DNA of 64,000 bases from Gracilaria vermiculophylla (taxonomy: Eukaryota > Rhodophyta > Florideophyceae > Gracilariales > Gracilariaceae), in assembly GCA_019155205.2 (NCBI GenBank), contig JAHNZQ020003146.1:178668-242667 (forward strand). The letters run 5' to 3'. Below the pieces are notes generated by a model, which did no database searches, was not told where the DNA came from, and worked only from the letters and a program-made list of their open reading frames with translations. Each line of letters starts with the position of its first letter. Positions within the stretch are counted from its first letter, which is position 1. Positions 1 to 64,000 of this stretch are shown here, one piece after another. Both the position numbers and the translations under genes were made by a program.

Positions 1-299
1 CAGTGGAGCGCCAATCATGTACTTGATCGATTGTGGATTTGAGCGGGGCATAGATAGCGCGCAAACAAGAAAAACGCTGCGACTGCTAGACTAATTCGCA
101 AGGAGATATGGGACACAGCCGTGCGACGCAAACAAGAGACAAAAGCAAAAATAGATCAACCCTAACCAGCTTTGTCCCCGCGGTCCAGAGTTGCGGTAGA
201 TAATGAGCCGAAGAGGCAGTCCACGAAGGTCAGGAAGGTAGCGCCTGACAGAAGAGAAACGTAGTTTACCAAAGTAAGCAAAGCAGCACGGCAACACAG

Positions 300-1322
300 T
301 TACGTAGAAGGTTCGGTTGCACTGGGCACCTGCGCTGATTGGGCGCCGTCGTCGGTTTGCTGCTCCTGCTCCAGTTGGGCAGCCTGTTTGGCGGCAGCCT
401 GAGCTTTGGCGGCCAAACGCTCCGCGGTTTTCTTTGCTTCCCGTGCGGTTGCCTCGGCGAAAATCTGTTCAGCCTGCTTGAGACGCTCCATGTTAGAGAG
501 GTAGGCGCCCATCTCGGAGGTGAACTTGCTTTGCACGAGCCCGATTTTGTCGGCCCACTTTTCAGCGTTGGCGGCGGACAGTTGGGCGCCGACGGCATCC
601 ATGACTTGGATGAGACCGATACCAAATAACCTGCTGTAGTACCAGTCAAAGTCGGCAGAGTGGCGTATGTAGGCCAGCGCCTCTATGACTGGGCCTACGG
701 CGTCGGCCGACGCGGATGGGGAGGCGGTGTTGAGGGCTGCGAAGATGTCGTCTTCGGTCTTTCCTTCGAGCCAGTCCCTGACGGAGGCGGCACTGGTCTT
801 GATGAGATCAATGTCGAGGTTGAGCGACGAGGCGCAAGCGGCGTACAGAAGGTCACGTTCTTGCTCACTGGGGTAGTAGCGCAGAAAGGTGGAGAATATG
901 GAGTCGAAGCCGAAGGCGAAGACGGCATCGAAACGCCACATGGCGCAAACGACGGCCAGGTGCGTGGTGGTGAGCATTTCGTTGATGATGGAGCGGTAAA
1001 CGATGGGGATAGGGCGGGCAAAGGCGCGGTTGAACCTGGACATGGTCGCCGACACCGGCTCGATGGAGTTGCCACGCAAGTCGCCGAAGCGGGAGGCGAA
1101 GGAGGAGCCGGGAGCGTTGACGGAGTTGGCGGACGGCACGGGCGGCGCATCGAGCTGGGAGGAAACGGACGGCGGCGAGGCGGAGTTGGGGTCACGCGCG
1201 CAGACGCGCACGCAGCGCCTGGCGGGCGGCGGTCCGCGCCGCGGGCGCGAACATTGGCGCAGCGGCGAGGGGCGACGGCGCAGGCGTGCGGCAGCGGGCG
1301 ATGTGACGAAGGCGATGGTCAT
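300..1322 (-). CDS. THF1: THF1/Psb29 thylakoid formation protein, plastid-targeted
   Basis: A 340-residue protein of the THYLAKOID FORMATION 1 / Psb29 family, which acts in thylakoid biogenesis and photosystem II turnover in the plastid. The frame is open further upstream, but I chose the ATG at 1322: from there residues 1-90 form an Arg/Ser/Ala/Pro-rich, acid-poor transit peptide, while the upstream stretch is low-complexity and lies antisense to the promoter and neighbouring gene. The conserved core starts near residue 105 (IPIVYRSIINEML, then LLYAACASSLNLD and RDWLEGKTEDDI) and contains the family's helical segments. The C-terminal 60 residues are an Ala/Glu/Lys-rich coiled coil, as usual for THF1. 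No intron is needed. It is divergent from the DnaJ-type gene at 1903. Family assignment is firm from recognised motifs; the exact start is inferred. Confidence 0.93.
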   Translation of the reverse strand: MTIAFVTSPAAARLRRRPSPLRQCSRPRRGPPPARRCVRVCARDPNSASPPSVSSQLDAPPVPSANSVNAPGSSFASRFGDLRGNSIEPVSATMSRFNRAFARPIPIVYRSIINEMLTTTHLAVVCAMWRFDAVFAFGFDSIFSTFLRYYPSEQERDLLYAACASSLNLDIDLIKTSAASVRDWLEGKTEDDIFAALNTASPSASADAVGPVIEALAYIRHSADFDWYYSRLFGIGLIQVMDAVGAQLSAANAEKWADKIGLVQSKFTSEMGAYLSNMERLKQAEQIFAEATAREAKKTAERLAAKAQAAAKQAAQLEQEQQTDDGAQSAQVPSATEPST

Positions 1323-1902
1323 CGTTGGTGCGGGAACGGGACGGGGGGATGGGATGGCCGGGGGGGTGGTGACCACGAACGGAATGGGCGCCGGGTGGGC
1401 AGCGGGGGCGGAGCGGCGCGCGCGCGCGTGGGGCAGCGACGGCACGCGCGATTCGCGCAGTGGCCGAAGGCGAGCGGCACAGCGCTTCGGGAAGCGCCAG
1501 GCACAGCGCACGATCTCGCGCACGAGCAGCCGCTGCAACGTGGCCAGGCGACCACGTGCGCGCACGAGGCGCACGTGGACAGCGGCGGCCGCCGCTGCGC
1601 CAGGTGCGCGCGCGCGATTGGGCGCCAAGCGCGCGCGCCGTGGCGGCGAGCGGGTACGGGTGGCTGGGAGCGCGCCTCGCCGGAAAAGATCTGTCCGTGC
1701 GTGCGGCGCTGTGCTGTGTGCGCTGGCTGCGGTTGTCAACCACGCCGCGCATTTTAGAGGCGCTCGAACGGCGGCTTCCGCGGGCCGAAGAAATTGCCGT
1801 AGTCGCCGCCGCCGCCACCGCCGTTTTCGCAGGCAGTCATCATCCTCGTCTCCGCCGCCGCCGCCACTCCCGAGCCCGCATCCGCCCGCCGCCGCCTCGC
1901 CA
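1323..1902. promoter_or_regulatory. Shared GC-rich divergent promoter region
   Basis: This 580-bp spacer separates the start codons of THF1 (-) and the DnaJ-type zinc-finger gene (+). It is very GC-rich, with many CGCG and GCGCGC runs (for example near 1420-1440 and 1600-1640). Long open frames cross it on both strands, but their translations are Arg/Ala/Pro low-complexity and match nothing I recognise. I see no convincing TATA box. A bidirectional promoter for two plastid-protein genes is inferred from position only. Confidence 0.5.
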
Positions 1903-2388
1903 ATGACGCTCGCCGTGACAGCTATCTCGCCGCTGCCGGTCGCGCGCCCGCTGCAGTCAGCGCTGCCGGGCATTTTGCTGGGCGCCACGGCCGCTGCCGC
2001 CGGGCTGCTGTTCGGGTCGCTGACGTCGCCTTCCCCTTCCGCGCAGCCGCGCCGCCCGTGCGAGCAGTGCAACGGCGAAGGGTACGTCGACTGTTTCTGC
2101 AGCCGCTGGAACTACGCCTCCTCCACATCGCGTGCCCGCTGCGACTCGTGCCACGGCAGCATGAGGACCAGATGTCCGCGCTGTCGCGGCGGCGGCACCG
2201 CCATCTCCACTCTACTGCGTGTCCCCATCCCCGTCAGGGTGCGTCGAGGCGTCGACGACATGCTCAACCGCCTCGCCGTCGTCCCCTTAGCTACCTCCCC
2301 TTTTCACGCCGTCTGCGCCGTTGCCCCGTTTTGTCAAAAACATTTGATACCGGCTGCGCCGCCTTTACTAGGCCCCCCTGATTTGTAG
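1903..2388 (+). CDS. DnaJ-type cysteine-rich zinc-finger protein, plastid/membrane (BSD2/PSA2-like)
   Basis: A 161-residue protein starting at ATG 1903. The N-terminus is hydrophobic and Ala/Leu-rich (about residues 8-45, including LLGATAAAAGLLFG), which could be a transit peptide plus one membrane segment. Residues about 52-99 carry the zinc-binding repeats of the DnaJ central domain: CEQCNGEGYVDCFCSRW, then CDSCHGS and CPRCRGGG. There is no J domain. Plant proteins with only this domain (BSD2, PSA2 and LQY1 types) are plastid thiol-exchange or assembly factors for Rubisco or the photosystems, so a chaperone role in plastid complex assembly is likely but unproven. The divergent THF1 neighbour fits that. 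The last 60 residues are not conserved in a way I recognise; a missed 3' intron is possible. Confidence 0.75.
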   Translation: MTLAVTAISPLPVARPLQSALPGILLGATAAAAGLLFGSLTSPSPSAQPRRPCEQCNGEGYVDCFCSRWNYASSTSRARCDSCHGSMRTRCPRCRGGGTAISTLLRVPIPVRVRRGVDDMLNRLAVVPLATSPFHAVCAVAPFCQKHLIPAAPPLLGPPDL

Positions 2389-4389
2389 CTTCCTACCAGT
2401 CGCGCTTCTCGCTTTTCATGTGTTGGGGAGATGGTGAGGTCTTTTGTGTCGCGGAGCTCCGCGGTCGTCCCGCATCTGGTCTCCGTTGCTTACTTTTGAA
2501 AGCCTGTATACTGTGTCAATGTAAACAAACGCAACTTCACTACTCTCCCTTGTTCCTACCCGCCTCTTACCCTCACCGCTTCCTCTCGCTCCCGTGCGCG
2601 CTATTTCGCACACATCAACCGCATCCAAACCTCACTGCGGCGCTTACCACTCCATTACATCGAAAAAAATCCGAGTCCGTCGAAACTCGTTCTTCCACAG
2701 CAAGTATTTCTGCACTGATCTTCTCCCCGTCACTCTGTTACATCGTTCTAGTTCGCCGCCTAGCATTTGAATAATTTCATGTAGATGTGCGCTTGGCCCC
2801 TAGTCTTTGAGTTAGGCAATAAACAACAAATTGCTTCCACCATTGTCCTGCGCACGCCCATGAAGCGCCATGTTTTCAATCTTCTCACCATTGTCTGTGG
2901 GCCGCCCTCCGAATCCCTACACTTGCTTTCTCCCCTCGTCCCACAAATATATGTTGCGTTGCGAGTAACGTCTCCCGCGAACGCCCACTTCCAGAATATT
3001 GAGTTGTTCGTAAATTGGCGCTCCGGTGCTCGGGTCCGCGATGAAATAAGTACCCGCCCAGTAGTCGAGATGAGCACGTTGTGCATTGGGGAAGTCGCTT
3101 TCCTCTTTCATACCAGTGCTGCCCCGCTCGTTCTTCGTTTGCCACGGGGCACAGAGACGTAAGCACTTTCGAACAGTCTCACACTCGTGTGAGTAACGTG
3201 GTCTCTCTTTGGCCGCTGTTGTGCCTACGGACCACTTTCCCACACTGGTTCGCTGACCGTAAGCAACTTACGCTGCGAAGCAGCACATATTCCACGGATG
3301 GAGCCTTTCTGCCTTTCCCAAACCGTCAGCAGAGTTGAAACATCGAGACAAATATGGCGCCACCCAATGTGCGAAGGCTATTACCCGTGCTTATCCCTCA
3401 CTTGATCAAGACCTGAGTGCAGCGAATGGTCTTCACCGGCACACGAAATCGTTGATGACAACTTACGCACAGCACGCACTAACCATGGGGTCAAACCCCG
3501 TAACTTACCTTGATGCCCTCTCTTCCTTGAGGTGCAACACCGGCTGAGATAGCATCCTGAAAAGCCCAGGGGAGGCGGATACGAATCAGAATGAAATTTG
3601 GCGAAAGCGGTCTCCAACGCGAATGACGTGCTCGAGTTTAGCCCATGGCGCCACGGATATGCTCAACAGACTTGATAGCTTCGTGCTCGAGCGGCCCGCA
3701 GCTGGACCGACGGCTGTATCATGTAGATCTCAATGTTTCACACACAGATTGCCACGTGCTGTCAGTAGATACGAGCGTTATGGTCCAAAACGGAGACACG
3801 ACGAGTCCAGGTCCTTCACCGGGCACCGCTGCAGCTTTCGGCTCTATGCGCGAGGCCACTCTCTCTTTCTGTGTCTGCTGCACAAGCAGTACGGTACAGG
3901 TAATATAAACCAGTAGCCGGGTTTCCGCAAAGATGCCTACATCACGAATCTTGAGCTGTCAAGACAATGACTTATACACTAGACAGACAAACACTCGTTG
4001 ATTGTCCATCTCAGTTTAAATCGCAACATGTTAGAAGCCTGTACACGGTACATTGAATGCTATGGTATCTTTGGGAAGGGAGGTTGCAATTGGGTTTGTC
4101 ACCTCGCAGCAATGATATTAGATTTTGATTGATAATATTTGAAAGTGGTTCCTGTTCAAGGTCCAGATGGACCTTGTTTATGTTTCAAAGTTGAGCTCGC
4201 AGATGGTTGGCTTAAGTTACCAAGCTTAAATTGACAATTTGCTCTCGTTCACAGATATTTGAGTGTCTCACATTCTCAGTACATGACCCCTACGCGCTGA
4301 AGTTGGTGAGCATCCTGGTGTGTATCGTCATCATCATCAACTTCTTTAATGTGGACGTTGTGCTCTAATTCTTAGCACTGCAGAGGCCT
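2389..4389. other. Intergenic, no gene recognised
   Basis: Two kilobases downstream of the DnaJ-type gene. Open frames here (for example 2785-3162 and 3623-3916) are short, overlap on both strands, and their translations show no domain, targeting signal or repeat I recognise. Composition falls from GC-rich near 2400 to more AT-rich beyond 3900. No tRNA, LTR or terminal inverted repeat was seen. Confidence 0.5.
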
Positions 4390-4392
4390 CTC

Positions 4393-5300
4393 CTAAAGAT
4401 ATTTCTCTTTCCTCAAGAAGGCTAGAACCCTTCGTGGCACTTCTCTAATGATATTTTCTACCGATTTGCAGCTACGACTCAGATGACTGCGAAGAATTTG
4501 TCGACGGCTCCCTTTTGTTTTGGAACAACGCATCATCACGTGGATACAGTCTTTTTTCACCGCTAGTGCGCAATCGCAGCGTAACACTTTCTGGTTCATG
4601 TAGCTGGCGACTAGGTGTAGCGTTTGAGTATGTGCTGTGTACCAATGCGCTAGCGTGATTTTTGCGAATCGTGCATCCTTCAGATTCTCGTTGCTTTCAT
4701 CGTCTTCGGGCAGTAGCCGCCTGTTCTTTTGTGTATGATTCTTAGTTGTGCTTTGACGTCTTGCAGATCGTGTAGTACAAGGACCTGTTCTGATATCAGA
4801 AGCTTCAATCCCAACTTCGCCACCTTGTCTACTCTTTCATTTTCTTTTGTCCCGCAATGGCTTGGTACCCACAGCGTAGAAACCTCACACCGTTGACTCA
4901 GGCAATTCAGTGTTTTTGCTAGTTGTTGTAGATGAGATGCTTGACGGCGAATATCTCCCTTAAGCTATCCAACGTTGCGCGAGAATCCGTGAAGATTCGT
5001 ATGTGCCGGTACCAGGACGTTGGGACGCACTGAACAGCGCTGTGCATAGCCAAGCCCTCTGCTGAGTATGAGCAAGTGTTCCCACCAGCTGGTATAATTT
5101 GTTGGTCTACTCGGTTTTCAGCGTGCCAATGTATTTCACAAGCTCCTGCTGCAACACTTTCTGTTATGGCATCATCATCAGCCAGCCAAAATTGACAATG
5201 ATCTATTCCACATGCAAGAGTAGTAGACGCGTAATATATGCATAAATGTTTTCTCATCGATCTTAAATTTGCTATTTGAACGTTGCGATTCAAAAATCAT
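4393..5300 (-). pseudogene. LINE (non-LTR retrotransposon) 3' remnant: RNase H and terminal zinc motif
   Basis: Reading leftward on the minus strand, 5293-4919 translates to an RNase H fold: an acidic start (LADDDAITESVAAGACEIHW), the Glu helix SYSAEGLAMHSAV, and the Asp strand IRIFTDSRATLDSL. At about 4900-4800 the typical tail follows in another frame (LWVPSHCGTKENERVDKVAK), giving the D-E-D-D order of LINE RNase H. After a further frame change, 4599-4393 has a Cys/His cluster (CDCALAVKKDCIHVMMRC) like the C-terminal zinc knuckle of LINE ORF2. Several frame breaks and the lack of a reverse transcriptase show a dead, 5'-truncated copy. The clade is not determined. Confidence 0.72.
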
Positions 5301-7330
5301 TCCTCCACAGTCAAACACAAGATGTGTACTGGAAAAGAATCCTCTGCGATTCTCGTCGAAGATATCACTTTGATAAAGAACAAAAGATATTCAAAAGAAA
5401 CACGACAGACTCGCTGGGGTACAGACTGCATGTTTTTACCTCTAGATACTCCAAATATTGTAGAAGACAAACTTGTCTTTCAGCTCTGCGACACACCACA
5501 ACTATCCATCACATTCGTACGTTAACGCTAAGTAGAAGAAACATACCAAACACAAAACAATAGAAGAACGATCGGTTCCAATAAGATCAATATCGGGCGC
5601 CATGAAAGTAATGAGATTTTAATTATAGAAAATATTCTCCGCTACAACTGTTCTTTGTCACATGATATTCGAATTTGATATGAAGAGATTTTATTGAAGC
5701 TGTGTTGGGACGTGCAGAGTAGTATTTTATAGCAGCATCACTAGAACTGTTTTCACAAACTGCATAAAGAGAGAAGATATTGGGGCTGTATAGCTAAAAC
5801 AACTAATAGGACGGCAGCACCTGAATATTTTCACCACTTTGCGGCATAAGAAAAATCTAGCATGAGAAACTGTAATAATAGTATTGCCGGAACGGTTTTT
5901 GCAACTTGAGATAGAGCAACGGGTGGCAAACACGAAGAGCAGAATAGAAAAGGACAGAAGAAGAGACGAGTTCGAGGGTTCCTATTATAATTTGAAAGTC
6001 GACTTCAGAGGAACTATTCTGCGTCAGTCACTGTCGCTCTCCTAACTTTAGCTTAATCTACTTCCAAGGATTGGAATCAGATGATTGCATGCCCTGTATC
6101 GCTTGACATGTTTCACATGTTCCAGATTGGTTGAAATACATGCTCTTGAAACATGTGAGAGCAATTAATTCAAAATGAAGAAGGAAATGGAATTCGAAAA
6201 TGTATCGATTTGCAAAATGGAATCTCCATTGGTGTTTATTCTACTTTTCTCATACTGTAAGATTGTAGCTCACGGGACAAAACGGTTCTGGGAGCCGCCC
6301 AAAGTGAGCTGCACACGGTTAGTTCGTTCATAAAACTTCGTCAGCTAGGTCAAACTTGTCAACAAATCATTGTATCTTTTCCGGTTCTGTTACCTTTCTC
6401 ATAACCATATCTTGCTCCGTGGTTCACAAATGAGTAATTCTGCTATTTGTAAAACGCACTCCACGAGGCTGATTATCATATGCATACTATCGGAGGAAAA
6501 GAAGGAGAGAAGCAAAACCTGTGGGTGGCTAAAGTTCCAATGCGAATCGAGAGTATGTCCGTCCTTATTCATGAGTTTAGTGTCGGAGGCCTGCGCAGAG
6601 CTCCAATGAATACATCATCTATGATATTTAGCTTAACAAGAAGACAGACGAAAGGTAGAAAAGTTAAAATGAATGAAGAGCAATTAATATATGTACACAC
6701 CAAGAACATTCTCACCATACGAAAGAGAAAGAATACAGATACTACTACAAGAGCAAGCTTCCAGGATACGTGAGCAATATTTAGAATGGTTTCTGAACTA
6801 TGATGTTGAGTTCTGCAACAAGAGGCTCGTGTCTTCTTCAAGAATCGCAAACATGGCTGTCATCAACAAATACGGTGAGTTCGAGGTAGTAGGAAACGGC
6901 CATTCAAGACTGTCGAGTGAAAAGAATCTTGAGCGAAATGTACTATGCAAGGAAAAATACATGTCAGTTTACGGTAGTATTATGCCTAGTGTTTACCATT
7001 CATTTGAAAAGACGATGCGAACGAGAATGTCAGGATTTTTCCAGTATTGGTCCAGCTTCGGTTCTGGCTTGGCGCAGATAGTCAAATGGGGCATTCTCAT
7101 TCAAAACAGTCAGCTGTATTGTGCTGCTCAATAGTGTACAACGCTCAAGAAAGAAGAACAGAGTATTGTTAGTCGGTGTGGTGGCATTTGGGTATATATC
7201 AGTATCCCTCACAGAGATAATAAATATCTTAACTATTCTCATGAGATATCTCTATTTCACACAAGACGAGCGAACACGTTTGTCGCCCGAATATGTGAGC
7301 TTTCGCGCAATCACTGCAGATGCAAACTGT
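5301..7330. other. AT-rich intergenic stretch with one orphan ORF
   Basis: The left edge (to about 5570) may hold more decayed LINE sequence on the minus strand. The only ORF of note is 6691-7134 (+), 147 codons from an ATG, polar and without recognisable domain or signal; it has no homologue I can name and its codons are AT-rich like the surroundings. I would not call it a gene. No RNA gene, terminal repeat or palindrome was seen. Confidence 0.4.
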
Positions 7331-8320
7331 TTATGGAGCTTTCTGTTTCACAGCAGTGGTACTTCGGAGTTTACGATCCAAAAGCGCACGCTTAGAGGCC
7401 TCATGAACGCCAAAGAAGACAGCGGTGAACGGAATAAGCCACACAACACGAGCAGTAGATCCTTTGAACAAGCCGCTTAGACCTTCAGTTTTAAACACCT
7501 TGACCAGGACATCAGCAACACCTTTGTACTGTCTCTGCGACCCGGAAGTCATCTGAGTCATAAGGCGAGTCTTAGCAAGATCAAGAGGTGTGGTGAGAAA
7601 GCCAGTACAGCCGCCTGCGACTCCTCCAAGAGCAATCTCTTCATGAGGCGTTAATTTCGGACGATTAACTGCTGCGCGAAACAGCTTCTTAAACTGAGAG
7701 TACAAACCAAACTCAAGCATAGTGTACGGGACGTCTCGTAATAAGGTTGCTCCATAACCGGTATAGAGTGCTCTGGGACCCTCCCGCTTTAAAATGGCTT
7801 GTACACCAGAGACGAACCCAGGATAGACACCAGCCTGCAAACGCTGTTTCATTAACTCTGCCGGCACTAACACAATAGAACAGGCGATAAACGCCAAGGC
7901 TCCGCAGGAAAAGTCCACAAGCGGCCCATTTGTACCGGACGCACTTAGATTCGCAAAGAATTGAGTCAAAGTTTCAAAAGCCGCAAATTTGATGGCGCCC
8001 GCGGGCACCTGACCTCCCATACTGATTCCTATTCCTTTGTAAAGAGCTGGTAAGCCACCAGTTCTCAACGTTGACGAGAGGGCCCCAAATGTGCCCACTT
8101 TCAAGTTGGATTTTGACGCGGCTTGCACAACAGTTTTCACAGTATCCATAGGATGCATGGATGCAACTGCTGCTCCGGAAGCAACTGCCCCCGCAATGAG
8201 ATGTTCCACCAGATTTAAGCCATCAGAAAGAGGCCGGGTTACAGAGTCGAGAACGTTTCGAAGATGATTGCGAGGCTTTGGGGAGTGTATTGTGACAGCG
8301 GTGGCGAGATGGCAGCGCAT
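7331..8320 (-). CDS. Mitochondrial carrier family protein, S-adenosylmethionine-carrier-like
   Basis: A 329-residue SLC25-type carrier of the inner mitochondrial (or plastid) membrane. It has three tandem repeats of about 90 residues, each with two membrane helices and a PX[DE]XX[KR]-type signature after the first helix: HPMDTVKT near residue 56, VPAELMKQRL near 151, TPLDLAKTRLM near 242. The second and third signatures (VPxExxKQR, TPLDxAKTR) are those I associate with the S-adenosylmethionine carrier branch (SLC25A26/SAMC), so SAM/S-adenosylhomocysteine exchange is the best guess; other substrates cannot be excluded. The N-terminal 38 residues are basic and may be a targeting extension. The ATG at 8320 is the first in frame. 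No intron is evident and the C-terminus is basic. Confidence 0.9.
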   Translation of the reverse strand: MRCHLATAVTIHSPKPRNHLRNVLDSVTRPLSDGLNLVEHLIAGAVASGAAVASMHPMDTVKTVVQAASKSNLKVGTFGALSSTLRTGGLPALYKGIGISMGGQVPAGAIKFAAFETLTQFFANLSASGTNGPLVDFSCGALAFIACSIVLVPAELMKQRLQAGVYPGFVSGVQAILKREGPRALYTGYGATLLRDVPYTMLEFGLYSQFKKLFRAAVNRPKLTPHEEIALGGVAGGCTGFLTTPLDLAKTRLMTQMTSGSQRQYKGVADVLVKVFKTEGLSGLFKGSTARVVWLIPFTAVFFGVHEASKRALLDRKLRSTTAVKQKAP

Positions 8321-9060
8321 GGCGATGGGTGAATGGATCGGTGACTGAGGAAGGCGGTGCGGTGTTTACCGACGGCTTGTGGCGCAGTCGAGGGGCGAAC
8401 GGCGGCGTGACGGGGACGCAGCGCGACGGATTGCGGGAGGAAGTGGAGCGGAGCGCATCGTTGACGTGCGCGACTCTGGTCGCCGCCATTCACTCTATGG
8501 ACTGCGCAGGCTGCATTCCAATCAGCATCGAGATCGCGCGGCGATCACATTTCCCGTTGCACGAGAGCCCTCTGGGAGAGGCGGCTTATAAACACGTGGC
8601 GTACGTGGTTTTGTGGTAGTCTGCCATGTCAGATCTCTCACGGACGACGGCTACGGCCGCTAACGGCGAAGCGGGCGCCGGCGCGTGCTGCTGTATCAGC
8701 GGTCTTCCGCAGTGTCGACGATAGGGCGCGGATGCACGCGGTCCGACGGTCGTAAGGTAACATAGATTCTTCGGCATGCGGTTTTCCGATTGATGCTGCA
8801 GCGAGTATACGAGTTAGTATACTGCTTGCTGTTTTTATTAGGCAACCGGATGTCGAACTCATCTCTACACGGTGTTTTATTCGGGCGGTTTCTTCAAATT
8901 CGTGGAAACTGTGCCCTCCCCATAACACCAAGAAAAACCGTAAGAGCTGACTTATTTGAGTCGTGAGGTTGATCAAACATATGAAATCCCGCGAATTAAG
9001 GTCTTAGCTACACCTCACAAAAGCAACTTTTACTTTCACTATACACAGGCACCCAAGCTG
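8321..9060. other. Intergenic between carrier and acyl-CoA oxidase
   Basis: This 740-bp spacer holds the carrier's upstream region on the right side of its start and the 3' flank of the acyl-CoA oxidase gene. It is GC-rich to about 8740 and then AT-richer. Short ORFs on both strands have no recognisable content. No promoter element was identified with confidence. Confidence 0.5.
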
Positions 9061-11210
9061 TCATAATCTAGAACGACTGTTGTGGGCAACATAGTCAAAC
9101 GCGATCGGGGCAAGTAAATGCGCCGGAATTCCGAAGCCGTTGACGTAGTCCATCACATGAGCCCGCATAGCCTTGCACATTTCCAAAAGGCGATCGTGAA
9201 CTCTCAACCCGTCTGCTCCGCTCAGCGCCCCATTTCTTATGAATCCACCATCATCATCGATACGCTTCAACACATAAATCGATCCACATGTCCGTAAAGC
9301 ATTCATCAACTCACTTTTACCATCTTCTCCTAGTTGCTTCATTTTCTTATCAAATAGTTCAAGTATCAGCAACTCTGTATGAGCGCGAGCAGCTTCTTCC
9401 ACCAAGATTCCACAGTTATTGAATGCCTCGAGAGCAGTCATACCGTTTCTCTGCATCAGCTGCAGGCGATTTGTCAGTCTTGCGAACACTGCAGCTTCCC
9501 TGCGACGAAACACAATACGCGCAAATTCTACGCTGCACACATCCATGCTACCAAGATCAGCATCTCTTAACGCGTAGCGCTCGTTCAGATACGAGAAATG
9601 TCCCGCGAAAACAGCATTGTTTTTGACGCCGCGCATGAATTCAGGAAGAACAGACTTGGTGACAGCTTGCAACAATATATGGTTGTCTCCCTCATAAGTG
9701 AGCGCCACATCATGACCATTCTTGATCGGACCGATGCGATTTTCCGACTTGTACCCTTGCCCGCCACATGCTTCCCTTGCTTCTTGGAGCGTGGCCAAAG
9801 AGTGCCATGTCATCAATGCCTTGAAGCCTGAACTCCAAATATGAAGCTTTTTCCCAAGCTGCTGGTGATGCCATAGGTATTTGAGTTCATTCAGAACAAT
9901 TAACATCACATATGTTGTGGCCAGCCCGGGAATGAGTCGATATTGGTGACTCTGATAGTCCAGAAGTCGTACTTCTTCACCGTCACGAGGACCAAATGCC
10001 CTCCGAGACAGCGCATAACGGATGGCAATCGAAAGTCCAATTTTTGCCTGGTTCAGACACCCAGCCGCCACACTTGAAAAGTAAATCCGAAGTCAGAAAT
10101 GAGCTAATGCGCAACGAGCTATATGATGAAGGCACAAACTTACCTAACCCTTCCTCCGGACAGTGAAGCCAAAGACGCGCCGAAAAGCTCGTCGGGACTG
10201 TTGAATTTTGAAGAATAGTGGCCATCCACAGAAACCTGAGCATAACGCCGCAGCAAATGGTCCCATGGCACTGGTACATGATCAAACCAAATCCTGCCAT
10301 TATCCACGCCGTTGAGCCCACACTTGTGTCCACAGTCTGCCAAAGTCACTCCGTTGACATTTGTCCCATCATCATTTCGGATTCGTACTAAAAACGGATG
10401 AACGCCGTGGCAAACGCCCTTGACATACAACTGTGCAAAACAGACGGTCCATCTGGCTGTTTGATACGCACCGCCAATCCAATACTTCTGCGCAGAATCG
10501 GAAGGGGTATGGATGACAAACGAACGCGAAGATAAGTCATACGTGGCAACAGTCTCGACACCTCGTGCATTGGAACCGTGCCCCAACTCAGTAAGAGCAA
10601 AGCAGCCCAGCATTTGACAGCGTTCGACCAGCGGCAACCATTTGGCAGCCTGTTCGTCGTTGCCCAGGAGCTTTATTGTGGCACCGAACAGCCCATAGTG
10701 GACGGACATTTTTATGTCGAGGCTGTGTGAAAGTAGGCCGCAGCTCTCTATGACAGCTTCGTACCGTTGTCTACCTTCCATCGTGCCGGCAGATATGGAA
10801 TTGTGTAGGTACCCCAGGGCGTCTACTTTCTTCCACATTTTCATCACGTGGGCGCGTTGTTGGGATAACGACAGGCCGTGATGGGCGTGGAAGTCAGGCT
10901 GCTTGAAGAGTTTGTACAGATTATCTCGAAGCTGTAAATGATGCTGGTCTAACAGAGCCCTCATGCTGTGCACGTCGAACAAAGGCTTGGACTGCGGTTT
11001 GGACGCATGGGGAGCAGGCTGATGCTGGGCATCATGCATCCATTGCAGATGGGCGCGGGGAATGGGAGGGGTTTCATGAGGGGCAAACTCGCGCGCCGCG
11101 TTGTCAAAAATATCAGTTGAAAAGCGCGGGGGAGGCGGCGAGGCAGAAAGACCATGGGATTTCAGAAGCGACGGGCTGTGATGCTTGGACAAAGTTGGCG
11201 AGGCAGGCAT
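9061..11210 (-). CDS. ACX: Peroxisomal acyl-CoA oxidase, two exons
   Basis: Acyl-CoA oxidase, the FAD enzyme that catalyses the first step of peroxisomal beta-oxidation (acyl-CoA + O2 to trans-2-enoyl-CoA + H2O2). Exon 1 is 11210-10144 and exon 2 is 10072-9061; the 71-nt intron (10143-10073, GTAAGT...CAAG) joins SLSGGRV to SVAAGCLNQAK in frame, giving 692 residues, normal for the family. Visible motifs are the FAD-domain CFALTELGHGSNARG, AIRYALSRRAFGP, and CGGQGY with TYEGDNHILLQ, whose Glu is the catalytic base in this family. The protein ends in Ser-Arg-Leu, a type 1 peroxisomal signal. The Ser/Pro-rich N-terminus is an extension without clear role. The start is the first in-frame ATG (11210). 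The frame stays open over both exons. Confidence 0.95.
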
Positions 11211-12329
11211 GATGGGCAGGAGGAGTAGGAACAGAAGTGCAGGCGGAAGTGCGTTGAGGGAGGGTTTGGAGCGGCTGCGGTGGCAGCGCTTTTAAGTGGC
11301 AGTGTCGAAGGCGGGGCGTTGGTGAGCTTCGCCGCTGCGCCGAGTGGAGGTTGACGCGGAACGGCGGTGGTGCACGTGATGGGGGGCGGATTCGCCGGTT
11401 TGAGAGCTTGCGATTGGGCGCGTGCAAAAGATGGACATGCAAATTGGCGGTTGGATGCTGCGGTTTCGAATGTGCGCGCGAGTGGAATCTGGCGCGGCTA
11501 GGCCGCTGCCGCCATGCGCGCCGCCGTGTTCAGGCGGCCACTCGGGCCGCAAAGAAGGGCGCCAGAGCGGCACCCGCCGGATCTGCGCCTTCGCATTCGC
11601 CGGGCGTCGAGTGTGCGGCCATGGACGGAAAGCGACGGGATGAAAGACGCGCCAAGATTTGACGAAGAACGAGCGGTTTCGTTGCATCCGTATTTGTTTA
11701 CGTTTGCCATCGGGTTACGAGTTGCATTGCCCCCTTTTTCAAACACGTGATGCAGTCCCTCGCGCCGTAGCAGGCTTTCCTACTGGCACCTGAACAAACG
11801 TTCTCGGGCAGGTTCAGAAAGTTGCGCAAATTCCAAAAGCTTGTTCTGCGCCGTCGTGCTCCGAGAAATATCGTGATGGGCAAGTTCCCTGACTTTGATT
11901 GCCTTCGCCACGTTGCAGGGCGTGAACTGAAAGCATCATATAGTTGTACGCGTGTACTGACTGCTCTTCGGGTCTTGTGACCCAAACTTTCCTTTTGGCT
12001 GTGGACAACCCGATCTCCAAGAAAGCAACGTTCAAGAGCTTTCAAACAAACACATACGAACAACGAAAAATGTAGCTTTTTAAAAACAAAACATCGGTGT
12101 TTCTCCCACATTGTTGTCATTGTGCAAATATTTCTCAAAATGCACAGCTGGCACTATTGCTTAGTCGCTGTCAACATACTCAGAGTTCCATACTTACACT
12201 TTGCTTGCAGGCCTCTATCAATTCAAACTACGTAAAGTTTTCTCAGTAGCGCCGGCATTTCTACGCCATTCGTTGGTTTTTGTACATGAATATGATATTC
12301 ATAGTGCCTGAAAGCCCTTATGTTTTTAT
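11211..12329. other. Upstream region of acyl-CoA oxidase, no further gene
   Basis: GC-rich to about 11680 and probably the ACX promoter side; it becomes AT-rich after about 12000 where repeat-derived sequence begins. Overlapping ORFs between 11292 and 12138 on both strands have no recognisable domains and look like chance frames in GC-rich DNA. Confidence 0.45.
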
Positions 12330-12965
12330 CACAACGTCTGAACAAATTCTAATTGCTGTCATTAATCCACATGCACAGTAACGTGTTGTGACAAAAAGAT
12401 TAAAAAACACCCAAAATACTTTTTGTCGTCAACAATGCTCCCTTTTTTAAGCAACTGCACAGCACAGTAAAAAATAGAAAAACACAAAAACACAAATTAC
12501 ATTTTTGATAAAAACTCTACAACACAGTAGATGAATAAAACTGCAAAAGCTAGCTGTTCAAATAATTTTGGTGCACTTTAAGAAAACATCTAATATTTGA
12601 TTTTAAACCATTATTTGATTTGCAAAATATGTCTACCTTTAAAACCAAGGTTTTTGAGCAATTCTAAATTGTTTCAAGAACTAAAGTAAAAGTCCCCTAC
12701 TGAGAAGTGCTAGGCAATGCTCTGAATAAAATCCTTGTAAAGCTGTAGCACTATCTGTACTCGATGATAGCTCTCGACATAGTAATAGAGCCTTTAAAAG
12801 GTAAATGAAATTTGTTTTAAACAACCAGAGAACTCAAAACGAGCATGGAAAGTCTACAAGTTCGTAAAAACCAGAAACATTGACTGCAGCTGTAAATCTG
12901 TAAGAGAACTACCTTGTGGTCTGAAATGCGCCGTAACTCTGTATAGCGACATCCGACTATAATTA
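12330..12965 (+). repeat. Dispersed repeat, copy A (Tc1/mariner-related, decayed)
   Basis: This AT-rich stretch aligns by eye with 62380-62950 in the same order and orientation. Matching blocks include cagcacag followed by aaattaca (12460-12505 versus 62510-62550), a gcaatt...ttttcaa/gtttcaag block (12658 versus 62705), and catggaaagt...attgactgcagctgta (12843-12893 versus 62873-62940). The other copy leads into a recognisable Tc1/mariner transposase end (63327-63400), so this copy is probably the 5' part of the same old element. No open frame remains. Confidence 0.5.
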
Positions 12966-13096
12966 TTCGCCACTTAATAGAAATGATATATTTTTTTTGA
13001 TGCGGGCACGATTCAGTAGGCAGCGTGCCGTGAGCTACCATTGCTTAAACTATTGCCACGTTGTTGGTCGGCAGAGAATCGGTGCTGCGCATCATA

Positions 13097-14380
13097 AAGT
13101 GCGTTTCAAAAGTATAGGACAGTGCAAATGCGCGCCAAAATATGACTTTTTGCCTGCGGTAGCCCCCCACTTAGTTAAAACCCTCAAAAACGCGTTTCAA
13201 AAGTATAGGACATTTCTAACTCGCGCGTAATTGTTTCCACATCATGTTGTTCTCTTTCTCCAATAAGGCATAAAATCTTATAAATCAAAAGCTTACAACA
13301 AAATATTTCAAGTAGTATCTTAGATCTTCGCCATTTTTCTCATTTCTATACCATTTTCTTCAATATTTACTGTTGTATAAACATAAAGTTTTATTGAGAG
13401 CTTAGTAATGATGAGCTAAAACAATGAGCATAAATTTTTGAAAGAATAGTATCTTGACAATGTTCTTTGCCCTTAAAAACCCGTGAAAAGAACGAATCGT
13501 GTACAAAACGTGGATAAAACGGTAATGAAAAACGCTTCAAAGCTTTTTCGGTTTATTAAACTGAACAACGCTTCATTTTGAAAGCTGCAAATAAACAAAT
13601 AGTGGTGCCACAGTATGCAATGAGCACTAAAGAAAAGGTCAGCTGCAAAAACAATTTATTTGAAAATGAGTAAAACTTCAATTAAAATGAACAACAGTTT
13701 TTTAAATATTGCTGTCATAAGCAACAAAGATCAAATAAAATTTGGGCAAAAAAAATTTTTTTAGAACTTATAATATGCTCTGTATAGTATTTTCGATGAA
13801 AACCCTACATATAAAGCCTTTTTAGTAAGCATTACCAACTAAAAAAGGCTCTCAAATGCTTTAACACAGCCTATTTTAAAATTTTACATATCTCATCAGA
13901 AATGTAAACTGGTTTTTTTTCCAAGATAGGGCCGCCGTTTAGTATTCTATAGCAATGAAAGACGTTCTTCACTTGCTATAAACTAATGCCACGGAGTTAC
14001 TCATGCGTTTGGTTCACTTCAACCCTTTTGAAAACGAATAATCTGTACTCGTTAGAATGATTTATGGCCATTACAGGCCATTCTGAACAGGTTTTGATTT
14101 AAAGAAGAGTATTGGAAATAGCGCGAAAACTATGAACATTTTAAGTATAGGACATTAAAGAAAAGCGATGCAAAAGCGTTTAATTAGTACTCTTCGGCAG
14201 ACAAAAGCGAAAACCATCTACTGTAGAAGGCAAAATGAAGGTTGAAAGTGAAAAGTCCTATGATTTTAAAACGGTTTTTAAACTTGAAGTTTTCTGAAAA
14301 CTGATTTTGGTAGCACTACAGTATTTAAAACGATGATTTGCATCAAAATGCCAGGTGTCCTATACTTTTGAAACCGACGT
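13097..14380. mobile_element. Tc1/mariner-type DNA element, TIR-flanked, no visible transposase
   Basis: The ends are inverted copies of a roughly 24-bp sequence: aagtgcgtttcaaaagtata... at 13097 and its complement ...tatacttttgaaaccgacgt ending at 14380. Both ends abut the dinucleotide TA (13095-13096 and 14381-14382), the target duplication expected of Tc1/mariner elements. Length (1284 bp) is almost the same as the coding elements at 41337 and 50427 (about 1.28 kb), whose ends also contain gtttcaaaa. A second inner copy of the terminal motif lies at 13192-13212 and a third partial one at 14140-14155. The interior is AT-rich and I found no transposase motif in any frame, so it is either non-autonomous or too decayed to read. 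Confidence 0.65.
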
Positions 14381-14382
14381 TA

Positions 14383-15143
14383 CTTACAAAGGTGCGTGAG
14401 CTTCTTTCCTACTACTAACGCAAAGCAGTTTCTGGCCCCTTTGGTTCTTACAGTTGACCTGCACATCCGCTAAATATATCAATAGGCTTTACTGACCCAC
14501 AAGCGCTACATGCGTCATTAGAGATCGTTTTCTATACGTCTACAAGCTATCGTTTGCCTACAGCCATTCTGGTCCTGGCCATTTCGTTCTACACACTATT
14601 TGGTCTTTCCTTCTAGTTTGAGCCATGTCTGCGCCACGTAGCCCGGTTGCCTTCTTTCTGACCACGAATCTGTCCGCGTGCGTCACTTGCTGTGCTGTAT
14701 TTTGGTTTTTAACTTAAAACGTTGTGATACGTACCGATTGACCCAAAAACAGAAGATCCTAAAGAAAAGAGAACTTTGGGTACCATTTCATTGCGAAACC
14801 TGTTATATGACGGTTTGCGCGAATTAGCAACCCATACGAACTGAAATAATTACTACAAAAAAGGTGTAACAGATCGTTTGTCAGAAGGAGAGTGAGTCTC
14901 CCTCCTACAAACCCGAATTTAGACAACCCAGAAAAGTTGCTAGCGAAGCAAAGCAATATGGTAGTACCTGGTGGCCAGCAAAATGACAAAAAAACCGTGC
15001 ATCAATCAATAATGGTAATAAATCGCGGACCAGGCCGTCATGCCGATCTGACAAACCAGTTGTTACCCGAAGAGGACATGGAGAGTATCCAACTGGCAGT
15101 TTCCAGCTTGGAGATACATGCCATCATCGACGAGCTGGCTGAC
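14383..15143. other. Intergenic flank between DNA element and chromovirus 1
   Basis: No gene recognised. A 103-codon frame (14892-15203, +) reads into the left LTR and shows no known domain. Confidence 0.45.
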
Positions 15144-15692
15144 TGTAGTACAATATATTCTAAGGTGATATTGCCATGGGGCTTTACGACGAGATATTCC
15201 TAAGGAGGGTTCGTAGCTTATTAACTGAGCCGCATGGTACATTGTTCGGCCCAGGTGCGCTACAGCACCCTTGAGAAACGGTAGAATTTAGATTTATTTT
15301 ACTTAATTGGTGCATGTAATTACTACAGTTGTGAGACCTGCCGAGGTGGGCGGCAGGGTACTCAATGTGCCGGTCGAGCGCCACTCCTGGGGAATTAAAC
15401 CAAGCAACCGTGCGTCTACGTCTATATTTCCGGTTGGAGACTCTCGTCGAACATTCATAGGTTTCTAAGCCGCCGATACCCAGGTCGCCTCGTAGCAGCG
15501 CCTGTTGGAGCATTGTCCGCCCGGTGAACATCCCTCTCCGCCTGGTGTTTGCGGATCCCCTATCAGAAGCCTCCCGGCTCGTGGCAGTGACTACCGGAGA
15601 TCCACTTTAGGAACTTGCACCTTTGGAGTCATCAAAAACTCCTAACCGACGTTGTGCACTACCACCTCGAAAGGAGAACTCACGGTACCACA
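15144..15692 (+). repeat. 5' LTR of chromovirus 1 and adjacent primer-binding site
   Basis: Starts TGTAGTAC and ends GGTACCACA. It matches 24974-25517 in the same orientation (shared blocks such as ggctttacgacg, tagatttattttacttaattgg, cgtagcagcgcctg, caaaaactcct and cactacc) and 19072-19623 in reverse. Two bases after the LTR the sequence tggtttcccgactt begins with TGG, as a tRNA-primed binding site should; the priming tRNA was not identified. Confidence 0.88.
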
Positions 15693-15943
15693 ACTGGTTT
15701 CCCGACTTAGAAGGTCAGTTTTTTAAAGAAACCGCAAGAGTCAGGACAGAGAAACAATTCTAGTTTGTAACGATCGGAACACAATAGTAGAAAGCTTCCT
15801 TGAGAGGATTCGGAAGGGGACAAAAATATCCCCCGACCTACCCCTATATGGACCCCTTTGAACCCCCAATTGAAACCCCCCTACAGGACCCTTAAGCAAC
15901 TGACTCCGTCGGTGCGCGCAGCACGCGCAGTGCTCGCGAAAAG

Positions 15944-16940
15944 ATGGCCGTCGGACTGGAGGACCCTGTAAGTCTCCTTCGGAACCCTGGCACCTCTGTG
16001 GAGCTTTTCAGGAATCGTCTTAGGAGAGTGCATGATCAGAGGAAAGCGGATTCCCCCTCGACACCCCTGGAGAACGCCGACAAGGAGTGTAAAGAACCGC
16101 ACACGTCATTGCAGCCGCCACTTTAAGAGCTGCAAGGGCGGGAACACCCGAAGGCTAACTCCCTCCTGGAGTCCCTTGCCCTCCGCCTTACGGATTGGAT
16201 TTCACAGGAGCTGTTTGAAAAAATGCCTGCGGGTTTCGAGATATATTTCGGAGCGCGCCATCACGCCCTTGTAGAGAAAATTGCCAGGGAGAGTGCTCAC
16301 CGCGCTGGGGATGCCATGCTGGATTCGAACCTCTTCATAAAGGTTATCTCCGATGTTATCCGTGCGGAGGTTCGTCCCAAAACCGCGCAGCTGCTCCCCG
16401 GAGCCGCGTCTCACAAGTATTTCTTCCGTGTATGGTAGGTTCCATCTATCAACACCTACGGTGACCCCGGGCAGAGAAGGACAGGACATTGCTGCTCTCT
16501 TCGCCATGGGAGGTAAGGATGCTGCCGTAGAGAAACGAGCACACCTCAGGAATATTGCTAGGAACCGTTTGGACCTGTCGCTCCACAAAAAAGGACAGGA
16601 TACCGGTCGCGAATTACTTCACCCAAGAAGAGAAGAACAGGATACTCCCCGGGTGACTCGCGATAGCCGGGGTATCGTCAGGTACCCAGACCACCTACAG
16701 AAAAGACGCCAAAAGAAACGCAGGGAGAAAAGCAGAATGCGAGACACCGATTCGGAGAGAAGCTCAGACTCTGAATCCGTTAACAGCTCCAGCTCGGAGG
16801 AGATTATACCTCACATGAAAAAAGGCAGAAGGGTCTGGAAGGTTGGCCCGCTTTACGACCTCTTCGCCAAAGTGGTGGATTTTGACGCCTACCGGTTAAG
16901 TGATTGCTCCATTCTTTACGACGCGTCGGTCACTAAATGA
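15944..16940 (+). pseudogene. gag remnant of chromovirus 1
   Basis: Two overlapping frames (15944-16438 with a stop, then 16353-16940) make up a Gag-like product. The second is strongly basic (KRRQKKRREKSR near 16700) followed by an acidic Ser-rich run near 16740-16800. The same basic-then-Ser/Asp layout occurs in the gag of chromovirus 2 (about 36090-35960), which supports the assignment. No CCHC knuckle is readable in this copy. Frameshifted and not functional. Confidence 0.6.
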
Positions 16941-18217
16941 CTCACGAAGATCCAATTCCGCATGGATATTCAAAAGAAGAAGCACTCCTTCTCAAGTGTG
17001 GACCCCATCTGAGTGTTGAAATTTCTCAAATGATCCCGTTCCGCGCGTGGTACCAATGGTGTCCGTGAAGATGCCGCCGCCTGATGCTTACAGTTCAACC
17101 TCACAGGTCGAGTGCACTCGCTGGTGTAGCCACGCCTAACGGAAGAAAGCCCCATTATGGATGACTCTGGAATGGAGATCTTGACGACGTATCCGAAGGT
17201 GGTGAGTTTCCTCCTCAAAAGGTACGCAACTGACGAAGTGATAGCCGATGCTGACGCTGAATCCACCTCCTATAGGAAGAAGATGGGAGTGACCGAAACG
17301 TAGTTCTCACAGAAGCTGTGGACGAAGGCCTCACGGTTTGGGAACGTGTATTCCGAACGGCGGCCGAACTCGTTGTTTGTCGAGGGATTCTTTCCCTTAA
17401 TCCACACCAGGGTGCGCAGTCACTTGACAACGCATCAAAAGACCACCTATACGAATCCAGCACGTGTAGCGGCATCCCATGGGTATAGCCACCGTGGCGC
17501 TCGCCACAGCCACACTCCACTTTCGGAAGAATCAACGGCCTCAAGGATCTGTCGGGCACCCACCCTGACATTGGACTCCATCACGGCAGGGGAGGTCGAC
17601 GAGCTGGCGCTCGTGGGAGAGGAAGAGGCCCTTGCCCTTACATACGCCTCATCTCAGGGAGCACCGTCTAGGACGAGGACATCCTCTTCTCCTACTTCAT
17701 ACGCCTCGGCAGGATCTTACAGAATTGTCTGATTCGCTAGCCCTTGAGGCTGCCCTCCGCCTTTCAGGATAGGCTTGTCTCGAGAGCCAGTACGCTGTAC
17801 TACTCTCAGTCTGGCAATAAGCGTCGCCATCCTGCAGGAATGTGAGAAAAATTTCTAGGACCCGAAGGACACACCAACGGAGGGCGGATGTTATCGAGCC
17901 ACGCATCACGATATCCGCTCCCCTCAAGGAAACTATAGTTACCACGCTCCAGTTGGAGTGCAGCCTGTTCCACTGGCATTTGCACCGTCAGCACAGGAGC
18001 CGGAATCCAAACCGGTTGCTTCTCCGGGGAACACGGCACATATTGATGCGCAACCGCAGCAGCCATCCCCTTCTGAAACTCAGATCCCCTCCAACCAGAA
18101 AAACTCTTAGGATCAAGCGTAGAGGATCCGCGTGGCTCCTTCTCGTCGAGCCTCGACGCAACGGAGGTCGCCTCTAAGAAAAGGGGAGAAATCGTCTCCA
18201 CGGTCAAAGCAGAAAAC

Positions 18218-18520
18218 GTGGACCCCCCCATCCCCTTGGACCAATTCTACACCTTTGAGGACTCTTTCTGTACGCTCCGCCGTGAGATTTTGAAGGTTTC
18301 TGCCTCTATAGAATTTTCTTCACTTTCCTCCATAACGGTGCACGGTATCCTCGACAACGGAGCTTGCCCCAATCTGGTGCACGCTGACGTGCTCCCGCGG
18401 TCTGCTCATGGCTCCTTGAGAACTGGCAAGCTCCATACAGTGCGAAATGCGTCGTGTCGAGCATTGAACATCTTCGGAGTTTTACTTTTGGATCTCCGAT
18501 TGGTTCCCTGCAGTTGAAGG
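18218..18520 (+). pseudogene. Retropepsin (aspartic protease) remnant of chromovirus 1
   Basis: The frame contains ITVHGILDNGACPNLV, the retroelement protease strand-loop in which the usual Asp-Thr/Ser-Gly is Asp-Asn-Gly. It lies between gag and reverse transcriptase as expected. The frame closes at 18518 and continues only with further stops. The solo LTR at 19072 separates it from pol. Confidence 0.65.
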
Positions 18521-19071
18521 TGTGGTTCCTCGTGGCGACCAGCATGGCAGCACAATGAATACTGGGCACATCATTCGTGGATCGGTATTTACGTGCAATT
18601 TACGAACACCTGCGGGAGTTGACGTTTCACAATGCCACCCCTGTAGGTATCGTGTCCTCATCTCCGGGACCGGACGCTAATACGCATCAAGTGGGTACTC
18701 TTTATAAGGAGACGCAGTGGAATAAGCTCCGGATAATTAAGAGTATCGAGATACAAGCGAGCACTCAGGCCACAATTCGGGTGCAGACATTTGCGTCCGG
18801 CCTCTCATTCTTATAGATGAGTACACATATGACGGCGGAGCAGCACTCCATGATGGCTAACGGCGGTCTGGAAATAGTGCCGACTGTTACCATCAGTGTC
18901 GTGTGTTCTAACCTGAAGGAGTCGTCTCTGCGGCTGCAAAAGAGATCGGTCGTCGGATTGGCACTACCCGCCGATGCCTGATTGGCTCATCATCCTCGTA
19001 CGGAAGACCTTGCGGAACGCAATGCAATCGCTACCATGGAGACTGAAGGGGCATCAATGACTCGAGAAGAA

Positions 19072-19623
19072 TGTGGTACTGTCAGCCTTTCTCTCGAGGT
19101 AGTAAAGCACAACGTCCGTTAGGAGTTTTGTTGACTCCAAAGGCGCATATTCCTAAAGGTGGTCTACGGTATCCGCTGTCACGAGCTGGGGGAATTCTGA
19201 AAGGGAATCCGCAAACACCGAGCGCAGGGGGAGGTTCACTGGGCGGACAATGCTCCTACAGGCGCTGCTATGATGCGACCTGGGGATCGGCGGCTTAGAA
19301 ACCTGTGTTGATCGACGAGAGAATCCAACCGGAAGAGTAAAAGAAGACTCAAGGGTGCTTGTCCTTACTTCCCCAGAGGTGGAGCTCAACCGGCAGATTA
19401 AGTATCAAGCCGGGAGCCCGCCTCGGCAGGTCTCGCTACTGTACTAATTACCTGCATAAATTATCTAAAATAAATAATAATTCTACCGTGCCTCAAGGAT
19501 ACTGTAGCGCACGCGGGTGAGATTATGCACCACGTGGCCCAGCTAATAAAATACGAGCCCTCCTTCGGAATATTATACCTTAAGGCCAAACCACCCTCTT
19601 TCCGTAGGAGCCACTGTACTACA
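19072..19623 (-). mobile_element. Solo LTR of the chromovirus 1 family, reverse orientation, intact target duplication
   Basis: The reverse complement of the chromovirus 1 LTR over its whole length, from tgtggtac (19072) to ctgtactaca (19623), so it has both TG and CA ends. It is flanked by the perfect 5-bp direct repeat aagaa (19067-19071 and 19624-19628), the target duplication of an LTR-element integration. Only one LTR is present, so the rest was lost by LTR-LTR recombination. It sits inside pol of chromovirus 1, between protease and reverse transcriptase, and so was inserted after that copy. Confidence 0.9.
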
Positions 19624-19639
19624 AAGAAAACAAGCCCGC

Positions 19640-21540
19640 CACCTAGCAGGAGAACCCCAAAACTGGGAAAGATTTTGATGAGTATCGCCATAGAATAGTG
19701 GAGATACTATCCGCCTTTTAGAACATGTGTTCTGGTCGCCTGAGTCAGGTTGGTCTGACCAAGCACCGGATCAAGCCCACACCTGATGCAAATCCGGTAC
19801 ATCAACTCCCGAGGAGCGCTGGGCCCCGTGCGCGCGATTTTGAACGCGATGGGGTCCACTGGATGCTGGACAAGGGCGTTCTTGAACCCTCCCGTTCCGA
19901 ATGGATCTCCTCGGTGTTTTTTGTGAAAATTAAATATGGCTCCTTGAGGTTCTGTATCGACTACAGACGACTCAACAAGGGGACGGTATGCACTTCGTAC
20001 CTGATACCCAGTATGCATGAATGTATTGACTCCCTGAGTGATGCGTTCGTTTTCTTCACGCTGGATGCCAACAACGGCTACCGGCAGATTCAGATGGATG
20101 ACTCCGATAAGGATAAGACAACGTTCACCTCGCACTGTGGAATTTTCAGATTCTTCAGGATTCCATTTGGATTTAAGAATGCACCCGCCACGTTCCAATG
20201 AGCGGTGGACATAATCCTGTAGAAGGTGAAGTGCCAGTACGCCATGGTGAATATTGGCGATGCCATTATTTACTTTAGTAGCGAGGAGAACTTTATGCAT
20301 GTGAAGCACATGCTCCAACTCCTGAAGGATTTTGGACTCACCTTGAAGCTGGAGCAGTGTTTCTTTTTCAAATCCTCGGTAGGTTATCGGAGGTAAATAG
20401 TGCTCCCGGGCAGCCTACCGGTTTTCATAAAAGCTCAAAATGCCATTAAGGAAGCTCACCCTCCCACAAACCAGACGGAGCTTCACTCCTTCGTGGGGTT
20501 GTGTAATACCTTTTAGAGGTTTGTCACCAATTTCTCTCGCATTGCGGCGCCATTAAATCACCTCTTGGAAAAGAAAATGCCAACGCAATTGGCTATCCTG
20601 GTGAACGAAGAGTTTGAGGCCTTTAAAAAGTTGAAGAGGAGACTAATAGAGCCACAGATCTTGGTACTCTCGAAGCGGGACAGCCGAATGGTGCTGGATA
20701 CCGACCCTTGTACGTATCAGGTGGGATTTGCCCTCCAGCATTAACAATCTGAAGTTGTACTTCAACCTATAGGATATTGGAGTCGCATCCTTTCACCTAC
20801 GGAACGGAATCATTCCAACTCGGAGAGCGAATGTCTCGCCATCGTATCGGCGGTGTTGCTTTTACGCCCATATCTGGAAAGCGCACGTTTGACCTTGAGG
20901 ATGGACCACGCACCATTAAAGTGAATACTGTTCTTCAAGGATGCTTTCGACTGCCTGGAGAGGTGAAGGCTACGCCTCTGGGAGTTCGAATTTGATATCG
21001 CCCACCGTTATGACATGAAACATCAGGCGGCGGAAGAAGTGTCGCGAATCTCCAACAAGGGAGAAGACAAAACACATTTGGGGGACATAATCCTGTCTCT
21101 AGTTATAGAGGACGCCGACAGGAAAGATGGTTCCGATGGAGAATGCTTGGAATTCTGTGAACCTGGAGGCAAATTTAGAGGGCTTTCTTAGGTGATGGCC
21201 TTTGGTGGGGAGGAGAAAGAAGACCTCCCCATCACCATAGTGGAGTTACTGATGGAGCAGAGTACAGATGTGTACTACAAGGATTGCCGCCTCAAGAGGG
21301 AATATCTGCAGAAACCGGACGCCGCTCACCCTTGTCCCGCCTTCAGGACCCTTAGAGTTCGTGGCCATGGACATTTTGGGGCCTCTCCCCAAGCCGGAGA
21401 GAGGGCACCGGTTTATCCTCGTGCTCTCTCGCATCCAGCCTAGTGCCTTCATTTCGGCACGCGCCACGGCGCACCCGGCGGATGGGCCACAGGTACCAAC
21501 AACGGCACAAGCACAACGCTCCATCTTAAGGCGGTAGATA
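19640..21540 (+). pseudogene. pol remnant: reverse transcriptase, RNase H, start of integrase
   Basis: Reverse transcriptase reads from about 19640; the 19725-20201 frame has EWISSVFFVKIKYGSLRFCIDYRRLN, the strand FFTLDANNGYRQIQM with the first catalytic Asp, and FGFKNAPATFQ. A stop follows at 20199, and the YxDD box is replaced by NIGDAIIYF (about 20250), losing a catalytic Asp. RNase H follows (VLDTDPCTYQVGFALQH, about 20695) and then integrase with AMDILGPLPKPERGHRF (about 21365). Between 21450 and 21650 the rest of the integrase core, including the second Asp and the Glu, is missing, and the text resumes in the C-terminal GPY-like module (KLAPNTSGP, about 21705). Multiple stops and shifts; dead. 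Confidence 0.85.
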
Positions 21541-21974
21541 ACGCACTCTTCCTCGGGGAGGAGAGATTCAACGCCTCGTAAAGAATATTTAAACAGTATT
21601 TTGACCGGAAGGTGAAAGAGGGCCTTCAGATGACGGATGTATACGAATTCTTCCTTGAAAAACCTTGGAAGACATCTGATGAACAGTGAGAAGTAAAGCT
21701 CAAGCTAGCGCCGAACACCTCAGGGCCTTGAAAAGTCCCGGAAACCTATGAAAACACTGTTACCAGTGAGGTAAATGGGCTCTGAGACGCCGTATATGGG
21801 GAATAGGGGACAAATCTCCTGACGCTAAGTCCTTCAGGAGTGTCAGCCACACCTCCTCAGGGATCACGTGCGTAACTTTATCTTCCGACCTCCTCAGAAG
21901 CGACGACACCGCTAAATACTGAAAATATCTTCATAACCTTCGGTGACCCATTAATAAAAGCTCCAGACGCCATC

Positions 21975-22172
21975 ATGATCCCTCAAGATGATATCCTCTA
22001 TACGGCAGACCATATCTTATCTCACCAACAAACTCCTGCAAGGATACTGTACCGTGTCTTCTGGTACGAGTACACCTTAAAGGATGACAAGAAAGAACAT
22101 CCGGAACATATCCCGGAGAATTTCATCAGAAGATACCACATTAATCTGGAGAGGAAATGCATCTCTGCATAG
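21975..22172 (+). pseudogene. Chromodomain at the end of chromovirus 1 pol
   Basis: A 65-codon frame reads LYTADHILSH, then ILYRVFWYEYTLKDDKKEHP and HIPENFIRRYH. This follows the chromodomain plan: first strand with aromatic, V-x-W strand, acidic turn with E-P-like pair, C-terminal helix. Its position immediately after the integrase C-terminal module is typical of chromoviruses, where the domain guides integration to heterochromatin. The frame is open only locally. Confidence 0.7.
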
Positions 22173-22434
22173 GTATTTCCGTTTAGGAAAGGGGTAGAGG
22201 GCCCCAAACGGGAGATGTTTTTCGTTTCCGCTGTCTACTCCCCCCCTGGAGTTCTCTTTTTTGCTTCCATGCCGCCGTGTTCGCTTGTTGAACGCTCCCG
22301 CGGCGGCACTTTTTGGCGCTGGGCACTCGGCCATGGCCATTCTCATTGCAATTACCGTTCAAGAAGCTTCTGCTCCACCTCAAGGATCTTTTATTCCGCG
22401 GCTACCGTGGACTAACTCCCGTCGCCGTGGATTT

Positions 22435-24586
22435 CTACGCCTTGAGTTCGCCAGGCCGCGTAGCGGTCTCCGCTTCCAAGCGATCTTTCGCAGTTAGCGC
22501 AAGCCTCTGAAGGACCTCCGCCAGGCTCTCCTTGATGGCAGCCATCGAGGCTCGGTTTTCCCAACCCTTTTGGAATTCTAGCACCCAGTTACGAGCCTCA
22601 TGCAAAGCCTCTACAGAAGGAGTCAGAGCAAGACGGCCCATCACGAGACACGACTGCACAAAATTATGGAAGGCAGCACCCAGAACCCCAGAGTATAGCC
22701 CACCCGAGGGTACGCCAGAAGCGGTAATCTCCGTCAACGGAACAACAACCGCCATAGAAGGAGTCGCAGACGGCGGATCGGCTGGGATAGTAGACTCCTG
22801 AGTAGATTCTGCGGACGTCACCGCGGAGGGCGGCAGGGCCAAGATGGAGCAGCTGACACCAGAGCTTACGGCGATACAGGAACCGGAACGCTCCATACGC
22901 GAGGCTGGGCAACCGGAATCGGGACGCTCCGCAGTCGGGGTTGCACCACGGGGGCAAAAGCAGTCGGGATAGGAGTAATCTCTTCCTTGCCATAGAAGAC
23001 ATGGCGTCAACCACTACGGGAGGATCCGGAATTGAGGCTGGAGGCTGTCTACCGACCTCAGAAGGCGCTGCCACGTCTTACGGCGGAGCCGGTTACGGAA
23101 GAGGCATGTGTGTCGCCATATTCCCCACATTGGGATCATAGTCGAGGACACCGATCAGTGGCACCTGAGGGATCCTATAAGTGACAATACCGGGTAAAGC
23201 CGGGTTGGATCGCCTGTCATCGTCTCCATTGGGGCTTCGCATAAGGAGGTGAAACTTGTCTTTGCCATGCTCATACCAAAAGAAGCCCGGCGTGTCGTTC
23301 CATGCCATCTGTAGGTTGTAAACCAGGAGCGTTTTTGCCTCGGATTCGCTCCATGCAGTGCCCTTGACCAGGTTCTGCAGTCCTAAGAAGCGCAGGATCC
23401 GGATATTGGACGCCGACAGGGGGACAAAATGCCCGGTGGTTAGCTGATAATAAGAATCCCAGTAGAGGCGACCTTCGCGGCACCGAGTATCGGAAGTGAC
23501 GCCTTCGGCCACTGCTTGGAGACAAATCGCTTTGGTGTCGAACACGAATTCCGTCTAGGCGATCAACATGACGAACCGCCCTAAGGAGTCATGTGGATCC
23601 AGAACCTCCGAGGCGTGATATGCGGACGTGATGGGCCTTCCCACACAGAGCTGCGAAGAGACCCAACAGTCCATCCAGGCATCATTCACCTTGGTGTAAT
23701 GCTTCGTACGTTTCCCGGTAGGCATATCACGGAAATCCGTGTTGTGCTCACCGTAGAAGTATTCGAAGGCGATCCGCACTCGGGTCTTACCCGCGAGGTG
23801 CGTCCTCCATAGGTTGCGGCTCAGCCAGTAGAGGCGATCAAGAGAGGGATCGAAGGGCAGTACCGCAAGGACAGAGCGACCATCGGTGATGCTCTCGGGC
23901 CGCCCCGCTCGCTGTATTAAGCTTTCCTTGTATAGTAGTAGCTGGATTTGAGTTGGGATCTTACGCTCCCCGGCACATCTGAGGTCAGAAGTGTCGCAGT
24001 GCCCCACAGTGGTCGGAGCATTGTCACTGTGAACCGGTGTTTGGAGCCAGTGCGCGCGAAAGACATCCACCCGGTTCCGCTTCTGGTCGCTCCAAGGGAC
24101 CTCCGGTACGGTGAAGAACCTCATCGTCTGAACGTACTGTCCGAAATGGTTTATGTAGTCCTCCACGGGGAATGGGAGACTGACGCGCCTGTCATGGAAA
24201 TGCACGAAGACTTGCGTGGCTAGATGGTCGAAGTGTTACCCTGGGTGGAACTGCGCACCGGTGGAGGTGTGATGCACCTCATGATAGGACGGAGACGTAG
24301 GAGCCCGGACGAGAGAATTCATTTCAAAAGTGTACGTAGTTGGGAAAATTGTGACTGAATGTGTCGTAGCGCCAGAAAAGTTGGACGGAAAACCACCAGG
24401 AATGAGGCCCGCCGTTATTTGCCCCTCGGAGAAAGGAGTCAAGTCGCGGCGCCAGCGAGGGATGTGCGATGAGGACGGAAGACGGAATGCAGGAGAAGAG
24501 ACGAGCATCTTAGCAGAGAGCCGGTTCACAATTGACAGCGAATGAGGACCGGGCAGAGGGGAAGAGCATAAGTATAATATCTCCAA
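22435..24586 (-). pseudogene. Antisense accessory reading frame of chromovirus 1
   Basis: On the strand opposite to pol, between the chromodomain and the 3' LTR, one frame runs from about 24586 to 23096 with only two stops (24236-24238 and 23555-23557), roughly 500 codons. It continues after a stop at 23093 and a frame change near 22980 as far as 22435. The product has a Trp/Tyr/Phe-rich middle and a C-terminal helical part near 22500-22610. Three blocks match a plus-strand frame in the same relative place in chromovirus 2: 23788-23711 with 28181-28258, 23470-23351 with 28364-28490, and 23191-23120 with 28643-28730. I recognise no domain. Conservation between two diverged elements suggests it was once a real gene convergent with pol. 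Confidence 0.6.
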
Positions 24587-24973
24587 TGAGGATGGATAAG
24601 CTGGCGCAACGGCTCAGCCGCTTCCCCGAGAGGAATCCTTGAGGAAATCAGAATGATGGGCGTTCTAGCCACAGTAGGGTACACCAAGAAAGAGTGACAA
24701 TGTAAAGTCGAGAAGCACTAAGGGCCCGAAACCGCCTCAACAGAGATACTTGAGCCCGAAGGCGGTACGCCGCGCGGGAACGGGGAAGGAAGGAGGAGAT
24801 TCTAGAGGAGGGAAGCTGTCACATCACGGGAGGCCAATTTGACGTCAAAACCGTTGGGAGCCCCTTAAAGGCCGAGCTATGGAAAGGTGCACCTCAGGGA
24901 CGTGATGCCATTCAGGAAAAGGGATATCCTGATTATCGTTTTTTCGATTTGTAATTGTTTAAAAATAAACATA

Positions 24974-25517
24974 TGCAGTACAGTGGATCCTAAGGTTGTA
25001 TTTCCATGTGGCTTTACGACGTGATGTTCTTTAGAAGGGTTCGTATTTTATTAAATGAGCAGCTTGGTGCATTATTCGGCCCATGTGCGCTACAGTACCC
25101 TTGCGTATTGATAAAAGTTAGATTTATTTTACTTAATTGGTGCAGGTAATTTCCACAGTAGTGATGGCTTTCGAGGCAGGCTCCTCGCGAGGTACATAAT
25201 CTGCCGGTCGAGATTAATCTCTGGGGAAGTAAACCAAGCGTTCTTGCGTATACATCTCTTTTTCTGGTCGGAGACTCTCCTCGAACATTCTTAGGTTTCT
25301 AAGCTACCGATCCCCAGGGCACCTCGTAGCAGCGCCTGTAGGAGCATCTTCCGCCCGGTGAACATCCCTGTGTTTGCAGATCCCTTTTCAGGAATCCCCT
25401 GGCTTGTGACAGCGATTACCGGAGACCATCTTTAGAAACTCGCCCCTTTGAATTCATCAAAAACTCCTATCCGACATTGTGCACTACCACCTCGAAAGGA
25501 GATCTCACGGTACCACA
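24974..25517 (+). repeat. 3' LTR of chromovirus 1
   Basis: Begins tgcagtacagtgg and ends ggtaccaca, collinear with 15144-15692 with many substitutions and small indels. The preceding 40 bp are AT-rich and a clear polypurine tract is not visible. Confidence 0.87.
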
Positions 25518-26273
25518 TTTACCACGAGTTGAGATATTTGACCGAGAGCAGACTTGCAGTTATGTACCAATTTCTGAAACAGGACTTTCGGGGGTAAATG
25601 GACCAAATGGTAAGGGATGGTTCTCGGTAGCACCAGCGGGCATCGCTTCCTCCAGGGCGACGCCCACATGCTCCCCTAAAACTCGTGGGAATACCTCATG
25701 GCAAAGTGGTGAACGAGATGTTTACCTGTCTGGCTGAGCAGATGATCCTTGCAATCCACTCTGGTAAGGTGCAGCTACGAGACCCATTGGGCAAAAATGT
25801 AATCCCAGGGAGGAAGATTACCCTATTACGTACTAGCTGCCATATCCTACTGGTAAGGCCACGAAGGCAGTCAAATAATGGGACCCTAACGGTGACGACT
25901 CCTCGGAATTGAAGGACGACTACCGATGGAAGTTAAAAGGAAAATAGAGGAAAAACTAATCGAAGAAAGAAACAAGCCGCACTGTCTTTGTGACAGACTT
26001 GTAGCTCAGGATCCAAGTCGGACATCGTGATAGAACAAGAGCAAAACAGTAGACGGAGAAACAAAAGGAATACCACCGATAAGAAAAACGTCGCCGCAAG
26101 GGAAAATCCAACCGAAGCACAAAATCAGATTTGAAGTCAGATGATGAGCACCTGGAAGAACGGAAGCAGTTAAAGGACATATTCAGGAAGACTGTGGCTT
26201 ATCGCACCTACACTTTGAATACTCCGACGCTTCGTATACCTAAGGTATCGAACAGAAATTATATCACCGGCAT
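25518..26273 (+). other. Possible gag fragment of another retroelement
   Basis: The stretch between the 3' LTR of chromovirus 1 and the outer LTR of chromovirus 2. Frames at 25477-25737 and 25685-25912 and a following Lys/Arg/Glu-rich region (about 25925-26110) resemble a decayed gag with a basic tail, but no diagnostic motif is left. It may be the 5' part of a further element interrupted by chromovirus 2. Confidence 0.3.
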
Positions 26274-27143
26274 TGTGGCCTGAGTTTCCAAATGGGGAAT
26301 ACGACATTCAATGGTGATGAATCCATCGCGATTGTAATGCAATAGCCCACAAGTCGGGAAGCACAAGAAGACGTCCGAAGCTTCCTCTGCAGAGGTAGTT
26401 CGGCGGTAAAGCCCTCTCGAGGTACATCATGACAATGTTTGGTGCACGAACGCGGTTTCGCAGTAGCACTTGGCGGGAGAGTTATGTAAAGGATCCCCAA
26501 TAGGTGTTTTTATGAGTGTGCGGTGCCTCCTTGGAGGAAAAGATAAGAAACAAAAAGAAAGCACGGATCGAAGGATCCAGAAGATGGAGGATGTATCACT
26601 ACGGTGGAAAAAAGGAAGGTATCCGTAAGGCAAATAACAGCGAGTGGCAAATATCCTTTCACAAGAAGCAAGCAAAGTGAGACTGGTAATATACTTAAGT
26701 GTGGACGTTCTCGGCTAACAAGGCGGATGGGCAATCGTACGCTACGGGAAATCCCTCGCAAGAACCAAATACCGACTTAGACGGAAGGCTCAGAGCCGGA
26801 GCCTTGGTTACCTGTTACTAGAGAAAACGGCTGTGACGTCGGCGCCCATAAGTACCGCAGTGATAAATAGGTAAATAAGTGGAAGAATCACGAAATAAAT
26901 AAATATCCGGCCATTTGGGCCCCCACGCGTGCTCTGTATCAGGCACCGGTCCATTCGGAAGCCGGGCATGCCACACGTGTAGGACGCATGCCGCCGACCG
27001 CGTACCCAAGACTCAGTCATATTATTACTTACCCGAGACTCAGTCATCTTATTACTTACCCGAGACTCAGTCATATTATTACTCTCCTACGGATCTTGCA
27101 GTACAAGCCTATTCGGGGGAATACCACAAAAAACGGGCGTGCA
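26274..27143 (-). repeat. 3' LTR of chromovirus 2
   Basis: Matches 36713-37456 in the same orientation (for example gaagacgtcc, gaggtagttc, gtgcctcc[t/c], aagaagcaagca, actggtaatatac, caaggcggatg, ggaaggctcagagccgga and aacgggcgtgc). In element orientation it starts TGCACGCCCG at 27143, preceded by the purine run AAGGGGAGAA (27163-27154), a plausible polypurine tract, and it ends at 26274. It is longer than its partner partly because of the tandem repeat at 27005-27085. Confidence 0.82.
27005..27085. repeat. Three-copy tandem repeat of about 26 bp inside the LTR
   Basis: Three consecutive copies of a unit like gactcagtcatattattact plus tacccga, with one a/c difference in the middle copy. The partner LTR has only a single degenerate version (about 37380-37400), so the array expanded in this copy after the element inserted. 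Confidence 0.85.
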
Positions 27144-27436
27144 ATGAATATTCTCCCCTTAACCAAGGGCAACAACCCGAGGTGGGTGTCCCACAGGTGG
27201 ATAAGATGCATGAGTGCGCGCTCTTCTCTGGTGTGACGGGATGTCACAACGACGAGCCGGTAGCACAGGCAACAAGCATTGACCAAGCTTCATCATAACA
27301 ACTCCTTCGGTCTACGACGCCTTCGCTGGATACCAAAACTCTTAACCGCACTCTGTGCGCACCTACTCGGAATCCACCGGCTTCGTCGGAAAACCACGGT
27401 CTGGACGCCAACAACAACCTTTCGACAGGTCTTCTC

Positions 27437-27745
27437 TGTTGGAAAACAGATGAGCTATTTGCGCTATACTCTCTTGTGACACAGGGCGCACAGTTTACCA
27501 TTTGAACTATCAACACGCCCCCTCGCCCTGTACTTCCTTACAGAACGAGACCTCGGGCTTACAGTGGCCAATCTTCACTACTGCTGTACACCTGTACAAT
27601 TTCTCAGGCTCAGGTCACTTCTGGGAGTCGAACCCAGGGTCCTAGCGTTTAGCTGGGCCCATAACCTGTTGGAAAACAGATGAGCTATTTTCGCTATACT
27701 CTCTTGTGACACAGAGCGCACAGTTCACCATTTGAACTATCAACA
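27437..27745 (-). mobile_element. TRIM (terminal-repeat retrotransposon in miniature), complete, 309 bp
   Basis: Two direct repeats of 79 bp (27437-27515 and 27667-27745, three differences) each start TGTTG and end CAACA. The whole is flanked by a perfect 5-bp duplication ttctc (27432-27436 and 27746-27750). On the minus strand the upstream LTR is followed directly by ggttatgggcccagc, which is complementary to an initiator-tRNA-Met anticodon arm and resembles the half-tRNA primer site known from copia-type elements. The other LTR is preceded by the purine-rich cagggcgagggggcg. The 151-bp interior has no ORF but includes a tRNA T-arm-like ctgggttcgactcccag. It cannot code for anything and must be mobilised by another element's enzymes. 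It interrupts the antisense frame region of chromovirus 2. Confidence 0.87.
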
Positions 27746-27750
27746 TTCTC

Positions 27751-29095
27751 TAGGTTCCTGGTCCGCCGGCTGCTTCTCGTATTGTCCAGTAGACGGGTTC
27801 GTACGCCATTAAAGAAGCCAACGGCTGATAGTGGCCGTCGTAAAACGTACTGGTGGGACTTAGCCGGTTAATCCAACACGAGGCGTTGCGTCTCCGGTCG
27901 GCATCGTGGTAGAACCCCACTGCAGTGTGAGACGATGGGCTCATCTTCCGTCATGTCGACGGGGACCGCGTCTTTTAGTGATATCTCCACGCTATCGTGG
28001 TGGGTTCCTGGGAACGGAAGGCCCGCGTCGTGGAACCTTTGCACCAAGAACGACGAGGTCGGGAAGAATCCGCTACTGCAGCACACGCTGCGCTGGTGTG
28101 ATTAGTCTACCAACAACAGAGCTATATCTCGTGTGAGCTGATGATCCTAGACGGTCTTCAGTTCGCTGTCAAGTTTTAACCGCACTCGCGTGGAGATTGT
28201 GTACTACAACAGCCTAGCGGAATCGGAAACCCTCCTATGGCAGAACATCCCTAGTGAATGATTCGCATGCGGGGATGTGATCGGTTGTGATTACCAAATG
28301 GGCTGTACACACGGCGGCGTATCTTCATGCGGGGGGTTCGACCAGTACCAGCTGTGATATATCCGACTGCGTTTGTGGGATTTGAATCGTCTTTTCAACA
28401 TTTGCGTTCCTCTCGGGGATGTAGCACACAGCAAGGAAGTCACTGGTTTTCTCGAGTTCATCGATTCAGTCCATTGGGATAAAGGACCGCTGGAACAGAG
28501 CGGGCGCCACGACGGTGGAACAGGTGGTCATGGCCCAGGCTTGGAAAGGAACACCGTGTGAGTGGGAGAATTCACCTACTTCGCCCCACGGGAAGTGTGA
28601 GAAATCAGCCGCGAGGAGGCGTGGAAATATTGAATGGCTGTGAGGGTTATTACAGCTCAACTCCCGATCGGGAACGTTGACTCAGATAAGTGGTACGGAT
28701 TCTACGAGAAGGACGACCCAATGGTCGATAACGAGCAGGGGACTCCGGGAGGAGGTGTCTTCAAAGAGGATAATGAAGGTGCGATGGGCGCAACTGAACT
28801 GCATGAGCATGGACACGAGGCACCGGTAAGGAACTCGCCATTCGTTTTGGCGCAGGGTGGAACTGATGTTGTCCCGGGTGTTCCAGCTCGGATGCCAGTT
28901 CCACCTCTCCCTGGGAACTCCGTTGGCTGTCCCTCCCGAAATGAAGTTCCTACGGGTGCCGACGAGTCGGAAGTCATCGCAAGTTTCCTCCGCGGCGTAG
29001 AATTGAGCGTCCAGACCACCTCTGGTGATATAACTGCCATGCGGAAAGTCCTTGCAGACCGCCTCAGTGGGATGCCTCTGCCTTGTCACGGTTAA
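27751..29095 (+). pseudogene. Antisense accessory reading frame of chromovirus 2
   Basis: Plus-strand sequence between the chromodomain and 3' LTR of the minus-strand chromovirus 2. Its frames match the antisense frame of chromovirus 1 in order: TRVEIVYYNSLAESETLLW (28184 on) with TRVRIAFEYFYGEHNTDF; RLRLWDLNRLF...VPLGD (28364 on) with RLYWDSYYQLT...VPLSA; VITAQLPIGN (28646 on) with IVTYRIPQVP; and the C-terminal helical stretch SEVIASFLRGVEL...RKVLADRL (28970-29075). The longest uninterrupted piece is 28634-29095. Stops break the rest, and the TRIM element sits just upstream. Function unknown. Confidence 0.6.
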
Positions 29096-29469
29096 GCGGA
29101 TTGATCTTTTCCCAGCTTTCCACCAAAAGGGTCTTTTCCATTAAACTTGTTCTTGCTTTTCTTTCACCTGCTTGCAGGAGTGGTGTGACTTTGGTGAGCG
29201 TTTTATGTGTGGTGGCCCCAAACCTAGGCCACCTGGATATGAGATTGATTACGGCGTCACCGAAAATATACGCCATGTGAGTGGGAAAAAACATACTTGC
29301 GATTACGGTCATCATCAACCATCAAGCTGGATTAAAAAACCATTCGTGGTTGCTCCGAAAAAGTGAGAGGCAGGGGGCCATGGCGACTGCCAGCATGTCT
29401 GCCTCCACGTTAGGATGCCCGTTCGACGGGAATTTACCCTGGTTGGGCGGTGCACAGCGTCGCTGGAGT

Positions 29470-29665
29470 CGGTGTACCCGCATTGTGGTCATAGCGTACC
29501 ACTAGACAACGTGGCAGGTGTTCGATCGACTCGGGCGTGTCGGAGGAAGGGTCGTACCTGTTTCAGCGTACGTGTTACTGAAGCATCCCAAAATCTTTGT
29601 ACCAGGATCTAATGATGCCTTCAACAACATACTCTTGTATGTAAATCTTCCGGCCATTCCGAGCT
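29470..29665 (-). pseudogene. Chromodomain of chromovirus 2
   Basis: On the minus strand: IYIQEYVVEGIIRSWYKD, then, after two stops, YDPSSDTPESIEHLP and LVVRYDHN. This matches the YVVExIxxSW...DTxExxEHLP...RY pattern of chromovirus chromodomains. It lies about 700 bp downstream of the integrase C-terminal module. Confidence 0.68.
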
Positions 29666-30384
29666 ATCGTAGTTTCCTCTTGCACTAAGTTGTGCGTTCC
29701 GTTTTGGGCTTATTTCTCCATCCTGAGGCGTTAGCTTCCGCCTCCCGGTATTCCAGTCTTACCGCGAGTCTGCGTGAATCCCATTCGCGGGGTAATGCTG
29801 TGGCGCGGTCAGCTCGGACGATTCCGCCTTGGGCGGGCTCCAGAATCCTCGTGAGTGGCTCGGTTCTGCGAGGTGGCGGCTGCTTTGACGGGTACGCCCG
29901 GTCTGGCGGGTGATCTGGTTTCACCGCGGGAGCCGTGGCGCTTGCAGGGTGCGGGTAACTTCTGAACGACATCCCCCATTGCAGGCAAAATCTCCGTGTG
30001 ACGCGTGTAATTCCTTTTCTAAAGCCGGCACGTGGAGCCTTTTGTTTCCGAATAGGCCGGTGGTTTCGACTTTTTTGAGTAGCGTTTCCGGCACGTGGGA
30101 TATTCCAGAGTGTGCCCCGTGATGTTCGGGGTGCGTTTTCCTGCCGCTGTGGTGCTTACCTCCGTCATGGACGGTGCTGTCTCTGGGACGTTCTCCCGTG
30201 TGGGCTGCGACGTAAGTTCATTCATCCGTGGGTCACGGCGTGTTTTCGATTGGGAAAGTGAACAGAAAACCTCCTTGAAGGAAGCGAGAGAGAGGTCTTT
30301 CCTCCCCTTAGACGAAGTGACAGAAGACACCAATTGAACCGCTTTGCGGGTAATTGTTCCAATTTGTAGGAGACCTGTGAGGGG

Positions 30385-32120
30385 TTATAAATGTGAGCCA
30401 GTCTCGTCCGACAAGGTCAGCTGGTCTCTTAACATGTACGTGAGATCTGAAGGACCCCGGGAGGGGCGCGGCAAGACGGCAAGCCGTCTGATTGCCACGG
30501 TACCGGATGTTGCTGGAGGAAAAAAGGTCACTGTGTCCCGCAGGACTGGGCAGTGAAGGATTACCGCCAAGGAGGGAGGAAGACCCGGGGTGACTCGATC
30601 ACGGGACAAACATTCGTAGTTGTCGTTCATGGCGACCACGATATTATCTGGTTTAACCCAGATGACCTTTAACGGCCCGGCTGCCATGGGCTGGAGTTTG
30701 TGGCGCTTCTTCTCTTCGGGATTAAAGAATTCCTAGCTGACTAACACGAATCCGCTGGCGTCAATGCGTATAGAGTGTTTACGCCACAGTCAAGGGTCGA
30801 AGCCCAGATAATGAGTGGCTTGTGCGCGTGCCGTTGACATCCGCGTAGCGGGGATGAGTTTCATCAACCAGTTCTTTAACCGTTGCTGGTAGCCTCCCAC
30901 TGATGGGAATTTGTTTAACGTAGCTAAGTGTTCCAAAGTCTCCAGAGGTGGAGTCCGCAACAGTACGAACAGAAACGGTGACAGTGAGGTAGTCCGGTGA
31001 TCTCGCGTGTTTTACGCGAACGTCATCACGTCCGCGTAAAGATCCCATGTTCTGGGTGATCAGCAGCATACGATAGCAGAGAAGCAGTGATAGTACGGTT
31101 AAGCCGTTCAACGTGCCCATTACAATCTGGACGGTATTTTGTGGCGCACAGGTCCTTCACATCTAGGATACGACAGAAATCATGGAATAACGTGGACGTG
31201 AGGTTTTTTCTATTATCGGATAGGAACTGAATTGTTAGGCCATTGCTGAATATCCAATGCATGACGAACGCATTGGCAACCGTAAAGGCCAAGATACTCC
31301 GTATAGGGACAATTCAAACCAGTTTCGAGAACAGGTCTGTGATATCGAGAAGGAACTCGTTACCTCTCTGGGTCGTGAGGAGTGGACCGAGGATGTCGAT
31401 TGCAATAAACCCAAGCGGGGCTCGTGCAATAAAAATCGAGAGTTCTGTTGTGTGTCTGCGGAGCGTAACCCTGTTCTTTGCACATTCTATGAAGAAACGC
31501 ACTGTTGCGTGACAGTCGATCGCCACGGCGGGCCAGTATAAATTCCTTATGAGGTTCAGGTACTGCTTCCTACCGCCGGTGTGGCCGCTGAACTTTGCAT
31601 GATGCAAGAGATGCATCTCCGGCGTTTCCAGGGTGTAAGCAACCACAATCCGTGGGGTGGCTTTGACGATCTGGACAAAATTTACGACGTCACTAACTCT
31701 GAAAAAAAGAAATTTACCACCGTTGATACGGGCCCGTATTTCCGTGCAGAATGGTTGGGAAAACTGTTCTTGAATCATTTCCTCCGGTTCTACCGGAACA
31801 AAACATTCCAGTACGGGCTTCCCATTATTCCTCTCGTTTTCGGCGAACATGTTATCGATACCAGCTCTAAAATCCCAGTCGACTGGCCACCCCGGCTTCG
31901 CCGGATCTATCTTTCCCGGTTCGGAGGACTTTGCCAAGAAACACGAAATTTCATCGTCTTCTGACGGGAGTACTTCCCCGAAAATAGGCAGCCGTGACAG
32001 GGCGTGTGAGCTTGGATATTCTGTGCACCCTTCCTGGATACGCATTGGAAGCCGTATTCCGCTATGCGGAGTCTCCATCAAATGCGCCGACCTGATGGAT
32101 CCCGAATGCTGATCAACCAC
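30385..32120 (-). pseudogene. Integrase of chromovirus 2
   Basis: The frame 32120-31314 (268 codons) is the longest intact piece of the element. After the tether (HALSRLPIFGEVLP) it has the zinc-binding HHCC module, with LHHAKFSGHTGGR at 31604 and IDCHATVRFFIECAKN to 31490, and the first catalytic strand AIDILGPL (Asp about 31397). After a frame shift, 31292-31026 supplies SDNRKNLTSTLFHDF and HVERLNRT, the second Asp and the Glu helix of the DDE core. Further left, 30687-30385 reads AAGPLKVIWVKPDN and SRDRVTP, the C-terminal GPY-like module. The layout is complete but frameshifted at least twice. Confidence 0.86.
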
Positions 32121-32336
32121 CTCAGTGAAGATCGATCTGTTTAAACGGTAAAATGCACCCCCATAAGATATGGGCGAAGGTTAGACAGTGCCTACACGAT
32201 TATGAGGCACCCCTTCTTTGAAACGGAGTAGTTTCGTTTATGTTTTTTGAGCGAGCGTGACCAATAAAGCAGCCAACTGGGTGTCGTTAAGCGTCTGGGG
32301 TGGTGTGAGAGAGCGCACAGCCAACTTGACAGTCAC

Positions 32337-33768
32337 TCAAATCCGTATCGAAGAGGTGTGGAAGACCCGGTTTTGATAATGAAAAGATCTGTGCTCGAAT
32401 GACCGCCTCCCCGAGGGATTTAAAAAAACTGTTTTAACGGATGTAGGAGGTTCTAGTTTGGTTGCCTGACACATCAGCAAGAGCGCATTGAGCGGCGCGG
32501 TAATATCCGAGAAACTCGAAATGAACCGCCAGTAGACGTTTATCAGACCCAGAATCGAGAGTAGTCTTGTCTGCGTTCTGGGTTTCCTCACCCTGGCCAG
32601 GGATTTGCCACTAGGTGTTTCGCTTGATAACCATCCGGGACTGGTTTTGTGCCCCAGATACTTCACAGTATCTGTGAAAAACTCCGCACTTCCTCACCTC
32701 CAGGGTCACCCCTGCATCCCTTACATCGGTCGTGACCTCCCTCACAGGGATGAGATGGTCATGTAGATTTTCTGAAAGCACAAAGATGTCATCCAGATAC
32801 ACGAGACTTGTTTGCCACTTGAAGCGGCTTGTCAGATTGCCGATGGCTCGCTGGAGGGGAACGGGGTCATTGGATAACCCATAAGCCTTTCGCTTTAAGC
32901 GGTCGGAGCCAGAATGGGAAACGAACGCTGTTTTGTCGCGGTCCTCTTCCCGAACGCGGACATGCCAGTAGCCTCAATTCTCAGCTAAAGTGGTAAACAC
33001 GGCGGTTTTCTCAAGGGAGGCGATACACTCGTCCATACGAACAATGAAGCACGCATGGCGTATCTTCACGCCTTTGAGCCAGCAATACTGAACGCAGAAC
33101 CACCAGATTCCATCGGAGATAAGTTCCAATACCAGTGGAGATGCCGAAGTGGACTGAGCAGGCCCAGCCACTTCTGCGCGAAGCATCATGTCTACTTGGA
33201 ACTGCTCCTTATCCCGGGCCTTTGGTTCGGCCCTGTGAGAGTGCTGGGTCACTGAACTTGCACACAGTTGCAGACCAATATGGTGTTCCGTTTCAGAAAT
33301 CCTCCAAAAAGGCCGTCTGTCCCATATCGTGGTGAATACCCACAGCACATTGCGGAGGCACTCGCGGTGGGACTCTGGAATGTGTCCAAGGTCGACATCC
33401 CTGACTACCTTCGGAGGAACCTCCGCGTCGGAGACTGTCCGCGTACGGCTTTCTATCTCACGGGCCTCTCTCTTGCCCTTTTCAAGCAAATTTCCCCACT
33501 CATGGGTACAGGGTAGCGTCTCCCCTTCCAGAAACAGGGCTCCAGTTCCTTTTCGGGCACTCTCATCTGTGACAATCCCGAGGACCTTGGCCATGGTCAT
33601 CTTGGTTGGGACCATTGCCAGTGGGTGTGGCGTGACTGAGCCAGGGAGTTGGTTCTTCATCAGATACTGGGGAGTCTCACCACGGGAGACAGCTGGGGTG
33701 CAGAAAGTGGCATCCATTGTCTCCTGCATAATTCCGTTTGCAACGGCTAGTTGATGCTTCTCGTACAA
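32337..33768 (-). pseudogene. Reverse transcriptase and RNase H of chromovirus 2
   Basis: The frame 33768-32974 covers the N-terminal fingers region (ARDKEQFQVDMMLRA and WWFCVQYCWLKGVKIRHA); in the partner element this is the FCIDYRRLN strand, here corrupted. A stop at 32974 interrupts the TLAENxGYWHVRV palm strand. The active site SLVYLDDIFVLSEN is intact at about 32803-32770. The thumb and connection (GLINVYWRFISSFSDITAPLN, about 32550-32490) and a weak RNase H start (LFDTDLSDCQVGCAL, about 32350-32310) follow in shifted frames. Confidence 0.82.
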
Positions 33769-34129
33769 CGAGGGAAGGGGTTAAACAACCCGTCCACCAT
33801 ATTGAAGGGAGTTTATGTCCACTGTAACTTGGGTTCCTGCTGAAATCCAGATTTAAAAAGCTACTCGGTGCTTTATCGATTCCTGCAAGGCGGGAAAAGG
33901 ATTCTGCGCAGCAGAGAGGGGTACACGTCTCCGGAAGGCGCTTTTCATGAGACGACGAACATTTGGAACTTCGAATTCATCTTCTTATTCTACAACCCTT
34001 CGGCGGGGCCAGATGGCATCGATGAATCGGTCGCAATCGTCGCACACAAGTATCATTGGAGCTGCCAAAGACTGGCCAACAACAAAGTTAAGCTTCACGA
34101 TGAGACTTACCAGACGCACGACTACGTCG

Positions 34130-34484
34130 ACGATTTCCACCGTTTCCAACCGCTTATTGTGCGCATCAACGATGTAGAGCGTTGTTAAATAACCTATTCA
34201 AAACCGCAATCGTGGGAGCAGTGCAGAGTTTACGACAAAGATGGTCCTGCATCGGTATCTAGCACCATGAGATACCGTACAATGAACTGAAAGCTTCGGC
34301 CTAGGTCGGTATAGATCTTATACTTACGCGCGGGCATTACCAGGACTCTGTACAGGAACCTGTGATGTCTTACCCGTGTCAAGGTTCGACGAAGAACAGC
34401 GCAGTGCTCCGCGTTGGCGTCTCCGGCGTCCTTCCTGGTCAGTATTTTCACCGGGGAGCAAAAGTGGATCCCCTCGGGCGTCAA
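34130..34484 (-). pseudogene. Retropepsin remnant of chromovirus 2
   Basis: A short frame ending in FIVRYLMVLDTDAGPSLS; the LDTxAGPSL pattern is the retroelement aspartic protease loop with Gly replaced by Asp. It lies between the gag knuckle and reverse transcriptase. Confidence 0.6.
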
Positions 34485-36504
34485 ACACCTCGACGTTTTG
34501 GTGGCCTCTCTCGAAGAGGAGATTCCTGCGGTTGATGTACCTGTTTCAGAATGTCCTTAGCGGGTCGCTTAGATGTCTTTGTAACGAGGGATTGGCCATT
34601 TTGGCCACGGTATCCCGCCAAAGCGGAGTATGTTTCGGCTCCTTTCCATGGGAGCCATACTGGTGTCACAGGCGCATGCCGTCTGGACGGATTTAGTGGG
34701 ACTGCTTTGAAGTCCGTCTTGGCACGAAGATATGACGCAACGGGGACCGATGCCTTTTCGTTAAGAGTGAGGGCCTTGTAGTTGGCTTCGATCGAAAGTA
34801 TCTCCTGGATTGAGAGGAGACACTGCGGGGAGGTGTGACTGTGTGCATAGCACAGATGGCAGATCACTCCTACCACATGACTCAGGACAGCATCCCGAGT
34901 ATCGGGGACTTGTCCCGGCGTGCCTGTGTTTGACCATCCTCGACGTTGGTTATCGACCTATACGTTTGGAAACGGAATGCGTGGAGCCGAAACTCGTCCG
35001 TTACCAGCGTAAGTTGCTCCATTATCTCGCGTGGCCTCGTACGTCCCCTCCGCCGTAGACTGGAGCTCTGAAGGAAGGACCGACAAGGCATTGCCTTGAA
35101 CGAAGTGAACGGTGTTATACCTCGGTTGGGGCTGCTCCTAATTCATGAGAGAAGGGGATGTAGGCTCGTTCTCCTTGACCAATGCCTTGGCGGATCTTGA
35201 CCTCCGATGAGGGTGGCTAGCACGAAACGCATCACCTTCGGCTCCTGCAAACTGCACTGATTCCAGGTAAATGTGCCTCGGCCTATCTTCTGCATATCGG
35301 GCCCCCAAGGATTGGTTCGCAGGGATCAACCCGTCGATGAACATGTTACTCGGCTCAGTAGTGAGATACACATTATCACAACGATGGAAAGCCTTGTTAA
35401 GACGTACCAAATAGTCGGTTTCCGTCTCTACGTCCTTTGGTGGGTGTCCCGGAGAGCGAGGATGGTGGACAGAATCGCGTGGTTGGAGGCATAGACAGGC
35501 AGCAGGTACTGCACTGATACCGGCAAGCAACGTATCCCTCTCTTGGAGGTTCGGTTTGACCCTCTGCGAGAGTTGTATTGGCATCCAGAACCCCCCCCTC
35601 CCCTCCCCGTAAGAAATACGACAGAGTAGCGTAGGCGTGGCCCTCATTTATCCCGAGAATATTAGCTTCGGCGAGAAATGGCTCCAAAACCTCCAAAACC
35701 ATTATGGGTCTTCTGGAGAAGATGTCTGGCTACGCAATATGAGTAGCTTTCTCTTGATGCAGTCCCGCGCTCTTACGGTGCCAAGAGGCATTATTTTCAT
35801 CGAGGAATCTTTCAGCCGGTAGTACCTGTAGGAAAATAATTCTAATGCATTGGGATTGTCTGTTTCAATTCTTTGGGACCAAAGTGCCTCCTGCCTTTTG
35901 AGCGTGCCCAATTAGCCGGGGCATCAGTCGACGACCACCTGGAGTGAGATGGCCGCCCCTTCTGGTCCTCAGCATCAGACGTAAAGCATTCAGAACCTTC
36001 CAAATCACTTGGTGAAGAATTCGAAGAATTAGACATGTTATCATACCGAGCATGCTTGTACCTTTTGGACTTCCGCCTACAGTAGTCCTTCAGCATATCT
36101 TTTTGATTATCTCGTAGAGAGACTGCAGCTAGCCCGGCCAGGATGGACTGGTACGTCAGGAATGCATTTTCTAACGTCTTGAAACGGGATCGAACACGGT
36201 TGAACCGGGTCTCAAGTCCTTCTGCAAAGGCAACCGGTCCACATAAACATTCCAGTATTATTCTGAAATCTGAACTCAGAAGACGCAAGTCCTCGACCAC
36301 CTGCCTTGCGGGGTTAGCCTCAACAACCCCCCGTAGGGTGGCCAACTCCCTGGAAAGGGTTCCATGGACATCTCGCAAAGCGTGAATCTGCACTAATAAG
36401 TACTCGACCTGAAAAACCCCAACAGTTCCATGTGGTATTTGGGCATTCACTTCGGCGGAAATCACTGTAGGCGGTCCAACACCGGATTTCAGACTATCCA
36501 GCAC
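34481..36504 (-). pseudogene. gag of chromovirus 2 with CCHC zinc knuckle
   Basis: Three consecutive frames form Gag. 36504-35842 (220 codons) has helical segments, then a basic patch (CRRKSKRYKHARY) followed by a Ser-rich acidic stretch. 35647-35138 (169 codons) is a middle part with DYLVRLNKAFHRCDN. 34876-34481 contains a perfect nucleocapsid knuckle CHLCYAHSHTSPQC (C-x2-C-x4-H-x4-C, 34861-34820). Stops and shifts separate them. The first segment resembles the gag of chromovirus 1 in layout. Confidence 0.75.
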
Positions 36505-36712
36505 AGCTACTGAGAGATCTCAGTTCTCGGGATCATGGCCCAATGATTTAGGAACCTTTGCGGCTAGAATCGATCCAGACCGTGTCGAGATCTGTGAAGG
36601 CAACCAGGTGGCTGGTTGATCACTACCTTAGTTGTAGCGACTGCGAGTGATTACAGGCTCTGACCTGGACGGTTTTTTGGTTTTTTTGAAACCATAGAAC
36701 TGCAAAAACCAT

Positions 36713-37456
36713 TGTGAAATTTTGGAGTCCACTCCTTAGAGAAGAGACACACGTTCAAGTGATCCTTCTGATTCGGGAGATCACTCGAAGCGCAATGGCC
36801 CGCAAGTGGTAAGAACACACGAAGACGTCCCAATCGTCCTCTATAGAGGTAGTTCATCGGTAGAGGGCTCTCGAGAGAACAACACGACAATATCGGGTGT
36901 AAGACAGAGATCGCCCAGGAGCACTTGGCGAGATAGGTATAAGAAGGATTCACACTAGACAGGTGTATGGGTGTGCGATGCCTCCTCGGAGGAAAAGATT
37001 AGAAGCAAAGTGGGAGTGCGGGTCGCGCGATCCACAGGGTGGAGGACATAGCACCAATGTGGAAAAAAGGGGAGGTAGCCGTTAGGCGAAGAACGGCGAG
37101 CGGTAAATATAAGTACAAAAGAAGCAAGCACAGTGACACTGGTAATATACCCAAGCATGGGCGCTCTCAGCGAACAAGGCGGATGAGCAACCGCACATTA
37201 CAGGATATTCCTCGCAAGAGGCAAATACCAACGTAGGTGGAAGGCTCAGAGCCGGAACTTTGGTTACCGTTTACTGAGGGTGGCGGCGGGGATGCCGGCG
37301 CCCTTAAGTACTGTGGTGTTAATTAATTATATATATAAATTCTAATTAAATATATAAGTAAATAAATACACGGAGGGAACTAGTCATAATAATTCTCTCC
37401 TGCTCCGTTCACAGTACGAGCCCATATTCGGGAATATTCCGAGAAACGGGCGTGCC
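36713..37456 (-). repeat. 5' LTR of chromovirus 2 and primer-binding site
   Basis: The right-hand copy of the chromovirus 2 terminal repeat. In element orientation it ends CACA at 36713, and one base later tggtttttgcagttc (36711 leftward) starts with TGG like a primer-binding site. AT-rich TATA-like sequence occurs at about 37320-37365. The outermost bases (37455-37456) are CC instead of CA, probably a mutation. Confidence 0.8.
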
Positions 37457-37480
37457 CTTCACTTTGCGGAGCGCAAATAC

Positions 37481-38095
37481 GTGAAGAAGCATGACAAATC
37501 TCTTAAATCGATACACAAAGACGTCGCAAAAATTCCAAGCAGAACACGACAAGCCGCGTGTGATTTGTACAACCGGAAGACGTATATGCGGTCTATTGAA
37601 TCTAGCGAGGTTTATTACGTCCTTTGCAGCACATTGCAACATGAGTGTAGGCGCAAAACGTCCTTGAGGAAGCAGGGGCCTTTCCGGGCTGTTAAATTTA
37701 TAAATGAATACGTATTCCTGGTTCTTGGTCACTCGCCTCCTCGAGTGCAAACAGAAGGACGGTCATGGAAGAAGGATATCGTTTTTTTAAAACAGATTCT
37801 TTTCAATTACAGAAAAAATCCTCAAAATATCTTGTGTACTAGTCAAGCCAGCTATTCGTTGTCAAGAACGTCCTTGACATTCGCCACGATCGGAGCACAA
37901 TCGATATGTAAGTCAGGTGGCACGGTTTTGATTCTCCTGAAACCGACTGGGGAGCTTACAAATTGCTTAAAGAATACCTCCCTGACCTATTACGAGAAGA
38001 CTTGTCGGAAGTCTTCAAGACCGGCACAAAACATGAAAACAATTTGGCTTTTTGTTTATTACCTGTGGACTGCACGTTTAGGTTATGCCTCTTTA
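37481..38095 (+). pseudogene. Third chromovirus: integrase C-terminus and chromodomain
   Basis: The 208-codon frame contains an integrase C-terminal module: TRQAACDLYNRKTYM, then SLRKQGPFRAVKFINEYVFL, the DLYNRK...GPF...V pattern of Ty3/gypsy integrases. In another frame from 37870 follows VLDIRHDRSTIDM, a stop, VRWHGFDSPETDW and LPDLLREDL, a chromodomain-like strand-turn-helix. The sequence starts right at the outer edge of chromovirus 2, so the upstream part of this element was displaced or deleted by that insertion. Confidence 0.65.
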
Positions 38096-38518
38096 AGGGG
38101 GTGTTGAGACATATTTAATGCTCTTTGATAGCCCCACAAATGGATGTGCGCATGCGTCTGGTCTCACGTAAGTAGGACTACCAAGTACGTATGGATTGCT
38201 TGGATGCACCTCACGAGACCTTGCAAGCCGTAATATTGCCCCGCAATCCCGTTTACGAGATACGCGTAGAATTGTCTAAGCTTAGTTTAATTTCATTACT
38301 TTTTGAAGATCGCATTGCCTGGGTACATTCTATAAAAGAAACCCCGGGTAAGTCACCAACAAGCACTGCAGAACAGCGGAAGCAAGGGGTGTGCCCGTTT
38401 TCTCGTTACAGCTTGAGCGCTTTATCCCGCTCTCAGAGTTTGCCATCGCTGCACACTCTCATATGCGTAGACCTCAAAATTCATCATCTATTGCATATTC
38501 AGTGCTCGGGAGCCAACA
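38095..38518 (+). repeat. Polypurine tract and putative 3' LTR of the third chromovirus
   Basis: Immediately after the chromodomain fragment comes aaggggg (38095-38101) and then tgttgagacata, the usual junction of a polypurine tract with an LTR start. The putative LTR runs to gccaaca (38518), has a TATA-like tctataaaag at about 38328, and is about 417 bp. No second copy lies in the window, so the right boundary is a best guess. Confidence 0.55.
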
Positions 38519-38819
38519 TACATAGTGTATAGTCAATTTTAAAGTTCTAAAGAAGAAGTCGGGGGTGCGTGAAATATACAGAATGAAAGCAGGTATACAG
38601 ATGAAGAACAATGAAACTGATTGGAAAATAAACTCGAGCAACATGGGTGATGTTATTATCAATTTCATTTAGATTTTTGCCGCTATTACTATGTCACGTT
38701 CACTGCATATGCCGTAGTCTAATCTAAAAGAATTGTATTGCTGACTTTGCCAACTGCAACTGGGAGAGAAATAATTTGAGATGAACAACGCAGATCCGTA
38801 GGAGAATTCATATTCAGGG

Positions 38820-39270
38820 TTTTGGATGGCATGGATGGCAACCGTCTTTAGGAGGGCATTGAGCTATGCAGCAAAATATGGAAAAACAACTGTCACATAT
38901 AACGATGTAAATATGGACTCGGCAGGGTTTCTAAAAGCTCTCAATAACTTGATGCTACGTTTTGGATATTATATATACAGAGATAATTTTGGCCTTTAGC
39001 AAAATAATTTATGGATACAGAAATATAAAATTTGTAAATAGTGGCTACAAGATGCAAAAACAAAGCTAAGGGAGTAGACAGCGCACTAAACGCACTTGAA
39101 CCCCATTGAAAATGTATGGGAATTATTATCAAGGATGCGTACTGGCCATGGAAGGCAGTTAAACCCAGTTTTTGATTTGAAATTTGTCATTGCGAGTTTC
39201 TGGGATAATAGTTCAATTTCGACAAGTAATTGCTACGTTAACTCAATGTCAAAACTATGAAAGAACACCT
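38820..39270 (+). pseudogene. Tc1/mariner transposase fragment
   Basis: The plus strand reads TYNDVNMDSAGFLKALNNLM, then after stops HLNPIENVWELLSRMRTGHG and FVIASFWDNS (39084-39210). The LNPIENVW motif carries the third acidic residue of the DD34E/D core in Tc1/mariner transposases. It belongs to a different subfamily from the elements at 41337 and 50427. No terminal repeats were recognised. Confidence 0.7.
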
Positions 39271-39529
39271 CTAACGGTTTCAGGTGGGAAGGCGCAAAAA
39301 GAAAAACGTTGCATTAACGTGGTATAGTACCACTACTCAGTGTAAATTTGATCGTTTTCCTGTTTGCCTTTGAACCTTAACTCCCCAGCAGTCCGGGATG
39401 AGCGGGTTCTATGCGCCTTATAAATAGAGAGACATGTACTGTTAGGAGATGAACTTGACGGACTCACGCTCATTTCCATCTCTTCTTTATGAGATGAAGA
39501 TTTCGTCTAGTGCGGGTCACGCCCTGGAC

Positions 39530-40537
39530 GAGCGCCCAATGTTGAACGCTATTGTAGGCGAGCTGCAGAGCGGCTCTATCACGGCTATTTCTCCAACGTT
39601 CCCGTAAACAATGCCCATGCCTTTAAAAGAAGATTTCGATAGTCTCTAAACTTATATACGGGTATTCAAATATCCTTGTTGCACGATGACATCTTTTTCC
39701 ATTTACTCAAAGATGCAACAGAACAAATGGGGCTCTTTTCGGACCAGAGGCTAACAGCCGCTTTACGCATGCTTGCATGTGGAATAAGAGCTGATTCAAT
39801 TGATGAGTATCTACAACTGGGAGCATCCACTACTCCCCAGTGTCTTGAAGATTTCTGCCGAGGTGAGATTCGAGCGTTTGCGACGGACTACATTCGAAAT
39901 ACAACTGAACAGGAACTCAAAGCTATACTACTTCGAAACGAAGCACGTGGATGCCTTGGGCTGCTAGAATCCATCGATTGCTGTAAGCGTCTTTAGGGGA
40001 ACTGTCCCACCGCTTGGCAAGGTCAGTTTATGGGAAAGGAGGGAGTGCCGGCAATTACACTGGAGGTGATCGTGGATGACGAGATGTGGATGGGGCACAT
40101 GTTCTTAGGAATTCCGGGAGGCGCAAACGACCTAAACGTCCTATGGAACTCCGACCTTCTGGAAGAAATAGCTGGGGGACGGTACACGATGCCTTTGAAG
40201 TACAGAATAGCAAGACAGGAACAAAATATAGCATACTGGATTGCCGATGGCATTCATCCTAGATATCATAGCTTTGTTCTTCCGGAGTCATACCCTGCTA
40301 ATTCTAGAAGCGCATATCTCATCAGTTCAAGAGAATATTCGAAAGGATTTTGAACGTTCATTTAGACGCCTCTATAACACATGGTATATACCCGGGCGAA
40401 CCAGTCGCTTCTGGGGTAAAAGAAAGATGGGAAGGGTTGTTAAATATTGTGTTATACTGCACAATATGTCGATTAACATAGATTGGGAGATGCAGAATGC
40501 CGGCATGCACAATCTCACACAAATGTCTGACTCTTAA
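39530..40537 (+). pseudogene. PIF/Harbinger-type transposase (DDE_Tnp_4-like), broken
   Basis: Three frames in succession give one protein. It starts near 39535 (VERYCRRAAERLYHGYF) and, after a shift, 39676-39996 reads LTAALRMLACGIRADSIDEY and LLESIDC with the first catalytic Asp. An in-frame TAG at 39994 follows; then 40030-40353 reads MFLGIPGGANDLNVLWNSDL with the second Asp and AYWIADGIHPRYHSFV. A second shift leads to 40241-40537 with SSVQENIRKDFERSFRRLY, which carries the final Glu, and VVKYCVILHNM. This order is that of plant/oomycete-type Harbinger transposases. Two shifts and one stop make it inactive. Confidence 0.85.
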
Positions 40538-40539
40538 TT

Positions 40540-41336
40540 GGATTAGGGAGATAAAATCGACCCAATGTAGGTACGGAAGTGAGCTACAGCTAGTACAGCC
40601 GTTACCCCTGGGTCAATAGCGGGATTGTGCAAGACAAAAATCTTTATGGCAGATGTACAAGCCCACTTTGAAATAAAGCGACTACTAGTTGAGCATTTAT
40701 GGAGCGCTCGCTGTGCCCCCGCGTCCCAGTTTGTCTGAACCGCGGAACGAGATGCGGTCGTGGGTCCCATTGTTATCTATGAAATCGGAGGGGACTATCG
40801 ACGTCTGCGTCGAATGCTCCAGACGTTTCTTTGTAGTAGACTGGGCGTGAACAGCAGTATCTCGCAGTGTTTGGTGGTTGCGGTAGCTCGCTCTTGTTAC
40901 TTGTCTAATACTTTTTTGGTACCCTGGGCTTCACATGTACAATACGCTCTTTCCCAGCTTCCGTTTTTACTCTTCTTTTCCGTTTTTACTCTTCTTTGTC
41001 CCACAGGACGTGATTGGAGACTCTTCTAAAGAACGAAACATCGTTCAGACTCTTCAATGCCATTGATCACCTCAACAGAACTAGAACACCTCTCCTGAAG
41101 TTGGTGGCTTAGCTTGTCATCATCCATTTCGATTGCGTGAAAGGAATTAAATCTTGGATGTTTCTTCGGAACATTCCAAGCTGCCATAAACGTGAAGTAC
41201 TTGCTACAAGCTTCGGCTGTGTTGCATATATCTATGCCGTTATATAAACCAGTAATGAGCCGCATAATAACCTTGGGGTTTGTGTCAGTTGACTGAAATC
41301 GGACAAGACAGCCATACCAACCCGAGAATGACGAAA
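40540..41336. other. Intergenic among transposon relics
   Basis: No gene or terminal repeat recognised. The 143-codon frame 41457-41026 (-) overlaps the left end of the mariner copy and has no known domain. Confidence 0.4.
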
Positions 41337-42617
41337 AGACTGTTTCAGAAACATACGACATGGTGTGAAATCTCATAAAAACTACTAAATGTATACTGTA
41401 CGCCTGCAAAAATAGGTTTCTTGAAATACTAAAGTCAAATAACCGTTTCAAAAACATATGATAATCAATAACAAAGCTTTACTGCGCAACGCTCCATAGT
41501 TAAGATTGCATCCTTTTTGCTGCATAATGCAAATGCAACCTTTCGGCATCGAAGGAATGTATTCTTCCTCGGTTGAAACTGTTTTAGATTTCTAGCAATT
41601 TGTAGTACAGTTTATGAGTTCAAACATTGTCTGAAATTGCCTTACATGCGCATAAATCATTCCCGCCAGTAGTCTCTAAACGTTCTCGATTGGGTTTAAA
41701 TCTGATGAGCGCGCCGGCCACTCTAAAACAGATACCTCTGACTCCTGTAGCCAAAGTTAGTTTATTTAAGACGCAGTGTGTACATGCGCATCATCCTGTT
41801 CAAAAATGAAATTTTCTCCATCGAAACATAGACCAAAAAGTAGCAAAATAATCGTACAGAACTTCTTGATGCTTTTGGGAATCACGGTTATTTCAATAAA
41901 TGCAATTTCTGTGAGACGTTTTTTAGGAATGCCCGTCCAGACTATTACAGAGCCTCCTTTTGACTGCCTGGTATAAATTTCATGTCCTTCTTTACGAAGA
42001 TCATGCCAAAAAATTTAAAGCAATATGGACCGACCAAAGTGAACTACTTTTCGTCATTAATAATAACATTTTCCGACTTTTTTATTTCCATTAGGCTTTT
42101 CCAGCACACCAGTCACGTCTCTATTGCTTGTGATGTTCTTCAAAACAGAATGTGTTTTTCATTTTTTTGTACGTTAGTATATTTGTGTTGTTTATCTGCC
42201 ATTATATAGTTGATTTGAAAACGTTTAGATTTAGAGTTATTCCAATTGTCTTACGGGAAACGTTTCCTTTGCATAAATCTCTTTTATTTCCTCTTCTTTC
42301 TGCTGGGATGAGCTTCTAAAGGCGTCCGGAGATCCTTTTAACCCATAAGGAGTCGGATGTTTGAGAAAAGTTGCAATTGTGACTCTTTAACGCTTTAACG
42401 TTTAGGCGATATAACTGTGGGAGTGCTTCGCGGCATTTAGCATTATGCATTGAATCTGTTCTTGCTGGGAAAGTGGAGGACCTCTAGCAATTTTTACTAG
42501 AAAGAAAACGGTGTAAGTGTTTTTTTGAAACGATTTTGCATAGACTATGTGCAAAATTAAGCATACTAAACAGTGTTCCCGCACTTGTTAGGGGTAATAT
42601 GTTTTTGGACCGCACTG
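41337..42617 (-). mobile_element. Tc1/mariner element, copy 1 (decayed)
   Basis: Collinear with 50427-51706 over its whole length. The left end has actgtttcagaaacatac (41340) and the right end gtttttggaccgcactg followed by TA (42618-42619). The minus strand carries the same transposase start (KIARGPPLSQQEQIQ, about 42498) but soon breaks. The 41640-41800 stretch corresponds to the ARSPDLNP region of the other copy. More decayed than copy 2. Confidence 0.8.
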
Positions 42618-44520
42618 TATATGCCGTGCGCACGAGTTTAACTCATGCCTTCAGAGATTCAGCAGAGCAACATTTGCGAGATCGGTTTGAAAACCTCATT
42701 ATATTTATCGTTTACAGCGTTAGAGAAGGTGTCCTTTTTCTGTTCAGATCTCTTTATCGATTTTTCGAAGCAATAAACCTGGCCGCAAACACAAAACTTT
42801 GGACACTAACAGGCTATTGATATTGCTAGTTTTCATCAGCCTTTTTTTTTAACATCGCCAGTTTAGGCAAACTCGCAAACCACCTCCAAACCGGATGTCT
42901 TGTGAGTTTAATGGCTCGTTCTGGCACTCAAGCTTCAGCTGAACGCTGATGGCCACCTTCAGCCAGCACATCACGTGTTTTCTGGCCCTTTCGTTCCATT
43001 CGATCACTCTCTCATTTGCCGCTAGTTTTGCTCTGCAGCTACCTCGCACCGAGCCCGATCTAATCTCACTCGCATCTAATCTCCTTCCTTACTCTACCAC
43101 AATCTCAGCACAGTCGTTCGACGATCTTTACCCCTGTTTCTCTTCTCTTACGTCTCGTTTCCCCTGTCGCTTTCTAACTTTTATTCCCTAGCGTTGCACT
43201 CCCCTCCATAGTAAGCACTAGCACATTCTGGTCACTTTTTGTTTCTGGGCCTGAAATTTTGGGTGTCGCCTCAAAAGTACACCAAATACAATCAATATCA
43301 TTGTATGCACGTCCTAAATTAACGAAAAGTAACTTCAAGCCCTCTATATAGCAGAAAGATGCTTGTGGTTGTGTGGCACACCTCGATGGCCGGGGCTACG
43401 TCAATGACGACGCGTAGAACAACACGAACACGCGGCTTGAATGCAAACTGCCCGATGGAGAGGTTGTAACTGTTGCGGACCGAGACATGAACAATAGAAG
43501 CGACGCAGAGTATGCCACAAGAAAATGTATTCAGTAAGCAGCTGTAGTGTGGCAGAATGAATGTAGAGATAGAGCCGACAAAGTTTTTCTTTTCTGTGTA
43601 TTTCTAGAAGATAGATACCGACCGCCCGTGACTGATTGCATCTAAATATTAATAGTACGACGTGCATGGAGGCGAAAACGAATGTGAGCGGCTAAGCGTG
43701 GAGCGTGAAACGTTTTCAGGGTGTCCCGGTGCGCGGTGGAGCAGCGTGTGCCTTTGAGAACAAACACGCCAAAGCTTCGGTCCGGTGAGTTTGGCGATGG
43801 CGAAACGGGGAAGTGGAACACCTGCGGCGCAGCAACCCTCATGTGAACTGTAGCAAGAAAAGGCGATAGCAAAAATGACGAGAGTGAGTTTTGATTTGCG
43901 GCCAGAAAGAAGAGGATTTTTTTGCGAGAATCGCATTATTGATTTACGGTCAAGTCTAAAGAATGAAAGTTTTGGTTGCGGCTTCGTTTTTGGAGAGTCT
44001 AAAATTTGACCCTCTGATTTTCGGCTTTGTTGCAGCGCGGAGCAGATGTTCCGATGGCATTGGAATTGTGCTCGATTTAAAGATAGGCGTGGTCATTCTG
44101 CTGCATTTGAGACGCACTAGTGTAGAAAAGGGTCTTTGGAGATGGGTGAGTGGTTTTCAATTCCGTTTTTGAAAGAAAGTGGGATTGGAAGTGGCCCGTT
44201 TTCAGTGCGGACATAATTGCACTGCTGTTTCGGTGCAGTCCTGGCCGGATACTGCACCAACAGGCGAGTGCCATGTGGTAAGTATTTTGCTCATTGGAGG
44301 TAAATTTCTGAGGCAAAATTCTTCCGAATTGTACCCTCTTTTTGGGCTGGTATAAAAATTTGCCTCTCAAGTTTTACCGGTGAGAGACGTCGGCGGGAGC
44401 AAAAAAAAAAGCTAAATTGATGCTTTAATCCATTCGGTGGAGACATCCTAAGGTATTAAAGTGGGAGCTTCCTGAGATCATAAAATGTGCCCGTCACAAT
44501 TTTTGTGAACAATCACAAAT
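42618..44520. other. Intergenic, nothing recognised
   Basis: Pyrimidine-rich on the plus strand around 42950-43200, then mixed. Short frames on both strands (such as 42949-43191, 43649-43936 and 43963-44172) have no recognisable motifs. No repeat shared with the rest of the window was noticed. Confidence 0.4.
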
Positions 44521-44524
44521 AGAC

Positions 44525-45690
44525 GTGCACAAATTCGCGTTTGCACCTGAAAAGATTGAGTACATGCTGTTCCCCTCCTACCACAAGTCGGCCCTTTGCA
44601 GTAAAATCCATGCTCGCTCATGCAACGGATCCTCATTACCAAGGTTCACCGGTCCACGAACTCCTAACTCAAGACTCAGTTTCATGACCGCCAGTTATTT
44701 GTTTATCCTGCTTCTGCTAAGTTGTAAGCGCAGTAAACTCCTCCAAAATGACCCTCTACTTCACAGGCTGAGCTTCATTGCGCATCAAAGACGGGACCGA
44801 CGAATACCAAGAATCGCATTACAGAATCCGAGTATGTCTGCGTTTACGATTATGTAAGGATCAGGTTCAGATGAAGCACTTATAACTCTGACTGGATTCG
44901 ATCACTTCGGATTGCATTACATATTGCTCAAGTTTTCACCGATGTATATTTCCTACTTGCCGTACTCAAAACATGGATACCTGCAGAAGCTACCTCTTTG
45001 CCCCGTTCGGCGAGGTAGACCGCGTTCGATGACTGCTTTGCACTGTTTCGGGCTTGTCTTGGCGTGGGGTTGGTGCCGTGGATCAGAGATGGTGCTTTGT
45101 ATGCTCTTTGGTATAACGTCTTCTGTTTGCTCAATATTCCTTCGCTTTGGTCGACGACTTTTGCTACGTAATCTCTCGCAGGACGACAAGGAAAAGATTC
45201 GAATACCTTCATCTGCAGATGTTGTGGAGTTTTAAACTGCTATCAGTGCAAAGTACTCCTTGCCAAAAACTTGTATTGCTTTGCTGATGGGCTCAAATTG
45301 CACTTAAAACAGTTGGGAGATGCTGTGATACAAAATATGTTCTATAACGGGTGAACACATGACCACTACACTGGAAACATATTTGTATTCGCCCCTAATG
45401 GAACAATTATCGCATCTGCGCTTAACGCTCCGGGGTCAATTCATGACTCCGTCATTGCAGAATGCGGAAAGATTTACGAGAAGTTGGAACTAGTCTTTAG
45501 GAGCTCCGGTGGTACGTGCGTTGTGGACTCTGCGTTTTCGAAGGGACAGTATGACATTTTATTAAAGCGTTCACAGGATCCAGTAGGTAGTTCGAATGGG
45601 AATTTGGAACATGACGCTATGTTCAGACCGGTGACTTCAGCACGTCCGAGCATTTTGCTGCATCATTTGAAGACGAAGGAGCCCCAGTAA
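44525..45690 (+). pseudogene. Second Harbinger-like (DDE) transposase, broken
   Basis: The plus strand first reads RRGRPRSMTALHCFGLVLAW and RGSEMVLCMLFGIT with FLRFGRRLLLRNL and KIRIPSSADVVEF (44912-45235), the helix-turn-helix-like N-terminal part. Another frame then gives FADGLKLHLKQLGDA (first Asp), FYNG-stop-THDHYTGNIFVFAPNGTI, LNAPGSIHDSVIAECGKIYE (second Asp) and GGTCVVDSAFSKGQYDILLK (45250-45590). This resembles the DDE superfamily transposases with a THDHY/NAPGSxHDS signature that are abundant in oomycetes and algae. Two shifts and stops; dead. The neighbouring minus-strand Myb-like frame is probably its partner gene. Confidence 0.78.
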
Positions 45691-46193
45691 GTCACCCTCG
45701 GCACCTTCCAGCGAGGCTCGAGCATTCTTTCTACGGAAAAACGGTCGGGGGGAGGGTGTGCGATAGACCCCACCGGACTGAGCCTCTGTGGCAATGTTCT
45801 CACCTGCGTCCTCTTCAGATTTCTCGTCGCCAGCGTTACTCTCAATTCTAACCAGATCCTCAACATTTTCTCCAACGCCGATAACGGCCCGTTCAGTCAT
45901 TCGCTGTCTGATTGACGTCGAGCTACGAACATCTGGCGGGCAGAGAGGTTCCCCAGTAGGAATCTTCTTCCTATGTAGGCTTGCGAAGTTTCGCTTCAGA
46001 GCGTCTACGTCTCTACAATTCTCAAGGTAATGCTGCTCGTGAAGCCGCACTACATGTGCCCACTCGTCACCTCTGGCAGGCAGATTATCCTCAAGGATAT
46101 CAAGAAAGTTGTCAATCTATGCCTGAGAATATCCCCCGACGCGTCCCACGTGCTTCTTACGAGAGGGGCCTTTCACTCCCTTTTTTTGTATAG
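45637..46193 (-). pseudogene. Myb/SANT-like partner protein of the Harbinger-type element, C-terminal part
   Basis: The frame 46050-45637 (137 codons), extended upstream past one stop to 46193, reads IDNFLDILEDNLPARGDEW, LENCRDVDALKRNFASLHRK and KIPTGEPLCPPDVR. This is the trihelix/Myb-SANT-like DNA-binding module found as second gene in Harbinger-type transposons, with a D/E-rich C-terminus. It is convergent with and overlaps the end of the transposase remnant by about 50 bp. The N-terminal exon part seems to lie at 49092-49262, beyond the piggyBac-like insertion. Confidence 0.62.
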
Positions 46194-46240
46194 ACGTGCA
46201 TAATAGTGGTCTCTGTTCCCTCTTAGTGTCTATCCGACCG

Positions 46241-46291
46241 GTGCGCTGACCTCATATGAGGTCAAATTGACCTCATATGAGGTCAGCGCAC
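46241..46291. repeat. 51-bp nested palindrome at the left piggyBac-like end
   Basis: The sequence reads the same on both strands except for one central base pair: an outer arm gtgcgct...agcgcac encloses two copies of the 16-bp perfect palindrome gacctcatatgaggtc separated by aaatt. The right end of the element has only degenerate versions. It could be a transposase-binding site or form a cruciform; this is inference. Confidence 0.9.
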
Positions 46292-46414
46292 CATCACGCA
46301 AAATTAAAAAAAAAAAGGAATTTGACCCGTAGCCCAATATTTTGGAAATTGTAAATTTAAAAACATGTTATCCAGGATTGCCTGTGAACAATAAATAGTT
46401 GTAGAACACGCCCT

Positions 46415-46492
46415 GAGCTATCACAGCAGCTCAGTGGTCAGCAGACTACACGCGAGCAACAAATCCTGAGTTCGAACCTCGCTGAGTTTCTA
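46415..46492 (+). repeat. tRNA-like (SINE-type) sequence with A and B boxes
   Basis: cagctcagtgg (46427-46437) fits the RNA polymerase III A box and agttcgaacct (46469-46479) the B box at tRNA-like spacing. The flanking arms do not fold into a complete cloverleaf, so this is a tRNA-derived relic inside the piggyBac-like element rather than a tRNA gene. No tail repeat or target duplication was identified. Confidence 0.4.
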
Positions 46493-46995
46493 AAGACTCA
46501 AAAACTCCTTCGGGAGCTCGACTAATTCTAAAAATATTTAAACTCTCAGAACGTTTTCAACACCCACTTGAACAGCAGACAGAATAAGATGACATCTGTT
46601 AAAGGGGCAGTCTCGTAATAGAGTTTAAGTAAGCTAGAAAGTCAAAACAACGCGGATTGAATTAGTAGGAGGCTTAAGAGAAAAGAACGTTTGTTCAATA
46701 ATTGCATTGAAATGTTAAATTTTATTGAAAAAAACCAATGTTGTCAACGTTGTTTACATTTCTTTTAGATACTATGCTTCTCTATGCCGTGACACTCATC
46801 AATATGTTTTATAAAACAATATCTGTTTCTACCAGTGTGAAATAAACACACTTCTTTTTCTTTCCTTAATTAGCATCCAGAACATAAAAACTTCGATTAC
46901 ATACTACCTCTGGAATAATTGCATCGTCCTCGATATAAAGCTTTTGTAATCATTCAATTTTTTGTTTTCCTTCTTCTGTTTCTTTGCATTAAATG

Positions 46996-48867
46996 CTATC
47001 CAGTGCCAGCAAACATTGGTTGTTCAATATTATTTTCATTTTCCGGTTCTTTTTTTTTCATTAAACCAGTCGTGTCCCAAGTATTGTCTACTAATTCATC
47101 TGCCAGCTCACAATAAAAGTGATGGGGACTCTTAACGCTTCTGCTTCCATTTGTTGCCTTATACAGTTTCCATGCATCCACAGTGAAAATTGCTAAAAGA
47201 GAGCAATTGAATCGAAATGACCACTCTTTCACTTCTATTTTCTTTTCCAGATTTAAATCATCCTGTCGGCATCTGTTATGGCTATCGATCATTGAACATG
47301 TTTTGTAATATTCTTCACAAGTCTCAAGAATTGCAACCTCAAATTCCATTTTCTTAGAAATAGTTCCCTCCCATCTCCATCTCTCCCTAACAATAGGAGT
47401 ACCAGGATTAACTGTGCCCGAGGTTGAAATAAAGTACTTTCTATCTCGATCCACCCACATTACGGCCATCATGTCACTATTAGGGACGCTTCCTTTTGAA
47501 ATCATAGATATAAAGTCGCCTCTGTTCCTTAAAGTGAATTCAGATAAGTGTTTCATAGGAAAATCCTGAGATTCATTTTCGGTCTCTCCAGTAAACCTCA
47601 ACCCTTTTTTCATGAGTGCTTTAGCGGTATTGACGGATGCAAAAAAAGAATCAGCGCATACCAAACGATCTGATCCAAACCACGGTTGTACTAAACGGAG
47701 TAGAATAGCCGTTCCATGAGCATTATCAGAATCAAAATCGTGCTCCAGATTATTAGCACCCATATTGAGTTCAATTTTCAGCATCATACCACTTCGTCCA
47801 CAACAGACAGCTTTCATTTCAAGACCATTTTCGGGCTTTCTATCCGACGCGATATAATGTGGAAGCCTCACATCAATCCAACGACCTCCTAATCCGTACC
47901 ATCTTGACATTCCTTCGTCAACACATAAAGCATGTGATGGCGTGACACAAGAACGAAGATGATTATTGACCGCTTTCACAAAATCGGCTATAAACGACAA
48001 TCTCACGATTCCTTGCTCTTCAGTAACACCATTTCCACTAAAACATATGCAACTTCTAAGCGATTCAAATCGGTTGCGTGACATACCGAGCCCAATTTTA
48101 GGTTGCGGAATGAACTTAGGAAAAGGCTCAATACTCCAAAGATCACGTCTGTTCGAAAACTCAATACGAGTCCTTAAAATAAGAACGCCGAAAATTTTAA
48201 GCACTTCCCCTTTTGATGTCCTCCGAGCGCCTTTGCTTCCTAGTAGGATATTCGTTCTGCTCACGATAAATTCCAAATGAGGCATGGGAAACATCCAGAC
48301 AAAGGAATCCAATGCAGTCATTCCTGAAGGGACGTGACGCGGTGAGATAAAATCTCCTGCTGGACCAATAACGTTTCACTGATGCATTTGCATACAACCA
48401 TTCCGAGAACTCAACGTCGTACAGGTTTCCCATTTTCGACAATGAGCAATAGTTGATTTGCAGATTGTCTGCAGATTTTGATCATCTGGCTGCCCTTGCA
48501 AAATTTGCATATTCGGTGGTGTATTAATCGCTTCTTCTTCAGCAGTTTCGATGTTACTAGCGTCAATCGACTGATTTTTTTCTTCTGCAGCATTTGGGTT
48601 CTCGTCAACACCGGTACCGAGTTTGACACTGGATAAAGTCAGAGTAATGTCTTTCTCACGATTAGGTAAACTAAAAATGACCGTCAAGAATGTCAGATTT
48701 CGATTGTTGATCCTGCGAACATCAACATTTTGAAGTATTCCTCTGAACGTTGTGGACTTCCACAAAGATCCATAATAGCGTTTACGTTTCGCGTTACTGG
48801 TAACCAGGCGAGCGCGGCTGTTGACAGTTGTTCCAGCAGTTCTGCGAGGATCTGTGGACGATGCCAT
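46996..48867 (-). pseudogene. piggyBac-type transposase, one in-frame stop or unspliced intron
   Basis: One frame runs from ATG 48867 to 46996 with a single TGA at 48376-48378; the downstream part alone is 441 codons. Recognisable piggyBac-family (DDE_Tnp_1_7) regions are LCVDEGMSRWYGLGGRW (first Asp), RLVCADSFFASVNTAKALMK (second Asp) and CSMIDSHNRCRQDDLN, the MxxxDxxNQ-like strand. The N-terminal 163 codons are basic and then acidic, with no domain I recognise. A 63-nt intron (48422-48360, GTACGA...CCAG) would remove the stop and keep the frame, so the gene may be intact; this needs transcript evidence. The C-terminus lacks a clear Cys-rich RING-like domain. Confidence 0.8.
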
Positions 48868-49091
48868 AGTTTACGAATGTTGTTGACGGCTCTGATTGAT
48901 GTAACAGTCACAATTCACCCTTTGTTGTTGTGGACACAGTTCAGCGCTGCCGGCATCGACAACATGATAAGGATATCAGAACAAAAAAAAAGGGAAAAGT
49001 TTTAATGTTTTCACCTAATTAGAAAGTAATTAAAATTGACCTTATATGAGATCATTTGACCTTATACGAGGTCGCTGGTCAGATAGACACT

Positions 49092-49262
49092 TGTACTTGA
49101 TTGAAGCGGCCCCAAATGTGGTTGAGGGGATGTATTATGGGGAAGAGGAGAACTGAGTATAGCGTCTGAAGGTGTCTGCGAGCCGGTGGCATTAAACTCC
49201 ATGTTGGCGTGTTGAGTGCGCGTAGTATCATTGGACATGCTTCCTAGGGGGCCCCGAGACAT
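49092..49262 (-). pseudogene. Probable N-terminus of the Myb/SANT-like gene split by piggyBac-like insertion
   Basis: Minus-strand ATG codons at 49262 and 49238 open a polar Ser/Thr/Pro/Asn-rich frame (SMSNDTTRTQHANMEF and LPHNTSPQPHLGPLQ) that runs into the right end of the piggyBac-like element. On its other side, at 46224, the same strand continues with the Lys/Arg-rich start of the Myb/SANT-like frame. Such a low-complexity N-terminus before the DNA-binding module is plausible, but the join is inferred from position only. Confidence 0.35.
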
Positions 49263-50426
49263 TTCTCTTGAGTTGAGAGTCCCCTAGACGTCACTACTAT
49301 CATCGCAAGGTTCTTGAGGCTGTACAGCGACAGTGCGCGAGCCCACCGGCGATATAGGGTTCGGTGTGTGCGTTTTGGATGCGGAGGATGCAACCGGCAT
49401 ATGCGTGAAGTGATTCCAGCGACGGGGACAGCCGCAACAACAGTACAATATCCACAATCTATGCGGTCATGCGACAGTGCAGAAGAGTTACTGGATGTGT
49501 AACAAAGGCCGAGGTACAATGGATGCCTACTACAACAGAGTGTGATGGGACTGAGTGCACCGCGCAACACAGGCAGCTGAGCGCACAAGGCAAAACGTAG
49601 CAAAGAGCGCACCTCGTAGCAGACAGTGAAGATAGCGTTGAGCAGAAAGCGTTGAACGGAACACAGACGTTAACGTGCGGCACGGTACACGAACCGCAGC
49701 GTCCACCAAACGATATAGACAGGAGAGCTCATCAAGGAACACGAACCACAGAGGGCACCGATATTAGAGAGTAGTACGTGTTGCATAGATCTGCTTGTCA
49801 CGCAAGCTGCTTTTAACAGAGATGCGAGAGCGTTGAGCCAACTCGATTTGGCGGAAATATCATGGTGTTGCCAAGTGATCAAGGTGAGCACGAGCACGAA
49901 GCGGTATGCGCCAACCGCTTTGATGCGATAGATAGGACGAAGAACCCGACAGAAGCCAGTAGCAGAACGCGTCTAGACTGTAGAATGCACAGAATAGGAA
50001 AGAAGGTGACAGTTCGGGAGGGAAGGAGGTTTGGGAAGAAGGCGAAGCGCAAGGTGCAGAGCGGGCTGGGAGGGCCAAGAGGCTAAGCGAGCCCCAAGAT
50101 CTACGCGGCGGAGAGCTGTGAAGGATGAAGAGCCGGTAGCGGAGGTTGAGCGTAAGGTTTGGAAGGGTCGTGGGAGCATAGCATGTAGGATGTGAGCGAT
50201 TTGGCGCGAGAAAAGCGATATGTGTCCATACACATTTTATTACATTTGAGAGCTTGCATCAACCGTTTGTAGAAATTGTGTACACACATATAGGATTAAT
50301 GCACGTGTTTAAACGCAAAATTTCGGTGTACACAAATCCCGAGTTGTGTTTTCAGGAAGCACCCAATAGCGCTCATGAAAACCAAGAAGCAAATATTAGT
50401 TGCTGAGTCGCCATATAAGAGAATTA
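49263..50426. other. Intergenic flank, unassigned
   Basis: GC-moderate sequence with several overlapping short frames on the minus strand whose translations are Cys/Leu/Ser-rich and unlike coding sequence. It may be the terminal part of the Harbinger-type element. No gene recognised. Confidence 0.35.
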
Positions 50427-51706
50427 CAGACTGTTTCAAAAACATACGATATGCTGTGAAATCTCAAAAAAACTACGAAATGTATACTGTATGCCTAAAA
50501 AAAATAGGTTTCAGAATAATTAAAGTCAAAAAACCGTTTCAAAAACATATAATCATCAATAACAAATCTTTACTACGCTACGCTCAAATGTTTATTTTGT
50601 ATACTTTTTGCTGTATAACGCTAATGCAGTGTTTCGGCATCGAATTGATGTACATTTCTACAGTTGAAACTGTTATAGATTTCCAGCAATTATTAATACA
50701 GTTTTCGAGCTCAAAACCTGTCTGAAATTGCCTTCCATGCGCATAAACCATCCTCGCCAGCAGTCCCCAAAACGTTTTCGATTGGGTTCAAATCTGGTGA
50801 GCGCGCCGGCCACTCTAAAACAGAAACTTCAAACTCCTGTAGCCAATTTTTGATGAAAAATGAAGTGTGTACAGGCTCATTATCCCATTTAAAAAAGTAA
50901 ATTTTCTTCATGGAAACATAAACAAAAAGGTAGCCAATGATTGTATAAAAATTCTTGGTATTTTTCTGCATTCATATTTGTTTCAATAAATGCAATTTCT
51001 GTCAGATGTTTTTCGGAAATGCCCACCCAGACCATTACAGAGCTTCCATCTGAATGCCTGGTATAGAACTCATGATGTTCCTCACCAAGATCGTGCCAAT
51101 AAAGTTTTAGCAATCTGGTCCGTCCAAATTGAACTTTTTGTCATCAGTAAAAATAACATTTTCCCATTCTTTCTTCCAATAGGCTTTTCTAGCACACCAG
51201 TCAACGCTCTTGTGCTTGTGATGATCTTGGAGAAAAAAAAGTTTTTTTCCTTTTTAATACTTAAATAAATTTGTCTTGTTTATTTGCCTACGTATAGTTG
51301 ATTTTAAAACGTTGAGATTGAGATTTATTCCAATTGTTTTGCACGGCACTCTTCCTTTGCACGGCTCCCTTTTAATTACTGTTTTATCTGCTTGGCTGAG
51401 GTTCTTACGACGTCCCGGAGATCGTTTTAATCCATAGAGAGTCGGATGTTTTAGAAAAGAAGCTATTGTGACCCTAGAACGCTTCAATTTTTTAGCGATA
51501 GCACTGTTAGAATGTTTTTCGGCGTTCAAATTTACGATTTGAAGCTGTTCTTGTTTGGAAAGTGGCGGACCTCGAGCCATTTTTACTTGAAAGGAGAGGG
51601 TGTACATATCTTTTTGAAACGATTCTACCTAGACTATGTGCAAAATCTAGCCTAGAGTACAGTTTTGGCGCACTTTTCAGGGGTAATATGTTTTTGAAAC
51701 GCACTG
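50427..51706 (-). mobile_element. Tc1/mariner element, copy 2, TA-flanked
   Basis: Ends are inverted: cagactgtttcaaaaacata at 50427 and the complement of cagtgcgtttcaaaaacata ending at 51706, each next to TA (50425-50426 and 51707-51708). Length 1280 bp. Inner repeats of gtttcaaaaacat occur at about 50527 and 51610. Copy 1 at 41337 is homologous throughout. Further gtttttgaaac motifs just outside the right end (51723-51745) suggest nested or tandem terminal sequence. Confidence 0.85.
50711..51607 (-). pseudogene. Tc1/mariner transposase of copy 2, frameshifted
   Basis: 51607-51254 (about 110 codons) starts KMARGPPLSKQEQLQI and has a helix-turn-helix type N-terminus (AIAKKLKRSRVTIASFLK and LKRSPGRRKNLS). 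Frames 51113-50889 and 50971-50711 then give GSSVMVWVGISEKHLTEIAF and VHTSFFIKNWLQEFEVSVLEW with ARSPDLNPIENVLG, the second and third acidic positions of the DD34E core. The first Asp strand and parts between are lost in shifts. Inactive. Confidence 0.83.
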
Positions 51707-51874
51707 TACGTTGATAATGATGATATGTTTTTGAAACGATATTTGAACTTTAAATTGTTTCAAAACTCGATTTTGTAGTCGTACACCACCAAAATCACGG
51801 TTTTTTTACTTTGACACAAACGTGATATGATTTTGAAATAGACTGTACCTACACCATGAGCACCTGCCGCCTTT

Positions 51875-53942
51875 TTAGCGATCAACCTCCTAAAAATATG
51901 TCAATGAAGATCAGAACAGAATACGGTCAAAGTCAGAGACAATTTCCTTGTGAAAAGAAATGAGGTTTAGAGACACAAGATTCACTTACACCCTATATGT
52001 AGAATCCCAAAAATATTCATGACAAAAACGAAATTAAGCACATCGAGCAAGTTAGACACACACGCTTTCATTCTTAGAGTTAAGGGATACTTGATGCAAC
52101 CAAACTTACGCTGTATGTTTGAATGTTTGCCAATATGACCAGGATGGTGGAAACAAAGGAAACATAGCAAGTGTTAGTAAGAATATCTTGCAGCTCGCTT
52201 GATATGCTTCCGATGCGGTGAAAAAAACTTACAATACTATATCCTGTGTTCCAATGATTGTCACGGCATCAGCGACCATGTGGCCCTTCCCCATCATGTT
52301 TAGCGCTGACAAATGTGCAAACCCTGGTGCCCGGATACCACACCTGTACGGGCGATTTGTACCATTCGACACTAGGTAGACTCCAAACTCTCCCTTTGGT
52401 GCCTCCACGGCCGTGTATGTGTCTCCAGCAGGTACAGAAAATCCTTCAGAGTAGAGCTTAAAGTGATGAATGAGCGCCTCCATAGATTGCTTCATGTTCT
52501 CTCGTGAAGGAGGCGAGATCTTACGGTCATCTACCTTAACTTCCCCTTCAGGCATTTGGTTAAGGCATTGCACAATGATATCCAGAGACTGTCTCATTTC
52601 TTCCACCCGGATGAGATAACGGTCGTAGCAGTCACCGTTGATGCCAACTGGAATCTTGAAATTAACAAATTCATAGGCATCGTACGGTTGAGCCTTTCGC
52701 AAATCCCACGATACGCCAGATCCCCGAAGCATCGGTCCTGAGAATCCCCAGTCAAGGGCCTGCGCAGCAGTCACGACACCGATGTCAACAAGTCTTTGCT
52801 TCCAGATACGATTTCCAGTAAGCATCTCCTCAATTTCATCGATTCGAGAGACGAAAGACTTGCAGAAACCATAAATGTCGTCCATGAGACCGAGTGGAAT
52901 GTCTTGAGCAACGCCGCCTGGCCTAACGTAGGCAGAATGTAAACGAGCCCCGGAGACGCGTTCGTAGAATTCCATGAGCTTCTCTCGTTCTTCAAAGGCC
53001 CATAGAAACGGAGTTAAAGCACCCACATCCATTCCCTGCACGTCAAATAAAGTCGGGGGGCAATGTCAGACGAGGCGGTTTAAGCATGTGTTGTTTTGAG
53101 GTTATACATCGATTCAGGGCATACGTACATGACATCCGACAGCAAGAAGATGGTTAAGAATGCGAGTAATCTCCGCGAAAAGCGTTCGGATATACTTGGC
53201 GCGTAACGGAACTTCAATCTTGAGCAGTTTTTCAACAGCCAGAGAGTAGCATTGCTCCTGAGCCATCATGGACACATAGTCCAAACGATCGAAATACGGA
53301 AGCGCTTGAAGGTAGGTTTTATACTCAATGAGTTTTTCCGTACCGCGATGTAGAAGACCGACGTGTGGGTCTAGTTTGACGGCGACTTCGCCATCAAGTT
53401 CCAGCACGAGGCGGAGAACTCCATGAGCAGCTGTAATCGGAAGGTGAGAAGTCTGTCAGCCTGATGAATGCTTGGCGAATAGGAGGATTGCTCGGTGCGC
53501 ATGGAATAATTGCAGAAGTTCGCAACTTACCCTTCAGTAATAACGACATTGACGCATCGCAAGTGGCCGTACGGGAATGATTGAAATTATGCTTCTAGTT
53601 AGCAGCTGGCAGACCACTGAGAACGCACCATGAGAAGAGCCCATGCAGCTTTGCCGACGAGGGGTTACGTACCGGATGCTGCGGACCAAAATTAAGAGTG
53701 AAGTTTCGGATATCGAGTTGTTTCTCTCGATCAGCTCGCATGCGGGAAAGTTCGTGAGGCTCCAGTTGATCAAGATGAACATCACCAGCGACCGCGTTCA
53801 CCGCAGAGTCGATGTAATGAGGGTCCAGCTTCTGCGGGGAGCCTACAGACGCGAGCTGCCCGCCTCGCGTAGCCAGCGCGCGCACATTAGAGCAGCTTGC
53901 ATGAGAGACGGAAGCAAGACGAGAGGAAAAAGCTCGCAGCAT
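51875..53942 (-). CDS. NDUFS2: NADH:ubiquinone oxidoreductase 49-kDa subunit (complex I), with micro-exons
   Basis: The quinone-site subunit of mitochondrial complex I. The proposed exons are 53942-53673, 53531 (1 nt), 53430-53129, 53035-52233, 52110 (1 nt), 51992-51990 (3 nt) and 51889-51875, giving 464 residues, the normal length. Residues 1-28 form an Arg/Ser/Ala mitochondrial presequence. Conserved stretches include [22 protein letters not shown] with the quinone-site His, [15 protein letters not shown] with the quinone-site Tyr, and [19 protein letters not shown]. Without the micro-exons the frame would be lost after QHP and would end at GTQDIVL. With them it reads QHP-AAHGV and QDIVFGEVDR exactly. 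All introns are GT-AG, 93-141 nt, with GTAAGT or GTACGT donors. An alternative acceptor would replace the first micro-exon with a 7-residue insertion. Divergent from the parvulin gene. Confidence 0.93.
51990..51992 (-). other. NDUFS2: 3-nt micro-exon of NDUFS2 (Gly codon in DIVFGEVDR)
   Basis: Context on the minus strand is ...acatatag|GGT|gtaagtgaat. It supplies Gly in phase 0 and is followed by a 100-nt intron ending tttttag and the 15-nt terminal exon (51889-51875) encoding Glu-Val-Asp-Arg-stop. Confidence 0.75.
52110..52110 (-). other. NDUFS2: 1-nt micro-exon of NDUFS2 (third base of the Phe codon in DIVFGEVDR)
   Basis: Context on the minus strand is ...acatacag|C|gtaagtttgg. The previous exon ends TT (donor gtaagt at 52232); TT+C gives Phe. 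Introns of 122 and 117 nt flank it. Confidence 0.75.
53531..53531 (-). other. NDUFS2: 1-nt micro-exon of NDUFS2 (codon for the first Ala of AAHGV)
   Basis: On the minus strand the context is ...ctgaag|G|gtaagttg: an AG acceptor, one G, and a GTAAGT donor. Exon 1 ends in phase 0 after QHP (donor gtacgt at 53672) and the next long exon begins with CT (acceptor ttacag at 53431), so one base is needed; G+CT gives Ala and restores QHPAAHGV. Flanking introns would be 141 and 100 nt. Confidence 0.75.
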
Positions 53943-54432
53943 GATGTGGGTCTCCGCGGCGGTGCGGCGAAGATGACGCAGCTGAGTGGATTGAATGCGG
54001 TGGTTGGTACCACAAGGATGCAGCAGACTTGAGGCGGGGTTGCGGAGAGGATTGGGTGATGAGATGGTGCAATGTGCCGTGTGCAGACAAAAATTGCCGG
54101 GCTTACAGTTCGAACTGTAAGGGGCGTAGGATGTGGTCCCAGGAATAAGCTTTCATCAACATACACGTTTCTCATCTTCTTGGGCGACTTATTGTAACTT
54201 TCGCGACAGCATTTCTGCTCGTCTTCCAATCAGCGAGGCGCCAGAGCGAATTCTGACGGTGGACTGGTTCCCATGTGAAAATGCTCGGACTTGCTGAACT
54301 GCTCGATTAGCTGTCCGGGAAACCCCTAGGCCCAGCACCGAGTTTTGGAGAATTCTGTCAACTTCTAAACCGTCTCATTCCGGCCTAGAATTAGTTCGCT
54401 TGTTACCCAAATTTTTTCTATCTGAAGACAAC
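53943..54432. promoter_or_regulatory. Divergent spacer between NDUFS2 and the parvulin gene
   Basis: A 490-bp region between two start codons on opposite strands, so it must contain both promoters and 5' leaders. A pyrimidine-rich tract (tttttttcta) lies just upstream of the parvulin ATG. Open frames in it have no recognisable content. Confidence 0.5.
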
Positions 54433-54873
54433 ATGGGAAAGAAGGGAGGCAAAGGAGCCAGCTCCAGTGCAAGCGGCGGAAAAGGAAAAGGGCAGGCCGG
54501 TCCAAGCAATCCAAATAAGGGGGGCAAGGGCGGCAAGGGCGGAAAGGGCGGTAATGACGACATGAAAAACTGCAACTACGTCAAAGCCCGCCACATTCTA
54601 TGCGAGAAGTACGGAAAGATTGATGAGGCGTACACGGAGCTGAAAGAAAAGTATCCTGGCAAGATCCCCCCTGCCAAGTTCGGAGAAATTGCCAAAAAGT
54701 ATAGTGAGTGTTCTTCAGGCAACTCTGGTGGTAATTTGGGTTGGTTCCCGCGTGGAAAGATGGTGGGTGCTTTCGAGGAAAAGGCGTTCAACACGCCGCC
54801 GGGAGAAGTCACGGCCCCGTTTAAGAGCAGTGCTGGTTATCATATTGTGCTGGTTGAGGGCCGTAAGATGTAG
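54433..54873 (+). CDS. Parvulin-type peptidyl-prolyl isomerase (Pin4/Par14-like)
   Basis: A 146-residue protein catalysing cis-trans isomerisation of X-Pro bonds. The ATG at 54433 (MGKKGGKG) is preferred because the open frame upstream has no ATG. Residues 1-45 form a Gly/Lys/Ser-rich basic tail with repeated GGKGGKG, as in Pin4/Par14, where it mediates nucleic-acid binding and nuclear localisation. The rotamase domain follows: KARHILCEKYGKIDEAY, FGEIAKKYSECSSGNSGGNLGW, FEEKAFNTPPGEVTAPFKSS and GYHIVLVEGRK. The conserved His residues of the fold (ARHIL and GYHIV) are present. There is no WW domain and no Pin1-type phosphate-binding loop. Single exon. The gene is divergent from NDUFS2. Confidence 0.93.
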   Translation: MGKKGGKGASSSASGGKGKGQAGPSNPNKGGKGGKGGKGGNDDMKNCNYVKARHILCEKYGKIDEAYTELKEKYPGKIPPAKFGEIAKKYSECSSGNSGGNLGWFPRGKMVGAFEEKAFNTPPGEVTAPFKSSAGYHIVLVEGRKM

Positions 54874-56660
54874 GCGGCACTCGTTTGCGCTGCACGCGCT
54901 TTGAGATTCAAATACATGGCAGGCTCCCCAAAACTACTGCAAAGCTTAGCCAAGCAAAAGCCCGTAGTATAGTACCACTTATGTTTACTGCACTTACTTG
55001 ACATACCATTGCCGTTTTCATACCTCAACCCTCGTCAATTTCAATCCCATGTCACCCTTTCAGTCTCCACGTCAGGGTGCAACTCTCCTCAATCTTTTTA
55101 TTGAGGAAACCTACTACCTTAAAAGAAGCAGCGCAAAATATCCGTGCAGACAGGCGTGCAGTTTCTGTCACTCCAAGTAATGGAAGCGAAATAGTCGATG
55201 CTAACTAAATCGATATCACGCACTTTAACCGCACGCAAATGATTCGTAATCACGTTTTGGACCGACCTTCATGTTTTATCTGCAACAAATCTTTTCAACG
55301 ATACTGAAACTGCAATGGAGAAATTGGCCCAAGGTCTGCAAGCCCAATGGTATGATATTTACATTAATTATCCCATGAAATGTGGAAAGAGCCACCTCAG
55401 CACTCGAATTCTCGTGTACCACGTCAACTTGAGAATTATAGAGAAAACATCGAGATGCCTTGGGCCTTGGCGAAGTCCCGTTGCGTTTGTTTAGCGACAA
55501 TACCTTCTCCCAACATCAACGGCTAAAGAAATTTCGCATTCTATCATCATCATTTATGATGGGCTGAAATGGGTACAGTTCGGGCATGAATTGTATATGT
55601 ATTCCATGTAGTTGGATTGTTCTGAGTAATATGAAAGTTAATTCATGATAATTGCCACCCATTTTCCAATACACTGAACGTGAACAACTGGAGCTTCCAA
55701 TACGTTAAAGAAACGTTGCTGAAAAAGTGTATTAAAGGCCATGGGGCAGTTGATGTAAACAATTATGATGCCCTCACACACTGATCAGAACGAAATGCTT
55801 GCGGGTTGTGATACCCACCTCATTTCGGAATCGGAACTTGATTTCGGTGAGCGCTGTCTTTAAGACCTAAGTCACCTGTTTGGAAGAGCATTTTTCTGGT
55901 GGCATGGTTGCTTAACATAGCACCGCTCCCTTTCCGTAGTGCCATTAGTTCTCTGCGCTCAGCCTTTTCAATTAATCAAGATGAATGTTGTGATCAACAA
56001 TACTCTCCCAAGCAAATAAAATTCCTGATGCTCTATTTGCGGAAGAGACTTGGACAATCCTTCTCAGCAATCCGGCTGTAAACGTTACCAACACAATCAC
56101 GGCTTCAAAAATTGTATATCTCTTTCCTTCCTTCAAAGAACATTCAATTTTCCACTGTCCCTTGCAACAGACAAAATAAACGGACAAAACTTTCAGTGTC
56201 CGTTTGAACTCAAATACAGACTAAAAGATTACGTTCTTCACAGTAAAGTCTCTGTCCGTATCCCTTTCAGCCGCTCCAACACCGTCCACATGGACGGAAA
56301 TTTGTGCAGGACAGACCCGCTTCATAGTAATATTCTACGGTCCAAGTCTAAGGCTGAACAGTACTTTCGCATTCCTGACGCCTCTGTATTTCCTTCCCTG
56401 TTTCTTCACTGCATTTCATACACAGATGTCATCAGGTACTTCATGGGGCTGCATCGCCCATATCCTTTTTGTATCGTATTTTCCAGTATGGACCGCAATG
56501 AAGCGATTTGGTAGGGACCGCCCACTTGTCTCATGACATTACTTGTGAACTTAAGCTTTCAGCAGCCACTCCAGACAGTTCCAGACAATTACTTAAGATC
56601 TTTCTGAACTCCTTGTGAATTCTTCGTTCTGGCAACGCCTTCGACACCGGAAAAGACAAG
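54874..56660. other. Intergenic, no gene recognised
   Basis: Between the parvulin and Hint genes. The frame 56050-56514 (+, 154 codons) is the longest but has no domain or signal I recognise, and its Ser/Phe/Ile-rich composition looks like chance. The last 100 bp before 56661 are probably the Hint gene's promoter and leader. Confidence 0.4.
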
Positions 56661-58091
56661 ATGGTCGCTACCAAGTCAATTGTATGCTTCGCCGTGTTCA
56701 TTGCCGGTGCTTGCGCTGGTCTCACTGGTCGTAACACCCGTCAGTTCCTTCCCTCAGACATCACGGGTGAATACTCTTTGTTTGTTAAGCAGGGAACATG
56801 TGCTCCCACCGTCGAGTTCAAGTCTTTCAAGACTATGGCCCCTGGTGTTTACGCTGTACCTCACGGTGAAATTGTGGAGGATGGTTCTGTATGTTCCAAT
56901 GAAGGCGAATTAACCATTGTCGCTAAAGAGACTATCATTGAAAGTGGTAATGAGGAAGTTCTCAACATGAAGCCAGTCGATACTATTGTCAAGGAGCTCA
57001 ACAAGCAAGGTGCTACTTTCATGTTGGGTTACGAAAAGGATGGTCGTAAATGCGGGGAAGTCACCACTCCGGCTAAGTCTGTTGCTGTTTTCATTGACGA
57101 AGAGAAAAAGATTCTAATTCCGGGCCTTATCACTTTGTTCCCGGGAGCGAAGTACATGATTGTCTATGATAGTTCTTCCCCGACTCCCTGTACGTACTTC
57201 GCCCAGCATGATGACCGGGTAATTGGTGTCGCTGCCGCTCCTCCCAGTCCGATGCCAACTCCGACTCCGGTTCTGGAAGTTGTTGCAACTCCGACCCCTG
57301 TCGCCGAAGAACCTTCTTCTTCCATGGAAGCTGAAGTCGTTGAGGAAGGTGTCGGTTCCGGAGCTGTTGCCGGAGCTGCCGCTGGTGGAGCCGCTGCCGC
57401 TGGTGCCGCTGCCGCGGGTGCCGCCACTACCGGCTCCTCTGACTCTGATTCTGATGGCATGGATGGCATGGATGGCATGGATGGCATGGCCGGGATGGAT
57501 GATTTCGCCACGCAATCGTTCGAACCGGAGCCAACCTCTGAAGAAGATGATGGTTCCGTTTGCTTCCCGGCTGATGCTACTGTTGAACTTGAAGATGGAA
57601 CGGTAAAGACCATGGACGTCCTTGAACTTGGTGACCGTGTGAAGGTTGCCGCCGATGAGTTCTCCCCGGTCTTCATGTTCTCCCACAAAATGGGTGGCGT
57701 TTCGTACACCTTTGTTCGCCTTACTGCTGCCTCTGGCGAGTCTGTGACCCTGACCAAGGGACACTATCTATACGTCAACGGCGTGATGGCCGCTGCCGAA
57801 TCCGTTCGTGTCGGTGACTCCATTGAGACTGAATCTGGTTTGGTTTCCGTTTCTTCCGTTGACTCCGTTGTTTCCCGTGGCCTCTACAACCCTCAGACTG
57901 TCAACGGCAACATCATTGTCAATGGCATTAAGGCTTCGACCTATACCACAGCCGTTGAGACTAAGACCGCCCATTCTCTTCTTCTGCCGCTTCGTGCTGC
58001 GTTCCGTTTCGCTGGTATGACCACCTCCATGTTCGATAATGGAGCTGACAGGATTGCCAACATGCTCCCTACCGGTGCGCTGATATTGTAA
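56661..58091 (+). CDS. Secreted protein with C-terminal Hedgehog-type Hint (autoprocessing) domain
   Basis: A 476-residue protein. Residues 1-20 are a signal peptide (VCFAVFIAGACAG). Residues 21-190 form a novel N-terminal ectodomain with paired Cys and no family I recognise. Residues 191-285 are a Pro/Thr- then Ala/Gly-rich linker with a short DGM repeat (GMDGMDGMDGMAGMDD). From about residue 300 a Hint domain begins: CFPADATVELEDGTVKTMDV with the nucleophilic Cys, FSPVFMFSHK, the TxxH block VTLTKGHYLYVNG, and GLYNPQTVNGNIIVNG with ASTYT. These are the Hog/Hint landmarks, so self-cleavage after the linker and release or lipid-type attachment of the ectodomain are likely, though untested. Hint-domain proteins without a Hedgehog signalling domain are known from red algae and protists. 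Single exon; convergent with THG1. Confidence 0.88.
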   Translation: MVATKSIVCFAVFIAGACAGLTGRNTRQFLPSDITGEYSLFVKQGTCAPTVEFKSFKTMAPGVYAVPHGEIVEDGSVCSNEGELTIVAKETIIESGNEEVLNMKPVDTIVKELNKQGATFMLGYEKDGRKCGEVTTPAKSVAVFIDEEKKILIPGLITLFPGAKYMIVYDSSSPTPCTYFAQHDDRVIGVAAAPPSPMPTPTPVLEVVATPTPVAEEPSSSMEAEVVEEGVGSGAVAGAAAGGAAAAGAAAAGAATTGSSDSDSDGMDGMDGMDGMAGMDDFATQSFEPEPTSEEDDGSVCFPADATVELEDGTVKTMDVLELGDRVKVAADEFSPVFMFSHKMGGVSYTFVRLTAASGESVTLTKGHYLYVNGVMAAAESVRVGDSIETESGLVSVSSVDSVVSRGLYNPQTVNGNIIVNGIKASTYTTAVETKTAHSLLLPLRAAFRFAGMTTSMFDNGADRIANMLPTGALIL

Positions 58092-58427
58092 CTATCCACC
58101 CAAGACTAATTTTAACTGTGCTCCGGACGTTTCTGTCCGATTGTTTCGAAGATCGTGTAGCGTGTGTCCGTGAACGAAAAAGAACGAAGATATGTGTGCA
58201 ATAAGTAACAAATGTGAGTAAATACATCACCGCACAATATTGTTGTCTTCCATGTATTCATTCTTAAAGAACAAAAACGTAAGAAATCAGTTTTAGGACC
58301 ATGAGCAGCCTGCTTTCGCGAGAGATATGCTGTAAGAGAGAAGACACAATTATTCAGCTGGTGGTGTTATAAGATTCTACGACCACGTGAACGACTTAGG
58401 TAGTAGATGTTGCAGATACTATCGACT
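58092..58427. terminator. Convergent 3' region of the Hint and THG1 genes
   Basis: A 336-bp gap holds both 3' UTRs. A polyadenylation-like aataagtaac and caaatgtgagtaaata lie near 58200-58225 on the plus side. Nothing else recognised. Confidence 0.35.
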
Positions 58428-59300
58428 TCATTTCTTGCGTAATCTCGGAGGAGAGTCATCTGGAGGCCATAGAAGACTAGGATTCTTCTCCCAAAACTCA
58501 TCTTTGATGATGTCGACGTGATGTACCTCAAATTGTGTCTCGGATACATTATGCGTTTTCATCTCTGGACTGACATCGGTATCAATGCTTTGCTGTTCAC
58601 TTGGACTTGCTTCTAAACGTCTTCGTTTTAGCAAAGTCTGTTGATCTGCGGCTGATTTTCGAATGATCGCGGATCCTTTTCGAAACATTAAAGGCTCGTT
58701 GTTGTAGTTAATGTTAAACCGCGAGAATAGTATCTCATTCTTCTCTTTCGCGATGGTGCCCTTCAGTAATCTTTCCGCTTCTTGTAGGGACAAGCCGCCT
58801 TGATTTACGAGCGCCCAAAAAGTGGTATTGAAGAGATTGTTAACATGCACATCTGCCTGACGCCATGCCAGATAATCCCGTAAGTGCTTCGTGGTCGGAT
58901 ACAAGACGATTCGAGCATCAAATGTAGGTGGCTCGTTTAAATCAACATCCATATGATGTTTCCAATTCATGACGTATGCCGAGGTAAACATTGAAACCAC
59001 CGTGGAAAGAATCTTGCTTTCTCTTCTGGAGAACAAATTAGACTCGCGCTTCATGATGAAGCTGTATTCATCACTCTGTCCGTAGGCTAGCACAAGATGG
59101 TTATCAAAAGCGCTTAAAACGCAAGTTGCCGCTGTGTTCATTAGATTTAAAGCCCTCTCGTCATTCGGTTTTCGAAACGAGTGCTTCTTGGCAAAGGAAG
59201 TGAAACATCGACCATCGAGACGAATTACGGACCAACAGCCAGGCAGAAGACGTTGATAATTTTCGAAGCATTTGACGTACTCAAATCGAGAACATGCCAT
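58428..59300 (-). CDS. THG1: tRNA-His guanylyltransferase (Thg1)
   Basis: A 290-residue enzyme that adds the G(-1) nucleotide to the 5' end of tRNA-His by 3'-5' polymerisation, needed for histidyl-tRNA synthetase recognition. Family landmarks in order: MACSRFEYVKCFE at the N-terminus, VIRLDGRCFTSFAKKHSFRK with a metal-binding Asp, YGQSDEYSFIMKR with the second acidic pair, SRRESKILSTVVSMFTSAYV, WRQADVHVNNLFNTTFWALV matching the HxNNLYN helix, and GGLSLQEAERLLKGT. This is the eukaryotic Thg1 type rather than an archaeal/bacterial TLP, and the length fits. The C-terminal 70 residues are divergent, as usual. The ATG at 59300 begins right at the conserved MA-SRFEYVK. Single exon. Confidence 0.96.
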   Translation of the reverse strand: MACSRFEYVKCFENYQRLLPGCWSVIRLDGRCFTSFAKKHSFRKPNDERALNLMNTAATCVLSAFDNHLVLAYGQSDEYSFIMKRESNLFSRRESKILSTVVSMFTSAYVMNWKHHMDVDLNEPPTFDARIVLYPTTKHLRDYLAWRQADVHVNNLFNTTFWALVNQGGLSLQEAERLLKGTIAKEKNEILFSRFNINYNNEPLMFRKGSAIIRKSAADQQTLLKRRRLEASPSEQQSIDTDVSPEMKTHNVSETQFEVHHVDIIKDEFWEKNPSLLWPPDDSPPRLRKK

Positions 59301-59901
59301 AGAAGAAAATGAACAACTGTCTACAAGAACTCCGCGAGACTGGAGTCCTTGAGTTGAAAAAAGTGCTCAACCCTCTTGTAACAAGCTGATTTGAGACACA
59401 TGTGTTTAAATCTTTCGATGATAGATCAATGAAGGGTACCAACAGACGACGCTTAACAGAGATTCTAAGATCTGTACCCAACTCACCACAAAAGTACCGA
59501 GGTTGGTGAAGAAATGCTCGCTATCCAACACCTCTGTCCTTCAGCTTTGAACAAACTATACCCTTCATACGCAAAACACACGTCTCATGTAGTTCAAAGT
59601 TATCCTTCTGTTGTGGTCCATTGCCCCAACCCTGGAAACATCAATTACTCAGACGAAATGGTAGGCAGAACAGCGGTTCGCATGAAACAAGTCCCCAAAA
59701 TCAAAAACTTTGAAAAGTTATAGATACCCTTGTAACCTGGACTGAAAGATGCGCATCCGGATCATGATCTCTTCGCCACGTTGACCGAAGTCCTCCGAGG
59801 ATCAACTCAATAGCCGCAGGCCGCACCTCCGATCTCACTGGGTTCGCTCCTCATCGCCCCATCCTGAATCCCGACGGAGTTAGCCTTGACACCTCATAAA
59901 A
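59301..59901. promoter_or_regulatory. Divergent spacer between THG1 and cyclophilin
   Basis: A 601-bp region upstream of both start codons. Short frames in it carry no recognised domain. Promoter function is inferred from orientation. Confidence 0.45.
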
Positions 59902-60656
59902 ATGGCTGCATTCGTTCCATCCACCTTTCGCTTTGCCGTCAGTTCAACCGCCGCACAAGCAGCGCGATGCACCTTTCGCGGCAGCTTTGTGCACCATCGC
60001 GCATCGCGCTCCGCCCGATTCGATGCTGTCAGTCGCAATGTAACTTCAATGGCGACCCCGGCCGTCACGAACAAGGTTTTTTTTGACGTCGAAATCGACG
60101 GCAAGAGCGAGGGCCGCATTGAATTCGCCTTGTTCGGAGAGCAGGTTCCGAAGACAGTCGAAAACTTCCGCGCACTGTGCACCGGTGAGAAGGGATTTGG
60201 CTACAAAGGAAGCGCCTTTCATCGCGTGATTGACGAGTTTATGCTGCAGGTACGTGCGCGCAGTTTAGCCGTTCAACCATTGCCTTCTGTGCGCCTGGTC
60301 GCTGACTTTACTTCTGTGTGACGCGTTTTCGTTTTGCTTGCGCGTAGGGAGGTGACTTTACTAGAGGTGACGGTACTGGTGGAAAGTCAATCTACGGCGA
60401 TCGTTTTGACGATGAAGCGTTTGTGATCCCTCACTCCACCCCCGGATTGCTCTCCATGGCAAACGCGGGTCCGAATACAAATGGATCACAGTTCTTCATT
60501 ACGACCGTACCGTGTCCATGGTTGGATGGTAAACACGTCGTATTCGGCCAGGTGATCGGCGGCTTAGACGTGGTGAAGACGATTGAAAAGCAATCTACGG
60601 ATAACTTTGACAGGCCTCAGAAAAAGGTCGTGATTTCTGACTGTGGTGAACTGTGA
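59902..60656 (+). CDS. Cyclophilin-type peptidyl-prolyl isomerase, organelle-targeted, one intron
   Basis: Exons 59902-60249 and 60348-60656 with a 98-nt GT-AG intron (gtacgt...cgtag); the join gives [15 protein letters not shown] in frame, 218 residues. Residues 1-49 are Ser/Arg/Ala-rich without acidic residues except one, a transit peptide or mitochondrial presequence. The cyclophilin domain begins at Met50 (60049). All catalytic landmarks are present: [10 protein letters not shown] with the catalytic Arg, [13 protein letters not shown], and [13 protein letters not shown] with the Trp that marks cyclosporin-sensitive members. The internal ATG at 60049 would give a complete 169-residue cytosolic form. 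Single-domain cyclophilins of this kind act as folding catalysts in plastid stroma or mitochondrial matrix. It is divergent from THG1. Confidence 0.95.
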
Positions 60657-61044
60657 GAGAATAAATGTTACTTTAATCACATAGTACCAACGAGTTCAAT
60701 TCCAGATAATCATCAATGATGACGGATCGCACAAGGTTTTTTTAGGTGATTCTATGACTATGACATACAGCTTAGGGTGATCATTACAAAGCTCCTAATG
60801 ACAAAGCGCTCATAGGTTAACGCAAGCACTAAACATCTTCTGGAATGCATAGCAGCCCTGAACCAACAGCGACGCTTTCGGGAACCGTTATTTTAACGAA
60901 ATTAACGTGGCAGACTTGAAGGTTGACGTTTGAACCCTTAAACATGGCACAACTGCCAACACTCTTTTCTCAAAGCACAAATACAACAAGCATACCAACC
61001 CAACACACATAGAGAGACACACTACTTCCTATGGATGCAGACAA

Positions 61045-61633
61045 TCACTGCGGATGATAGGGACAGCGGGCCTTCTCAACCGTACCTTCGCCACCTTCAC
61101 CACCATGGCCACCAGTGGCATCCGAATGGAAGAACGGAGTGTTACGGAGACCAATTTGTTGAGGCGAACTGATGGTCAACCCCTGAGGCACAGAGCGCGG
61201 AATAAAGGAGGGAAGCAGCGGACATTTTCGATGTGAGTGAATCGGAGACTGTAGCAATTGCAAATTCCACCCGGCGGTGCAAGTCAGCCGACGCAATTCG
61301 TCATGGTTTGGCGGCGGGAAAGCAGGTCCGTTGTTGGGCAGAAGGTGAACTTGGGAAAGCGCCTGCGGCGGCACACTCAACTCTTCGGCCATGGTAAGGA
61401 GTGGTTGGGGAGGTGTGATGCACAGCGACGGATAGTCAGGATGCAGGTAGACGATAACGGAGGGGCTCAACAAACTCGCTGGCCCACAAAAAGCAGATGC
61501 ACGCCGCGGATTTTGACGAGTGGCACGCGATCACGTGGAACACTTCAGATTGCAGCCCATCTAAATCAACCCTAGCATTGGACAGCTGTCCCGCATTCGC
61601 AACAGATATGCCTGCCTCAAATCTCCGCATCAA
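61045..61633 (-). CDS. Possible small hypothetical gene, two overlapping frames
   Basis: Two minus-strand frames overlap: 61633-61436 (65 codons, ATG at 61630) and 61473-61045 (the internal ATG at 61392 begins MAEELSVPPQALSQVH). The second is Pro/Leu/His-rich and ends with a Gly/Glu run. They could be exons or a frameshifted single gene, but I found no splice pair that joins them cleanly and recognise no family. Given as a doubtful gene only. The 60657-61044 spacer next to it holds only the cyclophilin 3' end and AT-rich DNA. Confidence 0.2.
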
Positions 61634-62379
61634 AATATTTCATGGAGCCGGAAATCGGATGACATCGATTACCAGTGTGCAAGATATGCCTCGTGTCGCA
61701 GCTCCCCCCACTCATGCGCGCGAGCTCGCACAAAGACCTGGACATCACAATCGGCTTCGTAAGAGCATCACCACTGGTGATGCACAAAATACACAAATAA
61801 TCAAATTTGCAAATTTGCTTTTACCAATTATAATAAAGATTAACAATTTTGTGTTGTGAAGGATTCGAACTCCCGCGGGTGAATGTACAGGTACAAATAC
61901 AGTGCGCGAAGTTATCATCAGACACGCAAACAGACCATTTCTTTTTGCGCTTTACTGGCCTTTCAAAACTATTTTTTGACCCCATTCCACACAGACTATT
62001 TTTCAATCTTGGACTCCATTCCCATTGGTTTAAAAATTCTCAGGATTATTGAATTCATTATTTTTCATGAACCGAAATTATCATAGTGCTGAGATGTATT
62101 ATATTATGGTTTTAATTATACTTATTCTATGACAATTGTTCATCATTCAGTTTCTCATCCTTTTCGATACATAACCTCCAGCAAACTGTAGGGAGCAGAA
62201 CAGCACTGTTTGCGAATAAATTCATTCGGAGAGTTGGACCAATCAACTCTTACTTTATAGCTGCGATGAAGTCTTCTTTTTCAGCAATCATGTAATTTTT
62301 TATTTAACAGCCCTTGCCATCTTGCTCTCCAGGTACGCGAAAATGCTTAAATCTGGGTTATTTGCAAACAAATTTAGAA

Positions 62380-63500
62380 TCTTGACAAAGTTTTCATAAA
62401 ATCCCTTTTTTGTGTACTTACATGAAGTTCTGTGTAAAATGATAAGACTATCCTAAGAATTCATTTTGTCGCTAAAATGGTTCCCGTTTTTTAATGCGAC
62501 TGTACAGCACAGAATTAAACAAGAATGAGACCTTGAAAAACAAATTACATTGTTATCAAGAACTCTATGCTTCAGTAAAAGAATATAGTTGCAAATTGTA
62601 GTTGCTTAGAAAGATAGGTCAACTTAACGTTAACGTTTAATGTTTAATTGTAAACGGCTCGTTGCTCTCCCAAACCTATTTATTTACACAGAGAAAGATT
62701 CCTGGCAATTGTAAATGTTTTCAAAAACTACAAATAGGATCTCATTATGGAAAGAAGTATGCAAATTTCATAATAATAAACGGGAAACATTGCAGCAGCA
62801 TCTGTCTTATGTGGAAGCCTTGAAGATGTTTCCATAGCAATAGAAAAGTCTGGGACCTAGTTCCCAACCCATCTCAGAAACCAGTACAACTATGGAAAGT
62901 TTTAAAGTCTGGAAAGTTCCAAAACATTACTGCAGCTGTAGCACGACGCATTTTTTTGAAGCAATGCTGGAATCATACTCGTAAAACATTATTCGCGATG
63001 CTTTGGATTTAGCGATAAAAAACATTTCTTTGGGAAGGCTCAAATGGATTTCGGTATTCTTGGCATGATATTAGAGCCCAAAAGAAGATGAATTGAGAAC
63101 GATAGAACAACTTTCGAACTTTAATTATTTGGACATCAACTGTTTAGTAATGTTTAAAACATTTTAGCCGTTGTACGTGGCTCATAAGATCCAAAAATAT
63201 ACATAAATTTATACGAAGAATTTCTATTACTGTTTAATTCTGAAATGTAAGGCCTTTATTGGAAATATCAGCAATGCAATGCATCTACGTTATGCCCAAC
63301 TCAAAGCACACAAAACACTGGGTTAAAACTGAAAATATTGATGTGACTGATCAGCTAGCGCGTTCTCCTGATATACACCAGATTGAAAATCTGCGTGGTG
63401 TATAGGTTCATAAAGTTTACTGCAGTGAAAGGGAGTTCAATACAACCAAAGCTTTGCATGTTTTTGACTCAAGAATGAAGTTCCATTCAAACGGAAACGC
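62380..63500 (+). pseudogene. Tc1/mariner relic, copy B of the dispersed repeat
   Basis: The left half (to about 62950) aligns by eye with 12330-12965. Further right the plus strand reads NSKHTKHWVKTENIDV and DQLARSPDIHQIENLRGV (63299-63395), the DNxPxH...WPARSPDLNPIENLWG block of Tc1/mariner transposases, followed by a stop. Elsewhere the frame is lost. It is diverged from the copies at 41337 and 50427. Confidence 0.65.
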
Positions 63501-63642
63501 GTTCTATTTTAGTTAAATTAGTTCAGATATGTTGCTGGAGTGGTATCGTAAGGGCCGAGGCCGTTTCTCTTGTACCTAGCCACAGAGGCTGGAAAAGTAA
63601 AAGAAGAGAAGGGAAAGAAGAGCTAGGAACTTACAAGATGTA

Positions 63643-64000
63643 ATGGAAGAAGCAGGAGAAGAAGTCATAAATATTCTACCGCGATTTCAGCTGATTGAGA
63701 AGGTGAATGCGCTGAAGGGAGAAGTGGGCAAGATGAAGGAAGATTACTACAGCGTGATGGTGAGTTTGAAGTTGACGCAGCGGGAGCTGGAACGGGTAAG
63801 GGCGCAATTAACGGAGCAAAATATGGTGGTGGACAGTTTGAGAGAAGCTAGGAATGCGAGGAGGAAAGAGAAACGCCAGGTTAGAGGGCAAGGAGAGGCT
63901 CCAAGGCGTCGGAAGTACGAGATCGCAGTTCAGGAATGCTTCTACGGGTTTGCGAGGTTCATGTACGATCGAATCTTGCACTACGCAAAGTTGGAGACGT
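63643..64000 (+). CDS. Coiled-coil protein, 5' part, truncated by window edge
   Basis: From ATG 63643 (in-frame stop at 63598) a frame stays open to the end of the window, 119 codons. It has a long heptad-like, charged helix (IEKVNALKGEVGKMKEDYY and LTQRELERVRAQLTEQN), then a basic stretch (RNARRKEKRQVRGQGEAPRR) and an aromatic segment (CFYGFARFMYDRILHY). No family recognised. It could be a host gene or a structural ORF of a mobile element; the low stop density and coding-like composition make it likely real. Confidence 0.5.
   Translation, partial: MEEAGEEVINILPRFQLIEKVNALKGEVGKMKEDYYSVMVSLKLTQRELERVRAQLTEQNMVVDSLREARNARRKEKRQVRGQGEAPRRRKYEIAVQECFYGFARFMYDRILHYAKLET

Follow-up and report, generated by a model that had tools for sequence, protein, structure and literature searches.

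Nuclear exons of a single nucleotide have been described in the plant genes APC11 (PMC4674806) and VPS55 (PMC8831610) and in the Fusarium gene CYP621A (PMC12940212). According to the accessible text of these reports, the 1-nt exon of Arabidopsis APC11 sits between AG and GT, is required for the reading frame and was missed by annotation; it is a single such exon in a land plant gene, and was proven by cDNA and mutants (PMC4674806). The 1-nt exon of plant VPS55 is described there as conserved, mis-annotated and associated with strong GTRAGT donors, and the same source presents a rice transcript in which two micro-exons, of 5 and 12 nt, lie side by side (PMC8831610). For CYP621A, the available text relates that the exon was deduced from the frame and a conserved motif, with an over-long intron serving as a hint, and that it was subsequently seen in SRA reads (PMC12940212).

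Here, we describe a gene for NDUFS2, the 49-kDa subunit of complex I, whose coding sequence apparently includes two 1-nt exons and one 3-nt exon. It differs from APC11 in the number of its micro-exons, in belonging to a red alga and in being known from DNA alone. It also differs from CYP621A, a fungal gene with only one 1-nt exon in the part of the report available (PMC12940212), and from the plant cases, where the adjacent rice pair is larger and the accessible portion of the source holds no red algal case (PMC8831610). Among the titles and opening lines of abstracts listed by our literature searches, with supplements and most subscription papers outside their scope, there was no red algal micro-exon and no gene with two 1-nt exons. 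As far as these searches extend, three features are new: the chain of 1- and 3-nt exons, the occurrence of more than one 1-nt exon within a gene, and the red algal lineage. Stwintrons, in which one long intervening stretch is removed stepwise, retain no nucleotides, and neither does recursive splicing. The exon of placozoan cox1 is mitochondrial and hence not spliceosomal. The available reports nonetheless offer likenesses, namely the single-base exon of that mitochondrial cox1 (PMC5436844) and the stepwise removal of a long intervening stretch in recursive splicing (PMC6110457). The NDUFS2 locus is set apart from recursive splicing and stwintrons, including zero-length recursive sites, in that 1, 1 and 3 nt (G, C and GGT) must stay for the frame to hold.

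The gene occupies positions 53942-51875, on the minus strand, of the window, by which we mean the whole 64,000-nt stretch analyzed (C8:178668-242667, in an assembly of 44.8 Mb and 27 contigs). Its joined coding sequence of 1395 nt gives a product of 464 aa ending in DIVFGEVDR and a stop, and the match to PF00346 (E 1.4e-120, domain positions 1-266 of 271) bears out the identity proposed in the initial annotation. The final residues are obtained only when the micro-exons are included. The domain match ends at 266 of 271 in this gene and extends to 271 in four organelle-type copies elsewhere in the assembly. Among the nearest protein matches listed (at least 120) are the red algae Chondrus crispus, Porphyridium, "Madagas" (read as Madagascaria) and Purpureofilum.

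In the gene model, the coding part of exon 1 (53673-53942, 270 nt from the ATG) ends in CAG CAT CCG and is followed by intron 1 (53532-53672, 141 nt, gtacgt..tgaag), with a branch-like CTAAC whose A lies at -68 (53599). Micro-exon 1 would be a single G (53531) between tgaag and gtaagt, restoring PQHP-AAHGVL. Intron 2 (53431-53530, 100 nt, gtaagt..ttacag), an exon of 302 nt (53129-53430) and intron 3 (53036-53128, 93 nt, gtacgt..gtgcag) lead to the main exon (52233-53035, 803 nt), which ends in GATATAGTATT before gtaagt. Beyond intron 4 (52111-52232, 122 nt, gtaagt..atacag; CTAAC with its A at -64, 52174) lies putative micro-exon 2, a single C (52110, acag/C/gtaagt) that completes the Phe codon TTC. 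Intron 5 (51993-52109, 117 nt, gtaagt..atatag) carries a branch-like CTAAC with its A at -60 (52052) and others at -88 and -42, and is followed by putative micro-exon 3, the Gly codon GGT (51990-51992, atag/GGT/gtaagt). Intron 6 (51890-51989, 100 nt, gtaagt..tttttag) precedes the last coding segment (51875-51889), GAGGTTGATCGCTAA, encoding Glu-Val-Asp-Arg-stop. The three GTAAGT donors of the 3' end start at 52232, 52109 and 51989. All of the 3' motifs were found where the initial annotation had put them, although its 15-nt exon is better described as the coding part of a terminal exon, since that exon must extend into the 3' UTR; the micro-exons proper are thus of 1, 1 and 3 nt.

All six introns are GT-AG introns of 93 to 141 nt, and the intervening stretches would measure 242 and 343 nt if the micro-exons were ignored. 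Each of the three micro-exons is flanked by AG and GT and by introns of ordinary length, and is needed for the conserved protein frame where a simpler GT-AG path is absent. When GT-AG chains at the 3' end were enumerated, starting at the GTA codon and with introns of at least 20 nt, neither one intron nor two sufficed and three gave two solutions, which supports the claim that the micro-exons are required for the conserved C-terminus. Phe-Gly-Glu-Val-Asp-Arg-stop is readable only as ...GTATT + C + GGT + GAGGTTGATCGCTAA; one of the two chains has GTAAGT at all donors, and the other uses ag/C/gtgtgt. We also considered a single 4-nt exon or a boundary shift at this end and rejected both, since of the five YGGN words found between the flanking exons none has an AG before it or a GT after it. 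At the 5' site, exactly one GT-AG solution exists when as many as three introns are allowed; it contains the single G at 53531, which we take to be the "first micro-exon" of the initial annotation (tgaag/G/gtaagt). Allowing GC-AG donors adds only a zero-length step to that same solution.

We rate the probability at roughly 0.9 that the window gene is a functional nuclear NDUFS2 of a florideophyte red alga, whose mRNA would include G, C and GGT through U2-type GT-AG splicing. As a control, intervening stretches were shuffled with six bases held fixed at either end, dinucleotides kept and introns of at least 40 nt, and were searched for chains yielding FGE[VI][DEN]R and a stop (3' end) or PAAHGV (5' site). 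With GTA[AC]GT donors, such chains arose in 2 of 50,000 shuffles at the 3' end, in keeping with the earlier contention that three abutting GTAAGT donors are hard to explain by chance, and in 14 of 50,000 at the 5' site. The looser donor GT[AG][AC]G raised these counts to 17 and 121 of 50,000, respectively, and any GT to 25 and 120 of 2,000. GTAAGT itself is rare, with 58 occurrences in 238,377 non-N bases on both strands, compared with an average of 93.1 for 89 permuted hexamers, and 4 of the 58 are sense-strand donors used in NDUFS2. Pairwise comparison of introns 1 to 6 gave no alignment above the best of that pair's 100 shuffles, and a recent duplication as the source of introns 4 to 6 was rejected accordingly.

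The ending encoded with the 3' micro-exons is conserved. Of 382 relatives on genome contigs, the best 80 were kept, every one from a record with a bacterial title; 65 of these could be parsed (15 could not), and all 65 end in FGE[IV]DR followed by a stop. Among 54 sequences from solved structures, 49 can be aligned as far as residue 464. No NDUFS2 relatives were found on viral contigs.

The annotated NDUFS2 protein of Chondrus crispus (P0007) appears frame-broken at both micro-exon sites, as if tiny exons had been missed. In this protein, LWASAS replaces FGPQHP right before AAHGVL, and RRLIAKN follows DIVF. The stretch EFHPQLWASAS fits a DNA that, one base on, encodes the expected 10 residues directly before AAHGVL, and RRLIAKN fits a DNA that reads EVDR and a stop two bases on. 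Each of these frame-compatible sites is unique in P0007, and among 200,000 random peptides 0 and 25, respectively, were compatible. Removal of the 1-nt G from the window gene gives ..WSAASAAHGVL, where Chondrus has ..WASASAAHGVL. Because the frame appears broken at the two matching places, the micro-exon architecture is probably common to Chondrus and the window alga, the evidence being an annotated protein with frame breaks of the right size and place rather than the exons themselves.

Other protein records bear on the same 3' site. P0002 (DIVL and a stop), P0004 and P0023 (DIVLYV, which fits TT/GTAYGT) apparently continue into intron sequence from the matching TT/GT donor, and P0003 has a complete FGEVDR and may be a relative's transcript. 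P0002 and P0004 are continuous through PQHPAAHG, with no break at the 5' site; either some relatives lack the 5' micro-exon, or these two records derive from sequence that had already been spliced. Five further proteins close to red algal NDUFS2 (P0005, P0006, P0008, P0009, and P0012) diverge at other points near the 3' end, which suggests introns at those points. As a side observation from these five, the 3' end of NDUFS2 looks like an intron hot spot in the group.

Among the alternatives, the one that survives best would restore the 5' frame with a single noncanonical intron, gtacgt...ttaca/G, leaving only the 3' micro-exons as real. A boundary shifted in this way would supply an identical G, because the base preceding CTGCTC is itself a G, so that one GT..CA intron would also give the right frame, and the 5' frame break in Chondrus would fit such an intron equally well. 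We consider this very unlikely, since the intron would have to be of GT-CA type and 241 nt long, compared with 93 to 141 nt in this gene under the micro-exon reading and 71 nt in a neighboring acyl-CoA oxidase gene, and would contain a perfect AG/G/GTAAGT. At the 3' end, moreover, no boundary shift can provide CGGT.

A reading in which the 3' micro-exons are chance motifs is more improbable still. The protein would then end at DIVL through retention of intron 4, or in the frameshifted tail of a skipping product. Retention indeed produces a clean stop after DIVL, as the initial annotation had noted in stating that the unspliced main exon loses the ending, and P0002 and P0004 stop similarly, though they resemble unspliced gene calls. 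Skipping of C, or of both 3' micro-exons, changes the frame and adds a foreign tail after DIV; skipping of GGT alone costs one glycine. Against such endings stand the conserved FGE[IV]DR, the shuffle odds of 2 in 50,000, and the retention of EVDR-stop codons in the last exon, both here and, by the frame test, in Chondrus.

Least credible is a decaying window copy with the expressed NDUFS2 elsewhere, for although PF00346 finds four further places in the assembly, all four are AT-rich (22 to 27% GC, against 45%), three have in-frame TGA, the nearest named matches of the fourth, on C6 ("Theca..." 83%, Jakoba bahamiensis 80%, among at least 120 listed), are not red algae, contig C17 carries a red algal COX1 without a PF00346 match, and the frame of the window gene is open elsewhere, its protein being 95% identical to that of Chondrus across 80% of its length. 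The PF00346 search of the assembly thus found five places, the window gene and four organelle-type copies, and no second nuclear-looking NDUFS2; an expressed second copy is what the initial annotation had named as fatal to its reading.

The four AT-rich stretches apparently come from other organisms in the sample. NAD7 on C6 has no internal TGA, the organelle-type genes on C2, C16, and C25 use TGA for Trp, and both C2 and C16 carry a split COX1. With several such foreign-looking mitochondrial NAD7 and COX1 genes, the assembly looks like a mixed sample. COX1 on C17, in which TGA is Trp, matches a cluster named Gelidium sclerophyllum (Gelidiales) at 93% identity, and we infer that C8 and C17 belong to one alga. 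The COX1 region of C17 would be either a mitochondrial genome wrongly joined into the contig or a large insertion in nuclear DNA. At approximately 3.22 Mb of the 5.16 Mb of this contig, the red algal COX1 is accompanied by a COX2-like frame, recognized by eye with TGA as Trp.

Under the micro-exon model, each of the six short introns would be recognized by intron definition and removed successively. U1 and the 3' splice-site machinery could not occupy a 1-nt exon together, so that only after removal of one flanking intron would the single nucleotide become the edge of a normal exon. The expected intermediates are TT-C/gtaagt and then TTC-GGT/gtaagt, with splicing onward from there, and the GTAAGT after all three micro-exons, together with the CTAAC before them, may offset the missing exon sequence. 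The predicted joins are CAGCATCCG-G-CTGCTC and GTATT-C-GGT-GAGG; a main mRNA ending at GTATTGTAA, or with GTATT joined straight to GAGG, would contradict the model. Comparable proposals exist, since intron definition with stepwise removal has been argued for the Arabidopsis 1-nt exon in the available text (PMC4674806), and in plants the two introns around a micro-exon probably leave one after the other, often the downstream one first, according to the part of the survey accessible (PMC8831610). The inclusion of micro-exons in Caenorhabditis elegans requires PRP-40, which is proposed, in the accessible portion of that report, to act through intron definition (PMC8378409).

Candidates for the machinery are present. 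The assembly encodes a WW+FF protein (PRP40/TCERG1-like) and a U1 candidate of 66.1 bits, slightly below the Rfam cut-off of 69.5, with the canonical 5' end ATACTTACCTG; Rfam gave no match at gathering scores on the window. According to the accessible text of a survey, the U1-2 and U4-6 RNAs occur in Galdieria and in five further genomes of red algae, except that U1 was most likely lost from Cyanidioschyzon merolae (PMC5880011). The introns preceding micro-exons contain CTAAC with the A at -68, -64, and -60, to which intron 5 adds TTAAC at -88 and TTAAT at -42, and those preceding normal exons contain CTGAC/TTGAC/CTGAT (intron 2 at -26; intron 3 at -31 and -8; intron 6 at -44, -38, -22, and -12; the acyl-CoA oxidase intron at -21), in a sample too small for the contrast between the two groups to be weighed.

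We also put forward, as an unlikely idea, that an ordered, obligatory splicing relay has kept the 1-nt/3-nt chain in this essential gene of an intron-poor genome since the split of the Gelidium and Chondrus lineages. In such a relay, the donor of each intron would meet its exon only once the preceding intron had been removed. If this were true, the chain could be a built-in checkpoint or brake on complex I production, because most splicing slips lose the conserved C-terminus. With introns of approximately 100 nt, NDUFS2 would in any case be a compact natural substrate for studying intron order and how the spliceosome handles sites that cannot be co-occupied. Standard gene annotation tends to overlook 1-nt exons, and a concrete error is indicated here: both ends of the annotated NDUFS2 of Chondrus appear to be wrong for this reason. 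Further red algal genes with apparent frameshifts may therefore hide micro-exons as well.

The suggestion of the initial annotation that the locus reflects a splicing system generally tolerant of micro-exons, to be pursued by scanning the genome, is not supported. A 1-nt-exon pattern (CTAAC, 40 to 70 nt, YAG, N, GTAAGT) gave 8 matches in 44.8 Mb, compared with 21 for the reversed pattern and 8 for a permuted donor (14 reversed), and one of the 8 is the C exon of NDUFS2; the pattern covers one signature only, and the G exon, with its AAG acceptor, escapes it. Similarly, YAG-n-GTAAGT in 238 kb never exceeded the highest of 89 permuted donors for n = 0 to 15 (n = 1, 3 versus a mean of 2.33; n = 11, 4 versus a mean of 2.34), the counts being raw, with no adjustment for the lower frequency of GTAAGT relative to the permuted donors. 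Since neither scan shows an excess over its controls, a special genome-wide splicing system is unsupported. The pattern search also returned a 1-nt-exon-like unit, ..ttctattcag/T/gtaagt, at C3:2223284-2223347 on the minus strand, which may be due to chance.

The genome is intron-poor. The 13 chaperonin matches fall into 11 gene places, two of the genes being split, and nine of these places hold a near-whole domain in one open frame. For kinases, 131 matches were obtained, and in each of the best 20 a single frame spans at least 249 of the 263 positions, although some of these places may be organellar or from other organisms in the sample. Among the 30 ORFs put to Pfam, out of 296 of at least 110 aa, only the acyl-CoA oxidase gene shows a clear split, which is due to a single intron of ordinary type, 71 nt long, with no micro-exon. 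Finally, two neighbors of NDUFS2 were recognized by eye. Broken frames just past its stop (50711-51607, minus strand) resemble a Tc1/mariner-type transposase, and a secreted-looking protein of 476 aa (56661-58091, plus strand) has a C-terminal CFPADATVELEDGTVKTM.. that resembles a Hint (hedgehog/intein) domain.
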